From Burkholderia cepacia ATCC 25416 (GTDB lineage: Bacteria; Pseudomonadota; Gammaproteobacteria; Burkholderiales; Burkholderiaceae), in the NCBI RefSeq assembly GCF_001411495.1, contig NZ_CP012981.1:620001-684000 (forward strand): 64,000 nt of DNA. The letters run 5' to 3'. The notes under the pieces are model-generated. The model saw nothing but the letters and a program-made list of their open reading frames with translations. It made no database searches and had not been told where the DNA came from. Within the stretch, counting starts at the first letter, position 1, and the number at the start of each line of letters is the position of its first letter. Position numbers and translations under genes: made by a program. This document shows positions 1-64,000 of this stretch, one piece after another.

Positions 1-435
1 GAAAACGCGCTGTTCCTCGGCCGCGGGCTGCACTACCCGATCGCGCTCGAAGGCGCGCTGAAGCTGAAGGAAATCTCGTACATCCACGCCGAGGCCTATC
101 CGGCCGGCGAACTGAAGCACGGGCCGCTCGCGCTCGTCACGGAAGCGATGCCGGTCGTCACGGTCGCACCGAACGACACGCTGCTCGAGAAGCTGAAGTC
201 GAACATGCAGGAAGTGCGTGCGCGCGGCGGCGAGCTGTACGTGTTCGCCGATGCCGACACGCAGATCGTCAACGACGACGGCCTGCACGTGATCCGGATG
301 CCGGAGCATTACGGGCAACTGTCGCCGATCCTGCACGTCGTGCCGCTGCAGCTGCTCGCATATCACACCGCGTGCGCGCGCGGCACCGACGTCGACAAGC
401 CGCGGAACCTCGCGAAATCGGTGACGGTGGAGTAA
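1..435 (+). CDS. glmS: Glucosamine--fructose-6-phosphate aminotransferase (GlmS), C-terminal fragment
   Basis: This is the last 144 residues of GlmS; the gene begins before the window and reads in frame from base 1. GlmS makes glucosamine-6-phosphate from fructose-6-phosphate and glutamine, the first step toward UDP-GlcNAc for peptidoglycan and LPS. The fragment is the second SIS (sugar isomerase) domain: it contains the [19 protein letters not shown] block and the [11 protein letters not shown] segment that lines the sugar-phosphate site, and it ends in the family-typical [12 protein letters not shown] tail. The N-terminal glutaminase domain is outside the window. A GC-rich hairpin lies 12 bases after the stop. 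Identification rests on the conserved C-terminal motifs. Confidence 0.97.
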
Positions 436-446
436 GGCGGGACGAC

Positions 447-472
447 CGGGACGGCCCCGCGAAGCCGTCCCG
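447..472 (+). terminator. Hairpin downstream of glmS
   Basis: A 9-bp perfect stem (CGGGACGGC / GCCGTCCCG) with an 8-base loop lies directly after the glmS stop. No T-run follows, so it is only a candidate terminator or a 3'-end stabilising hairpin. Confidence 0.4.
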
Positions 473-514
473 ACCCCGTATCGGCACGAAGCAGGCCATT
501 CGGGCAGGTCGAAA

Positions 515-539
515 TATGTACCACGTAGTGGCATATAAT
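515..539 (+). promoter_or_regulatory. Toxin-antitoxin promoter with overlapping operator dyad
   Basis: A consensus -10 hexamer TATAAT lies at 534-539. Overlapping it is an interrupted dyad: TATG (515-518), CCAC (521-524), GTA spacer, GTGG (528-531), CATA (532-535). This layout is typical of autoregulated type II toxin-antitoxin operons, in which the antitoxin binds a palindrome over its own promoter. The antitoxin gene at 769-1089 is the likely repressor. Confidence 0.6.
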
Positions 540-554
540 CCTGTGCTGACCTGA

Positions 555-768
555 TCGGCCCGACGTGCCGGTAATCGGCAGCGCGGGATCGTGCCGAGCA
601 AGGTCGGGCAGGCGCGGGTTTTCGTATTCCTGTTCGCCAAGCCCGACCGGGACGACATCGACGAACGCGAACGGCGTGCCTTCAGAAAGCTCGCCGCGAA
701 TGTCGGGCGCCGCGCCGGCGCCGATATCGCGACGCTGGTCACACTGAAAGAGCGGGTGGAGATTTGCA
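555..768 (+). pseudogene. Remnant of a RelE/HigB-type toxin
   Basis: Between the operator and the antitoxin gene, an open frame (first in-frame stop upstream at 552-554) encodes a recognisable toxin C-terminal half. The segment ARVFVFLFAKPDRDDIDE followed by RAFRKLAANVG resembles the 'RAFFVYGFAK..RDNI..DEL..L..LA' block of HigB/RelE-like toxins (COG4737-type, about 110 aa when complete). The roughly 60 N-terminal residues expected after the promoter are missing, and the frame runs on into the antitoxin without the usual stop, so no normal toxin can be made. A deletion between about 540 and 590 is the simplest explanation. The 3' limit given is arbitrary because the original stop cannot be placed. 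Confidence 0.6.
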
Positions 769-1089
769 ATGGCCAGGAGTCGATTCAAGAGCGACGCAAC
801 GGAGGCGACCCACAGCGCCGCGTCGGGCCTCTATCGTGCCGCGTTGATCGACAAGAAGACGATGCGCGAATACGACGATCTCTGCATCGAAGCCGCCCCG
901 CGGTTCGATCCGGAAGCCATCGCCCGCATCCGCAAATCCGTCAATGTCAGCCAGAGCGTGTTCGCGCTCTACCTGAACACGACGACGTCGACGATCCGCC
1001 AATGGGAACAGGGCGACAAGCGGCCGAGCGGCATCGCCGCACGGATGCTCCAGATCGTCGAGAAACACGGGCTCGAGGTGTTCTCCTGA
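769..1089 (+). CDS. XRE/HigA-type antitoxin, helix-turn-helix protein
   Basis: A 106-residue protein with a C-terminal XRE-type helix-turn-helix at about residues 60-95 (VNVSQSVFALYLNTTTSTI followed by RQWEQGDKRPSG) and a family-typical N-terminus rich in S, A and D. This matches the antitoxin partner of COG4737-type toxins, which binds the operon promoter and neutralises the toxin. The ATG at 769 is inside the frame of the decayed toxin, as in intact loci where the two genes overlap. With the toxin broken, the protein may survive as a stand-alone repressor of its own promoter or cross-neutralise a related toxin elsewhere; that is inference. The function call is good; the in vivo role is not known. 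Confidence 0.8.
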   Translation: MARSRFKSDATEATHSAASGLYRAALIDKKTMREYDDLCIEAAPRFDPEAIARIRKSVNVSQSVFALYLNTTTSTIRQWEQGDKRPSGIAARMLQIVEKHGLEVFS

Positions 1090-1171
1090 ACCGGCCCCCC
1101 GAATCCCCCTGCACGGCCGCCCCCGCACCGGATACCGCGACGCGCCCCGCAACGAATATGACGGAGACACA

Positions 1172-1627
1172 ATGGTAGTAAGACTCTTTGGATGCGGATT
1201 GCTGGCGCTGACGTTCGCGTCGACGGGCTGGGCCGCCGAGCACTACGTCGAAGTCTGGAACCCGCCCGAGGCGCGGCAGCCGGCCGCCCGCACGCCGGCC
1301 GCGCGTACCGGCGCCGATGCTCGCGCCGGCAAGAGCGTGGAGAAGCACGCGAATGCCACGCCGAAAGCCGCGGTGAAACCGCACAAGCGCCGCGTCGCGC
1401 AGGCGGTGAAAGCCGGCTCGCATCGTCCTCCCGCCACCGCGGCCGAGACGCCGGCCGCTCCGCGCCCCGTCGCGCAGCCCGCACCGGGACGCCTGACGGT
1501 CATGCAGCCGGCTGCGCCCGATGCGCAGCACGCACTGAATTACTCCGACATCCCGCGGCAATACACACCGGACGGCAACGTGCTGCGCGTCGGCACGCAC
1601 AACCGCTCCGCGGAGGTGACTCGATAA
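1172..1627 (+). CDS. Ala/Pro-rich secreted hypothetical protein
   Basis: A 151-residue protein of unknown function. The N-terminus (MVVRLFGCGLLALTFASTGWAA) is a convincing signal peptide with predicted cleavage after the AA of GWAA. The mature protein is low-complexity and basic, with many Ala, Pro, Lys and Arg, and ends in a more ordered segment, LNYSDIPRQYTPDGNVLRVG. Nothing in it suggests an enzyme; it could be a periplasmic or envelope-associated linker protein. The stop codon overlaps the next start by one base (TAATG), so the two genes are probably translationally coupled. The Pro/Ala-rich middle is likely disordered. Confidence 0.6.
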   Translation: MVVRLFGCGLLALTFASTGWAAEHYVEVWNPPEARQPAARTPAARTGADARAGKSVEKHANATPKAAVKPHKRRVAQAVKAGSHRPPATAAETPAAPRPVAQPAPGRLTVMQPAAPDAQHALNYSDIPRQYTPDGNVLRVGTHNRSAEVTR

Positions 1628-1845
1628 TGGAAGCGCAAACCTACCACGGCTACCAGATCTGGGGCCACGCGATCCTGCAGCAGGACGAGATCCTGCAGCC
1701 CGAGCGCTTCGCGGCGAGCGGCACGATCACGCAGAACAACAAGCTGGTGGAGGCGTCCGGCGTGCTCGGCGTGTTCGATACCGAGGACGACGCGCGCGAA
1801 GCGGGGCTCGAATGGGCCCGCGCCTGGATCGACAGCCACCGCTGA
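1627..1845 (+). CDS. Small conserved hypothetical protein (DUF6566-like)
   Basis: A 72-residue soluble protein with no signal peptide. Its layout is a 'YHGYQIWGHAI' start, a central glycine turn, and a C-terminal helix DTEDDAREAGLEWARAWIDSH. This resembles small Burkholderia proteins now grouped as DUF6566, whose biochemical role is unknown; the family name is from memory. The ATG overlaps the TAA of the preceding secreted protein by one base, and a bidirectional terminator follows 68 bases later. The upstream in-frame extension of the same frame overlaps the neighbour and is not coding. Confidence 0.65.
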   Translation: MEAQTYHGYQIWGHAILQQDEILQPERFAASGTITQNNKLVEASGVLGVFDTEDDAREAGLEWARAWIDSHR

Positions 1846-1906
1846 GCGTGCGCAACCTGCGCGCCGTGATCGACGCCGGACACGAGTCGGCCGCGAGCCG
1901 GCAATG

Positions 1907-1937
1907 AAAAAAGGGGCGTCATCGACGCCCCTTTGTC
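1907..1937. terminator. Bidirectional rho-independent terminator
   Basis: A perfect 8-bp stem GGGGCGTC / GACGCCCC (1913-1920 and 1924-1931) with a 3-base loop is flanked by an A-run (1907-1912) and TTT. It sits between convergent genes (the small hypothetical gene on + and the iron permease on -) and can serve both. Confidence 0.75.
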
Positions 1938-1954
1938 ATTCGAACCAGGACAAC

Positions 1955-2791
1955 TCAAGCCGCGGCCCGTGGCGGCCGCACCGCCGCCTGCGGCCGGCCG
2001 ACGAACCGTGCCAGCCCGACAATCGCGGCCAGCGTCGCGAGATACGCGACGATCTGGATGCCCGCCGGGCGCGCGGTGTAGCCGATCAGCGTATGCAGCG
2101 CCTTGCCGACGATGCTCGATTCCTTGAGCAGCCACGACGTATCCCAGACCGCATCGCCCCACGACGGCACGAGGCCTGCCGCGAGCAGGAAGCCGACGCA
2201 CTGGCTGGCCATCCCCGCCGCGAGCAGCACGATCAGCCAGTTGGTGACGGAGAACAGGCGCTTCAGCGGAATCTGCAGCAGGCCCGCATACATCCCGTAG
2301 CCGAGCCCGGCGCCGCCGAGCACGCCGAGCAGCCCGCCGACGATCATCTGCGGTGTCTGTCCCGGATCGCCCGCCGCGATGCCGTACAGGAACAGCACGG
2401 CCTCGGAGCCTTCGCGCAGCACCGCGACGCCGACCACGATCGCGAGCCCCGTCAGCGGCTTGCTACCGGCCGCGACGGCACGCCCGACCGCGGTCATCTG
2501 CATCGCCATCTCGCGACCGTGCCGGCTCATCCAGATGCTGTGCCATGCGAGCATCAGCGTCGCGACGAACATCACGCCCGCGTTGAAGACCTCCTGCCCC
2601 ATGCCGGACGCCCATTGCGAGATCACGTCGGCGAACGCCGCGATCAGGCCGGCGCCGATCACGCCGCCCGCCAGCCCGCCGCCGACCCACCAGCCGCGCC
2701 GCAGCACGCCTTTCGTCGCGGCCATCACGATCGACACCACCAGCGCGGCCTCGAGCACTTCACGAAAGACGATCAGGGCAGTCGACAGCAT
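1955..2791 (-). CDS. FTR1-family high-affinity iron permease (EfeU/FtrC type)
   Basis: A 278-residue integral membrane protein with about seven hydrophobic segments. It carries the two glutamate motifs of FTR1 permeases: REVLE at residues 10-14 in the first membrane helix and REGSE at 126-130. In this family these REXXE motifs bind and pass iron across the inner membrane. The neighbouring minus-strand gene 12 bases upstream encodes a periplasmic cupredoxin, a standard partner. In Burkholderia the described FtrABCD system also has a P19-type iron protein (FtrA) and a ferredoxin-like membrane protein (FtrD); neither is next to these genes. It could therefore be called FtrC-like or EfeU-like. 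Iron uptake is a confident family call; the oxidation state transported is not shown. Confidence 0.9.
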   Translation of the reverse strand: MLSTALIVFREVLEAALVVSIVMAATKGVLRRGWWVGGGLAGGVIGAGLIAAFADVISQWASGMGQEVFNAGVMFVATLMLAWHSIWMSRHGREMAMQMTAVGRAVAAGSKPLTGLAIVVGVAVLREGSEAVLFLYGIAAGDPGQTPQMIVGGLLGVLGGAGLGYGMYAGLLQIPLKRLFSVTNWLIVLLAAGMASQCVGFLLAAGLVPSWGDAVWDTSWLLKESSIVGKALHTLIGYTARPAGIQIVAYLATLAAIVGLARFVGRPQAAVRPPRAAA

Positions 2792-2803
2792 GTCCGTATC
2801 CGC

Positions 2804-3136
2804 TTACTTGACGGTCAGCTGCGTCTTCGATTGCGCTTCGTGATACTCGTCGTGGAACTCGTAGGTTCCGGCCTTCAGCGGCCCGACCAGGATCTCCACC
2901 GACTTGCCGGCAGGCACGACCTTCTCCGCCTTGAAATCGTCGCTCTCGAATTCGGCGGGCGTCGCGTCGAGATTCTTCACGACGAACTTCACCTTCTTGC
3001 CGGCCGGGATCGTCACGCCGTCCGGCGAAAACTTGTGATCCTTCAGGGTCAGGTTGACGACATCGTCGGCCGCGAATGCGGACGTTGCCGATGCGCCCAG
3101 CAGCGCCAGCGAAAAGCCGAAAGCAAAACGGTTCAT
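2804..3136 (-). CDS. Periplasmic cupredoxin-domain iron-transport protein (FtrB / EfeO cupredoxin type)
   Basis: A 110-residue protein with a clear signal peptide (MNRFAFGFSLALLGASATSA, cleavage near FAA-DD). The mature part is a single cupredoxin-like beta-sandwich with VNLTLKDHKFSPDGVTIPAG near the start and GTYEFHDEYHE near the end, typical of the small cupredoxins that accompany FTR1 permeases. A complete type 1 copper site is not obvious: there is no Cys in the mature protein, so the acidic/His residues (HDEYHE) may bind metal instead. It is transcribed just ahead of the permease (12-base gap), so the two form an operon. The proposed job is to present or oxidise iron in the periplasm for the permease, which is inference from family context. 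Confidence 0.85.
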   Translation of the reverse strand: MNRFAFGFSLALLGASATSAFAADDVVNLTLKDHKFSPDGVTIPAGKKVKFVVKNLDATPAEFESDDFKAEKVVPAGKSVEILVGPLKAGTYEFHDEYHEAQSKTQLTVK

Positions 3137-3432
3137 GGGGGTAACGAATTGAAATATCGAAGGGAGCTGATACTAAGATCGATTCGCATTTCCAACTCGC
3201 GTACCCTTACTGGCGACATGGTGATCGTGCTTCATGGCGTGCCGCCATGCCTTGCCCGGCAAGGCATCCGCCCCGCTTCGCCCTGAACGCTTCGCCGTCA
3301 ATCGGGACAAGTGCCAAATGACGTCAAAGGCCCGCCCTCCATTCATCAGACATCACCTTTACAACATACTGTCGCCGCACTACCGTCGTCACACAGGAGC
3401 CGCGACACGGATCTTCGTCGACACGCGTACGC
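3137..3432. other. Intergenic region between the iron operon and the metallochaperone gene
   Basis: About 300 bases without a convincing gene. Near the iron operon (3170-3192) is an AT-richer stretch, GATACTAAGATCGATTCGCA, loosely resembling a Fur box (GATAAT-type hexamers); the match is weak. The rest shows nothing I can name. Confidence 0.4.
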
Positions 3433-3463
3433 TTGACCTTCCCACCGTGGCAAGCTTCATGCT
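3433..3463 (+). promoter_or_regulatory. MerR-family (CueR-like) metal-responsive promoter
   Basis: TTGACC (-35, 3433-3438) and CATGCT (-10, 3458-3463) are separated by 19 bp, the over-long spacing characteristic of MerR-family promoters. The spacer holds a dyad, CTTCCCAC-C-GTGGCAAG, with a single mismatch. It lies 37 bases before the ATG of the heavy-metal-binding protein gene at 3500. A CueR or related copper regulator is the likely activator, but no MerR-family gene is in this window. Confidence 0.7.
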
Positions 3464-3499
3464 GTCGATGCTTGTCAATCGTCAACTCAGGAGAACACG

Positions 3500-3700
3500 A
3501 TGGAATTCGAAGTCCAGGACATGACCTGCGGCGGCTGCGCCAATGCAATCACGCGCGCGGTGACGGCCGCCGATCCCGCCGCGAAGCTCGACATCGACGT
3601 CGCGGCGAAGATCGTCAAGGTCGAGTCGGCGCAAGGCGCCGAGCGCGTGCAGTCGATCATCGAAGCCGCCGGCTTCCACCCCGCGCTGCGCACCGCATAA
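3500..3700 (+). CDS. Heavy-metal-associated (HMA) domain protein, CopZ-like metallochaperone
   Basis: A 66-residue protein that is one HMA domain. The metal-binding loop DMTCGGCAN at residues 7-15 supplies two cysteines spaced CxxC, and the rest fits the beta-alpha-beta-beta-alpha-beta fold ending IIEAAGFHPAL. Free-standing domains of this kind carry Cu(I) to a P-type ATPase or regulator in the cytoplasm. A strong ribosome site (AGGAG, 3489-3493) precedes the ATG. The promoter has the 19-bp spacing and dyad of MerR-type metal regulation, supporting copper (or another thiophilic metal) response. No P1B-ATPase or regulator is adjacent, so its partner must be encoded elsewhere. Confidence 0.9.
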   Translation: MEFEVQDMTCGGCANAITRAVTAADPAAKLDIDVAAKIVKVESAQGAERVQSIIEAAGFHPALRTA

Positions 3701-3762
3701 CTTACGCACAACGCGAGCGCGGGCACACGCCGTACGGCGCTGCGCCCGCGCCCCGCAGTGCA

Positions 3763-5253
3763 TCAGCGCAGCCGGATCAGCGTCGACTTCAGTTCGGTGT
3801 ACTTCTCGAGCGCGTGCAGCGACTTGTCGCGGCCGTTGCCCGATTGCTTGTAGCCGCCGAACGGGAAGTTCATGTCGCCGCCCTCGTCGTAGCAGTTCAC
3901 CCAGACGGTGCCCGCGCGCAGCCGGCGCGACACGTCGTGCGCGGTCGTCAGGTTCGACGTCCACACGGCCGCGGCCAGCCCGTACTCGGTATCGTTCGCG
4001 ATCCGCACGGCCTCGTCGACGTCGTCGAACACGATCACCGACAGCACGGGCCCGAAGATTTCCTCGCGTGCGATCCTCGCATCCGGCTTCACCTCGAACA
4101 CCGTCGGCTCCACGTAGAAGCCGCCCGTTTCCGCCTTCACGCGCGCACCGCCGGTGACGAGCCGGCCCTCGCTGCGCCCGGCCTCGATATAGCCGAGCAC
4201 ACGCTCGAGCTGGATGCCGTCGACGATCGCGCCCATCGACACCGACGGATCGAGCGGATTGCCGGGCACGTACGCACGCGCGGCCGCGACGAGCTTCTCG
4301 ATGAACGCATCCTTGATGTCGCGATGCACGAGCAGCCGCGAGCCGGCCGTGCACATCTCGCCCATGTTGTAGAAGATCGCGCCGGCGGCCGCCTGCGCCG
4401 CGCGGTCCAGATCGGGACAATCGGGCAGCACGATGTTCGGCGACTTGCCGCCGAGTTCGAGCCACGCGCGCTTCAGGTTCGACTGCGCGGCGTACTGCAT
4501 GATCAGCTTGCCCACTGCCGTCGAGCCGGTGAATGCGATGCAGTCGACGTCGCGATGCAGCGCGAGCAGCTTGCCGGGCTCGCCGGCCCCCGGTACGACG
4601 TTGAACACGCCCGCCGGAATGCCGGCCTCGTACGCGAGCTGTGCGACGCGGATCGCGGTCAGCGGCGATTTCTCCGACGGCTTCAGCACGACGCTGTTGC
4701 CGGCCGCGAGCGCGGGGCCGAATTTCCATGCGGCCATCAGGATCGGGAAGTTCCACGGCACGACGGCGGCCACCACGCCGACCGGCTCGCGCGTGACGAG
4801 ACCGACGAGATGATGATCGGCCGGCGCGACCTCGCCGCCCACCTTGTCGATCGCTTCCGCGAACCATTCGACGCAATACGCGGCGCCCGGCACGTCGACC
4901 GTCGTCGTGTCGCCGATCGGCTTGCCAGCGTCGAGCGTTTCGAGCAGCGACAGCTCGTCGAGGTGCTCGCGCATCAGCGCAGCCCAGCGCAGCAGCACGG
5001 CCTTGCGCGCACGCGGGTTCAGCCCGGCCCACACGCCCGCGTCGAACGCGCGACGCGCCGCCGCGACGGCCGCGTTCACGTCGGCTTCGCCGCAATCGGC
5101 GACCTTCGCGAGCACGCGGCCGTCGATCGGGCTCACGCAGTCGAACGTCTTGCCGCCGTGCGCGTCGCGCGACGCGCCGTCGATGAATGCGCGCCCTTCG
5201 ATCTCGAGCGACGCCGCCTTGTCCTGCCAGTCAGCCAAAGTCAACTTGTTCAT
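3763..5253 (-). CDS. puuC: Gamma-glutamyl-gamma-aminobutyraldehyde dehydrogenase (aldehyde dehydrogenase family)
   Basis: A 496-residue NAD(P)-dependent aldehyde dehydrogenase of normal family length. Catalytic features are present: the PWNFP motif with Asn168, the general base in LELGGK (Glu266), and the nucleophile in GEMCTAGSR (Cys301). By context it is PuuC, the third step of the gamma-glutamyl putrescine pathway, oxidising gamma-glutamyl-gamma-aminobutyraldehyde to gamma-glutamyl-GABA. It lies directly downstream of the PuuR-type regulator on the same strand (97-base gap), and divergent genes encode PuuD, PuuA and putrescine uptake. Such enzymes often accept several aminoaldehydes, so use on free 4-aminobutyraldehyde made by the nearby aminotransferase is also plausible. 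Confidence 0.9.
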   Translation of the reverse strand: MNKLTLADWQDKAASLEIEGRAFIDGASRDAHGGKTFDCVSPIDGRVLAKVADCGEADVNAAVAAARRAFDAGVWAGLNPRARKAVLLRWAALMREHLDELSLLETLDAGKPIGDTTTVDVPGAAYCVEWFAEAIDKVGGEVAPADHHLVGLVTREPVGVVAAVVPWNFPILMAAWKFGPALAAGNSVVLKPSEKSPLTAIRVAQLAYEAGIPAGVFNVVPGAGEPGKLLALHRDVDCIAFTGSTAVGKLIMQYAAQSNLKRAWLELGGKSPNIVLPDCPDLDRAAQAAAGAIFYNMGEMCTAGSRLLVHRDIKDAFIEKLVAAARAYVPGNPLDPSVSMGAIVDGIQLERVLGYIEAGRSEGRLVTGGARVKAETGGFYVEPTVFEVKPDARIAREEIFGPVLSVIVFDDVDEAVRIANDTEYGLAAAVWTSNLTTAHDVSRRLRAGTVWVNCYDEGGDMNFPFGGYKQSGNGRDKSLHALEKYTELKSTLIRLR

Positions 5254-5350
5254 CAGGATGCCTCAGTTTTTTGGCATTCGCGATGCGACGCGCCGCTGCG
5301 CGTGACGCGCAGCCGGCCGGCAGCGAATGCGGTGATGCGCGGTCGGGAGG

Positions 5351-5920
5351 TCAGAAGGTCGCCGGCGAATTGGCTGAGACGACCTCACAGATCAGGTCCG
5401 CGCTGGGATTGCGAAAACGGTGCGGCAAACGGCTTTCGAAGTAATAGCCGTCTCCGGGGTCGAGCAGCCACGTCGCGCCGTCGACGGTCAGCTCGAGCCG
5501 GCCCGACACGACGACACCGCCCTCGTGCCCCGCGTGCACGAGCATCTCGGGCCCCGTATCGGCGTGCGGCTGGTAGATCTCGCGCAGGATGCACATGTTG
5601 CGGTCCTTCACGCTCGCGCCGACCAGATGAAACGCGAGCGTGTCGTTGCCGAGGTTCGGCATCTCGTCGCGACGCGACACGACCGAACGCGATTCGATGA
5701 GCTCGAACGTGAAGAACTCCGCGAGACTCATCGGGATACATTCCAGCAGCTTCTTCAGCGAGCCGACCGACGGGCTCACGCGGCCCTGTTCGATCAGCGA
5801 GATCGTGCCGTTGGTCACGCCGGCCCGCTTCGCGAGTTCGCGCTGCGACAGGCCATGCTTGTTGCGCACGAAACGCAGGCGCTCGGCGACTTCGGTGGAC
5901 ATCGATTCGGTTTCGGACAC
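5351..5920 (-). CDS. puuR: PuuR-type XRE-cupin transcriptional regulator of putrescine catabolism
   Basis: A 189-residue cytoplasmic repressor. An N-terminal XRE helix-turn-helix spans about residues 10-65 (LSQRELAKRAGVTNGTISLI) and a small cupin effector domain about 110-185 (HAGHEGGVVVSGRLELTVDG, then LPHRFRNP). This is the architecture and length of E. coli PuuR, which releases DNA when putrescine binds. It is upstream of puuC and divergent from the puuD-puuA operon. A sequence ATAATGAACA, identical to the core of the reported E. coli PuuR site, lies in the shared upstream region at 6024-6033. The role as local repressor is well supported by context. Confidence 0.9.
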   Translation of the reverse strand: MSETESMSTEVAERLRFVRNKHGLSQRELAKRAGVTNGTISLIEQGRVSPSVGSLKKLLECIPMSLAEFFTFELIESRSVVSRRDEMPNLGNDTLAFHLVGASVKDRNMCILREIYQPHADTGPEMLVHAGHEGGVVVSGRLELTVDGATWLLDPGDGYYFESRLPHRFRNPSADLICEVVSANSPATF

Positions 5921-6021
5921 GATAGGTGCGATGACAAAGTGAAACGACGCAGTGGACAGCCGTTGAATATTCTAATCACTTTATGCCGCACATCAGCGGG
6001 GAAAACCCTGAAAGGCGTTCG

Positions 6022-6033
6022 AAATAATGAACA
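6022..6033 (+). promoter_or_regulatory. Candidate PuuR operator
   Basis: AAATAATGAACA matches the last 10 bases (ATAATGAACA) of the 15-base PuuR recognition sequence published for E. coli (AAAATATAATGAACA, recalled from the literature). It lies between puuR and the main puuD promoter, about 80 bases upstream of the latter. Confidence 0.5.
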
Positions 6034-6111
6034 CCCCGTCGATTATTCCGTTTGCGAATCTTTTGTTTGCACTGCTCGGGAAAGCCCTGATGCAACACCG
6101 TTAAAAAACAT

Positions 6112-6139
6112 TTGACGCCGTTTTTGGCTCGTATATGCT
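6112..6139 (+). promoter_or_regulatory. Sigma-70-like promoter for the putrescine operon
   Basis: TTGACG (6112-6117) and TATGCT (6134-6139) with 16-bp spacing form a good sigma-70 match in an AT-rich stretch. Transcription would start near 6146, leaving a leader of about 680 bases before the puuD ATG. Confidence 0.55.
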
Positions 6140-6557
6140 GGCTCTCAGGTTCGCGTCATCAAGCGTTCATCGGCAGCAAAAAGCGTTATTGCAACGCAAA
6201 AATTGATGCCCGTCGATGTAAATGACGCGTAACCGGCGCCTTGATTATTTTAAACGCCCAGTGCGTCGAAACGGTCGGGTGTTCAATACTTTCAACAACC
6301 CAGTCGAGTGTAATCGTGAGAGTCCGTGGCCCTCTGGTGAGGTGGGATCGAAGCGTGGCGCGAAGTTCGCGCAGCGCGGCATCCCCTTCCGATGGCAGTT
6401 GCGGCTGGCATAGTCCTCGCCTGCAGCATCTGTCGATCTACACCATCCTTTCCCGTCGTTCCGTTCGGCGCCACAACGCCGTTTCCGCACGCGCATTCGT
6501 CGCCGTCGATACCGACGAAGTGGCGTCGCTGCTGCCGTAGCGCCTCTCCTTTCTTTA

Positions 6558-6663
6558 CGTCGTTCGTTTCGTCTGCTGATTCGCCAACCGCATGGTCCAT
6601 GCGGTGACGGAACGCGTTCGCGCATTCGTTGCCGCGTCGCGTATCGCAATGAAACGAACGACG
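6558..6663 (+). repeat. Structured inverted repeat in the puuD leader
   Basis: CGTCGTTCGTTTC (6558-6570) is perfectly complementary to GAAACGAACGACG (6651-6663). In the 80-base loop lies a perfect 9-1-9 palindrome, ACCGCATGG-T-CCATGCGGT (6587-6605). This could fold as a stem with an inner hairpin in RNA, or act as a DNA operator. Confidence 0.55.
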
Positions 6664-6823
6664 GCCTGATCGTCGCGCGCAGCGCGGATCGCCACGCCAT
6701 CCCGTTGCGCCCATTCACCAGCGGCCTTGCGCTTTGCGCCAGGCTGCGGGGCTGTTGCACGCCGGCGTTTCGCCACATCCGGCAAGACATACGCGACAAC
6801 CCTCCGGATAACTGATTGACGTC

Positions 6824-7612
6824 ATGGAAAGAAGGAAACCACTCGTCGGCATCACCGCCGACCTCACGCAGATCGGCGCACACGCGTCGCATACGGTCGG
6901 CGACAAATACGTCGCCGCGATCGTCGACGGCGCGCAAGCGCTCGCGATGGTGCTGCCCGCGCTCGGCGAGCGCCAGTCGACCGACGACATCCTCGACACG
7001 GTCGACGGCCTGCTGTTCACCGGCAGCTACTCGAACGTCGAGCCGCACCTGTACGGCGGCGAACCGAGCGCACCCGGCACGAAGCACGACCCGGCCCGCG
7101 ATGCGACGACGCTGCCGCTGCTGCGCGCGGCGATCGCCGCGGGCGTGCCGGTGCTCGCAGTCTGCCGCGGCTTCCAGGAGCTGAACGTCGTCTGCGGCGG
7201 CACGCTGCATCAGCGCGTGCATGAAGTGCCGGGCTTCGCCGATCACCGCGAGGACGACGACGCGCCGATGGACACGCAATACGGCCCCGCGCACGTCGTG
7301 CGACTGACGCCCGGCGGCAAGCTGCACGCGCTCGCAGGCGGCCGCGACGAAGTGCGCGTGAACTCGCTGCACAAGCAGGGCATCGCGCAGCTCGGCTCCG
7401 GCCTCGCCGTCGAAGCCGTCGCGCCGGACGGCCTGATCGAAGCCGTAAGCGTCGTCGATGCACCGGCTTTCGCCCTCGCCGTGCAGTGGCACCCGGAATG
7501 GCGGCATGCGCAGGACCCGCTGTCGAGCGCGATCTTCCGCGCCTTCGGCGATGCCTGCCGCGCGCGCCGCGCCGCCCGCACGTGCGCCACGGCCGCCGCC
7601 GCGCTCGCCTGA
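6824..7612 (+). CDS. puuD: Gamma-glutamyl-gamma-aminobutyrate hydrolase (class I amidotransferase-like, peptidase C26)
   Basis: A 262-residue cytoplasmic hydrolase. The catalytic triad of the glutamine-amidotransferase fold is visible: nucleophile Cys114 in AVCRGFQELNV, His223 and Glu225 in QWHPEWR. The GLLFTGSYSNVEPHLYGGE segment is typical of PuuD. It cleaves gamma-glutamyl-GABA to glutamate and GABA, the last step of the Puu pathway. It is the first gene of a rightward operon (puuD, puuA, aminotransferase, potFGHI). The ATG at 6824 is preceded by an unusually long leader. Length and motifs agree with the E. coli enzyme (254 aa). Confidence 0.93.
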   Translation: MERRKPLVGITADLTQIGAHASHTVGDKYVAAIVDGAQALAMVLPALGERQSTDDILDTVDGLLFTGSYSNVEPHLYGGEPSAPGTKHDPARDATTLPLLRAAIAAGVPVLAVCRGFQELNVVCGGTLHQRVHEVPGFADHREDDDAPMDTQYGPAHVVRLTPGGKLHALAGGRDEVRVNSLHKQGIAQLGSGLAVEAVAPDGLIEAVSVVDAPAFALAVQWHPEWRHAQDPLSSAIFRAFGDACRARRAARTCATAAAALA

Positions 7613-7641
7613 GCGCGCCGACCCAACCAACGAGAACAGAC

Positions 7642-8979
7642 ATGCAAGACATCGAAGATTTCCTGAAGCAGTACCGGATCACCGAGATCGAAGCGATCAT
7701 TCCCGACATGGCCGGCATCGCGCGCGGCAAGATCACGCCTCGCAACAAGTTCACGTCCGGCGAATCGATGCGCCTGCCGCAAGCCGTGATGGTGCAGACC
7801 GTCACCGGCGAATATCCGGAAGACGGTTCGCTGACCGGCGTGACCGACCCCGACATGGTGTGCGTGCCCGACACGTCGACGATCCGCCTGATTCCGTGGG
7901 CCGTCGACCCGACCGCGCAGGTGATTCACGACTGCGTGCACTTCGACGGCTCGCCGGTCGAGATCTCGCCGCGCTACGTGCTGCGCCGCGTGCTCGACCT
8001 GTACAAGGCGAAGGGCTGGAAGCCCGTCGTCGCGCCCGAGCTCGAGTTCTACCTGGTCGACATGAACAAGGACCCCGACCTGCCGCTGCGTCCGCCGGTC
8101 GGCCGCACGGGCCGCCCGGAAACGGGCCGCCAGTCGTATTCGATCGAGGCCGTCAACGAGTTCGACCCGCTGTTCGAGGACATCTACGAGTACTGCGAAT
8201 CGCAGAACCTCGACATCGACACGCTGATCCACGAAGTCGGCGCCGCGCAGATGGAGATCAACTTCATGCACGGCGACGCGCTGTCGCTGGCCGACCAGGT
8301 GTTCCTGTTCAAGCGCACGGTGCGCGAGGCCGCGCTGCGTCACAACATGTACGCGACGTTCATGGCCAAGCCGATGGAAGACGAACCGGGTTCGGCGATG
8401 CACGTGCACCAGAGCATCGTCGACGAGGAAACGGGCCAGAACCTGTTCACGTCGCCCGAAACCGGCGGCGCGACGTCGATGTTCTACAACTACCTCGCGG
8501 GGCTGCAGAAATACACGCCCGCACTGATGCCGATCTTCGCGCCGTACATCAACTCGTATCGCCGCCTGTCGCGCTTCATGGCCGCGCCGATCAACGTGCA
8601 GTGGGGCTACGACAACCGCACGGTCGGCTTCCGCATCCCGCACTCGGGCCCGTCGGCGCGCCGCATCGAGAACCGGATCCCGGGCGTCGACTGCAACCCG
8701 TACCTCGCGCTCGCCGCGACGCTCGCGGCCGGCTACCTCGGCATGACGCAGCGCCTGGAGCCGACCGAGCCGCTCGTCAGCGACGGCTACGACCTGCCGT
8801 ACCAGCTGCCGCGCAACCTCGAGGAAGGGCTGACGCTGATGGCCGCGTGCGAGCCGCTCGGCGAGATCCTCGGCCACAAGTTCCTGAAGGCGTATTTCGC
8901 GCTGAAGGAAACCGAATACGAAGCGTTCTTCCGCGTGATCAGCTCGTGGGAACGCCGCCATCTGCTGCTGCACGTCTGA
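7642..8979 (+). CDS. puuA: Gamma-glutamylputrescine synthetase (glutamine synthetase family)
   Basis: A 445-residue member of the glutamine synthetase superfamily. Visible GS features are PELEFYLVD (first catalytic acidic residues), GAAQMEINF, the adenylate/phosphate-binding loop SAMHVHQSI, and the RIENRIPG segment. PuuA joins glutamate and putrescine with ATP, masking the amine so that later oxidation gives no free aldehyde. I chose the ATG at 7642 because it gives family length, follows AACGAGA, and starts 29 bases after puuD; the upstream extension of the frame overlaps puuD. True glutamine synthetase (glnA) is unlikely because the protein is short and sits in a putrescine locus. Confidence 0.92.
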   Translation: MQDIEDFLKQYRITEIEAIIPDMAGIARGKITPRNKFTSGESMRLPQAVMVQTVTGEYPEDGSLTGVTDPDMVCVPDTSTIRLIPWAVDPTAQVIHDCVHFDGSPVEISPRYVLRRVLDLYKAKGWKPVVAPELEFYLVDMNKDPDLPLRPPVGRTGRPETGRQSYSIEAVNEFDPLFEDIYEYCESQNLDIDTLIHEVGAAQMEINFMHGDALSLADQVFLFKRTVREAALRHNMYATFMAKPMEDEPGSAMHVHQSIVDEETGQNLFTSPETGGATSMFYNYLAGLQKYTPALMPIFAPYINSYRRLSRFMAAPINVQWGYDNRTVGFRIPHSGPSARRIENRIPGVDCNPYLALAATLAAGYLGMTQRLEPTEPLVSDGYDLPYQLPRNLEEGLTLMAACEPLGEILGHKFLKAYFALKETEYEAFFRVISSWERRHLLLHV

Positions 8980-9016
8980 GCGTGCACACAACCGAATACG
9001 GAAACACGGAGGAAAC

Positions 9017-10450
9017 ATGACGTACCGCAACGAATCTGCCTGGATCCAGCCCGCCGCGCCGGCCGCCGCACCGCGCGCGACGCAGGCGCGCTCGACCGCC
9101 GAATACCGCGCGCTCGACGCCGCGCACCACATCCACCCGTTCTCGGACATGGGCGCGCTGAACCGCGCGGGCAGCCGCGTGATCGTGAAGGCCGACGGCG
9201 TCTACCTGTGGGACTCGGACGGCAACAAGGTCATCGACGGGATGGCCGGCCTCTGGTGCGTGAACGTCGGCTACGGCCGCAAGGAACTCGCCGACGCCGC
9301 GTATCGCCAGATCCAGGAACTGCCGTTCTACAACACCTTCTTCAAGACCACGCACCCGCCGGTGATCGAACTCTCCGCGATGCTCGCGGAAGTCACGCCG
9401 AAGGGCTTCAACCACTTCTTCTATTGCAACAGCGGCTCGGAAGGCAACGACACCGTGTTGCGTCTCGTGCACCAGTACTGGCGCGTGCAGGGCCAGCCGC
9501 AGAAGAAGTACGTGATCTCGCGCAAGAACGGCTACCACGGCTCGACGATCGCGGGCGGCACGCTCGGCGGGATGGGCTACATGCACGAGCAGATGCCGTC
9601 GAAGGTCGAGAACATCGTGCACATCGACCAGCCGTATTTCTTCGGCGAGGCGGCGGCCGGCGAAACGCCGGAAGCGTTCGGCCTGGCCCGCGCGCAGCAG
9701 CTCGAGGCGAAGATTCTCGAACTCGGCGCGGAAAACGTCGCGGCGTTCATCGGCGAGCCGTTCCAGGGCGCGGGCGGCGTGATCTTCCCGCCGTCGACGT
9801 ACTGGCCGGAAATTCAGCGGATCTGCCGCAAGTACGACATCCTGCTCGTTGCGGACGAAGTGATCGGCGGCTTCGGGCGCACCGGCGAATGGTTCGCGCA
9901 CCAGCACTTCGGCTTCGAGCCGGACCTGATCACGATGGCCAAGGGCCTCACGTCGGGCTACGTGCCGATGGGCGCTGTCGGCATTCACGAGCGCGTGGCG
10001 CGGCCGATCATCGACAACGGCGAATTCAACCACGGCCTCACGTACTCGGGCCACCCGGTGGCGGCAGCCGTCGCGGTCGCGAACCTGAAGCTGCTGCGCG
10101 ACGAAGGGATCGTCGAGCGCGTGAAGAACGACACGGGCCCGTACTTCCAGGCGCTGATGCGCGAGACCTTCGCGCGTCACCCGATCGTCGGCGAAGTGCA
10201 CGGCCACGGCCTCGTCGCGAGCCTTCAGCTCGCCGAGGCACCGGCCGAACGCCGTCGCTTCGCGAACGGCGGCGACGTCGGCACGATCTGCCGCGACTTC
10301 TGCTTCAACGGCAACCTGATCATGCGCGCGACCGGCGACCGTATGCTGCTGTCGCCGCCGCTCGTGATCTCGCGTCAGGAAATCGATGAACTCGTATCGA
10401 AGGCGAAAAAAGCAGTCGATGCAACCGCCCAGCAACTGGGTATTTCGTAA
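9017..10450 (+). CDS. spuC: Putrescine/aspartate-family class III aminotransferase (SpuC-like)
   Basis: A 477-residue PLP-dependent class III (omega) aminotransferase. The PLP lysine is Lys309 in ITMAKGLTSGYVP; the cofactor-contacting acidic pair is LLVADEVIGGFGRTG (Asp280). The N-terminal HIHPFSD and GMAGLWCVNVGYGR blocks are typical of the putrescine:pyruvate aminotransferase SpuC of Pseudomonas. It would turn putrescine into 4-aminobutyraldehyde with pyruvate as acceptor, a route parallel to PuuA/PuuB. It is 37 bases after puuA and ahead of potF. Exact amine specificity (putrescine, cadaverine, beta-alanine) cannot be read from sequence, so the symbol is by context. Confidence 0.85.
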   Translation: MTYRNESAWIQPAAPAAAPRATQARSTAEYRALDAAHHIHPFSDMGALNRAGSRVIVKADGVYLWDSDGNKVIDGMAGLWCVNVGYGRKELADAAYRQIQELPFYNTFFKTTHPPVIELSAMLAEVTPKGFNHFFYCNSGSEGNDTVLRLVHQYWRVQGQPQKKYVISRKNGYHGSTIAGGTLGGMGYMHEQMPSKVENIVHIDQPYFFGEAAAGETPEAFGLARAQQLEAKILELGAENVAAFIGEPFQGAGGVIFPPSTYWPEIQRICRKYDILLVADEVIGGFGRTGEWFAHQHFGFEPDLITMAKGLTSGYVPMGAVGIHERVARPIIDNGEFNHGLTYSGHPVAAAVAVANLKLLRDEGIVERVKNDTGPYFQALMRETFARHPIVGEVHGHGLVASLQLAEAPAERRRFANGGDVGTICRDFCFNGNLIMRATGDRMLLSPPLVISRQEIDELVSKAKKAVDATAQQLGIS

Positions 10451-10511
10451 CGGTTTTGCCTACAGGCGTGCGGCGGGCGCCGCACGCCGCCATAACCAGG
10501 GGAATTCCACC

Positions 10512-11627
10512 ATGCGTGCCTGCTTTCTTCGCCAAGCCTGTTCCGTTGCCGCCCTTGCCGCCGCGGCCGCGTTTACGTCGGTCGCCAGCCCGTCGGCGCA
10601 TGCCGAGGACCTGAACGTCTACAACTGGTCCGACTACATCGCACCGGACACGATCCCGAACTTCCAGAAGCAGACGGGTATCCACGTCAAGTACGACAAC
10701 TACGACAGCGACGACACGCTTCAGGCGAAGCTGCTTGCCGGCAGTTCGGGTTACGACATCGTCGTGCCGACGTCGAACTACATGGCCAAGCAGATCCAGG
10801 CCGGCGTGTACCAGAAGCTCGACAAGTCGAAGCTGCCGAACCTCGCGAACCTCGACCCGCTGCTGATGAAGATGATCTCGGACGCCGATCCGGGCAACCA
10901 GTACGGTGTGCCCTGGGCCTACGGCACCGACGGCATCGGCTACAACGCGCAGGCGGTGAAGAAGGCACTCGGCGACAAGGCGCCGGTCGACAGCTGGGCG
11001 CTGGTGTTCGACCCGGCCAACATGGAAAAGCTGAAGAGCTGCGGCGTGTCGTTCCTCGACCAGGCCGTCGACGTGTTCGCCGCGACGCTGCAATACATGG
11101 GCAAGAACCCGAACAGCACCAACCCCGGCGATTACCAGGCCGCGTTCGAAGTCCTGAAGAAAGTCCGCCCGTACATCACCCAGTTCAACTCGTCCGGCTA
11201 CATCAACGACCTCGCGAACAACGACGTGTGCGTCGTGCTCGGCTGGTCGGGCGACGTCGGCATCGCGCATCGCCGCTCGGCCGAAGCGAAGCGCTCGTAC
11301 GACATCAAGTTCTCGAACCCGAAGGAAGGCGGCCTGCTGTGGTTCGACGTGATGGTGATCCCGAAGGATGCACCGCACCCAGAGGCCGCCCTGAAGTGGA
11401 TCAACTACGTGTCCGATCCGAAGGTCAACGCGGCGATCACCAACACGGTGTTCTACCCGACCGCGAACAAGGCCGCGCACCAGTTCGTCACGCCGGCCGT
11501 CGCGCAGGACCCGACCGTCTACCCGCCCGAAGACGTGCTGAAGAAGATGGTGCTGATGAAGCCGATGCCGGCCGACATCCTGCGCCTCGAGAACCGTCTG
11601 TGGGCCCAGCTGAAGACGGGCCACTGA
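10512..11627 (+). CDS. potF: Putrescine ABC transporter periplasmic binding protein
   Basis: A 371-residue periplasmic binding protein. The signal peptide (MRACFLRQACSVAALAAAAA, cleavage near AHA-ED) is followed by the PotD/PotF signature LNVYNWSDYIAPDTIPNF, and YDIVVPTSNYMAKQI and GYNAQAVKKAL are also family-typical. It captures putrescine or spermidine for the PotGHI importer. The ATG at 10512 follows AGGGGAATTCCACC and gives a proper signal peptide; the longer frame begins inside the aminotransferase gene and is rejected. Gene order potF-G-H-I matches E. coli. Putrescine specificity is inferred from the puu genes around it. Confidence 0.93.
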   Translation: MRACFLRQACSVAALAAAAAFTSVASPSAHAEDLNVYNWSDYIAPDTIPNFQKQTGIHVKYDNYDSDDTLQAKLLAGSSGYDIVVPTSNYMAKQIQAGVYQKLDKSKLPNLANLDPLLMKMISDADPGNQYGVPWAYGTDGIGYNAQAVKKALGDKAPVDSWALVFDPANMEKLKSCGVSFLDQAVDVFAATLQYMGKNPNSTNPGDYQAAFEVLKKVRPYITQFNSSGYINDLANNDVCVVLGWSGDVGIAHRRSAEAKRSYDIKFSNPKEGGLLWFDVMVIPKDAPHPEAALKWINYVSDPKVNAAITNTVFYPTANKAAHQFVTPAVAQDPTVYPPEDVLKKMVLMKPMPADILRLENRLWAQLKTGH

Positions 11628-11803
11628 TCGCGAAGCATTCCGGCGGCGCAGGCATCGCTTCACGCCTGCCCGCCTGAGATCCGCGGACCTCCATCCGCCC
11701 GCGCGCGCCGCGCGCACTGTTCCATCCGGCACGAGCCGTTGTCCGTGAGTCGCATTGTGCGCCTCGCGCGGGGACGCTCACGCCTGCAATCCGTGAAGAA
11801 CGA

Positions 11804-12970
11804 ATGGTGAATCCCATGCAATCGATACCCTCTTCCGCTGCTGCACGACAGACCCAACCGGCCCCCGCGGCCCGTACGCAAAACGACGCCTTCGTGCGCA
11901 TCGAAAACGTCGTGAAGAAATTCGGCGACAGCACGGCCGTCGACAACGTGAACCTGACGATCGCGAAGAACGAGCTGTTCGCGCTGCTCGGCAGCTCGGG
12001 CTGCGGCAAGTCGACGCTGCTGCGCATGCTCGCCGGGCTGGAAACGGCCACCTCCGGCAAGATCTTCGTCGACGGCGAGGACCTCGCGTCGCTGCCGCCG
12101 TACCGCCGCCCGGTCAACATGATGTTCCAGTCGTACGCGCTGTTCCCGCACATGACGGTCGAATCGAACGTCGCGTTCGGCCTGAAGCAGGAAGGCACAC
12201 CGAAGAACGAGATCCGGGAACGCGTGGCCGACGCGCTCGCGCTCGTGCAGATGAGCAAGTACGCGAAGCGCAAGCCGCATCAGCTCTCCGGCGGCCAGCA
12301 GCAGCGCGTCGCGCTCGCCCGTTCGCTGGTCAAGCGCCCGAAGCTGCTGCTGCTCGACGAGCCGATGTCCGCGCTCGACAAGAAGATCCGTCAGAAGACC
12401 CAGCTCGAACTGGTGAACATCATCGAGAAGGTCGACGTGACCTGCGTGATGGTCACGCACGACCAGGAAGAAGCGATGACGATGGCGAGCCGCCTCGCGG
12501 TGATGAGCGAAGGCAAGATCGTGCAGATCGGCTCGCCCGGCGAAGTCTACGAATACCCGAACAGCCGTTTCTCGGCCGAATTCATCGGCTCGACCAACCT
12601 CTTCGAAGGACGCGTGGTCGAGGACGAACCCGACCACATCTTCGTCGAAAGCGACGACCTCGAAGCGCGCATGTACGTGAGCCACGGCGTGACGGGCCCG
12701 CTCGGCATGCCGGTCGGCATCTCGGTGCGTCCGGAGCGCGTGCACGTGTCGCGCGAGAAACCGGGCTCGAAACACAACTGGGCGCGCGGCGTCGTGACCG
12801 ACATCGCGTACATGGGCAGCTACTCGCTGTACCACGTGCGCCTGCCGAGCGGCAAGACGGTGGTGTCGAACCTGTCGAGCTCGCACCTGATGAACGACAA
12901 CGCGCCGGCGTGGAACGACGACGTGTTCGTGTCGTGGTCGCCGGCCAGCGGCGTCGTGCTGACGCAGTGA
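11804..12970 (+). CDS. potG: Putrescine ABC transporter ATP-binding subunit
   Basis: A 388-residue ABC ATPase of the CUT1/polyamine group. Walker A is GSSGCGKST (residues 63-71), the signature is LSGGQQQR (161-168), Walker B is LLLLDEP (from 181), and the H-loop is VMVTHDQEEAMT. A C-terminal TOBE domain (about 290-388; VGISVRPERVHVSREKPGS) is typical of PotA/PotG. It powers the PotH/PotI permease at the inner membrane. The gap to potF is 176 bases, the largest in this transporter, with no clear terminator. A second in-frame ATG at 11816 is possible; the difference is four residues. Confidence 0.93.
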   Translation: MVNPMQSIPSSAAARQTQPAPAARTQNDAFVRIENVVKKFGDSTAVDNVNLTIAKNELFALLGSSGCGKSTLLRMLAGLETATSGKIFVDGEDLASLPPYRRPVNMMFQSYALFPHMTVESNVAFGLKQEGTPKNEIRERVADALALVQMSKYAKRKPHQLSGGQQQRVALARSLVKRPKLLLLDEPMSALDKKIRQKTQLELVNIIEKVDVTCVMVTHDQEEAMTMASRLAVMSEGKIVQIGSPGEVYEYPNSRFSAEFIGSTNLFEGRVVEDEPDHIFVESDDLEARMYVSHGVTGPLGMPVGISVRPERVHVSREKPGSKHNWARGVVTDIAYMGSYSLYHVRLPSGKTVVSNLSSSHLMNDNAPAWNDDVFVSWSPASGVVLTQ

Positions 12971-12980
12971 GGACGCCACG

Positions 12981-13967
12981 ATGAGAACCTCCGCTTCCAC
13001 TCCGTCCGCGCCGGTGTCTGCCGGCGCCGCGAGCACCGGCGCCGGCAGATCGCGCCCGGGCCGTTTCTCGATGCTGTCGCGCTTCCTGCCGTCGGGCCGC
13101 AGCGTCGCGATCGGCGTGCCGTTCGTGTGGCTCGCGATCTTCTTCGCGCTGCCGTTCGTGCTGGTGCTGAAGATCAGCTTCGCCGACCAGGTGATGGGCA
13201 TCCCGCCGTACACGTCGCTCGTCGAGATCAAGGATGGCGTCGTGCACTTCGCGCTGCAGCTGTCGCACTACGCGTTCCTGCTGCAGGACGACCTGTACAT
13301 CGCGACCTACCTCAGCTCGCTGAAGATGGCCGCCGTGTCGACCGTGCTGTGCCTGCTGATCGGCTATCCGATGGCGTACTACATCGCGCGCTCGGAACCG
13401 AACCGCCGCAACGTGCTGATGATGGCCGTGATGCTGCCGTTCTGGACGTCGTTCCTGATCCGCGTGTACGCGTGGATCGGGATCCTGAAGGACGACGGCC
13501 TCCTGAACCACACGCTGATCGCGCTGGGCATCATCCACACGCCGCTGCGCCTCTATCACAGCGACGCGGGCGTCTACATCGGGATGGTCTATTCGTACCT
13601 GCCGTTCATGGTGATGCCGCTGTACGCGCACCTCGTGAAGATGGACCTCACGCTGCTCGAGGCCGCATACGACCTCGGTGCGAAGCCGTGGGTCGCGTTC
13701 ACGCGCATCACGCTGCCGCTGTCGAAGAACGGGATCATCGCCGGCAGCCTGCTGGTGTTCATCCCGGCGGTGGGCGAGTACGTGATTCCGGAACTGCTGG
13801 GCGGCGCCGACACGCTGATGATCGGGCGCGTGATGTGGGATGAATTCTTCAACAACATGGACTGGCCGATGGCGTCCGCGGTGACGGTCGCGATGGTGAT
13901 GCTGCTGCTGGTGCCGATGGCGCTGTTCCAGTACTACCAGGTCAAGGAACTGGAGGACGCGAAATGA
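12981..13967 (+). CDS. potH: Putrescine ABC transporter permease PotH
   Basis: A 328-residue inner-membrane permease with about six transmembrane segments and a Ser/Ala/Gly-rich cytoplasmic N-terminal tail of about 40 residues. The EAA loop that docks on the ATPase is LLEAAYDLGAKPWVAFTRI, about 80 residues from the end. It follows potG by 10 bases and overlaps potI by four (ATGA), so the subunits are translationally coupled. It forms the import channel with PotI. The call rests on the EAA motif, topology and operon position. Confidence 0.93.
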   Translation: MRTSASTPSAPVSAGAASTGAGRSRPGRFSMLSRFLPSGRSVAIGVPFVWLAIFFALPFVLVLKISFADQVMGIPPYTSLVEIKDGVVHFALQLSHYAFLLQDDLYIATYLSSLKMAAVSTVLCLLIGYPMAYYIARSEPNRRNVLMMAVMLPFWTSFLIRVYAWIGILKDDGLLNHTLIALGIIHTPLRLYHSDAGVYIGMVYSYLPFMVMPLYAHLVKMDLTLLEAAYDLGAKPWVAFTRITLPLSKNGIIAGSLLVFIPAVGEYVIPELLGGADTLMIGRVMWDEFFNNMDWPMASAVTVAMVMLLLVPMALFQYYQVKELEDAK

Positions 13968-14803
13968 TCAAGCCGAGCAAACCGCTGTCGACGGGCGTCC
14001 TCGCCTTCGGCTTCCTGTTCCTGTACATCCCGATCATCAGCCTGGTGGTGTACTCGTTCAACGAGTCGAAGCTGGTGACCGTGTGGTCGGGCTTCTCGCT
14101 GAAGTGGTACAGCGCGCTGCTGGACGACGACGAGCTGCTGACCGCCGCGTGGCTGTCGCTGAAGATCGGCCTCTTGACGGCCACCGCGTCGGTCGTGATC
14201 GGCACGTGGGCGGGTTTCGTGCTCGCGCGCTTCGGCCGCTTCAAGGGCTTCACGCTGTACACGGGGATGATCAACGCGCCGCTGGTGATTCCGGAAGTGA
14301 TCCAGGGCATCTCGCTGTTGTTGCTGTTCGTTGCGCTGGAGCAGATGTTCGGCTGGCCGAAGGGGCGCGGGATGGTGACGATCTGGATCGGCCACGTGAT
14401 GCTGTGCGTGTCGTACGTGGCGATCATCGTGCAGTCGCGCGTGAAGGAGATGAACAAGTCGCTGGAGGAGGCGGCGCTCGATCTGGGCGCAACGCCGCTG
14501 AAGGTGTTCTTCGTGGTGACGCTGCCGCTGATCTCGCAGGCGCTGCTGTCGGGGTGGCTGCTGTCGTTCACGCTGTCGATCGACGACCTGGTGCTGTCGG
14601 CGTTCCTGTCGGGGCCGGGGTCGACGACGTTGCCGCTGGTGGTGTTCTCGCGCGTGCGGCTGGGGCTGAACCCGGAGATGAACGCGCTGGCGACGCTGTT
14701 CATCACGGCGGTGACGATCGGCGTGATCGTCGTGAACCGGATGATGATCGCGCGCGAGCGGCGCCGCGTGGCCGACATGAAGGCGGCGTTCGCGGTGGCG
14801 TGA
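13964..14803 (+). CDS. potI: Putrescine ABC transporter permease PotI
   Basis: A 279-residue inner-membrane permease with six predicted membrane segments. Family features are the short N-terminus ending in LYIPIISLVVYSFNESK and the EAA loop SLEEAALDLGATPLKVFFV. It overlaps potH by four bases and completes the PotFGHI importer. A 116-base gap without an obvious terminator separates it from the DUF3138 gene, so readthrough into the outer-membrane protein is possible. Confidence 0.93.
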   Translation: MIKPSKPLSTGVLAFGFLFLYIPIISLVVYSFNESKLVTVWSGFSLKWYSALLDDDELLTAAWLSLKIGLLTATASVVIGTWAGFVLARFGRFKGFTLYTGMINAPLVIPEVIQGISLLLLFVALEQMFGWPKGRGMVTIWIGHVMLCVSYVAIIVQSRVKEMNKSLEEAALDLGATPLKVFFVVTLPLISQALLSGWLLSFTLSIDDLVLSAFLSGPGSTTLPLVVFSRVRLGLNPEMNALATLFITAVTIGVIVVNRMMIARERRRVADMKAAFAVA

Positions 14804-14919
14804 CGACGCACCTCCGGCTTCGAAGATAACAAGCAGTGCAGACAAGCAAGGCGCGCTGCCCCAGGGGGGGCGCGCGATTCGATCCCGATTTGACAGGCGC
14901 ACGACAAGGAGAATCCGCA

Positions 14920-16485
14920 ATGAAGAAGAAACTGATCTGCCTGCTGGTGGCCGGCGCGTTGCCGGGCATCGCGCTGGCCGACTCGACATCCGCCGAGATC
15001 AAGGCACTGCAGGCGCAGGTCGCGGCGCTGCAGAAGCAGATGAAGGCGATGCAGGCGCAGCTTTCGGCGAAGGGCGGCACCGCGACCGCCCAGGCCGGCA
15101 CGAAGGCCGCGCCGGTCGCCGTGGCCGTCGATCCGGGCTCGCCGGACTACGGCAAGGCGCAGGCGACGCTGACCAACGACGAAGTCGGCGAAATGAAGCA
15201 GCAGATCGCGAACCAGCAGCTGAAGGTCGATTCGCTGACGGACGCGGCCAACACGGGCCCGCTGGCCGGCCTGTCGGTCACGGGCTACATCGACCCGACC
15301 TACATCTACAACCGCGCGGCCGGTACGTCGTCGTTCCTGTTCGCGAACCACGAGAACGCGTACAACTACTTCAACAGCACGTTCGGCGATCTCTACCTCG
15401 ACATCAAGAAGACCTTCGGCGTCGGCCCGATGGCACCGTCGGCGGAAATCACGCTGATGCCGAACCGCGGCAACGGCATCACGCTGCTGCAGAACTCGCG
15501 CGGCTCGATCACCGACAACCTGCTGAACACGGCGGTCATCAACGTGCCGATCACCGCCGAGACGACACTCGTCGCCGGTTTGATCCCGAGCTTCGGCGGC
15601 TACGAGGTGCAGCAGTCGAACCAGATGCTCACGCTCACGCACAACCTGCTGTACGATTTCTCGGATCCGGGCAGCTACGTCGGTATCGGCGCGAACTACA
15701 CGAAGGGCAACTGGGCGTGGAAGTTCTTCCTCGGCAACGAGCAGTACCGCACGTACGGTTCGGTCACGCAGAAGGGCACCAACGCACTCGGCGACCCGAT
15801 CACGACCAGCAACAAGGTGCCGACCTTCACCGCGCGCGCGGACTACACGTGGTCGAGCGCGCTCGACATCGGCGGGTCGTTCAACATCGGGCGGCAGACG
15901 CTCGCAAGCGCGCTCGATGCGAACGGCAACGCCAACTATGGCCCGGGCGGGGCGGCACCGAGCGCGTACGGTTCGTTCTTCTTCGGTGAACTCGACGCGA
16001 CCTACACGCTCGCCGACATTCAGTACAACGCGGAAGTCGACTACGGCCGTCAGCAGCATGCGGCGTTCAACGGCGGGCTCGCTCAGTGGTACGGCCTGTC
16101 GCTGCTCGCGCACCGCAAGTTCAACGCGCCGGTGGTCGGCCGCATGGGCGTGACGCTGCGCTACGACCTGCTCGCCAACTCGAAGAACGGCGGCGGCGGC
16201 GGCGGCATCGCGCTGAACGGCAACGGGATGGATCCGAGCAACGGCTTCGGCGTCGACGCGGACTGCCTCGCGCAGTCGAAGGCCGGCGGCGGCCTGGGCT
16301 TCGAGTGCAAGGGGGCGGTACGCCAGGACGTCGCGCTCGACCTGCTGTTCTACCCGACCCAGCAGATCACCGTGAAGGTCGAATACCGGCACGACTGGGC
16401 GAACAACAAGGTGTTCCTGCGCAACGACGGGTCGTACGGCAAGTCCAACGACCTGCTCGCGACGCAGTTCATCTATTCGTTCTGA
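14920..16485 (+). CDS. DUF3138-family outer-membrane protein (porin-like)
   Basis: A 521-residue protein. It starts with a signal peptide (MKKKLICLLVAGALPGIALA), then a short coiled-coil-like stretch rich in Lys, Gln and Ala (ALQAQVAALQKQMKAMQAQL, residues about 28-47), then a long region of alternating aromatic/polar strands ending in an aromatic residue (FIYSF), as in beta-barrel outer-membrane proteins. The coiled coil followed by a barrel resembles trimeric, peptidoglycan-anchored porins. The DUF3138 assignment is from recognition of the Burkholderia family; its substrate is unknown. Placement inside the putrescine locus suggests polyamine or amine uptake across the outer membrane, which is inference. 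A strong terminator follows. The start follows AAGGAGAATCCGCA. Confidence 0.8.
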   Translation: MKKKLICLLVAGALPGIALADSTSAEIKALQAQVAALQKQMKAMQAQLSAKGGTATAQAGTKAAPVAVAVDPGSPDYGKAQATLTNDEVGEMKQQIANQQLKVDSLTDAANTGPLAGLSVTGYIDPTYIYNRAAGTSSFLFANHENAYNYFNSTFGDLYLDIKKTFGVGPMAPSAEITLMPNRGNGITLLQNSRGSITDNLLNTAVINVPITAETTLVAGLIPSFGGYEVQQSNQMLTLTHNLLYDFSDPGSYVGIGANYTKGNWAWKFFLGNEQYRTYGSVTQKGTNALGDPITTSNKVPTFTARADYTWSSALDIGGSFNIGRQTLASALDANGNANYGPGGAAPSAYGSFFFGELDATYTLADIQYNAEVDYGRQQHAAFNGGLAQWYGLSLLAHRKFNAPVVGRMGVTLRYDLLANSKNGGGGGGIALNGNGMDPSNGFGVDADCLAQSKAGGGLGFECKGAVRQDVALDLLFYPTQQITVKVEYRHDWANNKVFLRNDGSYGKSNDLLATQFIYSF

Positions 16486-16494
16486 CGCAGCACA

Positions 16495-16537
16495 CGCGGG
16501 ACGCCGTGCCGCGCGCACGGCGTCCCGCGCCGTTTTT
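16495..16537 (+). terminator. Rho-independent terminator after the DUF3138 gene
   Basis: A perfect 14-bp stem (16495-16508 with 16516-16529) with a 7-base loop is followed by CCG and a run of five T. It separates the potFGHI/DUF3138 unit from the two oxidase genes. Confidence 0.9.
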
Positions 16538-16597
16538 ACCGGCCGCCGCACGATGCATCGCGCATCGCGTGCCGGCCGCAACGAGGGAGTCGGTCTG

Positions 16598-17902
16598 ATG
16601 ACGCAGTCTTTCACCCGCCGCGCCGATGCGCTCGCGCGCGACTCGTACTACGAGGCGACGGCCGTGCGGCCGGCCGCCGACGACCCAGTGCTCGAAGACA
16701 CGATCGACGTCGACGTCTGCGTGATCGGCGCCGGCTTCGCCGGCCTGTCGACGGCGCTCGACTGCCGCGCGCGCGGGCTGTCGGTCGCGGTCATCGATGC
16801 GCACCGTCCCGGCTGGGGCGCGTCGGGCCGCAACGGCGGGCAGGCGATCACCGGCTTCGCGAAGGACGAGGAAATCGAGCGGCAGCTCGGCGCCGACGGC
16901 GCACGCGCCGCGTGGTCGCTGTCGCTCGACGGCGTCGCGCTGATCGCCGAGCGGATCGCGCGTTACGGGATCGACTGCGACTTCACGCGCGGCTACCTGA
17001 CGGTCGCGACGAAGCCGCGCCGCATCGACGACCTGCGCGCGTGGATGGACGCCGCGACCGGGCGCTGGGGCCATCCGTCGCTGTCATGGCTCGACACCGG
17101 CGCGATCCGCGCGCGCATCGCGTCGACGCGCTATCTCGCGGGTGTCTACGATCCGCTGTCGGGCCACCTGCATCCGCTCAAGTACTGCCTCGGCCTCGCC
17201 GATGCCGCGCGGCGCGAAGGCGTCGCGCTGTACGCGCACACGCCCGCGCTCGACGTCGTGCGCGGCGCGCGGCCCGTCGTGCGCACGCCGTCGGGCGACG
17301 TGCGCTGCCGCTTCGTCGTGTCGTGCTGCAACGCGGGCCCGGGCGGCGTGCTGCCGGCCGCGACGGCTGCACGCATCGCGCCGATCGCGTCGTACATCAT
17401 CGCGACCGAGCCGCTCGGCCAGGCACGCGCCGATGCACTGATCGCGCAGCGCGAGGCCGTGTGCGACAACAACTTCTTCCTCGACTATTTCCGGCTGTCG
17501 GCCGACCACCGCATGCTGTTCGGCGGCCGCGCGAATTCGGCCGGCGCGTCACCCGCCACGCTCGCCGAAACGATCCGGCGGCGCATGGTCGGCGTGTTCC
17601 CGCAGCTCGGCGATGTGCGCGTCGACCACGCGTGGGGCGGCTTCGTCGACGTCACGCGCAACCGCGCGCCGGATTTCGGCGCGCTCGATCCGAACTTCTT
17701 CTACGTCCAGGGCTTCAGCGGGCACGGCGTCGCGCTCACCGGCATCGCCGGACGCGCGGTTGCCGGTGCGATCGCGGGCGACACGCGCGCGTTCGACCTG
17801 TTCGCACGCATGCGCCACCGGCGCTTCCCCGGCGGCGACGCGTGGCGGCAACCCGCGCTCGAGCTCGGGATGCTGTACCACCGCGTGCGCGAGCTGTTCT
17901 AA
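16598..17902 (+). CDS. FAD-dependent oxidoreductase, PuuB-like (first tandem copy)
   Basis: A 434-residue DAO-type flavin oxidase. The FAD-binding fingerprint VCVIGAGFAGLSTAL lies near residues 36-50, followed by WGASGRNGGQ, a motif typical of gamma-glutamylputrescine oxidase PuuB and relatives; the C-terminal GFSGHGVALTGIAGRAVA closes the FAD site. It would oxidise gamma-glutamylputrescine to the aldehyde with release of ammonia and H2O2. I chose the ATG at 16598 because the upstream extension runs into the terminator. A second homologous gene follows after 24 bases with the same motif order but clear divergence, so the pair may have split substrates. Which copy is the true PuuB is not decidable here. 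Confidence 0.85.
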   Translation: MTQSFTRRADALARDSYYEATAVRPAADDPVLEDTIDVDVCVIGAGFAGLSTALDCRARGLSVAVIDAHRPGWGASGRNGGQAITGFAKDEEIERQLGADGARAAWSLSLDGVALIAERIARYGIDCDFTRGYLTVATKPRRIDDLRAWMDAATGRWGHPSLSWLDTGAIRARIASTRYLAGVYDPLSGHLHPLKYCLGLADAARREGVALYAHTPALDVVRGARPVVRTPSGDVRCRFVVSCCNAGPGGVLPAATAARIAPIASYIIATEPLGQARADALIAQREAVCDNNFFLDYFRLSADHRMLFGGRANSAGASPATLAETIRRRMVGVFPQLGDVRVDHAWGGFVDVTRNRAPDFGALDPNFFYVQGFSGHGVALTGIAGRAVAGAIAGDTRAFDLFARMRHRRFPGGDAWRQPALELGMLYHRVRELF

Positions 17903-17926
17903 GCCCATTTATCCGTCCTCCTGACC

Positions 17927-19228
17927 ATGCAGACATTCGCCAACCAGCCGCACGTCGCGTCCTACTACGCGGCGACCGCCAACGATACGACCCGCCACGC
18001 GCCGCTCGCCGGCACGATCGATGCCGACGTGTGCGTGATCGGCGCGGGCCTCACGGGCCTGTCCGCCGCGCTCAACCTCGCCGAGCGCGGCCATTCGGTG
18101 ACCGTGCTCGAAGCGTCGCGGGTCGGATGGGCGGCGAGCGGCCGCAACGGCGGCCAGCTGATCGGCGGGTTCGCGTGCGATATCGATACGTTTGCGCAGT
18201 TCATGCCGGAAGGCGACGTGAAGCGCATCTGGGACATGGGGCTCGAAACGCTGTCGCTCGTGAAGTCGCGCATCGCGCAACACGACATCGACTGCGCGCT
18301 GGTGCCCGGCTACCTGACCGCCGCGAACACCGAACGCGATGCCGATTCGCTCAAGCGCTGGCGCGACGAGGCCGCGAAGCGCTTCGGCTACGACCGCTTC
18401 CACTTCGTCGAAGCCGACGAACTCGGCGACTACGTGCAATCCGACCGCTATTGCGGCGGCCTGTACGACCCGGACAGCGGCCACCTCCATCCGCTGAACT
18501 ACACGCTCGGCCTCGCGCGCGCGGCCACCGGTGCGGGCGTGCGCATCCACGAGGACAGCTGCGTGACGCGCGTGCGCGACGTCGCGGGCGGCCATGTCGT
18601 CGAGACGAGCGGCGGCAACGTGCGCGCACGCTTCGTCGTGCTCGCGTGCAACACCTTCGTCGGCACGCTCGCGCCCGCGCTGTCGAAGAAGATCATGCCG
18701 GTCGGCACCTACGTGATCGCGACCGAGCCGCTCGGCGAAGCGCGCGCCGCCGCGCTGATGCCGGCGCGCGCGGCGATCTGCGACAGCCGCTTCGTGCTCG
18801 ACTATTTCCGGCCGGCGCCCGACACGCGGCTCGTGTGGGGCGGCAAGGTCAGCTATTCGACGCGGGAGCCGCGCGATCTCGCCGCGGCGATGCGCGCGGA
18901 CATGCTGAAGACGTTCCCGCAGCTCGCGGACGTGAAGGTCGACTACGCGTGGGGCGGCTTCGTCGACATCACGATGAACCGCGCGCCGCACTTCGGCCGC
19001 ATCGCGCCGACGATGTATTTCGCGCAGGGCTTCTCGGGGCACGGCGTGAACACGACCGCGCTCGCGGGCAAGCTGATCGCCGAGGCGATCGACGGGCAGG
19101 CGAGCCGCTTCGACCTGTTCGACAAGATCCGCCATCGCGACTTCCCGGGCGGCGAGGCATTGCGCACGCCGGCGCTCGTGCTCGCGATGAGCTGGTACCG
19201 GCTGCTCGACGCGTTCGGCGTGCATTGA
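17927..19228 (+). CDS. puuB: Gamma-glutamylputrescine oxidase (PuuB-like, second tandem copy)
   Basis: A 433-residue DAO-type flavin oxidase. Motifs are VCVIGAGLTGLSAALNLAER (FAD fingerprint, about 35-54), WAASGRNGGQLIGG, YVIATEPLGEA and the C-terminal GFSGHGVNTTALAGKLI. It is homologous along its length to the gene 24 bases upstream, indicating tandem duplication followed by divergence. As PuuB it oxidises the terminal amine of gamma-glutamylputrescine, step two of the pathway. The LIGG and GHGVNT variants seem closer to E. coli PuuB than those of the first copy, so I give this one the symbol, with moderate confidence. Hairpins follow the stop. Confidence 0.85.
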   Translation: MQTFANQPHVASYYAATANDTTRHAPLAGTIDADVCVIGAGLTGLSAALNLAERGHSVTVLEASRVGWAASGRNGGQLIGGFACDIDTFAQFMPEGDVKRIWDMGLETLSLVKSRIAQHDIDCALVPGYLTAANTERDADSLKRWRDEAAKRFGYDRFHFVEADELGDYVQSDRYCGGLYDPDSGHLHPLNYTLGLARAATGAGVRIHEDSCVTRVRDVAGGHVVETSGGNVRARFVVLACNTFVGTLAPALSKKIMPVGTYVIATEPLGEARAAALMPARAAICDSRFVLDYFRPAPDTRLVWGGKVSYSTREPRDLAAAMRADMLKTFPQLADVKVDYAWGGFVDITMNRAPHFGRIAPTMYFAQGFSGHGVNTTALAGKLIAEAIDGQASRFDLFDKIRHRDFPGGEALRTPALVLAMSWYRLLDAFGVH

Positions 19229-19236
19229 GCGGCGGC

Positions 19237-19261
19237 GCGGGCGGCGAGCGCCGCCGCCCGC
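19237..19261 (+). terminator. Hairpin after the tandem oxidase genes
   Basis: A 10-bp GC stem (19237-19246 with 19252-19261) and 5-base loop lie eight bases after the stop. There is no T-run, so termination is uncertain. Confidence 0.4.
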
Positions 19262-19266
19262 CATGC

Positions 19267-19290
19267 AAAACGGCCGCGCGAACGCGGCCG
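19267..19290 (-). terminator. Terminator of the lipoprotein operon
   Basis: CGGCCGCG-CGAA-CGCGGCCG (19271-19290) has an A-run at 19267-19270, which reads as a hairpin plus TTTT on the minus strand. It lies about 85 bases past the stop of the DUF799 gene. Confidence 0.6.
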
Positions 19291-19374
19291 CCTGGTGCCG
19301 GATGTCGCGGCGCCGGCGCGGCAGGCAGGCGACCTGGCCTGCCCGACCGGCCGAAGCCGCTGCATCCGCGCGGG

Positions 19375-20058
19375 TCAGTCAGTCCCGTACTTCGGCGAGT
19401 GCGGCCCGTACAGCAACCCGTTCGGCGGCCCCGCCGACAACAACCGGCTGCTGGTCAGCCCGGCCACATCGTGCGCTTCGTCGGTCAGCGAATGCGCGAC
19501 CTGCTTGACGGCCGCCTGCACCAGCATCCCGACGACACCGAACGCATTGACGCTCATGGAGTTGCCGACTTCCTTGCCGGTCGCACGGCCCTCGCCCTGC
19601 CACAGCACGTCGCCGCTCTTCAGGTCGACGAGCTTCGCCGACGCCGCGACCACCGTCGTGCTGTCCACCACCTGGTAGACGGAGCCGTATTGGGTGATCT
19701 TCGAATAGAGCGCGGCATCCGCACCGAAGATCTCGCGCAGCTTCGCCGGCGACGTGTTCTGGATCTCGGCCGCGTTCGCGAGGCCGTTCTGCTTGAAGGT
19801 CTCGTCCATCACCGCGACCGGCACCACGTAGTAGCCCGACTCGGCGAGCGGCTGCGTCATCTGCGACAGCACCCCGTAGGTCGCGCCGACATCGGTGGTC
19901 TCGTTGACCGGCGGCAGCACGAGGATCGAGCGCGGCTGGCTCTTCTTGAAGGCCGTGTAGTCGGGACGCTTGACGGGTTGCGCGCATGCGCTCAGCAGCG
20001 CGACGAGCGACAGCACGGACAGCAGCTTGAATGAAAGTGTCTTGATCATGGCACGCAC
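19375..20058 (-). CDS. DUF799 / GNA1162-family lipoprotein
   Basis: Up to 227 residues. A lipoprotein signal peptide (LLSVLSLVALLSACAQP) puts the lipobox LSAC near residue 25, so the mature protein is anchored by its Cys. The body has the RSILVLPPVNETTDVGATYGVLSQ and GYYVVPVAVMDET segments of DUF799, as in Neisseria GNA1162. Members adopt a fold related to the LpoB/TolB N-terminal domain and act at the outer membrane by an unknown mechanism. It is the last gene of a three-gene operon with CsgG-like and DUF4810 lipoproteins. The start is either GTG at 20058 or ATG at 20049 (MIKTLSF), which gives the cleaner signal peptide. Confidence 0.85.
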   Translation of the reverse strand: MRAMIKTLSFKLLSVLSLVALLSACAQPVKRPDYTAFKKSQPRSILVLPPVNETTDVGATYGVLSQMTQPLAESGYYVVPVAVMDETFKQNGLANAAEIQNTSPAKLREIFGADAALYSKITQYGSVYQVVDSTTVVAASAKLVDLKSGDVLWQGEGRATGKEVGNSMSVNAFGVVGMLVQAAVKQVAHSLTDEAHDVAGLTSSRLLSAGPPNGLLYGPHSPKYGTD

Positions 20059-20059
20059 G

Positions 20060-20491
20060 TTACTGTTGGGCGGGAGTCGGATCGGCTTGCTTCCGGCCGG
20101 CGATCGTCTGGTCGGCGGCCTTCGGGTTCGCGGCCTGCGGATTCACGGCCTTCTTCTTCATCAGGAAATCCATGTACGGCGCGGATTCCGGAAAGAGCGC
20201 CTTCTCGGCCTCGAACGACTGCGTGGCCTGTTGCCCGTTGCCGACGCTCGCGTAGAGCATCCCGAGATGCGCATGGAAGCCGGGCGGCGGCTTGTTACCC
20301 TTCGCGCGGATCTCCTGCAGCGCCTTCTCGAGCGCGTCGATCTGCTGTTGCGGCGAGCTTTGCCCCTTGAAGTATTCGTACACCTGCGGCTGATAGCCGT
20401 TCCACTGATAGAGCGGCGGCGTGGTCGGCGCCGCGCAGCCCGCGAGCAGCATGGCGGCCGCCGTCGCCGGCAGCCAGATTCCCCGTTTCAT
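20060..20491 (-). CDS. DUF4810 domain lipoprotein
   Basis: A 143-residue protein with a lipoprotein signal (MKRGIWLPATAAAMLLAGCA, lipobox LAGC). The mature part is helical, with a TPR-like stretch (QQQIDALEKALQEIRAKG, then HAHLGMLYASVGNGQQATQSF) and a charged, proline-containing tail. I recognise the DUF4810 pattern, normally encoded between CsgG-like and DUF799 lipoproteins, exactly as here. The start at 20491 is chosen over an upstream frame extension because it gives the lipoprotein signal. Its role is unknown; the TPR-like repeats suggest it bridges the other two lipoproteins. Confidence 0.8.
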   Translation of the reverse strand: MKRGIWLPATAAAMLLAGCAAPTTPPLYQWNGYQPQVYEYFKGQSSPQQQIDALEKALQEIRAKGNKPPPGFHAHLGMLYASVGNGQQATQSFEAEKALFPESAPYMDFLMKKKAVNPQAANPKAADQTIAGRKQADPTPAQQ

Positions 20492-20547
20492 GGTCTTGTC
20501 TCTTTCGATGAGTGAGTGATTCGTCGAGCGCGTGTCGCGCACGGCGC

Positions 20548-21225
20548 TTATTGCGGCACCTTCAGCGTGCCGGCGTCGACCTGGTCGACGAGATGGTTCA
20601 CGGCCTCCTGGATCGCGAGATCCAGCACCTTGCCGTTGAGCGTCGAGTCATAGCCGGCGGTGCCGCCGAAGCCGATCACCTCGCGGTTCGACAGGCTGAA
20701 CTCGCCCGCGCCCTGGCTCGATGCGACGACTTCCGACGTCGTCGTGTCGACGATGTTCAGGTTGACCTTCGCGTATGCGACCTGCGTCTTGCCGCGGCCG
20801 AGGATGCCGAACAGCTGGTGATCGCCGACGTCCTTGCGGCCGAATTCGGTCACGTCGCCGGTCACCACGTAGTTCGCGCCCTTCACCGCCTGCGCCTTCT
20901 TCATGAAGCCGGCTTCCTGCTTGATCTCGTCGAGATTCTCGCGATCGAGCACGTTGAAGCGGCGGCTCTGCTGCAGGCGCGTGACGAGGATCGTCTTCGC
21001 CTGCCCGCCGAGGCGGTCGATGCCGTCCGAGAAGATGCCGCGCATGTAGCTCGAGCGGTTGTCGAACTTGCCGACCGCGATCGCGACGGGCTTGCCCGCG
21101 TACGGTTTCTGCGCGCTGCTCACGGCCGGCACATCGAGCGTGCGCGACGATTCGGTCGCGCAGCCGGACAGCGCCGCAACGAGCGCCGCCGCCACGAGGA
21201 CGGTGCGTCGTGTCTGAATGTTCAC
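20548..21225 (-). CDS. CsgG/HfaB-family outer-membrane lipoprotein
   Basis: A 225-residue lipoprotein with a GTG start at 21225 preceded by AAGGAGACCAACA. The signal RRTVLVAAALVAALSGCATE has lipobox LSGC. The body carries CsgG-family segments: KPVAIAVGKFDNRSSYMRGIF, a RFNVLDRENLDEIKQEAGF block, and ANYVVTGDVTEFGRKD. CsgG proteins form outer-membrane secretion pores for curli; shorter relatives such as HfaB or LpoB-like proteins serve other envelope roles. No curli subunit (CsgA/B) is nearby, so curli export is unlikely. It is the first gene of the operon with DUF4810 and DUF799 lipoproteins. Function beyond envelope lipoprotein complex is not established. Confidence 0.85.
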   Translation of the reverse strand: MNIQTRRTVLVAAALVAALSGCATESSRTLDVPAVSSAQKPYAGKPVAIAVGKFDNRSSYMRGIFSDGIDRLGGQAKTILVTRLQQSRRFNVLDRENLDEIKQEAGFMKKAQAVKGANYVVTGDVTEFGRKDVGDHQLFGILGRGKTQVAYAKVNLNIVDTTTSEVVASSQGAGEFSLSNREVIGFGGTAGYDSTLNGKVLDLAIQEAVNHLVDQVDAGTLKVPQ

Positions 21226-21867
21226 TGTTGGTCTCCTTGTGTGGAAAGATGGCCCGGAACGGGCACGCCGGCTCGCAAACGACCCGGCGGTCGAAACGGT
21301 TGCGGTGCGAACGGGGATGCGTGCATCGGCGCGATGGACGCACGCGCGTTCATCGCCGCACCGGCGGTGGCAGTAGATGAGTGAAAGGGGCGCGCAACCC
21401 GTGCGTTGCGACGACATGCGGATGCGCGGCGCGGTACGCGACAGGCTCGCGCGCGCCGGCTACACCGTTATTCTGGTTACTGCGCTGTTGATCGCGCATG
21501 ATCGGCCCCGTATATGATTTTTCGCGATCATATCAAGCCTGCTTATCAAGATGAGGAATCTTGATAATAGTTGACGATTTTCTTACTTATCCGACGCGCG
21601 CGGTCGAATCGGCGCAATTCCTCGCCGACAGGGGCTTTGCAGGCATGTGGACGCAGCGTGCCGATTTTCATTTGTTGTCTCCGGCGATCGATCCCGAATC
21701 CGGCAATATCAAGATATATTGTCCGTACCGCCCATCCGCATTACCCATATCCCGAGAATAATCACCGAAATCCGGCTGCCTTTACCGCACCCGACGGGTT
21801 CGCCGGTCACGATGCATTCCGGCAATCCTGCCGCGCGCGCGTACGAACGCGCGCGCATCCGCGCCCG
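21226..21867. other. Intergenic region with an AT-rich patch
   Basis: About 640 bases. The part near the lipoprotein operon is GC-rich and holds its presumed promoter. Bases 21480-21760 are clearly AT-rich for this genome and carry several inverted repeats and the heptamer TATCAAG three times (21531, 21545, 21707). A 66-codon frame from a TTG at 21561 crosses it; I do not trust it as a gene. An older insertion or a regulatory hub are both possible. Confidence 0.5.
21543..21567. repeat. Perfect 10-bp inverted repeat in the AT-rich patch
   Basis: TTATCAAGAT (21543-21552), five-base spacer, ATCTTGATAA (21558-21567). An ATATGAT / ATCATAT repeat lies just upstream (about 21512-21532). Either could be a regulator-binding site. 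Confidence 0.6.
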
Positions 21868-23226
21868 CTAGTCGGCCACCTTCTGCCGCATCGTCACGAA
21901 CTCCTCGGCCGCGGTCGGGTGAATGCCGATCGTGTCATCGAACTGCGCCTTCGTCGCGCCCGCGCGAATCGCGATCGCAATCCCCTGGATGATCTCGCCC
22001 GCATCGCGGCCGACCATGTGCGCGCCGACCACGCGCTGGCTGTCGCGCGCGACGACGAGCTTCATCAGCGTGCGCTCGTCGCGGCCCGACAGCGTGTGGC
22101 GCAGTGCCTTGAACGACGTGCGATAGATGTCGACGTCGCCGTCGTAAAGATCGCGCGCGGTCGCCTCGGTGAGCCCGACCGTCGCGACCTCGGGCTGGCT
22201 GAACACCGCCGACGGCACCCATTCGTGATCCGTCGCGACACGCGACCCGCCGAACAGCGTGCGGGCAAGCAACGCGCCGTCGCGCGTCGCCACCGGCGTG
22301 AGCTGCGGCCGCGACGTGACGTCGCCGATCGCATGGATCGACGGCACCGACGTCGCCGAATACGCATCGACGGCAATCGCGCCACGTGCGTCGAGCATCA
22401 CGCCCGCCTGTTCGAGCCCGAGCCCGTCGACGTTCGGCACGCGGCCGGTCGCATACAGCACTTGATCGTACGGCCCGTGCCGCGCATCGCCGACGCGCAC
22501 GCTCAGCGTGCCGTCGTCCGCGCGTTCGATCGACTCGACCACCGCACGCGCATGGATCGTGACGCCCTGCTTCGTCATCTCGTCGGTGAGGAACTGGCGC
22601 ACGTCGTCGTCGAAGCCGCGCAGGATCTTCTCGCCGCGATAGAACAGGTCGACGTGGCTGCCGAAGCCGTTGAAGATGCCCGCGAACTCGACCGCGATAT
22701 AACCGCCGCCGACCACCGCGATGCGTGCGGGCCGCGCGGCGAGCGACAACGCCTCGCGCGACGTGATCGCATGTTCGATGCCGGGCCGCGCCGGCATCGA
22801 CGGGCGCGAGCCGGTCGCGATCGCGATGTGGCGCGCGCGGATCGTGCGTTCGCCGATCGCGACCGTGTGCGCATCGACGAGCGTCGCGCGTCCGGCGTGC
22901 ATCTCGACGCCCGATTGCCGCAGCAGGTTGATGTAGATGTCGCTGAGCCGGTTGATCTCGCGATCCTTCGCGGCGATCAGCGCGGGCCAGTCGAGCGTGC
23001 CGGCGCCGAAGGTCCAGCCGAAGCCCTTCGCGTCCTCGACTTCGTGCGGATAGTGCGATGCGTAGACGAGCAGCTTCTTCGGGATGCAGCCGCGCAGCAC
23101 GCAGGTGCCGCCGATCTGCTCTTCTTCCGCTATGCCGACGCGGGCACCGTACGACGCGGACATGCGCGCAAGCCGCACGCCGCCCGAGCCGGCCCCGATG
23201 ACGAACAGGTCGTAGTCGAAATCCAT
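21868..23226 (-). CDS. gor: Glutathione-disulfide reductase
   Basis: A 452-residue class I flavin disulfide reductase. FAD fingerprint GAGSGG (residues 11-16), redox-active pair in GGTCVLRGCIPKK (Cys42 and Cys47), NADPH site VVGGGYIAVEF (171-181), and the C-terminal HPTAAEEF with the catalytic base His436. It reduces GSSG to GSH with NADPH in the cytoplasm. The active-site form xxRGCIPKK resembles the plant/cyanobacterial and alpha-proteobacterial type rather than E. coli Gor (VNVGCVPKK). It stands alone on the minus strand. Trypanothione reductase or mercuric reductase are unlikely: no extra metal domain and normal length. Confidence 0.92.
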   Translation of the reverse strand: MDFDYDLFVIGAGSGGVRLARMSASYGARVGIAEEEQIGGTCVLRGCIPKKLLVYASHYPHEVEDAKGFGWTFGAGTLDWPALIAAKDREINRLSDIYINLLRQSGVEMHAGRATLVDAHTVAIGERTIRARHIAIATGSRPSMPARPGIEHAITSREALSLAARPARIAVVGGGYIAVEFAGIFNGFGSHVDLFYRGEKILRGFDDDVRQFLTDEMTKQGVTIHARAVVESIERADDGTLSVRVGDARHGPYDQVLYATGRVPNVDGLGLEQAGVMLDARGAIAVDAYSATSVPSIHAIGDVTSRPQLTPVATRDGALLARTLFGGSRVATDHEWVPSAVFSQPEVATVGLTEATARDLYDGDVDIYRTSFKALRHTLSGRDERTLMKLVVARDSQRVVGAHMVGRDAGEIIQGIAIAIRAGATKAQFDDTIGIHPTAAEEFVTMRQKVAD

Positions 23227-23315
23227 CGCATTGCCTCATCGCAGTTCGGATGCAGGCACGATAGCAAGATTCCGGATTTCTTGCGGCACATGGTGCCGCC
23301 ACGCGCACGCCCAAT

Positions 23316-23345
23316 AAAAAACGGCGAGAGACGTTGCCTCTCGCC
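23316..23345 (-). terminator. Rho-independent terminator
   Basis: GGCGAGAG (23323-23330), 7-base loop, CTCTCGCC (23338-23345), with an A-run at 23316-23321 that becomes a T-run on the minus strand. It ends transcription of the small gene at 23471-23695. Confidence 0.8.
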
Positions 23346-23470
23346 GGTCAAACCGACTGCCGGGTGTGCCATGCGTCACCGATCGACCGCATGCCCGACC
23401 TGCCGGCTGCGCGGCACCGGCCCGGCCGGGCGCGCGAAGGGCGCGCCCACGGCCGGACCAGCCGCCATGC

Positions 23471-23695
23471 TCATGCCTGCGACGTGTCGCTGCCGTCCGT
23501 CGCCTGCGTGTCGTCTGCCTGCTGCGGCTGCTCTTCCTTCTTCTCGAGCATGCCTTCGATCGCTTCCGCGCCCTTGAAGCCGGCGACGGCGGCTGCCGCC
23601 TTGGTCAGCAGGCCCGCATCCGGATCCAGCTTTTCCGCGCCTTCGACGGCGGCGATTGCGCCGGCGATTTCACCCACGGTGTTCAGGATACCCAT
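23471..23695 (-). CDS. Small acidic conserved hypothetical protein
   Basis: A 74-residue protein of unknown function. The N-terminal two-thirds is Ala/Gly-rich and amphipathic (GEIAGAIAAVEGAEKLDPDA, then AAAAVAGFKGAEAIEGML) and could be a membrane-interacting or packing helix pair; the C-terminal 20 residues are acidic and polar (Q, D, S, T). I prefer the ATG at 23695 because AAAGGGG lies six bases upstream; an ATG two codons earlier abuts that site. A good terminator follows 125 bases downstream, supporting a real single-gene unit. I recognise no domain. Confidence 0.6.
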   Translation of the reverse strand: MGILNTVGEIAGAIAAVEGAEKLDPDAGLLTKAAAAVAGFKGAEAIEGMLEKKEEQPQQADDTQATDGSDTSQA

Positions 23696-23701
23696 CGTCA
23701 T

Positions 23702-23996
23702 CCCCTTTCAAGAAAATCGTGAGCGCATCGTCCCACGAAAAAAACCGGCGAACCGCGATTGTCATCACCGGATACACAAGTTACGCACCAGGCCGGCCGC
23801 GCTCGCCGAGCGTGACCGGAACGACGCACGCGCGAACCTGGCGGCACGCAACGGGCGATGCACGCAGCGTAGCGGAAAGGCTTCGCGCGCACTGTAAAAG
23901 TATGTTCTGGATTGCCGACGGTTCCCTTACGGCGCGGGGGTCTCGTGATGGAGCATTCGCCGAATAGTCGTGCGCGCGTATGAAGGTCGCATGACG
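23702..23996. other. Intergenic region between the small acidic gene and the porin terminator
   Basis: About 295 bases of mixed composition, AT-richer near 23730 and 23900. It should hold the promoter of the small gene; no clear -10/-35 pair or gene is seen. Confidence 0.35.
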
Positions 23997-24022
23997 AAAA
24001 AAAAGAGGCGCCTCGCGGCGCC
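23997..24022 (-). terminator. Rho-independent terminator of the porin gene
   Basis: GGCGCC-TCGC-GGCGCC (24007-24022) preceded by eight A (23997-24004), which reads as hairpin then T-run on the minus strand, about 50 bases past the porin stop. Confidence 0.8.
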
Positions 24023-24070
24023 CCTTCGATGCATGCCGGACGATTGCCGACGCATGCGTTCCGACGTTCG

Positions 24071-25192
24071 TCAGAAGATATTGCGCAGGCCGATCGCGAT
24101 GCCGGTCTGGTTGCTGCGGCCGGGCAGCTCGACGTTCGCCGCGCCGTTCGTCTTGTTGAAGTCGACGGTGCCGTAGATTTCCGTGCGCTTGCTGAGCGCG
24201 TACTCGGCGATGCCGACGATCGCGTAGCGGTTGCCGCTCGCGAGCGTGCCGTTCGTGGTCATCGCATTGCGCATGTGGTCGTAGTAGAACGCGCCCGTCA
24301 GCGTCAGCGGTGCGCTGACCTGCCAGCTCACGCCCGCGAACGGACCGTCGTCGATCCGGCCGGTGCCCTTCGCGACCGGAATCGACTGCTGGGCGAGCAG
24401 ACTGTCGACGAAGCCCGTGTCGTCCTTCGAGCGCAGGTAGCCCGCGTAGATCTTCGCCTTGCTGAACGCATACACGACGTTCGCGTGGTAGATCGTCTGC
24501 TTGCGCGCCGAGTTGTCGCTGTTCTGCTGCGCACCGGCCGCGATGCTGAGCGGGCCCATCACGTACGACAGCGACACGCCCCACGCATTGCCCTTGCCGA
24601 GCGAACCCGGGATCTGGCCCGAGAAGCCGCCGGCGCCGGTCGATTCGTAGTTGGTGCCGGTCGAGTACATCGCCTTCGCGGTCAGGCCTTCGAACTTGCC
24701 CGTGTACTTGATCTGGTTGTCCGCATACAGGCCGCCGCCGAGTGCGACCGGCAGCCACGCGTTTTCGAGGTAGTTACCGACCGTCAGCGGATCGTAGGTG
24801 TCCGACAGCAGGTCGAACAGCGGCGTCTTCTGGCGGCCGAGGGTCACCGTGCCGTACGGGCTCTGCAGGCCGACGTACGCCGCGCGGTTGAACAGGCGGC
24901 CGCTGTCGGCGAATGCGCCGTTCTGCAGGTTCACGCCGCTTTCGAGGTTGAACACGGCCTTCAGGCCGCCGCCGAGATCTTCCGTGCCGTAGATGCCGAA
25001 GCGGCTGTTCGTGATCGCGCCGTTGGTCATCGACAGCAGGCCGTCGTTCTTGGCGTTGGCGTTGGTGAGGTAGCGAATGCTGGCGTCGGCGACGCCCCAG
25101 AGCGTGACCGAGCTTTGTGCGGCCGCGTACTGGCTGGCAAATGCGAGCGCGGCGCCCCCTGCGATGGCTGCGAGTCGTGTGGTCTGCTTCAT
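24071..25192 (-). CDS. Trimeric outer-membrane porin (Burkholderiales general porin)
   Basis: A 373-residue beta-barrel porin. The signal peptide (MKQTTRLAAIAGGAALAFAS, cleavage near AAA-QSS) is followed by the opening strand QSSVTLWGVADASIRYLTN, the SRFGIYGTEDLGGGLKAVFN block, and NRAAYVGLQSPYGTVTLGRQ, all diagnostic of the neisserial/Burkholderia porin family. The C-terminus ends IAIGLRNIF; the terminal Phe is the BAM-recognition residue. The long frame upstream of the chosen ATG is not coding. Such porins form 16-strand trimers for small hydrophilic solutes. Substrate cannot be predicted. It is a single-gene unit with its own terminator. Confidence 0.93.
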   Translation of the reverse strand: MKQTTRLAAIAGGAALAFASQYAAAQSSVTLWGVADASIRYLTNANAKNDGLLSMTNGAITNSRFGIYGTEDLGGGLKAVFNLESGVNLQNGAFADSGRLFNRAAYVGLQSPYGTVTLGRQKTPLFDLLSDTYDPLTVGNYLENAWLPVALGGGLYADNQIKYTGKFEGLTAKAMYSTGTNYESTGAGGFSGQIPGSLGKGNAWGVSLSYVMGPLSIAAGAQQNSDNSARKQTIYHANVVYAFSKAKIYAGYLRSKDDTGFVDSLLAQQSIPVAKGTGRIDDGPFAGVSWQVSAPLTLTGAFYYDHMRNAMTTNGTLASGNRYAIVGIAEYALSKRTEIYGTVDFNKTNGAANVELPGRSNQTGIAIGLRNIF

Positions 25193-25508
25193 GAGCTTTC
25201 CTGTTTGTAGGTGTCTCCGTTCATGGCCGGCCGCGTGCGCAGCCGGGTGGCGATCGCTCGCGTTCTTGGCGCGCGCGATGTGGGCTGAATCATATGACGA
25301 CTGCAATCGCTGAAAGAAATTGAAATGCGCGGTAACGGCGGAACTGTCGCCCGCGCACAACGCCGCGCGCGCGAGGCGCGCCGGGCGGGCGTCGGATGCC
25401 GCACGGCATCCTCCGGCCACGCGGCTGACGGGATGTCGGGTCTGTAAGCATCGCCCCGCAGGCGCGGGGGAACGGGCAGGCGGCCGGAAGTGCCGGCGGG
25501 CGGCGCCG
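25193..25508. other. Intergenic region upstream of the porin gene
   Basis: About 315 bases. The half near the porin is AT-richer (25280-25330) and presumably holds its promoter; the half near the YoaK-like gene is GC-rich. No gene or clear site is identified. Confidence 0.35.
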
Positions 25509-26210
25509 TCACGCCGCCGACGACGGCTCGCCGGGCGTCTCGCGCCGGCGCCAGGCGCGCCGGAGGATCTCCGCGAACGCACCGGCGAGCAGCAGCACGG
25601 CGCCCCACAGCGCGAGCTCCGGCACGAGCCGCGTGACGAGGCCGCCGATCACCGCACCGGCCAGGAAGCAGAAGCTGATCGTCGCGAGCAGCGCCGAGTC
25701 GTGCAGCGCGCCCGCGTCGTAGCGCGGGATCAGCCCGACGAACAGCTTCTGCGCGGCGCGGCGCAGGTTGCCGGTCGTCATCACCGACGTGTACGACAGT
25801 TCCTCGAGATGGGTGAACGACAGCGTCTGCAGCGTCGCGACGAACGAAATGCCCGGAATCAGCCATGCGCTCGACGCGCCGACGAGCCCGCTCGCGGCGA
25901 CGCCGAGAAACGCGATCTCGACGAGCAGGCTCGCGAATGCGGTATGCCGCATCCAGCCGCGCTGCGCGGCGAGGCCGAGCAGGTGCGCGACGAACACCGC
26001 GACCACGAAGCCGCCGAGCGGCGGCACGTGGTGCAGCGCGGCCGCCCATTCGCCGGCCGACACGTTGATGCCGAGCAGCGCGACGTTGCCCGTCATCGTG
26101 TTCGCGAACACGTGGCCGTGGCCCACGTACGTGTATGCGTCGAGGTAGCCGCCTGACAGCGTCAGCAACGCGGCGACAGTGAGATTGCGGCTGGCGCCGT
26201 CGAGATCCAT
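25509..26210 (-). CDS. YoaK / DUF1275-family membrane protein
   Basis: A 233-residue inner-membrane protein with about six hydrophobic segments. The start LLTLSGGYLDAYTYVGHGHV and the following MTGNVALLG are the recognised DUF1275 (YoaK) motif, and SYTSVMTTGNLRRAAQKLF is the second conserved 'TGN' block. The family is widespread and its transport substrate, if any, is unknown. A cytoplasmic tail rich in Arg/Glu ends the protein. It is adjacent to, but not obviously in operon with, the chromate transporter genes (57-base gap on the same strand). Confidence 0.85.
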   Translation of the reverse strand: MDLDGASRNLTVAALLTLSGGYLDAYTYVGHGHVFANTMTGNVALLGINVSAGEWAAALHHVPPLGGFVVAVFVAHLLGLAAQRGWMRHTAFASLLVEIAFLGVAASGLVGASSAWLIPGISFVATLQTLSFTHLEELSYTSVMTTGNLRRAAQKLFVGLIPRYDAGALHDSALLATISFCFLAGAVIGGLVTRLVPELALWGAVLLLAGAFAEILRRAWRRRETPGEPSSAA

Positions 26211-26267
26211 CGAGCCTCCCGTGAAGATTCGCGCCAGTATGGCGCACGGGACGTTACCGTGCGCCGG

Positions 26268-26795
26268 TCATTGCCCGATGCCCGTGAGCCCGATCAGCGC
26301 GCCGCCCGCGAGCAGCCACAGCGGATGGATGCGCGTGCGCCACGCGAGCACCGCGCACGCGGCGGTGATGCCCCACTGGATCGCCGTGCGGTTCGACGCC
26401 TCGGAGATCAGCACCGCGCTCGCCGCGACGAGCCCGGCCGTGACGGGCATCATCCCCTGCTGCACGTAGCGGCGCCACGGCCGGTCGCGAAAGCGCTCCC
26501 ACGCATGCAGCGCGAGCACGGTGACGATCGACGACGGCCCGAACTTCGCGAGCGACGCGACCAGCAGCCCGCTCCAGCCGGCCACGTGCCAGCCGACCAG
26601 CGACACGATCATCATGTTCGGCCCGGGCGCCGCCTGGGCCAGCGCGAACAGCGCGGTGAACTCGTGCGCGCTCATCCAGTGATGGACGTTGACGACCTGC
26701 CGCTGCATCTCCGGCAGGATCGTGTTGCCGCCGCCGAATGCGAGCAGCGACAACTGGCTGAAGATCGTCGCGATGGCGATCAGCGTGTCGTTCAT
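26268..26795 (-). CDS. Chromate transporter, C-terminal-type CHR subunit
   Basis: A 175-residue membrane protein consisting of one CHR domain. Conserved features are LLAFGGGNTILPEMQRQVV and ALAQAAPGPNMMIVSLVGWH with the PGP motif. Short-chain CHR proteins work as pairs of oppositely inserted halves that together equal one long ChrA, exporting chromate or moving sulfate-like anions. It overlaps the other half-subunit gene by four bases (ATGA), so both are made together. A chromate substrate is a family name only; some members have other anion roles. Confidence 0.85.
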   Translation of the reverse strand: MNDTLIAIATIFSQLSLLAFGGGNTILPEMQRQVVNVHHWMSAHEFTALFALAQAAPGPNMMIVSLVGWHVAGWSGLLVASLAKFGPSSIVTVLALHAWERFRDRPWRRYVQQGMMPVTAGLVAASAVLISEASNRTAIQWGITAACAVLAWRTRIHPLWLLAGGALIGLTGIGQ

Positions 26796-27430
26796 GGCCG
26801 GCCTCCCGGCTGCGTGTCGCGCGCCGCGGCCGGCGCCGGCTGCGGCGTGCCCGCGTCGCGGCGCCGCGACGCGAGCCAGATGCTGACGGGCGTCAGCACG
26901 AGCATCGCGGTCAGCAGCGGGATGCGCAGCACCGCGATCGCGACGAACGCGAGCGCCGCGATGCCGGCCGCCGCGCGCGCGTGCCGCAGCGGCTTCGCGA
27001 CCTTCACGGCCATCGCGACGAGCAGCCCGGCCGCCGCGGCGGCGAGCCCCGCGAACAGGTGCTGCACGCGCGGATCGTTCTGCGTCTTCGCATACAGCAC
27101 GCCGAGCGCGACGACGACGAGCGTCGGGCCCGCGATCAGCCCGAGAATGGCGGCGAACGCGCCGGCCACGCCGCGAAAGCGCATGCCGACGGCCACCGAC
27201 AGGTTGATCACGTTGCCGCCCGGCAGGAACTGGCACAGCCCGAGCAGGTCGGTGAATTCGTCGGCGGAAAGCCACTTGCGCTCGTCGACGATGGTGCGCC
27301 GCGCGAACGGCAGCGCACCGCCGAACGACATGAGGCCAAGCGACAGGAAGCCGGTGAACAACTCGGCGAGGCCGATGCGGCGGGGGGACGCGGCCGGCGG
27401 CGGGGCGGCGGGCGGAAAGGCGGATTGCAT
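26792..27430 (-). CDS. Chromate transporter, N-terminal-type CHR subunit
   Basis: A 212-residue membrane protein with one CHR domain: GLAELFTGFLSLGLMSFGGA, then LLGLCQFLPGGNVINLSVAV, where the conserved PGP is replaced by PGG. It is the first of a two-gene bidomain transporter. I chose the ATG at 27430 because GAGGAG lies just upstream; the frame continues upstream across the divergent regulator and is not coding there. A proline/alanine-rich N-terminus of about 20 residues precedes the first membrane helix. The divergent LysR gene (27527) may control the pair. Confidence 0.85.
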   Translation of the reverse strand: MQSAFPPAAPPPAASPRRIGLAELFTGFLSLGLMSFGGALPFARRTIVDERKWLSADEFTDLLGLCQFLPGGNVINLSVAVGMRFRGVAGAFAAILGLIAGPTLVVVALGVLYAKTQNDPRVQHLFAGLAAAAAGLLVAMAVKVAKPLRHARAAAGIAALAFVAIAVLRIPLLTAMLVLTPVSIWLASRRRDAGTPQPAPAAARDTQPGGRP

Positions 27431-27526
27431 GGGGCTCCTCATCAAACGGTGAACCGAGGTTACCGCCGTTCGGCAGGCCTGCAAAACGATTTTATCGGCG
27501 CGCCCTTGTGATCTAGAATCACAAGC

Positions 27527-28411
27527 ATGGCACGCGATCTCCCGCCCTTTTCCGCGCTTCGGGCCTTTGAAGCCGCGGCACGACATGAAAGCTTCAGCGC
27601 CGCCGGCGACGAGCTGCATGTGACTCACGGTGCCATCAGTCGCCAGATCGCCGGGTTCGAGGCATGGCTCGGCAAGCCGGTGTTCCACCGCTACGGCAAG
27701 CGCGTGAAGCTCACCGACGAAGGCCGTCGCTACCTGGACACCGTGCGCGCGGCGTTCGACAGCATCGCGCACGCGACCGAGCAGCTGCGCAACACCGGCG
27801 CGGCACGCGTGCTGCGCATCAACGCGCTGCCGACCTTCGCGATGAAATGGCTATTGCCGCGCCTGTCGCGGTTCCAGCGCGACGTGCCGAACGTCGAGCT
27901 GAAGCTGTCGACGTCGAACGCGCCGCTCGACGCGCTCGACGGTTTCGACGTCGCGATCCGCCGCGGCCCCGGCCACTGGTCGAACTGCACGAGCGGCCAC
28001 TTCCTCGACGAAAGCGTGATTCCGGTCTGCAGCCCCGCGCTGCTCAAACGCGCGCCGATCGCGCGCGCGGACGATCTCGCGCGCCACGTGCTGCTGCATT
28101 CGGATACGCGGCCGGAAGGCTGGCGCGACTGGTTCGCGGCGGCCGGCGTGACGATGAAGGGGCGCAAGCGGCAGTCGTTCGACCACTTCTACCTGGCGCT
28201 GCAGGCTGCCGTCGACGGGCTCGGCGTCGCGCTCGGCCCGTTGCCGCTGATCGACGACGAGCTCGCGAGCGGCCGGCTCGTGATGCCGCTGGCGGGGCCG
28301 CGCATCGCGACGCGCAGCTACTGGTGGATCGCGCCGCGCGCGCCGGCCGACGATCCGCTCGTCGCGCAGTTCTGCGCGTGGCTGCAGGCGCAGTCGAATA
28401 CCGGCGCGTGA
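27527..28411 (+). CDS. LysR-family transcriptional regulator (GcvA-like)
   Basis: A 294-residue LysR-type regulator. The N-terminal winged helix-turn-helix is about residues 5-65 (FSALRAFEAAARHESFSAAG, then VTHGAISRQIAGFEAWLGKP); the LysR substrate-binding domain follows from about 90 (VLRINALPTFAMKWLLPRLS). The FSALRAFEAAARH start and VTHGAISRQI are typical of the GcvA subgroup. It diverges from the chromate transporter pair, 96 bases apart, the normal arrangement for a LysR regulator and its target. The effector is unknown. Confidence 0.88.
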   Translation: MARDLPPFSALRAFEAAARHESFSAAGDELHVTHGAISRQIAGFEAWLGKPVFHRYGKRVKLTDEGRRYLDTVRAAFDSIAHATEQLRNTGAARVLRINALPTFAMKWLLPRLSRFQRDVPNVELKLSTSNAPLDALDGFDVAIRRGPGHWSNCTSGHFLDESVIPVCSPALLKRAPIARADDLARHVLLHSDTRPEGWRDWFAAAGVTMKGRKRQSFDHFYLALQAAVDGLGVALGPLPLIDDELASGRLVMPLAGPRIATRSYWWIAPRAPADDPLVAQFCAWLQAQSNTGA

Positions 28412-28450
28412 GGCCGCGCCGGCGGGCGGCATCGCGCCGCCCGCTCCCGG

Positions 28451-29758
28451 TCAGACCACCGGGCCCGGTTCCTTTTCCTTGCGCAGGATCGCGTACAGGA
28501 TGATCGCGCCGAACGTCGCGGTGCCGATCCCGCCGAGCCCGAAGCCGCCGATCTTCAGCGAGAAGTCGCCCGCGCCGAGCACGAGCGTGACGGCCGCGAC
28601 GATCAGGTTGCGGTTGTCGGAGAAGTCGACCTTGTTGACGACCCAGATCCGCGCGCCCGTCACCGCGATCAGCCCGAACACGACGATCGACACGCCGCCG
28701 AGCACGGGGCCCGGAATCGTCTGGATCACCGCGCCGAACTTCGGCGAGAAGCCGAGCACGATCGCGATCAGCGCGGCGACCGCGAACACGAGCGTCGAGT
28801 AGATCCGCGTGACGGCCATCACGCCGATGTTCTCCGCGTAGGTCGTCACGCCCGTGCCGCCGACGCTGCCCGACACGATCGTCGCGAGCCCGTCGCCGAT
28901 GAACGCGCGGCCCACGTAGCGATCGAGGCTGGTGCCCGTCATCGCGCTGACGGCCTTGATGTGGCCGAGGTTCTCCGCGACCAGGATCACCGCGATCGGC
29001 GCGAGCATCAGCATCGCGTGCGGATCGAACACCGGCGCGCGGAAGCTCGGCACCCCGAACCAGGCCGCGTGCCCGACGATCGAGAAATCGATCGGCTTGC
29101 CGAGCCCCATCCCGTTGGTCGCGACCGCATAGATCGCGTAGGCGATCACGAGCCCGACGAGGATCAGCAGGCGCTGCACCATGCCGCGCGAGAACACCGC
29201 GACGCCGCCGACGCACAGCACCGTGACGAGCGCCATCACCGATTCGAAGGTCGATGCGGACACGCCCTTGACCGCGATCGGCGCGAGGTTGAGCCCGATC
29301 ACCGCGACCACCGCGCCGGTCACGACCGGCGGCATCAGCGTCTCGATCCAGCGCGTGCCGATCGCCTGCACCAGCACGCCGAGCGCGACGTACACGACAC
29401 CGCACGCGACGATCCCGCCGAGCGCGACCGGGATGTTCGGGTTCGGGCCGCTGCCGCCGTAACCGGTCACCGCAATCACGAGGCCGATGAACGCGAAGCT
29501 CGAGCCGAGGTAGCTCGGCACGCGGCCGCCGACCAGCACGAAGAACAGCAGCGTGCCGATGCCCGACATGAAGATGCACAGGTTCGGGTCGAAGCCCATC
29601 AGCAGCGGCGCGAGCACGGTCGAGCCGAACATCGCGACGACGTGCTGCACGCCCATCGCGACCATCTGCGGCCACGGCAGGCGCTCGTCGGGGCCGACCA
29701 CGCGCGATGCCGCGCCGGTCGATTGCACCCGCCAGCGCGGGAAGTAGGAATCGGACAT
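28451..29758 (-). CDS. Uracil/xanthine permease (NCS2 family, UraA/RutG type)
   Basis: A 435-residue inner-membrane nucleobase transporter with about 12-14 hydrophobic segments. The NCS2 signature is ENIGVMAVTR, and other conserved segments are GVQHVVAMFGSTVLAPLLMG near the start and SYLGSSFAFIGLV. The short QHxxAMFG start fits uracil permeases (UraA) better than xanthine permeases. It is a single gene on the minus strand between the LysR gene and the flagellar cluster; no pyrimidine-degradation genes are adjacent. Substrate is probably uracil; xanthine or another base cannot be excluded. Confidence 0.88.
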   Translation of the reverse strand: MSDSYFPRWRVQSTGAASRVVGPDERLPWPQMVAMGVQHVVAMFGSTVLAPLLMGFDPNLCIFMSGIGTLLFFVLVGGRVPSYLGSSFAFIGLVIAVTGYGGSGPNPNIPVALGGIVACGVVYVALGVLVQAIGTRWIETLMPPVVTGAVVAVIGLNLAPIAVKGVSASTFESVMALVTVLCVGGVAVFSRGMVQRLLILVGLVIAYAIYAVATNGMGLGKPIDFSIVGHAAWFGVPSFRAPVFDPHAMLMLAPIAVILVAENLGHIKAVSAMTGTSLDRYVGRAFIGDGLATIVSGSVGGTGVTTYAENIGVMAVTRIYSTLVFAVAALIAIVLGFSPKFGAVIQTIPGPVLGGVSIVVFGLIAVTGARIWVVNKVDFSDNRNLIVAAVTLVLGAGDFSLKIGGFGLGGIGTATFGAIILYAILRKEKEPGPVV

Positions 29759-29995
29759 GGGGAAAAGGGCTCCTGTCGGTCGGTCGCCGGCTGCGGAGGA
29801 TGCGCCGGTCTGGAATCTGGCGCGAGTTTACGGAGCGGAAATGGGGCTGGCAAGCAGACCGACACGCGGGCCGGCGGGCGGCGCCGGCAGGCGCGGGGCG
29901 CGGCCGGGTGCAGGCGAAACGGGGCGCGATCGCGCGGCCCGGCTGCCGGGCGGCCGCGCATCGGGGGCGAACGAGCGGGCCGCCGGCGGTCGACA

Positions 29996-30033
29996 CCGGC
30001 CGCGACGCAAGCGTGCGCTCACATCGCGGCCGG
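29996..30033 (-). terminator. Hairpin downstream of flgL
   Basis: CCGGCCGCGA (29996-30005) pairs perfectly with TCGCGGCCGG (30024-30033) across an 18-base loop, just past the flgL stop. There is no T-run; it may mark the end of the flagellar transcript. Confidence 0.35.
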
Positions 30034-30044
30034 CGCGGCGTGCA

Positions 30045-31280
30045 TCAGGGGTTGATGTACTGGAACAGCGACAGGTTCTGCAGCTGCGCGTAAGCCTTCT
30101 GCGAGCCCGTCAGCGCGTTCTGCATCTGCAGGAACTGGCTGATCGTCGACACCATGTTGGTGCTCGTCAGGTCGGACAGGTTGCTGGTGACCTGCAGCGT
30201 GTTGGTCTGGTTCACGGTCTGCATCGCCTTGATTTCCTGCTCGCGGCCGCCGACCGACGCCTGCACGGTGAGGACATTCGTCATCATGTTGTTCAGCTTC
30301 GTCGTGCCGGTGGTCATCGCGTTCGCGAGCGAGGCCGCGGCGGACGTGTTGCTGCTGATCGGCACCTTCAGCGCGGCGATCATCGAGTCGAGCGCCGCGA
30401 ACACGTCGGTGCCGGCCTTCGGCGCGGGCGTGACGGTGAACGTGTCGCCGGACGCCGGCGTTCCCGACACCGGCACCGACAGGCCGTTGCCGAGCGCGAT
30501 CCCGGCGCCGGCCGAATACGGCTGCGCGGCGGTCGTGGTCGGCGGCACCACGGTGTTGTCGGTGACCGTATAGGTCGGCGCGGCGGCCGTGCCGCCGAAC
30601 GTGATCGTGAACTGGTGCGTGTTGGTCGCGGCCGACGGGCTCGTGATCGACACCGCGCCGATCGTGCCCGTGCCCGTGTTGCCCGCGCCGGCGAGCGGCA
30701 CCGGCTGGCTGCCGAGCATCGGCACCGACAGGAACACGTTCGCGCCGTTGTCGCCCTGCGAGATCGCGCGCGTATCGGCGATCTGCACCTGCCGCGTGCC
30801 CGTGTCGCCGCTGTAGGTCACGCCGCCGCCCGGCGCGTTCGAGAACGGCGCCGTGGTCGACTGGAAGCCCGAAAACAGGTAGTTGCCCGAGCCGTCGGTC
30901 GAGTTCGCGAGCGTCAGCAACTGGTCGCGATAGCCCTGCAGCTGCGTCGCTTGCGCCGCGCGGTCGCTGTCGGACAGCGAGCCGTCGCCGGCCTGGATCA
31001 CGACCGTATGGATGTTGTTCAGCAGGTTGTTGACGCTGATGAGCGTCTGGTCTTCCTTCTGCAGCGACGACAGCGCGGCGTTCTGGTTCGACGCATACTG
31101 CGACAGCGTCGCCGACGTCATCGACAGCTGCACCGCCTGCGCGGCGCCGAGCGGGTTGTCGGCAGGCGTCGAGAGGCTCACGCCGCTCGAGATCTGCTGG
31201 TACAGCTGCGAGAGCTGCGCCTGCTGATCGTTCATCTGCGCGACGTTCATCTGGTAGAACTGCGTGGTGGAAATCCGCAT
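30045..31280 (-). CDS. flgL: Flagellar hook-filament junction protein FlgL
   Basis: A 411-residue hook-associated protein 3. The N-terminal MRISTTQFYQMNVAQMNDQQ and C-terminal coiled-coil ends are the typical D0/D1 regions that polymerise at the hook-filament junction. It is about 95 residues longer than E. coli FlgL (317 aa): the extra length is a beta-rich module at residues 201-291 (PTYTVTDN, SGTPASGDTFTVTP). A closely similar module occurs in FlgK of the same locus. The start at 31280 gives the family N-terminus; the longer frame upstream runs through a palindromic element and is not coding. It is the distal gene of the flgKL unit, exported by the flagellar T3SS. Confidence 0.95.
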   Translation of the reverse strand: MRISTTQFYQMNVAQMNDQQAQLSQLYQQISSGVSLSTPADNPLGAAQAVQLSMTSATLSQYASNQNAALSSLQKEDQTLISVNNLLNNIHTVVIQAGDGSLSDSDRAAQATQLQGYRDQLLTLANSTDGSGNYLFSGFQSTTAPFSNAPGGGVTYSGDTGTRQVQIADTRAISQGDNGANVFLSVPMLGSQPVPLAGAGNTGTGTIGAVSITSPSAATNTHQFTITFGGTAAAPTYTVTDNTVVPPTTTAAQPYSAGAGIALGNGLSVPVSGTPASGDTFTVTPAPKAGTDVFAALDSMIAALKVPISSNTSAAASLANAMTTGTTKLNNMMTNVLTVQASVGGREQEIKAMQTVNQTNTLQVTSNLSDLTSTNMVSTISQFLQMQNALTGSQKAYAQLQNLSLFQYINP

Positions 31281-31293
31281 CGCTTTGATCCCT

Positions 31294-31580
31294 AGGGTCT
31301 GTTCGCGTATGAAACGCGCATGCGTTGCCACGAGAAGGGCCGCTCGCGAGGCGCGCGACGCTGCGAATACTGGACGTATTCGCAAGGAGCGCAACGCGGC
31401 GAGCGGCCCTTCTCGTGGCAACCCCAAATTAAAAGATTCATTCCACGGGAATGCCCGAAATCGCCCGCATGGCGGCGTCGCTCGTCGCTTGTTTGGCTCG
31501 GCCAAACGGCGCTCCTCACTTCTTGCCCTGCGAGCGATTTCGGGCATTCGCATGTGCGTTTCATACGCGAACAGACCCTA
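31294..31580. repeat. Composite palindromic element A (MITE-like) between flgK and flgL
   Basis: A 287-base element that fills the flgK-flgL gap. Outer inverted repeats of 32 bp (31294-31325 and 31549-31580; one mismatch) begin TAGGGTCTGTTCGCG. Inside is a perfect 24-bp stem (31324-31347 with 31399-31422) around a smaller hairpin GCGAATAC-tggac-GTATTCGC (31363-31383). A second perfect 16-bp stem (31449-31464 with 31534-31549) encloses GTTTGGC-tcg-GCCAAAC (31491-31507). No coding frame is credible. Element B at 52291-52522 has the same layout. It resembles a MITE or large intergenic repeat; flgL must be transcribed through it or from inside it. Confidence 0.85.
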
Positions 31581-31581
31581 A

Positions 31582-33513
31582 TCAGTTGAACAGGCCGAGC
31601 ACGGTCTGGAACAGCGTCGACGCGGTCTGGATCACCTTCGCGTTCGCCTGGTAGAGCTGCTGGTACTGCATCAGGTTGGCCGCCTCTTCGTTCTGGTTCA
31701 CGCCCGACACCGACTGCTGCGCCTGCGTGATCTGGCCGATCAGCGAAGTCTGCGCGGCGCTCGACGACTTCAGCTGGCTCGTCGTGTTGCCGATGCCGTT
31801 CACGTAGCTCGCGTACGCGCCCGTCAGCGTGGTCGAGCCGTTGCCGAACGATTTCGCGCTGACGAGCTTCGACAGCGCAAGTGCGTTGCTGCCGTCGTTC
31901 GTGCCGCCCGTGTTCGGCGCGACCGTGAACGTGTCGCCGGCCGTGGGCGCGCCCGACACCGTGACCGTGACGCCGGCCGTCAGCGTGATCGGCGTGCCGG
32001 ACTGGTACGGCTGCGCCGCGCTGGTCGTCGGCGGCACGGCCGTGTTGTCGGTGACCGTGTAGGTCGGGCTGGCGGTCGTGCCGCCCATCGTGATCGTGTA
32101 GTTGTGCGGATTGGCCGCGGCCGTCGCGCTGGTGACCGTCAGCCCGCCGATCGTGCCGGTGCCCGTGTTCGTCTTGGCGGCCGACGGCACGTACGGCGAC
32201 GCCGCCGCGATCGCGGAGCCGTTCGACGTCGCGAGGCCGAAGCCGTTCAGCGCGCCGCGCGTCGGCTGCACGGTGAACTTGTCGCCGGCGTTCATCGCGC
32301 CGGACGAGAACGAGAAGTTCAGCCCGCCGATCGAGGCCGGCATGCTGGCCGACTGGCCGACCACCGCGCCGCTCGCGCGGTCGGTCAGCGTGTAGTTCGT
32401 GCCGTCGTACGACAGCGTGTAGTCGCTCGTGGTCGGCTGCGACGCGTTCGCGAACGACACGGACAGCGCCGCGTTGCCGGTATTGCCCTGGTTCGCGTAC
32501 GTGATCGGCGTGCCGGTGGTGAACAGGTTGCCGCCGACGTTGCCCGACAGGTCGATGCCGAGCGCGTTCTGCGCGTTGACCTGCGCGGCGAAGCTGGTCG
32601 CGATCGCGCCGAGCTGCGCTTCGGCCGGGTCGAGCGTCTGGCTGCGGAACGCGAGCAGGCCGCCGAGCGTGCCGCCCGACAGCGACGCGTCGGACAGCGC
32701 CTGGTTCGGCCCCTGCGGGTTCGCGCCGGCGATGCCCTGCGACACGACGGTCAGCTCGCTCGGATCGGACGGCGACGTGACGGCCGCGAGCTGGTAGCTC
32801 TTGTTCGCGACGACGAGCGGCGTGCCGCCCGCGAGAAACACGCTGTAGCCGTCGCTGTTGCGCACGACCTGCACGCCCGCGAGGTTCGACAGGTTCGACA
32901 CCGCGAGGTCGCGCTGGTCCATCAGCTGGTTCGGCGGCTGGCCCTGGCTGCTCGCGGACGCGATCTGCTGGTTCAGCTGCGCGATCTGCGCGGTGTACGC
33001 GTTGATCTGCGTCACGGTGCTCGTGAGCTGCGTGTTCACGCTCTGGCGCAGCGCGTCGTACTGCTGGCCGGCCGCCGTGATCTGGTTCGCGAGCGTCTGC
33101 GCATTGCTCATCGTGGTCTGCCGCACCGACGCGTCGGACGCGCTGTTCGCGACGTTCTGCATCCCGGTGAAGTAGTTCGTGATCGCGGTCGAGATGCCGG
33201 ACGTCGGGCTGCCGATGTAGTTGTTCAGCTGCGTGACGAGCGAATACCAAGTCGACAGCGCGCCGCTCTGCGTCTGCGCGCCGTTCAGCTGGTCGCTCAG
33301 GTACTGGCTGTACTGCCGCTGCACGGTGACGGTGTTCACGCCCTGCGGCATGTAGCCGCTGCTCGTGTACTGGCCGCTTGCCTCGGCATAGACGGGGCGT
33401 TCGACCGAATAACCCGGCGTCGCCGCGTTGCTGATGTTCTGGCCGGTCGTCGTGAGGCCCCAGAGCGCGGCATTCAGGCCGCTGACGCCGAGGTTCATGA
33501 GTGTGTTGGACAT
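31582..33513 (-). CDS. flgK: Flagellar hook-filament junction protein FlgK
   Basis: A 643-residue hook-associated protein 1. The N-terminal NLGVSGLNAALWGLTTTGQN with ISNAATPGYSVERPVY is the rod/hook/FlgK signature, and the C-terminal SVSGVNQNEEAANLMQYQQL closes the D0 region. It is about 95 residues longer than E. coli FlgK (547 aa) because of beta-rich repeats at roughly 335-420 and 449-537. The latter (PTYTVTDN, SGAPTAGDTFTVAP) is nearly the same as residues 201-291 of FlgL. A sigma-28-type promoter lies 56 bases upstream of the ATG. It polymerises at the hook tip and is exported by the flagellar T3SS. Confidence 0.96.
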   Translation of the reverse strand: MSNTLMNLGVSGLNAALWGLTTTGQNISNAATPGYSVERPVYAEASGQYTSSGYMPQGVNTVTVQRQYSQYLSDQLNGAQTQSGALSTWYSLVTQLNNYIGSPTSGISTAITNYFTGMQNVANSASDASVRQTTMSNAQTLANQITAAGQQYDALRQSVNTQLTSTVTQINAYTAQIAQLNQQIASASSQGQPPNQLMDQRDLAVSNLSNLAGVQVVRNSDGYSVFLAGGTPLVVANKSYQLAAVTSPSDPSELTVVSQGIAGANPQGPNQALSDASLSGGTLGGLLAFRSQTLDPAEAQLGAIATSFAAQVNAQNALGIDLSGNVGGNLFTTGTPITYANQGNTGNAALSVSFANASQPTTSDYTLSYDGTNYTLTDRASGAVVGQSASMPASIGGLNFSFSSGAMNAGDKFTVQPTRGALNGFGLATSNGSAIAAASPYVPSAAKTNTGTGTIGGLTVTSATAAANPHNYTITMGGTTASPTYTVTDNTAVPPTTSAAQPYQSGTPITLTAGVTVTVSGAPTAGDTFTVAPNTGGTNDGSNALALSKLVSAKSFGNGSTTLTGAYASYVNGIGNTTSQLKSSSAAQTSLIGQITQAQQSVSGVNQNEEAANLMQYQQLYQANAKVIQTASTLFQTVLGLFN

Positions 33514-33568
33514 GCGCGATCCTGATGAGCCGGCCGCGCTGCGGCCGCCGGGTTGCGTGACTCCCGGT

Positions 33569-33595
33569 ATAACGGCCGCGGATCGAAAAAATTGA
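33569..33595 (-). promoter_or_regulatory. Sigma-28 (FliA) promoter of flgKL
   Basis: On the minus strand TCAATTTT (33588-33595), 11 bases, then GCCGTTAT (33569-33576), close to the FliA consensus TAAAGTTT-N11-GCCGATAA. It is 56 bases upstream of the flgK start, fitting late-class expression. Confidence 0.8.
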
Positions 33596-33729
33596 GGAAA
33601 AAATGCACGCTCGACGCGCGCTCGCGCGTGGCGGGTCGAAACGCCCGGCGGCCCGGGCCGGCGGCGGTGCGTGGACGGCGCGCGGGCGGCCTCGAGCGGC
33701 CCCGGGCGGGGCCGGCCGCCGCGGGCGCG

Positions 33730-34485
33730 TCAGGCCCGCGCGAGCGAGCGGCGCTTCATCTCGAGCTGCGTGATCAGCCGCTGCAGCGTGTTCTCCGCGC
33801 TGCCCGGCAGTGACATGTAGCGGAAGCCGAGCTGGTAGCGCCGCGACCCGTTCGGCATCTGCGTCGAACGCTGCGACACGAGCTGCAGGTCGAGCGACAG
33901 CTTGCCGTGGCCGGTCAGCTCGAGCTCGACGTCGGGCAGCAGCGTGCCGACCTCGAGCGCCTCGACGCGTTCGTCCGCCGTGCGCAGCCCCACGCCGCCG
34001 AGCGACAGGTTGTGCACCTCGAACAGGAAGCTCTCACCGTCCGGCAGCTTGCCGCGGCACACGTACGGATCGACGACCGGCGCATCGACGCGGAAATACT
34101 CGCGGCGCTGGATGCACATCAGGACGTCGGGGAAATCGGCGACGAACGCGGGCAGCCCCTCGTAGCGCGTCTCGCGCGGCGTGCCCGTGGAGAATTCGAC
34201 GCGCACGCCCTCCGGCGCGGCCGCGAACGTGCAGTGCGACGCGCCCAGGATGCCGGCGTTCTGCTCGGACAGCGCGCCCCAGTCGAACGTGAACGTCCGC
34301 GCGCCGACATCCACCTCGAGCAGGCGCGTGACGAGCTGGCCGCCCGGATACTGGACGGTCAGGAAATCGCCGCGATTGACGAGGTTGCGCAGCTGCACGC
34401 CGATTTCCAGCGGATTGCGGCGGGCATAGTCGGGCCCGGAGTGGCCTGCATCCAGGCTGGGGTCCGTCGACGTTTCGATATTCAT
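33730..34485 (-). CDS. ycgR: Flagellar brake protein YcgR (PilZ domain, c-di-GMP effector)
   Basis: A 251-residue cytoplasmic protein. The N-terminal YcgR domain (about 25-130; NPLEIGVQLRNLVNRGDFLT) is followed by a PilZ domain from about 130. The c-di-GMP motifs are present: RREYFR (RxxxR type) and HNLSLGG (D/NxSxxG type). When c-di-GMP rises, YcgR binds the motor and slows or biases rotation. The start at 34485 is taken because upstream frame sequence contains the promoter. It has its own near-perfect sigma-28 promoter and lies between flgJ and flgK, so brake and filament-junction genes are expressed together. Confidence 0.92.
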   Translation of the reverse strand: MNIETSTDPSLDAGHSGPDYARRNPLEIGVQLRNLVNRGDFLTVQYPGGQLVTRLLEVDVGARTFTFDWGALSEQNAGILGASHCTFAAAPEGVRVEFSTGTPRETRYEGLPAFVADFPDVLMCIQRREYFRVDAPVVDPYVCRGKLPDGESFLFEVHNLSLGGVGLRTADERVEALEVGTLLPDVELELTGHGKLSLDLQLVSQRSTQMPNGSRRYQLGFRYMSLPGSAENTLQRLITQLEMKRRSLARA

Positions 34486-34577
34486 GGCTAGCCGGTCTTT
34501 CTTGTCATGGGCGCCCGGGCAACCGGTGCGCGATAAAACCGGGCCAGAACGGGGGCCCGGTCGCAGGTCTCTCACAC

Positions 34578-34604
34578 TTAGCGGCAGTGCTGACCGAAAG
34601 TTTA
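34578..34604 (-). promoter_or_regulatory. Sigma-28 (FliA) promoter of ycgR
   Basis: On the minus strand TAAACTTT (34597-34604), an 11-base gap, then GCCGCTAA (34578-34585). Only two positions differ from TAAAGTTT-N11-GCCGATAA. It lies 93 bases upstream of the ycgR ATG. Confidence 0.85.
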
Positions 34605-34702
34605 GATCGAAACGGGGATTTTTTTCGCGCAAACGTTGAAACCGCGCGCGGCGGGCTGCCGGGCGCGGTCCGAAAGGGGCAACGGCGCGGGCCGACGGGC
34701 CG

Positions 34703-35686
34703 TCAGCCGATCTGCTGCATGATCGAGATCAGCTTCTTCGCGTAGTTCGGGTCGGTCGCGTAGCCGGCCTTCTGCATCCCGTGCGCGAAGCCTTCGACGC
34801 TGCGGCTCGCGCTCAGCACGCCCGAGTAGCGCGGATTGTTCTTCAGCAGGGTCGCGTAATCGGTCATCGCGTGCTCGTACGAGTCGTACGCGCGGAACTT
34901 CGCGACCACGCGGCGCGGCGTGCCGTTCACGTATTCCGTCGTCAGCGCCGACACCGTGCGGCCGGTCCAGCCCTTGGTCGCCTTGATGCCGAACACGTTG
35001 TAGCTGGTCGAGCCGTCGCTCGCGCGGATCTCGCGCTTGCCCCAGCCCGACTCGAGCGCGGCCTGGCCGACGATGAAGCGCGCCGGGATGCCGGTCGACG
35101 CGCTGGCCGCCTGCGCGGGGCCCGCGAGCCGGTCGACGAACGCGTCGGCGTCCTGCACGCCGCTCGCGCCCTTCAGCGGCGGCGTCAGCGCGCTGCCGGC
35201 CGAGTAGCCGCGCGTGCCGGCGAGCCCGCCGTTGTTCGCCGCGTTCGCGTAGGCCTTCGCCATCGCGTTCATCGCGGCGAGGCCGCCTTCGTTACCCGAC
35301 GTGCCGAGGCCGCCCGCGCCCAGGCCGGCCGCGCCGACGTCGGCCGCCGTGTCGCTGCCCGCGCCCTGCCCCGCATTGCGCAGCAGCTGCTTCATCAGCG
35401 CGTCGGCGACGCCGATCCCGCGCGTCGACATCTGCTGCGCGAGCTGCTGGTCGAGCATCGACGTGTACAGCTTGGACGTATGCGAATCGAACAGCCCGCC
35501 GTCCGGCGACGCGTCGCGCATGCTCTTGAGCATCATCTGCGTGAACATCGCGTCGAACTGGCCGGCGACCGCCTTCGCGCCGGCCTGCGGCGACTGTTTG
35601 GCCTGCGCGCGCAGCGCGTCGAAACCCTGCACGTCGAGCGCGAAGCGCTGCGTGAGGTCGTTCGCGTTCGGAAGAGAGGCTGCCAT
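34703..35686 (-). CDS. flgJ: Flagellar rod cap / peptidoglycan hydrolase FlgJ
   Basis: A 327-residue bifunctional protein. The N-terminal rod-scaffold domain (about 10-110) includes FTQMMLKSMRDASPDGGLFD and YTSMLDQQLAQQMSTRGIG. A Gly/Ala-rich linker (about 115-180) precedes a glucosaminidase domain (about 180-325) with the catalytic-type GQAALESGWGKREIR and NVFGIKA. FlgJ caps the growing rod in the periplasm and opens the peptidoglycan for it. Length agrees with E. coli (313 aa). It begins immediately after the flgI stop (no gap), so it is part of the leftward rod/hook operon. Confidence 0.95.
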   Translation of the reverse strand: MAASLPNANDLTQRFALDVQGFDALRAQAKQSPQAGAKAVAGQFDAMFTQMMLKSMRDASPDGGLFDSHTSKLYTSMLDQQLAQQMSTRGIGVADALMKQLLRNAGQGAGSDTAADVGAAGLGAGGLGTSGNEGGLAAMNAMAKAYANAANNGGLAGTRGYSAGSALTPPLKGASGVQDADAFVDRLAGPAQAASASTGIPARFIVGQAALESGWGKREIRASDGSTSYNVFGIKATKGWTGRTVSALTTEYVNGTPRRVVAKFRAYDSYEHAMTDYATLLKNNPRYSGVLSASRSVEGFAHGMQKAGYATDPNYAKKLISIMQQIG

Positions 35687-36877
35687 TTAGATGATCTCCA
35701 GGTCGGCGCGCAGCGCGCCGGCGGCCTTCATCGCCTGCAGGATCGACATCAGGTCCGCGGGCGTCGCGCCGAGCGTGTTCAGCGCCTTCACGACGTCGGC
35801 GAGATTCGCGCCGGCCGTCACCATCTTCAGCGCGCCGTTGTCCTGCTTGAGCTGGATCTGCGACTGCTGCGCCACCACCGTCTGCCCGTTCGAGAACGGC
35901 CCCGGCTGCGACACCACCGGCTGCGTGTTGACCACGACCGACAGGTTGCCGTGCGCGACCGCGCAGCTCTGCAGCGTGACCATCTGGTTCATCACGATCG
36001 AGCCGGTGCGCGCGTTCAGGATCACCTTCGCCGCGGCCTTGTCCGGGCTCACGTCGAGGTTCTGCAGGCGCGCCATGAACGCGACCTGCTGCGCCGAATC
36101 GGCCGGCGCGGCGAGCTGGATCGTGCGGCCGTCGAGCGCCGTCGCGGTGCCCGGGCCGAAGCTCGAATTGACCGCGGACACGATCCGCTGCGCGGTGCCG
36201 TAGTCCATGTCGTTCAGCTGCAGCTGCAGCACGCCGTTCATCTGCGCGATCGCGTTCGGCACCGCACGCTCGACGATCGCGCCGCCGACGATCCGGCCGG
36301 CCGCGAGCTGGTTCACCTGCACGCGGCTGCCGTTCGCGCTCGCGCCCGCGCCGCCGACCGCCATGTTGCCCTGCGCGAGCGCATAGACCTGGCCGTCCGC
36401 GCCCTTCAGCGGCGTGAGCAGCAGCGTGCCGCCGCGCAGGCTTTTCGCGTTGCCGAGCGACGACACGGTGACGTCGAGCGCCTCGCCCGGCCGCGCGAAC
36501 GGCGGCAGCGTGGCGGTCACCATCACGGCCGCGACGTTCTTCAGCTGCATGTTGCTCAGCGACGACGGGCCGCCGTTGGCCGAACCGTTGTTGATCGAGA
36601 TGCCGAGGTTCGCGAGCATGTTCGCGAGCGTCTGCGTCGTGAACGGCGTCTGCATCGTCTGGTCGCCCGTGCCGTCGAGACCGACGACGAGGCCATAGCC
36701 GATCAGCGGGTTGTCGCGCACGCCCTGGATCTGCGCGAGATCCTTCAGGCGTTCCGCGTGCGCGGGCGCCGCGCCGAGCACGCACGCCGCGGCCACCGCC
36801 GCGAACACGAGGGCGAGCCGCGCGGCGCCATGCGCGCGGGCCGACAGCCGGTCGAACAGGGTCTTCTGCATCGTCAT
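35687..36877 (-). CDS. flgI: Flagellar P-ring protein FlgI
   Basis: A 396-residue periplasmic protein with a signal peptide ([20 protein letters not shown], cleavage near AHA-ER). The family signature [20 protein letters not shown] is followed by [20 protein letters not shown] and the C-terminal [20 protein letters not shown]. It builds the P ring around the rod in the peptidoglycan layer. The ATG at 36877 overlaps the flgH stop by one base (TGATG), and the stop abuts flgJ. Start choice among two near-adjacent ATGs (MTMQK) changes two residues. Confidence 0.96.
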
Positions 36878-37569
36878 CACCACGGCGCGATGTTGAGGAA
36901 GAAGCGCTGCAGCCAGCCCATCGTCTCGGCTTCGTTGATGTAGCCCTTCGACGAGTATTCGATCTTCGCGTCGGCGACCTGCGTCGAGTAGACCGAGTTC
37001 GCGCCCGAGATCGTGTTCGGGTTCACGACGCCCGAGAAGCGCACGAATTCGTTGCCCTGGTTGATCAGCATCTGCTTCTCGCCGCTGACCACCAGGTTGC
37101 CGTTCGGCAGCACGTTGGTGACGGTCACCGTGATCGTGCCGTTGAACGTGTTCGCCGCGCTCGCGCCGCCGGTCGCCGCGAACTTGTTGTTGCCGGCGGC
37201 CGACAGGTTTGCCTTCGCGAACAGCCCGCCGAGGAAGCCGGCCGTCGGCACATTGAAGTCGGTGTTGCCCTGCCGGTTCGTGTTCGCGCCCGACGACTTG
37301 GTCGCGTTGATGTTCTCCGCGATCATGATCGTCAGGATGTCGCCGACGTTGCGCGGCCGCTGATCCTCGAAGAGCGGCCGCCCCGCGTAGCCGGGGTTGT
37401 AGATCGAGCCGGGCGCCTGCATCGACATCGGCATCGGCGGCTGCGCCGTCATCGGCTGCTGGATGATCGGATCGCGCGGAATCTGCGCGCAACCGGCGGC
37501 GAGCGCCGCCACCGCGACCGCGCATGCGGCGCGGACGGTGGCTGACGGGAGGAGGCGAACCTGCTTCAT
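36877..37569 (-). CDS. flgH: Flagellar L-ring lipoprotein FlgH
   Basis: A 230-residue outer-membrane lipoprotein. The signal peptide ends in lipobox LAAGCAQ (Cys27 is the lipidated residue). The conserved [20 protein letters not shown] and C-terminal [18 protein letters not shown] are FlgH hallmarks. It assembles the L ring, the outer bushing of the rod. It is translationally coupled to flgI (one-base overlap) and lies 21 bases after flgG. Confidence 0.96.
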
Positions 37570-37590
37570 GGCGACGACGGGACTTTCCGG

Positions 37591-38379
37591 TTAGCTCTTC
37601 ATCTGCGTGACGGTCTGCAGCATCTGGTCGGACGTCGTCACGGCCTTGCTGTTGATCTCGTAGGCACGCTGCGTCTGGATCATGTTGACGAGCTCCTGCA
37701 CGACGTTCACGTTCGACGCTTCGACGTAGTTCTGGTTGAGCACGCCCGCGCCGTTCAGGCCCGGCTGCGACACGTTCGGCGCGCCCGACGACGTGGTTTC
37801 GGAGAACAGGTTCTCGCCGCGCGCCTCGAGGCCGGCCGGGTTGATGAAGGTCGCGATCTGCAGCGAGCCGATCTGCACCGAATTGGTCGAGCCCGCCTGC
37901 GTGACCGACACGACGCCGTCCTTGCCGATCGTCAGCGACGTCGCGTTCTGCGGGATCGTGATCGCCGGCAGGATCTGGTAGCCGCTCGACGTGACGAGCT
38001 GGCCCTGCGCGTTGGTCTGGAACGAGCCGTCGCGCGTGTACGCGTTCGTGCCGTCCGGCATCAGCACCTGGAAGAAGCCCGCGCCGTTGATCGCGACGTC
38101 CTTCGAGTTGCCGGTCTGCGTGAGGCCGCCCTGCGTGTACAGGCGCTCGGTCGCGACCTGCTGCACGCCGGTGCCGAGCTGCAGGCCCGACGGCAGCTCG
38201 GTCTGCTGCGTCGAGTTCGCGCCCGGCTGGCGGATGGTCTGGTACAGCAGATCCTCGAACACCGCGCGCGACGCCTTGAAGCCGTTCGTGCTGGTGTTCG
38301 CGAGGTTGTTCGAAATCACGTCCATCTGCGCCTGCTGCGCATTCATGCCGGTGGCGGCGATGTAGAGCGAACGGTTCAC
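37591..38379 (-). CDS. flgG: Flagellar distal rod protein FlgG
   Basis: A 262-residue rod protein of family-typical length (E. coli 260). The N-terminal [20 protein letters not shown] with [20 protein letters not shown] is the rod-protein signature, and the C-terminus [20 protein letters not shown] forms the D0 helix. It forms the distal rod that passes through the P and L rings. It is the gene after flgF (34-base gap), in the conserved order flgF-G-H-I-J. Confidence 0.97.
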
Positions 38380-38413
38380 TTGTCGATTCTCCTGCGTAAG
38401 CTGGCGCGGGCGC

Positions 38414-39172
38414 TCAGCTGAAGTTGAGCAGCTGGTTCGCCGACTGCTCGTTCTGGTCGGCCGTCTGGATCAGCTTCGACTGAAGCTGGAACGCGCGCGC
38501 GTTGTCGATCATCGCGACCATCGCGGTCACCGGGTTGACGTTGCTGCCCTCGAGCGAATTCGGCGTGACGACCACGTTCGGGTCGGCGTCGGCCGGATTG
38601 CCGTCGGCGGTGCGGAACAACCCGTCGTTGCCGCGCGTGAGCGTGGCCGGATCGGGATTGACGAGCTTCATCTGGTCGACGATCGCGACCGCCGTCGGCG
38701 GGTCGCCCGGCATCAGCGCGGACACCGTGCCGTCCTTGCCGATCGTCACTTCCGCGTTCGGCGGCACCGAGATCGGGCCGCCGTTGCCGACCACCGGCAG
38801 GTTGCTCGCGGTGACGAGCTGGCCGTTCTCGTCGACGTGCAGGTTGCCGGCGCGCGTGTACGCCTCGCTGCCGTCGGCCGCCTGCACCGCCAGCCAGCCG
38901 GCGCCCTGCACGGCGACGTCGAGCGGGTTGCCGGTGCGCGTGATCGGACCCGGCGCGTAATCGGCGCCGGGCGTCGACGCGAGCACGTAGGTGCGCGTCG
39001 TCGTCGGGTCGATGTTGCTGCCGTCGCCGAAATTCATCGGCACCGCGCGATACGTCGCGAGCTGCGCGCGAAAGCCCGTCGTCGACGCGTTCGCGAGGTT
39101 GTTCGCGACGATCGCCTGCTGGTCGAGCGACTGCGACGCGCCCGTCATCGCCGTGTAGATCAGTCGGTCCAT
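38414..39172 (-). CDS. flgF: Flagellar proximal rod protein FlgF
   Basis: A 252-residue rod protein. The start [20 protein letters not shown] differs from FlgG in the way typical of FlgF, followed by [20 protein letters not shown]. The C-terminus ends in [20 protein letters not shown]. It forms part of the proximal rod and is exported unprocessed by the flagellar T3SS. It lies 19 bases after the flgE stop. Confidence 0.96.
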
Positions 39173-39191
39173 GGCTGCCCGTTATCCGCGC

Positions 39192-40433
39192 TTACAGGTT
39201 GATGAGCGTCTGGTCGACGGTCTGCTGCGTCTTGATCGTCTGCGCGTTCGCCTGGTAGTTGCGCTGCGCGGTGATCAGGTTGACGAGCTGCGACGTGAGG
39301 TCGACGTTCGAGCTCTCGAGCGCGCTGCCCTGCAGCGTGCCGTGGTTCGTGCTGCCCGGCGCCGAGATCTGCGGCACGCCCGACGCGGAGCTTTCCGCGT
39401 ACTGGTTGCCGCCGAGGTTCACCAGCCCGTTCGGGTTGTTGAAGTTCGCGAGCGCGATCTGGCCGAGCACGGCGGTCTGGCCGTTCGAGTAGTTGCCGGT
39501 CAGCTTGCCGTCGGTGCCGATCGTGTAGGTCGTCAGCGTGCCGCTCGCGAAGCCGTCCTGCGCGAGGTTGTTCACGCCGTCCTTGCCGCCGTACTGCGTC
39601 GTGCCGGTCAGGTCGAGCGTGAGGTTCTGCGGCGTCGCCGAGCCGTCGGTGTTCGGCACCGTGAACTGGAACTGGCCGAGCGACGTGGTCGGCGTGGCCG
39701 GCGTGCCCGTCGTCGTGCTCTGGATCGCGCCCGACGAGTCGAACGTGACCGTGCCGAGGTCGTTCGTCGCGCCGCCCTGCACGCCCGCGTACGCTTCCCA
39801 CGTGCCGGCCGCCGACTTCACGAAATACATGTTGACCGCTTGCGAGCCGCCGAGCGAGTCGTAAACCTGGATCGACGTCGAGTAGTTGTACGTCGTGTTG
39901 TCGGTCGCGCTGAACGGCTTCTTGGTCGGCACCGTGTCCTGCGAGTTCAGGTTGAACTGCGCGGAGATCTTGGTCGTCGCGGTCGGCGCGAGGTTGGTCG
40001 TCGGCGCCTGCAGCGGCACGGTCTGCGCGGTGTTGATCACGCCGCCCGTGTTGGCTGCGTAGCCCATCAGGTTGCGGCCCTGCGAGTCGATGATGAAGCC
40101 GTTCTTGTCGCGCTGGAACGTGCCGTCGCGCGAGTACGTCGTCACGCCGTTGTTCGACATCTGGAAGAAGCCGTTGCCGTTGATCGCGACGTCGAGCGAC
40201 GAGTTCGTCGTGGTGATCCCGCCCTGGCCGAAGTTCTGCTCGACCGAGTTCAGCCGCGTTCCGATGCCGATCTGCGTGTTGGTCGACGTCGCGACCGAGT
40301 TCGCGTACATGTCGGCGAACTGCGCGGTGCTCGACTTGAAGCCGACCGTGTTCGCGTTGGCGATGTTGTTGCCGATCACGTCGAGCGCGTTCGATGCACC
40401 CGAGAGGCCGCTCAGACCCTGTTGATAACCCAT
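39192..40433 (-). CDS. flgE: Flagellar hook protein FlgE
   Basis: A 413-residue hook subunit. The signature MGYQQGLSGLSGASNALDVI with GNNIANANTVGFKSSTAQFA is present, and the C-terminal NYQANAQTIKTQQTVDQTLI completes the D0 coiled coil. The mid-region (DSLGGSQAVNMYFVKSAAGT) forms D1/D2. It is similar in length to E. coli FlgE (402 aa). It polymerises into the flexible hook and follows flgD, whose product caps it. Confidence 0.97.
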   Translation of the reverse strand: MGYQQGLSGLSGASNALDVIGNNIANANTVGFKSSTAQFADMYANSVATSTNTQIGIGTRLNSVEQNFGQGGITTTNSSLDVAINGNGFFQMSNNGVTTYSRDGTFQRDKNGFIIDSQGRNLMGYAANTGGVINTAQTVPLQAPTTNLAPTATTKISAQFNLNSQDTVPTKKPFSATDNTTYNYSTSIQVYDSLGGSQAVNMYFVKSAAGTWEAYAGVQGGATNDLGTVTFDSSGAIQSTTTGTPATPTTSLGQFQFTVPNTDGSATPQNLTLDLTGTTQYGGKDGVNNLAQDGFASGTLTTYTIGTDGKLTGNYSNGQTAVLGQIALANFNNPNGLVNLGGNQYAESSASGVPQISAPGSTNHGTLQGSALESSNVDLTSQLVNLITAQRNYQANAQTIKTQQTVDQTLINL

Positions 40434-40466
40434 TTCGGTCTCCGTTTCGAGAATGCTCGATCAGTA

Positions 40467-41219
40467 TCAGTTGGAGGTGGTGCCGCCGGACGAGGGCGAC
40501 GACGATGCCGTATTCGGGAAGATCGACGCGACCTGGGTCAGCCCCACCGTCGTGCCGTTCGACAGCACGAGCCCCGCCGTGCCGTCCGCCTGCTTGATCA
40601 CGCTCTGCACCGTCGAGGCCGCAAGCGTCGTGGCCGGCTGCGGCGTGCCGTTGCTGTCGGTGTACGACGCGCTGACCGTGTACTTGCCGTCCGGCAGTGC
40701 ATTGCCCGCCGAGTCGGTCGGCGTCCAGTTGAACGGCACGGTGCCGGCCGACTGCGCGCCCGCCTTGATCGTGTTCACCACGGTGCCCGCCGCGTTCTTC
40801 ACGGTGATCGTCAGGTTCGACACCGAGCTCGACAGCGACACGCCGAACGGCGACGCCGCGCCGCCCTTCACCGCGACCGCGTTGCCCGGCGCGAGCACGT
40901 TCGTGCCGATCAGCAGCGCGGCCTGCGTCTGCTGGCCGGCCGTGAGCTGCGACGACAGCGACGTGAGCGACGTATTCAGCTGCGCGATGCCGCTCACCGT
41001 GTTGATCTGCGCGAGCTGCGACGTCATCTGCGAACTGTCGACCGGGCTGGTCGGGTCCTGGTTCTGCAGCTGCGTGACGAGCAGCTTCAGGAACGTCGCC
41101 TGCAGGTCGCTCGCCGACGTGCCGTTGGTCGACGACACGTTGTTGGTGTTCATCGTGTCGGTCGGCAGGGTCGACACGTTCGTGCCGTTGCTGCCGATCG
41201 TCGTGCTGGAGGAAGTCAT
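40467..41219 (-). CDS. flgD: Flagellar hook cap protein FlgD
   Basis: A 250-residue hook-assembly scaffold. The N-terminal FLKLLVTQLQNQDPTSPVDS with QMTSQLAQINTVSGI is the FlgD signature; the C-terminal half has Tudor/Ig-like domains (GTVPFNWTPTDSAGNALPDG). The first 35 residues are Ser/Thr/Asn-rich and probably disordered. It caps the growing hook, directing FlgE assembly, and is later displaced by FlgK. It sits between flgC and flgE in the leftward operon. Confidence 0.96.
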   Translation of the reverse strand: MTSSSTTIGSNGTNVSTLPTDTMNTNNVSSTNGTSASDLQATFLKLLVTQLQNQDPTSPVDSSQMTSQLAQINTVSGIAQLNTSLTSLSSQLTAGQQTQAALLIGTNVLAPGNAVAVKGGAASPFGVSLSSSVSNLTITVKNAAGTVVNTIKAGAQSAGTVPFNWTPTDSAGNALPDGKYTVSASYTDSNGTPQPATTLAASTVQSVIKQADGTAGLVLSNGTTVGLTQVASIFPNTASSSPSSGGTTSN

Positions 41220-41283
41220 CCTGGGTGGCCTTCTGTCTGGACTTTCGGAACTGTCGGGTCTGTAAGGTCGGTCGGCGCGCGGC

Positions 41284-41709
41284 TTACGAGCCGATCGTCA
41301 GCGTCTTGAGCATCAGCGTCTTCGCGGTGTTCAGCGTCTCGACGTTGGCCTGGTACGAGCGCGACGCCGAGATCATGTTCACCATCTCCTGCACCGGGTC
41401 GACGTTCGGCATCTGCACGTAGCCGTTCGCGTCGGCGGCCGGGTTCGACGGGTCGTAGGTCGACTTCATCGGCGACGGGTCGTCCATCACCTTCGTCACG
41501 CGCACACCGCCCACGCCCTGGCCGGACGCGGTGCGCGCGCCGCCGATCGGGTCGGTCGCGAACACGACCTGCTTGGCCTTGTACGGCTTGCCGTCGGGGC
41601 CGGTCGCGCTGTCGGCGTTCGCGAGGTTCGACGCGGTGACGTTCAGGCGCTGCGACTGCGCGGACAGCGCCGAGCCGGCGACGCCGAAGATGTTCATCAA
41701 CGAAGGCAT
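41284..41709 (-). CDS. flgC: Flagellar proximal rod protein FlgC
   Basis: A 141-residue rod protein, close to the E. coli length (134). Signature [20 protein letters not shown] with [20 protein letters not shown]; the C-terminus [20 protein letters not shown] is the D0 helix. It assembles with FlgB and FlgF as the proximal rod. It follows flgB by 40 bases. Confidence 0.97.
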
Positions 41710-41749
41710 GGAAGCTCCTTTTGCTCGGATTCGGAGGCGGTGCGCGCCG

Positions 41750-42238
41750 TCACTGGTTCGTCGTGATCGCGGCGATCATCGCCTTGATCTGCTGGGTCAT
41801 CACGGTCATCCCGGTCTGGTAGTGCAGCGCGTTGTTCGCGAACTGCACGCGCTCGACGTCGAGATCGACCGTGTTGCCGTCGAGCGACGGCTGCAGCGGC
41901 ATCCGGTACTGCGCGCGGCCGTAGTCGTCCGCCGGGCCGCCCGTCGGGATCAGCTTCGCGGTGCCGGCCATGTGGCCCGCCGCCGTCGACACCATCGACA
42001 TGCCGCTCGTCACGCCGGCCGGCTGCGTCATCGGCAGTTGCGCGGCGTTGCTCGGCGCGAGGCCGCCATTGGCCTGCTTCAGCGAGCGCGCGAGCGTCGA
42101 CGCGAAATCGACGTCGCGGGCCTGGTAGCCGGGCGTGTCGGAGTTCGCGATGTTCGACGACAGCAGTTCCTGCCGGTAGGCGCGCACGTCGAGCGCCTGT
42201 CGGCCGAACGCGAATTCCGCATCGAGTTTGTCCAGCAT
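41750..42238 (-). CDS. flgB: Flagellar proximal rod protein FlgB
   Basis: A 162-residue rod protein and first gene of the leftward operon. [20 protein letters not shown] with [20 protein letters not shown] is the FlgB form of the rod signature. The C-terminus [20 protein letters not shown] is the D0 helix. I use the ATG at 42238, not the 35-codon-longer frame, because it gives the family start. It diverges from flgA across a 204-base regulatory gap. Confidence 0.96.
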
Positions 42239-42442
42239 GTGTGCGTCTCTCCGTATGAAGCGCTGCACGCCCCTCGCGCCGGATGGCGACCCGAGAGGCT
42301 TTTTTCCATGACAGCGATGGTAGGCGCCGGACGCAACTGGCAATCGGGCGAATAACGCGGCAAAGGCCCCCTCTATTCATCGTTTGCGCGACGGCCCCGC
42401 TCCCTAGAATGCGAAGCGGAGCAACGGATCGGGGATCGGGCG

Positions 42443-43687
42443 ATGACTGGCAGCGCACTTCGCGGAAGGAACGGGCGGCTCATGCACGTCCGGCGTGCGT
42501 TTGCGCGTGCGTTTGCGCTCGCCGCGGCGCTGTGGATCGCCGCCCCGGCCGCGCACGCGGACGACGGGATGATCGTGATTCCCGGGCGCGGCGAGACGGC
42601 CGAAACCGCGCTCGCGCACGCCAATGCGGCAAGCGGCGGGCAGTTCGGCGGGAATGCGGCGATGGCGCCGGGTGCGGGCCTCGCGCCGGACGCGGGTCGC
42701 GCGGCGAGCGGCACCGGCTACGCGCCGCAACCGGCCGGCACGATGGTCGTGACGACCGTCCCGCCGCCGGCGGCTGCTGCGGTACCGGCGCCCACGCCCC
42801 GCCCCACCTACGCAGCCTCCCGCGCGAACGCCGGATACGGCACGCCGCGCGCTGCCGATCCGACTGCGATCGCGACGGTCGTCGCCGGCACGGCCGAACC
42901 CGCATCGAATCCCGTACGGCCGGCCCCGCAGCCGGCTTTCGCCTCGCGCATGGCGGCCGCCCGCGCCGCGTCGGCATTGCCGGCGCCGCGCGCGACGCCG
43001 GGTTCCGCCAACGCGGCTCCGGCGGCCAATGCAGCCAATGCCGCCCAGCCCGCGACGCCGCCCGGCCAGCAGGATCCCGAGTCGATCCGCCGCGCGGCTC
43101 TCGCGTTCCTGCAGCAGCAGATCGCGGGCCTGCCCGGCAAGACCACCGCGACGGTCACGACCGCGTTTCCGCGCGGGCTCGCCGCGTGCACGACGCTCGA
43201 GCCGTTCATGCCGACCGGCGCGCGCCTGTGGGGCCGCACGACGGTCGGCGTGCGCTGCGCGGGCGAGCGGCCGTGGACCGTCTACCTGCAGGCGAAAGTG
43301 ACCGTGCAGGCCACCTATTACGTCGCCGCACGCCAGATCGCGCCCGGCGAGCCGCTCTCCGCGGCCGACCTGGTCGCCCGCGACGGCGACCTGACAGTGC
43401 TGCCGCTCGCGGTGATCACCGATCCGGCGCAGGCGATCGGCTCGACCGCGCTCGCGCGCATCTCGGCCGGGCTGCCGCTGCGGCAGGACCTGCTGAAGAG
43501 CGCGGCGTCGGTGTCGGCCGGCCAGACGGTGCGGGTCGTCGCGGCCGGGCCCGGTTTCACGATTTCGGCCGAGGGCAGCGCACTGGCGAATGCCGCGCCC
43601 GGCCAGTCGGTCAGGGTGCGGATGGCGGCGGGCCAGATCGTCACGGCGATCGTCAAGGACGCCGGCACCGTGGAGATTCCGCTGTAG
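42443..43687 (+). CDS. flgA: Flagellar P-ring assembly chaperone FlgA, with extended N-terminal region
   Basis: A 414-residue periplasmic protein. The C-terminal ~200 residues hold the FlgA/SAF domains: YYVAARQIAPGEPLSAADLV, then VSAGQTVRVVAAGPGFTIS and GQSVRVRMAAGQIVTAIV. FlgA helps FlgI form the P ring. The signal peptide MHVRRAFARAFALAAALWIA (APAAHA cleavage) starts at the internal ATG 42482, which is an equally good start. Compared with E. coli FlgA (219 aa), it has an extra ~190-residue Ala/Pro/Thr-rich, probably disordered segment between signal peptide and the globular part. It is divergent from flgB. Confidence 0.92.
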   Translation: MTGSALRGRNGRLMHVRRAFARAFALAAALWIAAPAAHADDGMIVIPGRGETAETALAHANAASGGQFGGNAAMAPGAGLAPDAGRAASGTGYAPQPAGTMVVTTVPPPAAAAVPAPTPRPTYAASRANAGYGTPRAADPTAIATVVAGTAEPASNPVRPAPQPAFASRMAAARAASALPAPRATPGSANAAPAANAANAAQPATPPGQQDPESIRRAALAFLQQQIAGLPGKTTATVTTAFPRGLAACTTLEPFMPTGARLWGRTTVGVRCAGERPWTVYLQAKVTVQATYYVAARQIAPGEPLSAADLVARDGDLTVLPLAVITDPAQAIGSTALARISAGLPLRQDLLKSAASVSAGQTVRVVAAGPGFTISAEGSALANAAPGQSVRVRMAAGQIVTAIVKDAGTVEIPL

Positions 43688-43750
43688 GGACGGATCCAGC
43701 GGCAAGAATGTAAAGAATTGTTTATTCGGAGCATTTCGGGCTCGCGATGC

Positions 43751-43777
43751 TAAAGTTCGGGCCGACCCGGCCGTTAT
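43751..43777 (+). promoter_or_regulatory. Sigma-28 (FliA) promoter of flgMN
   Basis: TAAAGTTC (43751-43758), an 11-base gap, then GCCGTTAT (43770-43777), three positions from the FliA consensus. It is 29 bases before the flgM GTG start. Late expression of the anti-sigma factor and chaperone from FliA is the established pattern. Confidence 0.88.
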
Positions 43778-43805
43778 CTGGGTCAAACCGAACAGGAAAC
43801 CCATC

Positions 43806-44135
43806 GTGAAGATCGATTCCACTCCGAACCCGAGCCCCCTGGCGCCGACCGGCAACGGCGCGACCCGTGCGCCATCCGGCACGGCCTCGTCTTCGTCCGC
43901 GCAGGCGGCCGACGCAGGGTCGACCGGCGGCGACACGACCGTGAACCTGTCGGGTCTGTCCGGCCAGTTGCGTTCGGTATCCGCGTCCGGCAACGCCGAT
44001 ATCGACACGGGCCTCGTCCAGTCGATCAAGGACGCGCTGAACAACGGCACGTTGACGATCGATGCGAACAAGATCGCCGACGGCGTATTGAATACCGCCC
44101 GCGAGCTGCTGCAGCAGCAGCGCCCGGGCAACTGA
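43806..44135 (+). CDS. flgM: Anti-sigma-28 factor FlgM
   Basis: A 109-residue protein. Start VKIDSTPNPSPL (GTG at 43806) matches the usual MKIDST start of beta-proteobacterial FlgM. The N-terminal half is Ser/Thr/Ala-rich and disordered, as in other FlgM; the C-terminal half (DIDTGLVQSIKDALNNGTLT, then DANKIADGVLNTARELL) is the FliA-binding part. FlgM blocks FliA until the hook is finished, then leaves through the export channel. A sigma-28 promoter lies directly upstream, closing the feedback loop. Confidence 0.95.
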   Translation: MKIDSTPNPSPLAPTGNGATRAPSGTASSSSAQAADAGSTGGDTTVNLSGLSGQLRSVSASGNADIDTGLVQSIKDALNNGTLTIDANKIADGVLNTARELLQQQRPGN

Positions 44136-44214
44136 AGCCGGCCTCGCGGCCGGTCCCCCGGTCTCCCGGTTTGCCGGCGCGCCCAACCCGCGCCGGCGCG
44201 ACGAGCATGACGCG

Positions 44215-44655
44215 ATGAGAGAAGAGCTGCTGGCCACGGTCAACGACGAACACGCGACGGTCGAGGCGTTCGCGTCCCTGCTCGCCTACGAGGAAAAGGC
44301 GCTGACGATGGCCCAGCCGCTCGAGATGCTGCCCGGGATCGTCGAGAAGAAGAGCGAGCTGATCGACCGGCTCGCGCAGCTCGAACGCACGCGCGACACC
44401 CAGCTTTCCGCGCTCGGCTTTCCGGCCGGCAAGAAGGGGATGGACCAGGCCGCCGAGCGCGATGCGCGCCTCGCCGGCCGCTGGCAGCTGCTGCAACAGG
44501 CCGCCGAACGCGCGCGCCAGGCCAATGCGAACAACGGGATGCTGATCCGGATCCGGATGGACTACAACGAGCGCGCGCTCGCGGTACTGCGCTCGGCGCC
44601 CGCGCCGGCCGGCGTCTATGGCCCCGACGGGCGCGTATCGGCGCTCATGCGCTGA
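44215..44655 (+). CDS. flgN: Flagellar export chaperone FlgN
   Basis: A 146-residue helical protein. It has the FlgN pattern of long amphipathic helices: EAFASLLAYEEKALTMAQPL, then IVEKKSELIDRLAQLERTRD, and a C-terminal NNGMLIRIRMDYNERALAVL. FlgN keeps FlgK and FlgL unfolded and delivers them to the export gate. It is 79 bases after flgM, in the usual flgMN pair. Only low-complexity sequence lies between it and the next gene. Confidence 0.93.
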   Translation: MREELLATVNDEHATVEAFASLLAYEEKALTMAQPLEMLPGIVEKKSELIDRLAQLERTRDTQLSALGFPAGKKGMDQAAERDARLAGRWQLLQQAAERARQANANNGMLIRIRMDYNERALAVLRSAPAPAGVYGPDGRVSALMR

Positions 44656-44872
44656 AGCACTGACCGACCAACTGACTGACCGGCAGTGGCGCCGCTGCCT
44701 TCCCTGCCGCACCTCGTAGCAGCTCGTAGTACCTCGCAGCAAGCACCTCGCCGCCATTCGCGGCCTCCCGCATTTCGACAGACCGGGCTCGAACCCGGCA
44801 CTCACGGTCCCTTCCGATACACGGCTGCGCAACCGCGCCGCCGTCCCGTCACAACAATCAGAAGAGGGCCGC

Positions 44873-46228
44873 ATGCCATATTTCCGCATTCCGTTTTCGT
44901 ACCGCACCGCCGCCGTTTCCGCCGTCGCGGCGCTGGGCGCCGCATTGACGCTTTCCGCCGCGCAGGCCGCCGGCGCCGCGCCGCTGCCCGTGCCGACTGG
45001 CGACATGTCGCTGTCGCCGGCCGGCCCCGACATCGTGCCGACGGCCGCGCCGGGCACGCCCGGCGCGACGCCGCGCGCGTCGCGCCGCGGGTCCGACACC
45101 TACACGTACCTGCGCTGCTGGTACCGGATCGACGCGGATCCGCTGAAGCCGGCCGCGACCTACGAATGGGCGCGCGACCCCGCCGGCGGCGACTGGTATC
45201 GCGTGTCCGGCTACTGGTGGGCGGACGGCATCACGCAGTGGAAGAACATGTTCTACAGCACGACGACGCAGGACACGCTCGCCGACGTGTGCCGCAAGAC
45301 GCTGGCCGCGAAAGGCATCGGGTCCGACCTCGTGCAGGCGGTCGCGGCGAACAACGCGCTGTCGTTCAACTACACGGTGTGGACCGTCGACACCGCGCAA
45401 CAGGACACACGCGTCAACAAGCTGATCGTGTTCGGCGACAGCCTGTCCGACACGCAGAACATGTTCAACGCGAGCCAGTGGAAGCTGCCGAACGGCACGA
45501 GCTGGCAGGCGGGGCGCTTCAGCAACGGCCCGGTGTGGGCCGAATATCTCGCGAACGCGCTGCGGCTGCCGTTCTACAACTGGGCGATCGGCGGCGCGGC
45601 GACCGACCAGTACCTCGTCGTGCCGGGCCTCGTGCAGCAGATCGACTCGTGGCGCGAATACATGGATCGCGCACCGGACTACCGGCCCGCCAACACGCTG
45701 TTCGCGGTGTTCGCGGGCGGCAACGACCTGGTGAACTACGGGCGCTCGCCCGAGCAGGCGGCGAATGCGGTGCGCGACAGCCTCGAGCGGCTCGCCGCGG
45801 CCGGCGCGACGCGGATCATGCTCGTCACGCTGCCGGACGTGTCGCGCGCACCGGTGTTCGCGACGCGCACCGACACGGCGAGCGTCGCCGCGCAGGTGAA
45901 GGACTACAACCGGCGCCTCGCCGACGCGGCCGCCGCGCTGCGCGCCCGTTACGGCGCGACGCTGCGGCTCGAGGTGTTCGACGCGTACGCGCTGTTCGAC
46001 GACCTGCTGAGCCATCCTGCCCAATACGGCTTCGACGACGCGAAGCGCGCGTGCCTCGACATCCCGAAACCGTCGTCGCTCACCTACCTGAGCACGCAGA
46101 CGCCGCGTGCGGACTGCCGCGACCCGGCGCGCTTCGTGTTCTGGGACACGCTGCACCCGACGACACGCACACACGCGTGGCTCGCCGAGCGGATCGCGCC
46201 GTTCGCGCGGGCGCGCCTGCTGAACTGA
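44873..46228 (+). CDS. Secreted GDSL-type phospholipase/acyltransferase (thermolabile-haemolysin/GCAT-like)
   Basis: A 451-residue SGNH hydrolase with a signal peptide (VSAVAALGAALTLSAAQAAG). Block I is FGDSLSD with nucleophile Ser190, followed by TQNMFNASQWKLPNG; block II is NWAIGG; block III AGGND (Asn284); block V DTLHP with Asp425 and His428. This order, the 'NMFNASQW' stretch and a ~180-residue N-terminal domain resemble the thermolabile haemolysin (lecithinase) of Vibrio and GCAT phospholipases. It probably hydrolyses phospholipids outside the cell. Mature cysteines may form disulfides. It is isolated, 217 bases after flgN; co-regulation with motility genes is possible but no sigma-28 site was seen. 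Confidence 0.85.
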   Translation: MPYFRIPFSYRTAAVSAVAALGAALTLSAAQAAGAAPLPVPTGDMSLSPAGPDIVPTAAPGTPGATPRASRRGSDTYTYLRCWYRIDADPLKPAATYEWARDPAGGDWYRVSGYWWADGITQWKNMFYSTTTQDTLADVCRKTLAAKGIGSDLVQAVAANNALSFNYTVWTVDTAQQDTRVNKLIVFGDSLSDTQNMFNASQWKLPNGTSWQAGRFSNGPVWAEYLANALRLPFYNWAIGGAATDQYLVVPGLVQQIDSWREYMDRAPDYRPANTLFAVFAGGNDLVNYGRSPEQAANAVRDSLERLAAAGATRIMLVTLPDVSRAPVFATRTDTASVAAQVKDYNRRLADAAAALRARYGATLRLEVFDAYALFDDLLSHPAQYGFDDAKRACLDIPKPSSLTYLSTQTPRADCRDPARFVFWDTLHPTTRTHAWLAERIAPFARARLLN

Positions 46229-46247
46229 CCGGCGCGGGCGGCGGTGC

Positions 46248-48116
46248 CTACAGCAGCGGACACGCGGTGACCTGCGTGCCGCGCTCGACGCACAGCCGCT
46301 CGTAGTCGCGCAGGTATGCGCGCTCGTCGTCGTCCAGCAGGTCGAGATCGATCAGGTCCCAGTCGTAGCCGACCGTCACGATGTTCTCGAACGTCACGGT
46401 GTCCGGCTGCGCGTCGTCCTGACGGATGATCACGATGTTCTCGATCCGCACGCCGCCCTTGCCCGGCAGGTAGATGCCCGGCTCGACCGAAATCACCGCA
46501 TTCGGCACGAGCCCGTACTGCGCGCCCGGCGCGAACCGCACGCCGCCCTCGTGCACGTGAATCCCGACGCCGTGCCCGGTGCCGTGGCCGAAATCGTGGC
46601 CGTGATCGCGGCACACCTGCCGCACGAGCGCATCGACGTCGCCGCCCTTTGCCGTGCTCGGGAAGCGCGTGACGAGCCCCTTGATGCAGGCCTTCAGCGC
46701 GACCGTGTAGATCTCGCGCTGCCACGGCTGCGCGACCGTATCCGGGTGCGTCCGGCGCAGCACCACGCGCGTGCAGTCCGTCGCGAAGCCGGCTTCGTAA
46801 TACGCGCCGCTGTCGAGCAGCACGAGTTCGCCTTCCGTCAGCTCGACGTCGGCGCTCGCCGCCGTGTAATGCGCGAACGCGCTGTTCGCGCCGTTCGCGG
46901 CGATCGACGGAAACGTCAGCGCAACCGCCGAACGCGCGGCGTATGCATCGTTGATCGCGCGCGCCAGGTCGTATTCGGTATGGCGCACGCCCGGCTCGCC
47001 CGTCTTCGCCCAGCGCATCGTCTCGGCGATCGCCGCGGAACTGCGCGCAAACGCGTCGCGGAACCGGTCGAGCACCGCCGGCGTCTTGCCGGCCCGCATC
47101 GCCTCGACCGGGTTGAAATCGGCATGCCGCGCCTGCGGCCATACCCGCTTCACCGCGTCGACGAGCGCGCAGTTCACCGATTCGAAGCCGTAGCACACGT
47201 GATCGACCGCGAACGGCGCGAGAAAGCGCTCGAGCGCCGCGACATCGCGCCGGATCACGTGCAGCGCCGGATACGACTCGAGCGTGACCTCGCAGCGATC
47301 GCAGCCTTCCGGCAGGAACAACGCCACCTGCCCGCCCACCGCGAACAGGAAGCCGAGGTGCGACGACGCATTCGGGATGTGATAACCGCGGCTGTTCAGC
47401 AGATACGCGAGGTCGTCCGATGCGCAGGTGAAGAAGGCGGTCCTGCCGTCCGGCGCGCCGGTATGCGCGGCGAGCTTGCGGCTCAGCGCGTCGAGGTTCT
47501 GCGCAACGCTCAGGCCGGTCATCGCTTCCGGCACCTCGAAGATCGGCCGCTCGACGACCCAGCCCGGCAACGCGATCGCGAGGTCGATCTCGCGATCGGT
47601 GAGACTCGTCCAGTCGAGCGACGCGGCCTGCGTCTGCTCGAACAGGCGATCGCGCTGCGCGACGCTGATCCGCCGCGCGTCGTAGCCGACCCGTGCGAGC
47701 CGGCTCCCGTGCGCGACCAGCCAGTCGGCCATCGCCTGCCAGATCGTCACGTTCATCCCGAGCTTCTCGATGCGCACGCGCGCCGGATCGCACTGCTGCT
47801 CGGCCTGCAGGTGATAACGACCGTCGACGAACAGCACGAATGGCGGCATGCCGAGCGCCTGCGCGGTCGCCGCGCTCAGGAAGATCCCGCAGCCGGCCGA
47901 ACCGTCGAAGCCCGACAGCGCATAACGCGGGTTGTTGCTGCGCGGCAGGTACTCGGTCACGTATTCGTCCTGCGACGTGACCAGTACCGCGTCGAGCCGC
48001 GCGGCGTCGAGCAGGCGCGACAGGCCCGCCTGCGTGTCGACGACGGACGCGTCGTACGGGGGAAGGCCGGAGAAGCTGTATTTCAGTCGATCGATCATCG
48101 GAAGCCCGTTATGCAT
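46248..48116 (-). CDS. Xaa-Pro aminopeptidase P (M24B metallopeptidase)
   Basis: A 600-620-residue peptidase (622 from the first ATG; 616 from the ATG at 48098, MIDRLKYSFSG). An N-terminal creatinase-like domain pair (about 20-310) is followed by an M24 'pita-bread' catalytic domain with metal ligands in LLDSGAYYEAGFATDCTRVV, HDFGHGTGHGVG, SVEPGIY and GVRIENIVI. It removes N-terminal residues before proline using two Mn/Zn ions. The two tandem N-terminal domains and length match the eukaryote-like XPNPEP1 form rather than short E. coli PepP (441 aa). It is convergent with the lipase gene (20-base gap). Confidence 0.9.
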   Translation of the reverse strand: MHNGLPMIDRLKYSFSGLPPYDASVVDTQAGLSRLLDAARLDAVLVTSQDEYVTEYLPRSNNPRYALSGFDGSAGCGIFLSAATAQALGMPPFVLFVDGRYHLQAEQQCDPARVRIEKLGMNVTIWQAMADWLVAHGSRLARVGYDARRISVAQRDRLFEQTQAASLDWTSLTDREIDLAIALPGWVVERPIFEVPEAMTGLSVAQNLDALSRKLAAHTGAPDGRTAFFTCASDDLAYLLNSRGYHIPNASSHLGFLFAVGGQVALFLPEGCDRCEVTLESYPALHVIRRDVAALERFLAPFAVDHVCYGFESVNCALVDAVKRVWPQARHADFNPVEAMRAGKTPAVLDRFRDAFARSSAAIAETMRWAKTGEPGVRHTEYDLARAINDAYAARSAVALTFPSIAANGANSAFAHYTAASADVELTEGELVLLDSGAYYEAGFATDCTRVVLRRTHPDTVAQPWQREIYTVALKACIKGLVTRFPSTAKGGDVDALVRQVCRDHGHDFGHGTGHGVGIHVHEGGVRFAPGAQYGLVPNAVISVEPGIYLPGKGGVRIENIVIIRQDDAQPDTVTFENIVTVGYDWDLIDLDLLDDDERAYLRDYERLCVERGTQVTACPLL

Positions 48117-48541
48117 TGTTGTCGGCGGCCGGCGGTGACGCGGCGGGGTACAGGCCCAAAGCAGGCTTGAAGCAGGCCTGACGCGGCCCTGCGCCGCTGC
48201 ACGGTCGACGCACGACCCGGCGCGGCACGACGCCGGGCCGCCGTACCGTCCCAGCGGCAGGCCCTTAAAAAAATTTTCGTCTCACTTAACTTTTTTTGAT
48301 GCGCGCGACAGAATCTAGAGCACGCTGAAATCGAGGTCAAGCTGAAATTTTCGTAGGGCTAAAATCGGCATGACGCTTGCGGATCCCTGCACAGCGGGCG
48401 TTCGTCCGGCGGCACCGCGCGGTACAATGCGCCGGCATCGCCGCCCCGGCGGCCGTGCTTCGTGCGGTGCGCGGAATTCCCTGTCCGGCGACTGCACCGC
48501 CCGTCCGCCCGCCTCCCGATTCGTTGCCGCGAAAGAGATTC
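48117..48541. other. Divergent promoter region between aminopeptidase P and the XRE-cupin gene
   Basis: About 425 bases. The middle is AT-rich (48265-48300 and 48335-48362). A 10-base direct repeat AAATTTTCGT occurs at 48271-48280 and 48345-48354. CTTAAC and TTTTTTT lie between. This likely holds the promoters and binding sites for both genes; the -10/-35 pairs are not certain. Confidence 0.45.
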
Positions 48542-49327
48542 ATGGATTCAGACATCATGCGTATCGGCCAGCGCATTCGCCGCCTGCGCCGGGAAGCGAA
48601 GAAGACGCTGCTGGAAGTCGCGACCGAAGCGAAACTGTCGGTCGGGTTCCTGTCCCAGGTCGAGCGCCATCTCACGGGCATCTCGCTGTCGTCGCTCGTC
48701 AACGTCGCGAAGGCGCTCGACGTGCCGCTCGGCGCGCTGATCGACCAGCCGCGCCAGGCGCAGCCCGATTCGCACGAGGGCAGCCGCAAGGCGTACGCGC
48801 TCGACGCCACGTCGCAATGGTACGAACGCCTGTCCACCACGTTCGACGGCAGCCAGATCAACGCGCTCAAGGTGCGGATGATGGAAGGCTACCGCTCGGA
48901 ATGGGTGGCGCACGGCGGCGACGAATTCGTGTACGTGCTGGCCGGCCGGATCTGCTTCACGATCGGCAGGAAGAACTACCCGCTGTCGCCCGGCGACTCG
49001 CTGCACTTCGATGCGCGCAAGCGGCATCGGGTCGCCAACGTGGGCGACGGGCCGGCCGAGGTGATCGCGGTCGGCACGCTGCCGCTGTTCGACGACCGTC
49101 GCGCCGGGTTCGTGTCCGCGACGATGGACACCGCGAAACCGGCCCCCGTCGCGCGCGCCGCGGCGGGCGAACCGCGCACGGGCCGCCGCGGGCCGGCGCC
49201 CGAACGGGCGGATCGCGATCGTGCCGCCGGCACCGTGAAAAAGGACAAGAAGGCGGCAGCCAAGCCGCGCGCGGCCGCCGGCAAACGCGTGGCGGCAGCC
49301 AAGCCGGCACGCAAGAAGAAGCCGTAA
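48542..49327 (+). CDS. XRE-cupin transcriptional regulator with basic C-terminal tail
   Basis: A 261-residue DNA-binding protein. HTH at about residues 9-62 (IGQRIRRLRREAKKTLLEVA, then KLSVGFLSQVERH), a cupin domain at about 95-180 (GGDEFVYVLAGRICFTIGRK), then an unusual Lys/Ala/Arg-rich tail from about 200 to the end (KAAAKPRAAAGKR-like). The tail resembles histone-H1-like basic tails and could add non-specific DNA binding. The ATG at 48542 gives the normal XRE-cupin start. Cupin regulators usually sense small metabolites; nothing here shows which. It is divergent from the aminopeptidase P gene and may regulate it. Confidence 0.85.
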   Translation: MDSDIMRIGQRIRRLRREAKKTLLEVATEAKLSVGFLSQVERHLTGISLSSLVNVAKALDVPLGALIDQPRQAQPDSHEGSRKAYALDATSQWYERLSTTFDGSQINALKVRMMEGYRSEWVAHGGDEFVYVLAGRICFTIGRKNYPLSPGDSLHFDARKRHRVANVGDGPAEVIAVGTLPLFDDRRAGFVSATMDTAKPAPVARAAAGEPRTGRRGPAPERADRDRAAGTVKKDKKAAAKPRAAAGKRVAAAKPARKKKP

Positions 49328-49367
49328 CGGCTTTGCAGGCGCGCGACGCGCGCCCTTCCCGCCGCCG

Positions 49368-50609
49368 TTATTCGCCGATCTCGAGCGCCTGCGCGACGGC
49401 CTCGATCCGCGCGCGATGCACGGCTTCCCGGATCTTCTCCGTGTCGTTGCCGATGCCGCGCGCGATCGCGCCGGCGTCGACGCTGCGCGCGGCCGCGAGC
49501 GCGACGCGCAGCCGCTCGGCCTGCGGATACGGCTGCGTATCGAGCCCGAGCCGCCCGCGCGCATCCGATTCACACGCCTGCAGCATCTCGGCGAAACGCG
49601 CCGGCTTGCGCAGCGCGTCGCTGCGCTCGAACAGCCGCACCAGCGCGGCCGCGCCCATCTCCATCACGCGATGCAGGTTGCCGTGCTCGCGCGCGACCAC
49701 GAGCGCGAGATCGCGGCATTCGTTCGGCACGCGCAGCCGTTCGCACAACGGCTTGAGCAGGTCGACGCTGCGCCCCTCGTGGCCGATATGGCGCGGCAGC
49801 ACGTCGGCAGGCGTCGTCGCCTTGCCGAGATCGTGCGTGAGCGCCGCGAAGCGCACCGGCAGCGAATAACCCTGCTTCGCCGCATGGTCGACGACCATCA
49901 TCACGTGCACGCCGGTGTCGACCTCCGGGTGGTAGTCGGCGCGCTGCGGCACGCCCCACAGCGCATCGACTTCGGGCAGGATGCGCGCGAGCGCGCCGCA
50001 CTCGCGCAGCACCGCGAACATCCGCGACGGTTTCACCTCCATGAGCCCGCGCGCGATTTCCTGCCAGACGCGTTCGGGCACGAGCGCATCGACCTCGCCC
50101 GCGTCGACCATCCGCCGCATCAGCGCGAGCGTTTCGTCCGCGACCGTGAAGTCCGCGAACCGCGCGGCAAAGCGCGCGATGCGCAGGATCCGCACCGGAT
50201 CCTCGACGAACGCATCGCTCACATGGCGGAACACGCGCGCGCGCAGGTCGGCCTGCCCGTCGAACGGGTCGATCACGGGCCCGACCAGCTCGCCCTCCGG
50301 GCTCACCTCGCGCGCCATCGCGTTGATCGTCAGGTCGCGCCGCGCGAGATCCTCGTCGAGCGTCACATCCGGCGCGTAATGAAACTGGAAGCCGTGATAA
50401 CCGGCCGCCGTCTTGCGCTCGGTGCGCGCGAGCGCGTACTCCTCCTGCGTCCGCGGATGCAGGAAGACCGGGAAATCCTTGCCCACCGGCCGGAAACCCT
50501 GCGCGGCCATCTGCTCGGGGGTCGCGCCTACCACCACGTAGTCGCGGTCCTGCACGGGCACGCCGAGCAATTCGTCGCGGATCGCACCGCCTACAGCGTA
50601 GATGTTCAT
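49368..50609 (-). CDS. cca: CCA-adding enzyme (multifunctional tRNA nucleotidyltransferase)
   Basis: A 413-residue class II CCA-adding enzyme. The nucleotidyltransferase head has VGGAIRD (residues 6-12), the catalytic DRD (21-23) and RRDLTINAMA; the middle has an HD phosphohydrolase domain with THDLGKATTPADVLP, giving the repair phosphatase activity of E. coli-type Cca. It adds or repairs the 3' CCA of tRNA. Length equals the E. coli enzyme (412 aa). It overlaps the glutathione S-transferase gene by four bases. Confidence 0.95.
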   Translation of the reverse strand: MNIYAVGGAIRDELLGVPVQDRDYVVVGATPEQMAAQGFRPVGKDFPVFLHPRTQEEYALARTERKTAAGYHGFQFHYAPDVTLDEDLARRDLTINAMAREVSPEGELVGPVIDPFDGQADLRARVFRHVSDAFVEDPVRILRIARFAARFADFTVADETLALMRRMVDAGEVDALVPERVWQEIARGLMEVKPSRMFAVLRECGALARILPEVDALWGVPQRADYHPEVDTGVHVMMVVDHAAKQGYSLPVRFAALTHDLGKATTPADVLPRHIGHEGRSVDLLKPLCERLRVPNECRDLALVVAREHGNLHRVMEMGAAALVRLFERSDALRKPARFAEMLQACESDARGRLGLDTQPYPQAERLRVALAAARSVDAGAIARGIGNDTEKIREAVHRARIEAVAQALEIGE

Positions 50610-51253
50610 GGCTGCGGTTCGAATTCGGCGATCACGTTCGTTTCACGGCGCGCGGCGTCGATCCAGCGCTGGACGGCCGGCAGCGCCGTCACGCGGGCCG
50701 CATAACCGGCCGCGTCCGGCGACAGGCCCGGCGCGTACGTGTTGAAGCGCATCACGACGGGCGCGTACATCGCATCGGCAATCCCGAATTCGCCGAACAG
50801 GAACGGCCCGCCCGACGCCTCGAGGCACGCGCTCCACAACGCGTCGATGCGCGCGACGTCGGCGAGCGCATCGGGCGTCGCGCCGCGCCCCGGCATCGAT
50901 GCACGCACGTTCATGCCCATCTGCGTGCGCAGCGCCGCGAAGCCCGCATGCATCTCGGCCGCGACGCAGCGCGCATGCGCGCGCTCGAGCGGATCGGCCG
51001 GCCACATCGGAAACTGCGGATAGCGTTCGGCGAGCGTCTCGGCGATCGCGAGCGAATCCCAGATCGCGACGCCGTGGTCGTCGATCAGGCACGGCACCTT
51101 GCCGGACGGCGAATACTCGAGGATGCGTGCGGCCGTGTCGTCGTGGCGCAGCTCGATCGCGATCTCGTCGAACGGGATGCCGAAATGCGCGAGCAGCAGC
51201 CACGGACGCATCGACCACGACGAGTAGTTCTTGTCTCCAATGACGAGTTTCAT
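50606..51253 (-). CDS. Glutathione S-transferase
   Basis: A 215-residue cytoplasmic GST. Start MKLVIGDKNYSSWSMRPWLL is the thioredoxin-like domain with the active-site SSWSMRPW segment; PSGKVPCLID contains the cis-Pro glutathione-binding motif, and GEFGIADAMYAPVVMRFNTY is the C-terminal helical domain. Substrate is unknown. The SSWSMRPW start places it in the GST group common in Burkholderia and Ralstonia. Four-base overlap with cca implies a shared transcript. Confidence 0.9.
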   Translation of the reverse strand: MKLVIGDKNYSSWSMRPWLLLAHFGIPFDEIAIELRHDDTAARILEYSPSGKVPCLIDDHGVAIWDSLAIAETLAERYPQFPMWPADPLERAHARCVAAEMHAGFAALRTQMGMNVRASMPGRGATPDALADVARIDALWSACLEASGGPFLFGEFGIADAMYAPVVMRFNTYAPGLSPDAAGYAARVTALPAVQRWIDAARRETNVIAEFEPQP

Positions 51254-51316
51254 GACGGTGTTCCGGAAAACGAGAAGGTGAAAAGGACGAAGCCGAACGA
51301 AGGCACCCGGGCCGGC

Positions 51317-52276
51317 CTAGCGGCGCGAGCGGAACCAGTCGAACCGGGACCGCTGCGCGGCCTGGCCGAGATACGCGGGCGCGATGCTTTCGAGACTCGC
51401 GGGCGAGATCCCGAGCTCCGGCGCGAGCGGCCCCGACAGCACGTTCGGCACCGACATCGTCGCGAGATTGTCGCGCGTGAGCACGGGCTCGCCGGGCAGG
51501 CATTCGAACACGCTCGCCTGCAGCCGCGCGAGCGCGTCGGGCAGCCGCACGATGCGTGCCTGCCGGCCGACCAGCGTGCCGCAATAGCGCACCAGCTGCT
51601 CGAGCGTGTAGACGGTCGGGCCGCCGAGTTCGTAGGTCTTGCCGTGCGCGGCCGCGAGATCCAGCGTGTTGACGAACGCACGCACGACATCGCCGACGAA
51701 CACGGGCTGGAAGCGCGCGTCGGGCATCGCGAGCGGCAGCACGGGCATCGTGCGCTGCAGGTTCGCGAACGTGTTGAGGAACGCATCGCCGGGGCCGAAC
51801 ACGACCGACGGGCGGAAGATCGTCAGCGCGAGCGAATCGGTCGCCGCGATCGCATGCAGCGCGGCCTCGCCGTCGCCCTTCGAGCGCTGGTACATGCTCG
51901 CGCCATGCGAATCGGCGCCGAGCGCGCTCATGTGCAGCACGCGCTGCACGCCCACCTCGGTGCAGGCGGTCGCGAGCGCGGCCGGCAGCGTGACGTGCGC
52001 GCGCTCGAAGCCGGGCCCGTACGGGGTACCGCGGCCGCCGTGCAGCACGCCGACGAGGTTGATCGCCGCGTGCGCACCGGCGACGAAGCGCGCGAGCGTG
52101 CGCGTGTCGAGCGCTTCGAGCTCGACGATTTCGACCGGCAGCATCTGCAGGTGGCGCGCGTGGTCGCGCCGGCGCGTGCCGATCCGTACCTGCTTGCCGG
52201 CGTCGATCAGCGCATTGACGAGCCGGCTGCCGATGAAGCCGGTGCCGCCCAGCAGCGCGACGGTCTGGCGATCCAT
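51317..52276 (-). CDS. NDUFA9-like extended SDR (NAD(P)-binding) protein
   Basis: A 319-residue atypical short-chain dehydrogenase. The dinucleotide motif VALLGGTGFIGSRLVNALID is at residues 6-25; MSALGADSHGASMYQRSKGD includes a YxxxK-type pair, though the following architecture is that of the 'atypical SDR' group related to the complex I accessory subunit NDUFA9. Such bacterial proteins may bind NADPH and act in quinone biosynthesis or redox sensing; substrate is unknown. The start at 52276 is used because the extension upstream crosses element B. It is not part of the downstream glutathione S-transferase unit (63-base gap). Confidence 0.82.
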   Translation of the reverse strand: MDRQTVALLGGTGFIGSRLVNALIDAGKQVRIGTRRRDHARHLQMLPVEIVELEALDTRTLARFVAGAHAAINLVGVLHGGRGTPYGPGFERAHVTLPAALATACTEVGVQRVLHMSALGADSHGASMYQRSKGDGEAALHAIAATDSLALTIFRPSVVFGPGDAFLNTFANLQRTMPVLPLAMPDARFQPVFVGDVVRAFVNTLDLAAAHGKTYELGGPTVYTLEQLVRYCGTLVGRQARIVRLPDALARLQASVFECLPGEPVLTRDNLATMSVPNVLSGPLAPELGISPASLESIAPAYLGQAAQRSRFDWFRSRR

Positions 52277-52290
52277 GGTCGGGACCTCTA

Positions 52291-52522
52291 AGGGGCTGTT
52301 CACGCTAATAACGGGCTTGCGCTGGCCCCCAGAAGGGCCGAGCGCAAGGATTGCGACGAAACGAATACTCGACGTATTCGCGAGGAGCATGACGCGGCGA
52401 TCGGCCCTTCCGGGGGTCAGCCCCACGCATGATTTTTTTCCAAACAGGCGAACGTGCCTTGCCGGCCGCATTGCGGCCGGCAAGGCACGTTCGCAAGCCC
52501 GTTATTAGCGTGAACAGCCCCT
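52291..52522. repeat. Composite palindromic element B (MITE-like) beside the NDUFA9-like gene
   Basis: A 232-base element with perfect 31-bp outer inverted repeats (52291-52321 and 52492-52522) beginning AGGGGCTGTTCACG. Inside are 24-base arms (52322-52345 with 52397-52420; three mismatches) around CGAATAC-tcgac-GTATTCG, then a 23-bp perfect hairpin with minimal loop (52448-52494) overlapping the right outer repeat by three bases. Layout and part of the sequence (GGG.CTGTTC.CG ends, GAAGGGCCG arm, GAATAC/GTATTC core) match element A at 31294-31580, while the remaining arm sequences differ. Frames crossing it are shadows. Confidence 0.85.
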
Positions 52523-52525
52523 TGA

Positions 52526-52552
52526 ACACTGCCGCGTCTCGCGCGGCAGTGT
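52526..52552 (-). terminator. Hairpin downstream of the lytic transglycosylase gene
   Basis: ACACTGCCGCG-TCTCG-CGCGGCAGTGT, an 11-bp perfect stem, lies 12 bases past the stop of the transglycosylase gene. No T-run follows on the minus strand, where element B begins. Confidence 0.5.
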
Positions 52553-52564
52553 GAAGAGTGCGGA

Positions 52565-54517
52565 TCAGGGCGAGATCATGCCCAGACGCTTCTTCAACGA
52601 CTGTGGTTTGCCCTCGAAGAGCGCCGCGTAATAAACGGTGTTCGACAGCACGTTCTTCACGTAGTCGCGCGTCTCGTTGAACGGAATCGTTTCTGCGAAG
52701 ATCGCGCCTTCGACCGGCTGCGTCAACACCTGGCGCCACTGGCGCGGCCGGCCCGGGCCCGCGTTGTAGCCGGCCGTGGCGAGCACCGGCGAGCTGTCGA
52801 AGTTGTTGTAGATGTCCGCCAGATACCAGGTGCCGAGCTGGATGTTGGTATCGATGTCGTGCATCTGCGTGCGCGAGATCGTGCCGAGGCCGAGCTTCTT
52901 CGCGACCATCTGCGCGGTGGCCGGCATCAGCTGCATCAGGCCGCCCGCGCCCACCGACGAACGCGCGCTCGTGATGAAGCGCGACTCCTGGCGGATCAGG
53001 CCGTACGCCCATTCGGTGTCGAGGCCCGTCGACTGCGCGTAGCGCTCGACGATGTTGCGGTACGGCGACGGGTAGCGCAGCGTGAAATCGTGCTCGGCTT
53101 TCGTGCGGTCGGCCGTGTTGACCGTGCGGTCGAGCAGGTCGACGCGCTTGCCGTACTCGGCGGCCGCGAGCAGCTGGCGATCGGTCATCCCGCGCAGCGG
53201 CCAGTTCCATTCGCGGTTGCCCTCGAGGCGCAGGTTCAGCGCGTAGAAACGCTGCGCGAGCGCGAAGCCCGGAATCTTGCCCATCGCGTCGATCTCGGCG
53301 TCGCTCACCTTCGTGCGCGGCGGGATCGTCGTGCGCTGGCCGAGCTCTTCACCGGCGAGCTGCCCGTAGAAGTTGTACTGCCCGGCGACCTGCTCGAATT
53401 CCTGGTTCGCCTGCAGCGTGTCGCCGCTCTGCTTGAGCGCGCGCGCATGCCAGTAGATCCAGGCCGGATCGTCGCGCAGCGACGGCGGCATCTGCTCGAT
53501 CGACCAGCGCACCATCGGCCAGTTGCCGGCGAGCAGCGCGGCGCGCGTGCGCCATTCGTAGCCCGGGTTCGACAGCGGCGCATTCGCGGATTTCGCATAC
53601 CAGACCGACGCGAGCGGCGAGCGCTTGATCGCGCCCTGGTAGCCGATCGCGCCCCACGCGATCGCCTGCTCCTGTTTGGTCAGCGAAGGCGCGACCGTCG
53701 TGAGCATGCCGGCGGCCGCGTCCGGATCGTTGCGCGCCATGCGGCCGAGCGCGATCAGCGCAAGCTGGTGCGACGTCGCGTCGGGGCCGACGCCGCGCGC
53801 GAGGTACAGCGGCGGCGCGCTCGTCGCCTGGTCGAAGCCGACCGGACGCGCGCCGAGCGCGTCGACGATCTTGCCGCCGAGCGTCGTGTAGTTCTGCTCG
53901 TACGCGAGGCGCGCCTGCTGCCATACGTCGTCGCTCGTGAACTGCTGGTTGACCGTGAGCGCGGTGATCAGGTCGACGCATGCGTCGCCGTAATTCTTCG
54001 GCTCGACGAGCAGCGCGCGTGCCGCATCGGCGACGTTCTCGCCGCGCGCCGCGCGCGATTCGAGCGCATAACACTTGACCTGCGTGTCGTCGTCGAGCAC
54101 GAAGCGCTTGTATTGATCGTCGAAGTTGCGCCAGTCGTGGCGCGCGCCGAGCACGAGCAGGTAGTCGTTGCGCAGGCGGTCGGCGATCGCCTGGCCGTCG
54201 TAGCGCTGCAGGAACGACTGCACGGGCGCGTCCGGCGCATCCACGCGCGCGCGGCCCGTCGAATCGAACAGCTGCGGCTTGATCTGGAAATACTCGACGT
54301 AGGACGGTACCGGATAGTTCGGAATCATCGACGCGAGCTGCGCGGCTTTCGCGGCGTCGTTGCGGCGCGCGGCTTCACGAAGCTGCACGAAGGTCTGGTC
54401 GTCCCCGGAGACCGTATCGTCGTTCGGTGCGGCGCACGCGGCCGTGCCCGCGACGAGCGCGGTGGCCGAAAGCGTCAGCGCGACCGCGCGATATACTCGG
54501 AAAAGGCTGTTCGACAT
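52565..54517 (-). CDS. slt: Soluble lytic murein transglycosylase (Slt70 type)
   Basis: A 650-residue periplasmic enzyme. A signal peptide (VALTLSATALVAGTAACAAP, which may also act as a lipobox at AAC) is followed by a long helical superhelix domain (about 60-480) and a C-terminal goose-lysozyme-like catalytic domain: catalytic Glu511 in LIRQESRF, GAGGLMQLMPATAQM, and TAGYNAGPGR. It cleaves glycan strands to 1,6-anhydro-muropeptides. I use the ATG at 54517; the longer frame upstream is antisense to the cyclo-ligase gene. Genes for 5-FTHF cyclo-ligase start divergently only 21 bases away. Confidence 0.92.
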   Translation of the reverse strand: MSNSLFRVYRAVALTLSATALVAGTAACAAPNDDTVSGDDQTFVQLREAARRNDAAKAAQLASMIPNYPVPSYVEYFQIKPQLFDSTGRARVDAPDAPVQSFLQRYDGQAIADRLRNDYLLVLGARHDWRNFDDQYKRFVLDDDTQVKCYALESRAARGENVADAARALLVEPKNYGDACVDLITALTVNQQFTSDDVWQQARLAYEQNYTTLGGKIVDALGARPVGFDQATSAPPLYLARGVGPDATSHQLALIALGRMARNDPDAAAGMLTTVAPSLTKQEQAIAWGAIGYQGAIKRSPLASVWYAKSANAPLSNPGYEWRTRAALLAGNWPMVRWSIEQMPPSLRDDPAWIYWHARALKQSGDTLQANQEFEQVAGQYNFYGQLAGEELGQRTTIPPRTKVSDAEIDAMGKIPGFALAQRFYALNLRLEGNREWNWPLRGMTDRQLLAAAEYGKRVDLLDRTVNTADRTKAEHDFTLRYPSPYRNIVERYAQSTGLDTEWAYGLIRQESRFITSARSSVGAGGLMQLMPATAQMVAKKLGLGTISRTQMHDIDTNIQLGTWYLADIYNNFDSSPVLATAGYNAGPGRPRQWRQVLTQPVEGAIFAETIPFNETRDYVKNVLSNTVYYAALFEGKPQSLKKRLGMISP

Positions 54518-54537
54518 CGTTTTGAATGGAGCACGAA

Positions 54538-55134
54538 GTGAGCGAAAGCATAGCACGCAACCCTGTGCCGAACCCGAAGGTTGCGCTACGCAAAACGCTG
54601 TCCGGCGCGCGTCGCGACGCCGCGTCGCAACCCGCCGCGAACGCCGCGCTCGACGCGCGGCTGCGCACGCTGCTCGAGCGGCTCGCGCCGCGCACGGTCG
54701 GGTTCTACTGGCCGCTGCCGGGCGAATTCGACGCGCGCGATGCGGTGCTCGCCTGGTGCGCGGCCGGTGCCGGCCGGCGCGCCGCGCTGCCCGTGATCGG
54801 CGAGCGGCACACGCCGCTCGAGTTCCATGCATGGGACACGCATACGCCGATGCGCGAAGGCCATCACCGGATTCCGGAACCGGCGTCGGGAATCGTCGTC
54901 GTGCCCGACCTGTTGCTGATTCCCTGTGTGGGATTCGATCCGCAGCGCTACCGGCTCGGCTACGGCGGCGGCTATTACGACCGCACGCTCGCCGCGTGGC
55001 CGGGCAGCCAGCCGCCCGTGACGGTCGGCATCGCCTATGAAGCGTGCCGCGTCGACGCACTGCCGGCCGAAGCGCACGATCTCGCGCTGCGCTGGATCGT
55101 GACCGACGGCGCGCTCTACCCGGCCGCCGGATAA
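54538..55134 (+). CDS. fau: 5-formyltetrahydrofolate cyclo-ligase
   Basis: A 198-residue folate enzyme (202 if the ATG at 54526 is used). It has the ATP site with basic N-terminus (ALRKTLSGARRDA), WPLPGEFDARDAV, and the glycine-rich GYGGGYYDRTLA. It converts 5-formyl-THF to 5,10-methenyl-THF with ATP in the cytoplasm. I favour the GTG at 54538 because GGAG lies six bases upstream. The short gap to slt (21 bases between start codons) means overlapping divergent promoters. Confidence 0.9.
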   Translation: MSESIARNPVPNPKVALRKTLSGARRDAASQPAANAALDARLRTLLERLAPRTVGFYWPLPGEFDARDAVLAWCAAGAGRRAALPVIGERHTPLEFHAWDTHTPMREGHHRIPEPASGIVVVPDLLLIPCVGFDPQRYRLGYGGGYYDRTLAAWPGSQPPVTVGIAYEACRVDALPAEAHDLALRWIVTDGALYPAAG

Positions 55135-55230
55135 TGCGGCGGGCGGCGCGGCGTCCGTCGTCGCACGCCCGTCAGCGCATTGCCGCGCGCCACCGCCGGC
55201 GCAACCCCGGCCCGACCCCGGTCCAACCGC

Positions 55231-55743
55231 TTACAGCGACGCCGCCGCGCGCGCGGCCGTGTCGTACAGCCCCGAAGCGTTGCGCAGCAACTGCGCCGCG
55301 TCGCCGATCTGCTCGTTGGTGAGCCCGCTGTCCTTCAGCGTCTCGATCAGGCAGTGCTCGCGCACCTCGCGGTACTTCAGGCACAGGTCGCGGCCCGCGT
55401 CGGTCGCGAAGAAGAACACTTCCTTGCCGTTCTTCTCGCTCTTCACATAGCCGCGGGCGATCAGTTTTTTCAGCGCATAGGTCGCGACGTGCGTATCCTC
55501 GATATTGAGCACGAAGCAGATGTCGGCGAGCTTCTTCTTGCGTTCACGGTGGCTGACGTGATGCAGCAGCGACACCTCGACCGCCGTCATGTCCTTCGCG
55601 CCGGCCGCCGACATGCAGCGCACCATCCACCGGTTGAACGCGTTGCCTGCCATGATGAGCCCGTATTCGAGCTCCGACAGCTCCGCGCTCGAATCGGAAA
55701 CGAGGTGTTCGGATGACACGATCTTGGTCGCAGGACGCTTCAT
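55231..55743 (-). CDS. MarR-like winged-helix transcriptional regulator
   Basis: A 170-residue cytoplasmic DNA-binding protein. The winged-helix core is about residues 52-115: MTAVEVSLLHHVSHRERKKK, then IEDTHVATYALKKLIARGYV with the wing GKEVFFFATDAG. It resembles the MarR/HTH_27-type regulators without an effector domain. It is divergent from pxpBCA across 148 bases, which hold a 6-6 dyad (55852-55869), so it is a candidate regulator of 5-oxoproline degradation; that is inference from position. Start at 55743 is chosen because upstream frame sequence reaches toward the divergent promoter. Confidence 0.8.
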   Translation of the reverse strand: MKRPATKIVSSEHLVSDSSAELSELEYGLIMAGNAFNRWMVRCMSAAGAKDMTAVEVSLLHHVSHRERKKKLADICFVLNIEDTHVATYALKKLIARGYVKSEKNGKEVFFFATDAGRDLCLKYREVREHCLIETLKDSGLTNEQIGDAAQLLRNASGLYDTAARAAASL

Positions 55744-55847
55744 GTAAAGACGGAGCAAGCCGGATGACAGGGTGTGCCGAGTGTACGCCAGAAGCCCGGA
55801 CATCCGGGCTAGGCGAAAACGCTTATTGGGAAGTTGTCGATATTTTA

Positions 55848-55869
55848 TTGACAATGTGCGCTAACATTG
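55848..55869 (+). promoter_or_regulatory. Candidate operator/promoter upstream of pxpB
   Basis: TTGACA (55848-55853) overlaps a dyad CAATGT-gcgcta-ACATTG (55852-55869), with perfect half-sites. The pxpB ATG follows at 55892. No convincing -10 is seen. It fits a binding site for the divergent MarR-like regulator. Confidence 0.45.
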
Positions 55870-55891
55870 CCGTCCGAACCGTGCCAGTCCG

Positions 55892-56548
55892 ATGACGCAA
55901 CCCCGCATTTATCCGCTCGGCGATGCCGCCCTCGTCTGCGAGGTGCCGCCGCCCGCCACGCTCGATTGCCAGCGCCGCGTCTGGGCCGTTGCCGAGGTCG
56001 CGCGCGCGTGGCCCGACGTGGTCGACGTCGTGCCCGGCATGAACAACCTGACGATCGTGTTCGACGCGCTCGCCACGACGGCCGGGGCGCTCACGCCGGC
56101 GCTGCGCGACGCGTGGGAGACGGCCGACGTCGAGCATGCGGACGGTCGCGAGGTCGAAATCCCGGTCGAGTACGGCGGCGCCGCCGGCCCCGACCTGGCG
56201 GCCGTCGCCGCCCATACCGGCCTGTCGGCCGACGAGGTCGTCGCGCGCCACGCAGCCGGCGCCTACGTCGTGTTCTTCGTCGGCTTCCAGCCGGGCTTCG
56301 CGTATCTCGGCGGGCTCGATGCCGCGCTGCACACGCCGCGCCGCGCGGCGCCGCGCCTCGAAGTGCCGGCCGGCTCGGTCGGCATCGGCGGCGCACAGAC
56401 AGGCATCTACCCGGCCACGTCTCCCGGCGGCTGGCAACTGATCGGCCGCACGTCGCACGTGCTGTTCGATCCGGCGCGGCCGCAGCCGACGCTGCTGCTG
56501 CCCGGCGACCGCGTGCGCTTCACCATTGCGGGAGTCGACGCGCGATGA
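55892..56548 (+). CDS. pxpB: 5-oxoprolinase subunit PxpB
   Basis: A 218-residue protein of the KipI/allophanate hydrolase subunit 1 family. Marks are YPLGDAALVCEVPPPATLDC near the start, VPGMNNLTIVFD, and FQPGFAYLGGLDAALHTPRR, RLEVPAGSVGIGGAQTGIYP. With PxpC and PxpA it forms the bacterial ATP-dependent 5-oxoprolinase, converting cyclised glutamate to glutamate. Four-base overlap (ATGA) with pxpC. An alternative name from Bacillus is KipI; the gene trio B-C-A supports the oxoprolinase role. Confidence 0.93.
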   Translation: MTQPRIYPLGDAALVCEVPPPATLDCQRRVWAVAEVARAWPDVVDVVPGMNNLTIVFDALATTAGALTPALRDAWETADVEHADGREVEIPVEYGGAAGPDLAAVAAHTGLSADEVVARHAAGAYVVFFVGFQPGFAYLGGLDAALHTPRRAAPRLEVPAGSVGIGGAQTGIYPATSPGGWQLIGRTSHVLFDPARPQPTLLLPGDRVRFTIAGVDAR

Positions 56549-57612
56549 CCCAGAGCAACGCACCGGGCACCATCGAGGTGGTGCGGGCCGGCCCGCTGTC
56601 CACCGTGCAGGATCTCGGCCGCCGCGGCACGCGCCATCTCGGCGTCGCGCAGGGCGGCGCGCTCGACAGCCTCGCGCTCGAGGTCGGCAACCGGCTGGTC
56701 GGCAACCGTCCCGACGCGGCGGCCGTCGAAATCACGATCGGCCCGGCCGCCTTCCGCTTCACGCGCGCGACCCGCATCGCGATCACCGGCACCGAGTTCG
56801 GCGCCACGCTCGACGGCCGGCGCGTATATTCGTGGTGGAGCCTGCCGGTCGAGGCCGGGCAGACGCTCGTGCTGCCGGCCGCGAAACGCGGGATGCGCGG
56901 CTACCTGTGCATCGCCGGCGGCATCGACGTGCTGCCGATGCTCGGCTCGCGCAGCACCGATCTCGCGTCGCGCTTCGGCGGCCTCGGCGGCCGCGCGCTG
57001 CGCGACGGCGATCGCCTCCCGGTCGGCGTGCTTCCGGCCGGGATGGGCTGCCTCGCGGCCGATGCGCCCGAATTCGGGGTAAAGGCGCCGGCGTGGTGCG
57101 CGTTCGCGCGCGTCGACGAGCCGCCGCGCCGCCACCGCCCCGCGCACGCGCCGTGGGCGATGCCCGTGCGCGTGCTGCCGGGCCCCGACTACGCGTCGTT
57201 CGCCGCCGATGCACAGCAGGCGTTCTGGGACGAGGAATGGCTCGTCACGGCGAACAGCAACCGCATGGGCTATCGGCTTGCGGGCGTCGAACTCGTGCGC
57301 GAGCGGCCGGCCGAGCTGCTGTCGCATGCGGTGCTGCCCGGCACGATCCAGGTGCCGCCGAACGGCCAGCCGATCGTGCTGATGCACGACGCGCAGACCA
57401 CCGGCGGCTACCCGAAGATCGGCACGGTGATCCGTGCGGACCTGTGGAAACTCGCGCAGGCGCGGCTCAACCTGCCGGTCCGCTTCGTGCGCACGACACC
57501 CGACGCCGCGCGCGCCGCCCTGGCCGCAGAACGTGCCTATCTGCGGCAGATCGACGTGGCGATCGACATGCGCGAGGAAGCGCGCCGCCGCGCCCAGTCG
57601 CGCGCGGCATGA
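56545..57612 (+). CDS. pxpC: 5-oxoprolinase subunit PxpC
   Basis: A 355-residue protein of the KipA/allophanate hydrolase subunit 2 family. Typical segments are [40 protein letters not shown], and [20 protein letters not shown]. The middle [20 protein letters not shown] is also conserved. It pairs with PxpB to phosphorylate/cleave 5-oxoproline. The start at 56545 gives the coupled overlap; the longer frame from 55867 lies over pxpB and is rejected. The C-terminal tail is Ala/Arg-rich. Confidence 0.93.
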
Positions 57613-57682
57613 CAATGGCGGTAGCAGTACCGAAGGCAGTAGCAGCAAGGACGGGCCACGCAATCAGTGGACGAGGAACACC

Positions 57683-58447
57683 ATGGAAATCGATCTGAAT
57701 GCCGATCTCGGCGAAGGCTGCGGTTCGGACGAGGCGCTGCTCGACCTCGTCACGTCCGCGAACATCGCATGCGGGTGGCATGCGGGCGGCGCGAACGCGA
57801 TGCGCGACTGCGTGCGCTGGGCCGTGCAGAAAGGCGTGGCGATCGGCGCGCATCCGAGCTTTCACGATCCGGAGAATTTCGGCCGCAAGGAAATGCAGCT
57901 GCCGGCCGGCGACATCTACGCGGGCGTGCTGTACCAGCTCGGCGCGCTGTCGGCGATCGCGCAGGCCGAGGGCGGGCGCATCGCGCACGTGAAACCGCAC
58001 GGCGCGCTGTACAACCAGGCCGCACGCGACCCGATGATCGCCGATGCGGTGGTGTCCGCGATCCGCGATTTCGATCCGTCGCTCGCGGTCTTCGGGCTCG
58101 CGAACAGCGTGTTCGTCGCCGCCGCGCGGCACGCGGGGCTCGCCGCGGTGGAGGAAGTGTTCGCCGATCGCGGCTACCGCGCGGACGGCTCGCTCGTGCC
58201 GCGCAACCAGCCCGGCGCGCTGATCGACGACGAAGACACGATGATCGCGCGCACGCTCGACATGGTGCGCAGCCGTCAGGTGCGTGCGATCGGCGGCGAG
58301 TGGGTGATGCTCAATGCGCAGACCGTCTGCCTGCACGGCGACGGGCCGCATGCGCTGGTATTCGCGAAACGGATTCGCGCCGCGCTCGAGGCGGTGGGCG
58401 TCGACGTCGTCGCGCCCGGCATGCTGCAGGCCGACGAACGCACGTGA
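57683..58447 (+). CDS. pxpA: 5-oxoprolinase subunit PxpA (LamB/YcsF family)
   Basis: A 254-residue LamB/YcsF protein. Signature [20 protein letters not shown], with [40 protein letters not shown] and [15 protein letters not shown]. It is the third subunit of the Pxp 5-oxoprolinase and likely holds the metal-dependent ring-opening step. It is 70 bases after pxpC with the same strand and a terminator downstream, completing the operon. Confidence 0.95.
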
Positions 58448-58481
58448 CCCGGCCGGCTGCCTGATCCGTCGCACAAAAGAA

Positions 58482-58504
58482 AAAAGCGCCCTCGTGGCGC
58501 TTTT
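58482..58504 (+). terminator. Rho-independent terminator of pxpBCA
   Basis: AAAAGCGCC (58482-58490), CTCGT loop, GGCGCTTTT (58496-58504), with flanking A-run. It ends the pxpBCA transcript, 35 bases after pxpA. Confidence 0.85.
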
Positions 58505-58986
58505 CCGTTGGCGCAATCGCTGCGGCTTCGCCGTCTGTCGATTCGCCCCCCGAAACCGTCTTTCGACGGTGACCGGAAAAATCTTCCGGATTAAAAAACG
58601 TCCGCCGCGGCCCGATCACTGCATTCCCCGGTCAGACGACGGAACGTTGCTTTATCTGCAAGTCGGCCTGCATGCATGTTTTGTACGACGATGATTGGCC
58701 CCGCCGTGCATGCAGACACTCCGCGGCCGGCACGTGCTTCACGTGCCGGCAACGCTAACCCCGCGCTTATTTCTGCTACCCCGTAGAACTTATCTATTCT
58801 TTTCATTTTTTCAACTTGTGGGGTGAAGAATAGATATTGGCGGAACGGGATGTCAATCGTTTTAAACGCTATTTTCCGACGATTCAAGGGTTTTCCTTAT
58901 CGATTGCCGCCCACGCGCACGCGTTTCGCCGCGGGTGCGCGAGGCCAATCAAACAGGGGAAGATCGGTGCGGGCCGTCGGGCGCGA
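58505..58986. other. AT-rich intergenic region between pxpA and the TraB/GumN-like gene
   Basis: About 480 bases. 58770-58890 is clearly AT-rich. It has a perfect 11-bp hairpin GCCGGCACGTG-ctt-CACGTGCCGGC (58726-58750) and a 10-bp inverted repeat ATCTATTCTT / AAGAATAGAT (58792-58801 with 58826-58835). No gene is convincing. The TraB/GumN gene reads toward this region from the right, so its terminator should be here, but no T-run hairpin is evident. Confidence 0.45.
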
Positions 58987-60124
58987 TCAGTTCGCGTCGA
59001 CCCGGTATCCTTGCTGGCGCAACAATTCGAGCACGCCGCGCGGGCCGCCCAGATGCAGCGCGCCGATCGCGACGAACAGCGGCCGGTTCGGTGCGGCGAT
59101 TGCCGTCATCCGTGCAACGAAGCGGCGGTTGCGCTCGTACACGATCTTGTTGTCGATCGACGCCGACAACACCTTCGAACGCGCGAGCCGTTCGCTCTTC
59201 GCGACGGCCCACGCCGAGATCGCATCGGCGTCGCCAATTCGCCACAGTCGGTGCAGCGCCTTGATGTCGTCGGCGTTCTGTGCGGGCGTCTGCACCATGT
59301 CCTGCGCGAGCATCTCGCGCTGCTCGGCGAGCGTCAGCCCGGTGAACGCGCGCATCTGTTCGGCGAGCGTCTCGAGCCCGATCACGCGGCCGCCCTTCTT
59401 CTTCAGGAACACGTTCTGCAACTGCGCCTCGGTGCCGTACTCGGTCTGCAGGCCGGCCGACAGCGAATCGTAGGTCTCGACGACGAGCGCCGCGAGCCAC
59501 GGCCGCATCTTGCGGATCTCGGCGAGCGCGGCCGGGTTGCCGCGCAGGCGCGCCGCGAGCCGCTGCCACAGCGGATCCGGCAGCAGGCGCTGCAGGCACG
59601 GGTAGCGGCATACGCCGTACTTCGACACGTCGTCCTGGGATTCGAGCAGGTCGTCGGGCGACAGCTCGAGCGCGAGCGTCGGCGACGCGGCAAGCGCCGC
59701 GAGGATGCGCGGCCGGAACGGCTGCGCGCTCGGGTAATCGGACGGATCGCCCGTGTGCAGCGTGCCGAGCACGTAGAGCGTGACACGCCCCTTGGTCGCG
59801 ACGTAGAACGGCATGCGCGCGGGCTGCACGCGCACCGCGCCGCTCGCGACCGTGCCGTTCGACACGGCGGGTGCGTGAAAGCCCGGCAGGCTCATGCCGG
59901 GCGGCGGGACTTGCGACGGATGGATCGGTGAGGTGGCCGGCGCGCGCCCTTCGGCGCGCGCGGATTCGACGGGAACCACGAGGCTGGCCGCCACGCACGC
60001 GCCGGCCAGCGCGGCGCCCGTGACGGTACGCACGCCCCAGCGCCGCGCGTAGCGGTACGCGCGCATCACGCGCGCGCCGCCTGCCCCCGCACGGCGCACG
60101 CCGGACGCGCGCGCCGCCAACGCT

Positions 60125-60132
<8 letters not shown>
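58987..60132 (-). CDS. TraB/GumN-family protein
   Basis: Up to 381 residues (359 from ATG 60066, MRAYRYARRWG). After a signal-anchor-like N-terminus (AALAGACVAASLVVPVESAR) comes the TraB/GumN domain: VTLYVLGTLHTGDPSDYPSA with the first catalytic-type motif, TLALELSPDDLLES, and the C-terminal FVAIGALHLGGPRGVLELLR. TraB/GumN proteins (Tiki-like) include putative metalloproteases and pheromone-shutdown proteins; many are periplasmic. It is the last gene behind the dpp operon, overlapping dppF by eight bases if the long start is used, so it may be co-transcribed. Its substrate is unknown. Confidence 0.82.
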
Positions 60133-61137
<1,005 letters not shown>

Positions 61138-61141
<4 letters not shown>

Positions 61142-62136
61142 CGTGCACCTCCCGTCAGGTCGAGGTTGGAAACATTGAGCGGCTTGATGCAGCGCGCACG
61201 CATCGCATCGTTGGCCGGCACCAGCGTATCGAGCGCCGGCCGCGCCTTGCGGCAATCATCGACGACGTACTTGCAGCGCGGCGCGAACAGGCACCCGGAC
61301 GGGCGATCATCGCGGCCCGGCACCATGCCCGGCAATGCGGCAAGGCGACGCGCCCCCTTATTGTGCTCGGGAATCGCGGCGAGCAGCGCTTCGGTGTACG
61401 GATGATGCGGCGCGCGGAAGATGTCGGGCACGCGATTGGTCTCGATGACCTCGCCCGCGTACATCACCGCGACACGCTGCGCGACTTCCGACACCACGGC
61501 CAGGTCGTGCGAGATCAGCACGAGCGCCATCCCGCGCTCCTTCTGCAGCTTCACGAGCAGGTCCATGATCTGCGCCTGGATCGTCACGTCGAGCGCGGTG
61601 GTCGGCTCGTCGGCGATCAGCAGCTTCGGGTTGCACGCGACGGCCATCGCGATCATCACGCGCTGGTTCATCCCGCCCGACATCTGGTGCGGGAACGACG
61701 CGATGCGGTTCTTCGCATCGGGAATGCCGACCTGGTCGAGCAGTTCGAGCGCGCGCCGGTGCAGCGCGTCGCCGCGCAGCCCTTCGTGCAGCTTCAGCAC
61801 TTCCTTGATCTGGTAACCGACGGTGTAGCTCGGGTTCAGGCTCGTCAGCGCATCCTGGAACACCATCGCGATGTCCTTGCCGACGATCTTGCGGCGCGCT
61901 TTCGGCGATGCCTTCAGCAGGTCCACGCCGTTGAACGTGACCTCGTCGGCCGTCACCTTGCCGGGTGCGTCGATCAGGCCCATCAGCGCCATCATCGTCA
62001 CGCTCTTGCCCGAGCCCGATTCGCCGACGACGCCCACCACCTCGCCCGGCGCGATCGACAGGTTGATCCGGTCGACGGCGGGCAGGCCGTTGAAGTTCAC
62101 CGCGAGATTGCGGATGGTCAGTAGGTTCTCGCTCAT
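61138..62136 (-). CDS. dppD: Dipeptide ABC transporter ATP-binding protein DppD
   Basis: A 332-residue ABC ATPase. Walker [11 protein letters not shown]-loop [20 protein letters not shown], signature MSGGMNQR, Walker [21 protein letters not shown], and C-terminal [20 protein letters not shown]. It is the partner of DppF. It starts one base after dppC ends and overlaps dppF by four bases. Peptide specificity cannot be told from these subunits. Confidence 0.94.
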
Positions 62137-62137
62137 G

Positions 62138-63055
62138 TCATGCCATCCGCTTCAGTTTGGGATCGAGCGCGTCGCGCAGCCCGTCGCCGAGCAGGTTGAT
62201 CGCGAGCACCGAAATCAGGATCGACAGGCCGGGCATCGTCACGATCCACCATGCGTTGTCGATGTAGTCGCGCGCGGACGCGAGCATCGCGCCCCACTCG
62301 GCGGTCGGCGGCTGCACGCCGAGGCCGAGGAAGCCGAGCGCGGCCGCGTCGAGGATCGCCGACGAGAAGCCGAGCGTCGCCTGCACGATCAGCGGCGCCG
62401 TGCAGTTGGGCAGCACCTGCGAGAACATCAGGCGCAGCGTGCCGGCACCGGCCACGCGCGACGCCGTCACGTACTCCTTCTGCAGTTCGCCGAGCGCCGA
62501 CGCACGCGTGAGACGCACATAGGCCGGCAGCGCGACGATCGCGATCGCGAACATCGTGTTGGTGAGGCCCGGGCCGATGATCGCGACGACCGCGACCGCG
62601 AGCAGCAGCGACGGCAGCGCGAGCAGCACGTCCATGATGCGCATCACGGGCGTGTCGGCCCACTTCTGGAAGAACGCGGCGACGAGCCCGAGCACGATGC
62701 CGGGGATCAGCGCGAGCACGACCGACACGAAGCCGATCCAGAACGACATCCGTGCGCCGAACATCAGGCGCGACAGGATGTCGCGGCCCGCTTCGTCGGT
62801 GCCGAGGATGAATTGCCAGTTGCCGCCCGCGAGCCATGCGGGCGGAATCTTCACGTAGTCGCGGTATTGCTCGACCGGGCTGTGCGGCGCGAGCACCGGT
62901 GCGAGCAGCGCGACCAGGATCAGCACGATCACGACGATCCCGGCGCCGACGGCGCCGCGGTTGCGCGAGAAGTTGGCCCAGAACTCGCGCAGCGCGAGCG
63001 CACGGCCGCCGGCCGGCGCGGATTCGCTCGGCAAGGTGTTTTGCAGATTGCTCAT
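62138..63055 (-). CDS. dppC: Dipeptide ABC transporter permease DppC
   Basis: A 305-residue inner-membrane permease with about six membrane segments and an N-terminal OppC-type domain ([20 protein letters not shown]). The conserved [20 protein letters not shown] and EAA-type loop [20 protein letters not shown] are present. It pairs with DppB. It lies four bases after dppB and one base before dppD. Confidence 0.94.
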
Positions 63056-63059
63056 GGAA

Positions 63060-64000
63060 TTACCTCGTGTGGCGGATGCGCGGATTCAGCACGCCGTACA
63101 GCAGGTCGACGACCAGGTTCACGACGATCACGAGCGTCGCGATCAGCAGGATGCCGCCCTGGACGACCGGATAGTCGCGACGGCCGATCGCATCGATCAG
63201 CCACTTGCCGACACCGGGCCACGAAAAGAGCGTCTCGGTCAGCACGGCGCCCGCGAGCAGCGTGCCGATCTGCAGGCCGATCACGGTGACGACCGGGATC
63301 AGCGCATTGCGCAGCGCATGCACGACGACCACGCGCGCGGGCGACAGCCCCTTCGCGCGTGCGGTGCGGATGTAGTCCTCGCGCAGCACTTCGAGCATCG
63401 ACGAGCGCGTCATCCGTGCGATCACCGCGAGCGGGATCGTGCCGAGCACGATCGCGGGCAGGATCAGGTGGCTGACCGCCGACTTGAACGAGCCTTCGTC
63501 CGGCGCGAGCAGCGCGTCGATCAGCATGAAGCCCGTCGGATGGGGGAAGTCGTATTCGACGGCGATGCGCCCCGACACGGGCGTCCAGCCGAGGTATGAC
63601 GAAAACACCATGATGAGGATCAGCCCCCACCAGAAGATCGGCATCGAGTAGCCGGTGAGCGCGGTGCCCATCACGCCGTGATCGACGACCGAGCCGCGCC
63701 GCAGCGCGGCGATCACGCCGGCCGGCAGGCCGACCGCGAGCGCGAACACGAGCGCGCACAGCGACAGTTCGACGGTCGCCGGGAAGCGCGCGAAGAACTC
63801 GCCCGCGACGCTCGTGTTGGTGATGATCGACGTGCCGAGGTCGCCATGCAGCGCCCGGCCGATGTAGTGGAGGTACTGCATGGGCAGCGGCTGGTCGAGC
63901 CCGAGGCGTTTCATCGCCTCCGCATGCATCGCGGGATCGACGCCGCGCTCGCCCATCATCACTTCGATGGGGTCGCCCGGTATCAGGTGAATCAGCGCAA
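63060..64000 (-). CDS. dppB: Dipeptide ABC transporter permease DppB (N-terminus outside the window)
   Basis: The last ~313 residues of a permease that runs out of the window; the reading continues in frame to base 64000 (LIHLIPGDPIEVMMGERGVD). Typical OppB/DppB features: PGDP near the start, LDQPLPMQYLHYIGRALHGD, EVLREDYIRTARAKGLSPAR (EAA loop), and VGKWLIDAIGRRDYPVVQGG. The start codon lies beyond the window. The periplasmic binding protein (dppA) is probably further upstream, also out of view. Confidence 0.93.
   Translation of the reverse strand, partial: ALIHLIPGDPIEVMMGERGVDPAMHAEAMKRLGLDQPLPMQYLHYIGRALHGDLGTSIITNTSVAGEFFARFPATVELSLCALVFALAVGLPAGVIAALRRGSVVDHGVMGTALTGYSMPIFWWGLILIMVFSSYLGWTPVSGRIAVEYDFPHPTGFMLIDALLAPDEGSFKSAVSHLILPAIVLGTIPLAVIARMTRSSMLEVLREDYIRTARAKGLSPARVVVVHALRNALIPVVTVIGLQIGTLLAGAVLTETLFSWPGVGKWLIDAIGRRDYPVVQGGILLIATLVIVVNLVVDLLYGVLNPRIRHTR

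Follow-up and report, generated by a model that had tools for sequence, protein, structure and literature searches.

A two-branched palindromic element of Burkholderia, its paired stem changes and a candidate IS5-family mobiliser

What is the palindrome that lies between an epimerase-family gene (PF01370; 51320-52276, minus strand) and a lytic transglycosylase gene (PF01464; 52568-54517, minus strand) of Burkholderia cepacia ATCC 25416, what moves it, and what keeps its arms complementary while their sequence changes? The palindrome, element B1, occupies 52290-52523 (plus strand, 234 bp) of the window, which is the whole stretch of 64,000 nucleotides that was analysed; the two neighbouring genes are of one direction, and the ATG of the first lies 13 bp from B1. 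A preliminary description had set B1 beside a second palindrome of the window, element A1, as copies of one possibly mobile family with diverged arms that still pair. The answer that I favour, with moderate confidence, is that B1 is a short non-coding palindrome which an IS5-family (DDE) transposase moves in trans, and that polymerase template switching between its two arms keeps them complementary.

Two palindromes of one family

B1 has the layout described for it, with outer arms that are slightly longer than was first noted (31 bp, 52291-52522): the left arm (52290-52321, plus strand) and its partner on the right (52492-52523, minus strand) are 32 bp long and 100% complementary, and the end GGGGCTGTTCACG starts at 52292. 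Branch 1 (52321-52421, plus strand) is a hairpin with a 25-nt stem, 88% paired, whose arms are 52321-52345 and 52397-52421. Sequence and family comparison place two conserved repeats in this branch, CAAGGATTGCGACGAA (52345-52360, plus strand) and CGAGGAGCATGACGCGGCGA (52381-52400, plus strand), and between them lies the apical hairpin GAATAC-N5-GTATTC (52363-52379, plus strand). Branch 2 (52448-52494, plus strand) has collapsed to a perfect hairpin, the 23-bp arms of which (52448-52470 and 52472-52494) are fully paired. B1 is only 234 bp long because this second hairpin has lost about 55 bp relative to B2 and B3, two other B-type copies of the genome with a length of 289 bp. At one stem position B2 and B3 have a mismatch where B1 has a pair, and a template switch at the hairpin would give both the collapse and the repaired mismatch.

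Element A1 (31293-31580, plus strand, 288 bp) is a full A-type copy, with a FlgK gene on one side and a flagellin-domain gene on the other, and like B1 it sits between genes of one direction. Its left outer arm (31293-31324, plus strand) pairs with the right one (31549-31580, minus strand) perfectly over 25 bp, or over 32 bp with one G.T; branch 1 (31324-31422, plus strand) has a 24-bp perfect stem with its apex at 31365-31381, and branch 2 (31449-31549, plus strand) a 16-bp perfect stem with a conserved tip. The ends GGGGCTGTTCACG / GGGTCTGTTCGCG and the motif GAAGGGCCG are common to A and B, as had been proposed. The second hairpins, which had been called unrelated, do differ in the stem below the tip, but the tip itself, TTGTTTGGC..GCCAAACGGCGCTCCTCACTCCTTGC, is shared by A with B2 and B3 and was lost in B1. 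At up to one mismatch, the apical core pattern occurs at two places in the window against 0.04 expected, and folding as single-stranded DNA gave z = -16.2 for B and -15.7 for A, with 0 of 200 shuffles as good in either case. The predicted fold of the element is a Y, in which two hairpin branches of about 100 nt each stand on an outer palindrome of about 32 bp, and the standard copy is about 284-289 bp long.

DNA searches of the genome found one repeat family with common ends and two subfamilies, comprising seven full copies: four of A type (C1:184951, C1:651293, C1:1297485 and C1:2846988) and three of B type (C1:672290, C1:1293728 and C3:28094). The same searches found a half copy (C2:1961604) and two 37-nt remnants (C2:2877769 and C2:1935937), each of them the left arm as far as a GGCCC, a sequence with which the element also closes, as deletion between short direct repeats would leave it. 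The end pattern occurs at 22 places in this genome (control 5), 14 of which belong to the seven elements and two to the remnants, the other six being single. By eye, the frame directly before the remnant at C2:2877769 (L073, about 2001-2037) reads like a class A beta-lactamase. A REP-like short palindrome of the GTCCCCCAAGGGGACTTCC type is found in the branch 2 tip at four loci (L066 and L070, which are the copies at C1:184951 and 2846988, L128 and L190), and the copy at C1:2846988 has a GTCCCCCAAGGGGACTTCC-type palindrome in both arms, inverted, as if copied from arm to arm. In an A-type copy of 218 bp (L133), branch 1 contains an additional small hairpin and branch 2 is reduced in length.

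A covariance model of branch 1, built from 18 sequences, matched in 53 of the 61 genomes of the genus, the genus-wide search that had been proposed for these palindromes. With seven copies in one genome, this breadth and no Rfam family at gathering score in five loci, they are neither a pair found nowhere else nor, as far as Rfam goes, part of a catalogued family. A pattern scan of genome contigs added copies in named Burkholderia and Paraburkholderia, among at least 120 matching stretches, many of which are unrelated; plasmid records contain copies in Caballeronia and a partial match in Cupriavidus, and the core pattern had no matches in viral contigs.

Nor is the element confined to Burkholderia, as its first description would have it. 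Of 369 genomes sampled from the class, 14 matched the branch 1 model, the present genome included. Ten of the other 13 contain two-branched elements (by eye), one (G413, locus L307) a single-module element of 161 bp with arms paired at 20/24 and TA on both sides, and two neither; the matches in these last two (G159 and G191) were rejected as family members since the layout is absent. In elements of other genomes of the class the hairpin core recurs under different ends. An element was also found on an Azotobacter chroococcum plasmid, with relatives on a Pseudomonas aeruginosa and a Halomonas record. The ends and second branch of the Azotobacter element are Burkholderia-like and its core reads CAAGGCG..AACGC, a combination that joins Burkholderia with the other groups. 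An outer palindrome was computed in 12 of 15 loci, the misses being two at contig edges and the single-module L307, and a two-branch fold was predicted for 9 of the 10 element types tested. These two-branch types have an outer arm of 29-35 bp, a branch 1 of 94-101 nt and a branch 2 of 91-101 nt. In 6 of the 9, branch 2 resembles an inverted branch 1 more closely than any of 300 shuffles does; by the same test this kinship is absent in Burkholderia A, Burkholderia B and L310.

How the arms stay matched

Pairing was followed in 121 different intact copies (63 A and 58 B, 180-339 bp), all with ends and arms that the extractor recognised. Of 7881 cells in the main stems, 7815 are Watson-Crick; the count excludes one pair of the A type in which G.T is widespread (23 copies), and the tip of branch 2 in B, where pairing is poor. 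Among the 69 pairs of A and the 71 of B, 22 and 16 respectively occur as at least two Watson-Crick types, each in at least two copies. Pairing is thus kept while sequence changes, as the preliminary description stated, and its two suggested causes were a selected structure and repair or gene conversion in palindromes. The mismatch, switch and orthologous-site data fit the second better, not decisively.

Selection on an RNA, such as an mRNA-processing or regulatory hairpin inside operons, would make the paired changes ordinary compensatory evolution. It would suit the stable fold of A and B, the place of A1 and B1 between genes of one direction, and the report that Correia elements are RNase III substrates (PMC2649163, PMC10969869). 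It would also suit the standing mismatches in that most of these are G.T or A.C (19 G.T, 23 A.C and 15 others), but the two kinds are equally common (p 0.64), so that the strand preference for wobble pairs looked for in tests of RNA families is absent from these stems, in a test that mixed orientation weakens. Among 40 elements between tandem genes, 16 have the same and 24 the opposite orientation (rough gene call); such a mixture itself speaks against RNA selection, and because of it the balance of G.T and A.C alone is weak evidence against selection on either strand. The two-sided switches comprise 36 transitions and 29 transversions (29/65), against 126 and 135 in unpaired columns (p 0.33), and the transversion switches are held by 139 copies while their one-sided intermediates are held by 6. 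For transition switches the figures are 133 copies and 50, 24 of the latter at one pair. The equality of G.T and A.C together with the lack of a transition excess in two-sided switches favours arm-to-arm copying over RNA selection. Rfam had no family at gathering score for any of the five loci tested; nine matches on B at E <= 1 were discarded, all being below gathering score and mostly microRNA models on a plain hairpin. I regard RNA selection as unlikely, and it is still the best placed of the rival accounts.

One feature of the stems holds back a firmer statement. The standing mismatches are transition-type in 42 cases and not in 15, unlike the unpaired columns (p 0.0007) and unlike the two-sided switches (p 0.04). 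Repair or selection might remove the other mispairs more quickly, and tolerance of some mispairs, or selection against them, may therefore play a part. It is because of this lean and the mixed orientation that I place the combined explanation, IS5-type transposition with template switching, no higher than moderate confidence.

Copies at the same insertion site bear on where the pairing arises. The 18 groups of such copies comprise 1214 pairs, of which 28 have changed on both sides of a stem and 35 hold a mismatch. Pairing therefore comes back at the site itself, unless both arms were converted together by another copy, which could be an alternative to template switching. At three sites, that of B1 among them, the interior lies in opposite orientation in different species. 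Both the homogenisation of arms and the inversion of a spacer have been reported as results of template switching (PMC8604942; PMC8794818), and I infer that template switching, and not selection on the fold, would lie behind the complementary arms, the flipped interiors and the collapsed second hairpin of B1.

Insertion sites and the candidate transposase

The element has TA on both sides at 66 of 115 distinct sites. The consensus over 115 distinct left flanks is C-TA/GGG..CCC/TA-G, and 32 sites have CTA..TAG. Occupancy was read from 30 loci per site, with 17 filled and 13 empty for B1 and 2 filled and 28 empty for A1; empty sites occur in other species. A target duplication at the empty sites, which had been named as a point to check, is borne out in part. 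At the A-type copy A4, TA is present in 5/5 empty alleles and on both sides of the element, a clear duplication; it is likely at remnant S2 (CTAG in 5/5 empty alleles) and at A3 (TA in 2/5). At A1, A2, B1, B2 and remnant S1 the junction has no clear TA duplication, the filled alleles being about 2-10 bases short of the empty ones, so that the duplication is clear at one of eight sites only. The flanks of B3 had no match among the matches listed for 41 genomes. The empty A1 and A2 sites (L227-L254 and L255-L273) have a junction CCGAA / CCGGA or TTCGA in nearly all relatives, and the filled alleles are without these bases.

A transposase flanked by the same ends, also suggested earlier as something to look for, was found elsewhere and not at home: by the exact end pattern, the present genome has no end pair at IS spacing that could mark an autonomous copy. 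An end query from the Azotobacter element led to IS5-family ISs of Aeromonas caviae and Paracoccus liaowanqingii that share its ends, and similarity to 857-bp copies of such an IS in Azotobacter and Halomonas. Of these five ISs, four are flanked by CTA..TAG and the Paracoccus one by CTA..TAA, and the A. caviae IS (NZ_CP121793) reads C-TA/GGGGCTGTTGACG../TA-G. Its end agrees with that of B1 at 12/13 positions and with that of A1 at 10/13 (A1 and Paracoccus, 11/13). Azotobacter plasmid pAcX50f carries an IS (GGGGCTGTTGACGTTT) and an element (GGGTCTGTTGACGTTT) together, with 15 of their first 16 bases identical. The transposase, that of Azotobacter being WP_082045535.1, is of type NF033580, with PF13340 and PF01609. 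Of six further IS5-family loci, three have recognisable ends with TA on either side, one is truncated by the edge of its record and two lack clear ends.

End queries from Burkholderia copies returned element copies and weak matches from plasmid records, and no IS. Among the loci scanned for end pairs, five have them: four of these are one 1.1-kb pair around remnant S1, with no transposase seen there, and the fifth (L085) has its ends about 4 kb apart. Unpaired ends in three genomes (G085, G117 and G137) bordered elements or nothing recognisable, with no transposase between ends. On two Catenovulum adriaticum plasmids (L485 and L486), stretches of about 367 and 317 bp have GGGTCTGTTGAC-type ends with no transposase annotated between them, and may be a further non-autonomous family.

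Mobilisation in trans, as first proposed, is likely on the ends shared with IS5-family ISs. The transposase would act on the GGGNCTGTT ends and insert the element at TA, preferably CTAG, and the Burkholderia copies would have spread in this way. A competing source of the enzyme is the IS630 family, the element then being an IS630-derived MITE inserted with TA duplication in CTAG. IS630 transposition is reported to duplicate TA (PMC2170065), 7 of 8 named IS630 ISs read have the end C-TA/GTG../TA-G, and the elements of G085 and G117 agree with IS630 ends at 8-11/13 (G085 9-11, G117 8-9). The Burkholderia and Azotobacter element ends, however, fit IS630 at 3-8/13 only and IS5 at 10-13/13, and on this comparison IS630 was dropped as the partner in Burkholderia. 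An IS630 transposase had no match in the present genome at E <= 1e-20, and it was over cut-off in 13 of 61 genus genomes and in none of the 10 distant genomes that bear elements. I consider an IS630 mover rather doubtful, slightly more so than RNA selection.

The act of transposition might itself match the arms, through a hairpin intermediate at each move instead of repair at the site. Arms that are perfect in most copies and subfamilies that have diverged over the whole arm would both be expected then, but the two-sided differences between copies at one site would not. Neither would the first base outside the end, which is complementary to its counterpart in 115/115 distinct sites, 10 of them with a base other than A or T; this suggests that the duplicated bases, too, are subject to arm copying. 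A hairpin intermediate is accordingly improbable as the source of the matched arms. Movement of a REP-type hairpin as single-stranded DNA by a RAYT (Y1) transposase, the partner named in the preliminary description, would go with the hairpins, the mixed orientation and the REP-like palindrome inside some copies, but is very improbable, given that TA on both sides and the TA duplication at A4 misfit insertion without duplication and that DDE-type ISs have such ends; an IS5-type DDE transposase is likely the partner instead.

Comparison with known systems

The element is MITE-like and so of a known kind, with a Y-shaped design that is widely shared. It is shorter than 500 bp (180-339 bp in the 121 copies), has terminal inverted repeats, and has no gene annotated under 14 of 15 places listed, some of whose records are hardly annotated. 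Its ends are shared with an autonomous element, namely the IS5-family ISs in other genomes. A+T richness, typical of MITEs but not defining, is absent, the elements being G+C-rich. Nezha is likewise a short, non-coding bacterial MITE with terminal inverted repeats. The NF033580 ISs of A. caviae (NZ_CP121793) and Azotobacter (pAcX50f) have the same ends, GGGNCTGTTGACG, the CTAG target and TA on both sides, but are about 857 bp long, with a transposase gene and no Y-shaped palindrome. I take them to be IS427-like; one database match bears the name IS427.

MITEPsy1 of Pseudomonas syringae, which was shown to transpose in vivo, also has IS5-like ends and inserts at CTAG or YTAA, but differs in its 100 bp, its 4-bp duplication and its ends GGAAGGTCTG (PMC3189936). 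ERIC, RUP and Chunjie elements are short and non-coding with terminal inverted repeats, and several have TA ends (PMC2229807), like the present element. These three and Nezha are mostly A+T-rich, and the accounts of them that I consulted describe no fixed two-branch geometry. Literature searches brought up no earlier description of this Burkholderia element. If the IS5 reading is correct, a candidate enzyme can be named for a large class of bacterial repeats for which I found no description. The stems also provide a natural, many-copy data set of two-sided changes that apparently arose without RNA selection. Matched arm changes are usually taken as the mark of a working RNA, and covariation alone is therefore no proof of one.

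Another close parallel is with the Correia elements of Neisseria (NEMIS, CREE), which likewise have inverted end repeats with TA, and for which inversion has been reported (PMC10969869). They differ in being 104-157 bp long (PMC2649163), with one module and the ends TAGTGGATTAAA; the 26-bp Correia repeat ends (TAGTGGATTAAA..) are absent from the present element, the ends of which are different. L307 is Correia-like in size, with other ends. The Correia core, CAAGGC..(apical hairpin)..CAAG..AACGC, has the order and spacing of the non-Burkholderia elements. A pattern of this core, written after seeing them, matches 4/4 Correia copies (3 viral contigs) and 9/9 non-Burkholderia elements (8 genomes), with 0 or 1 of 4000 shuffles matching; L307, kept out when the pattern was written, matches it as well. 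The strict pattern is not found in the Burkholderia consensus, and direct alignment is weak.

A wider reading, tentative and in my estimate a little short of even, is that the hairpin module (stem, CAAGGCG-type repeat, apical hairpin, CAAG..AACGC repeat) is the selfish unit of a proteobacterial superfamily. Doubled and inverted, it would give Y elements of 270-290 bp with fixed geometry, and singly it would give elements of 100-160 bp, Correia included; it would have acquired the ends of two or more TA-inserting transposase families that are unrelated to each other (IS5 and IS630), and its stems would drift freely and stay perfect as replication rewrites one arm from the other. In 2009 the mechanism that mobilises Correia was described as not determined and the repeat as known from Neisseria only (PMC2649163). 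The Correia link stands as a lead, and a testable one.
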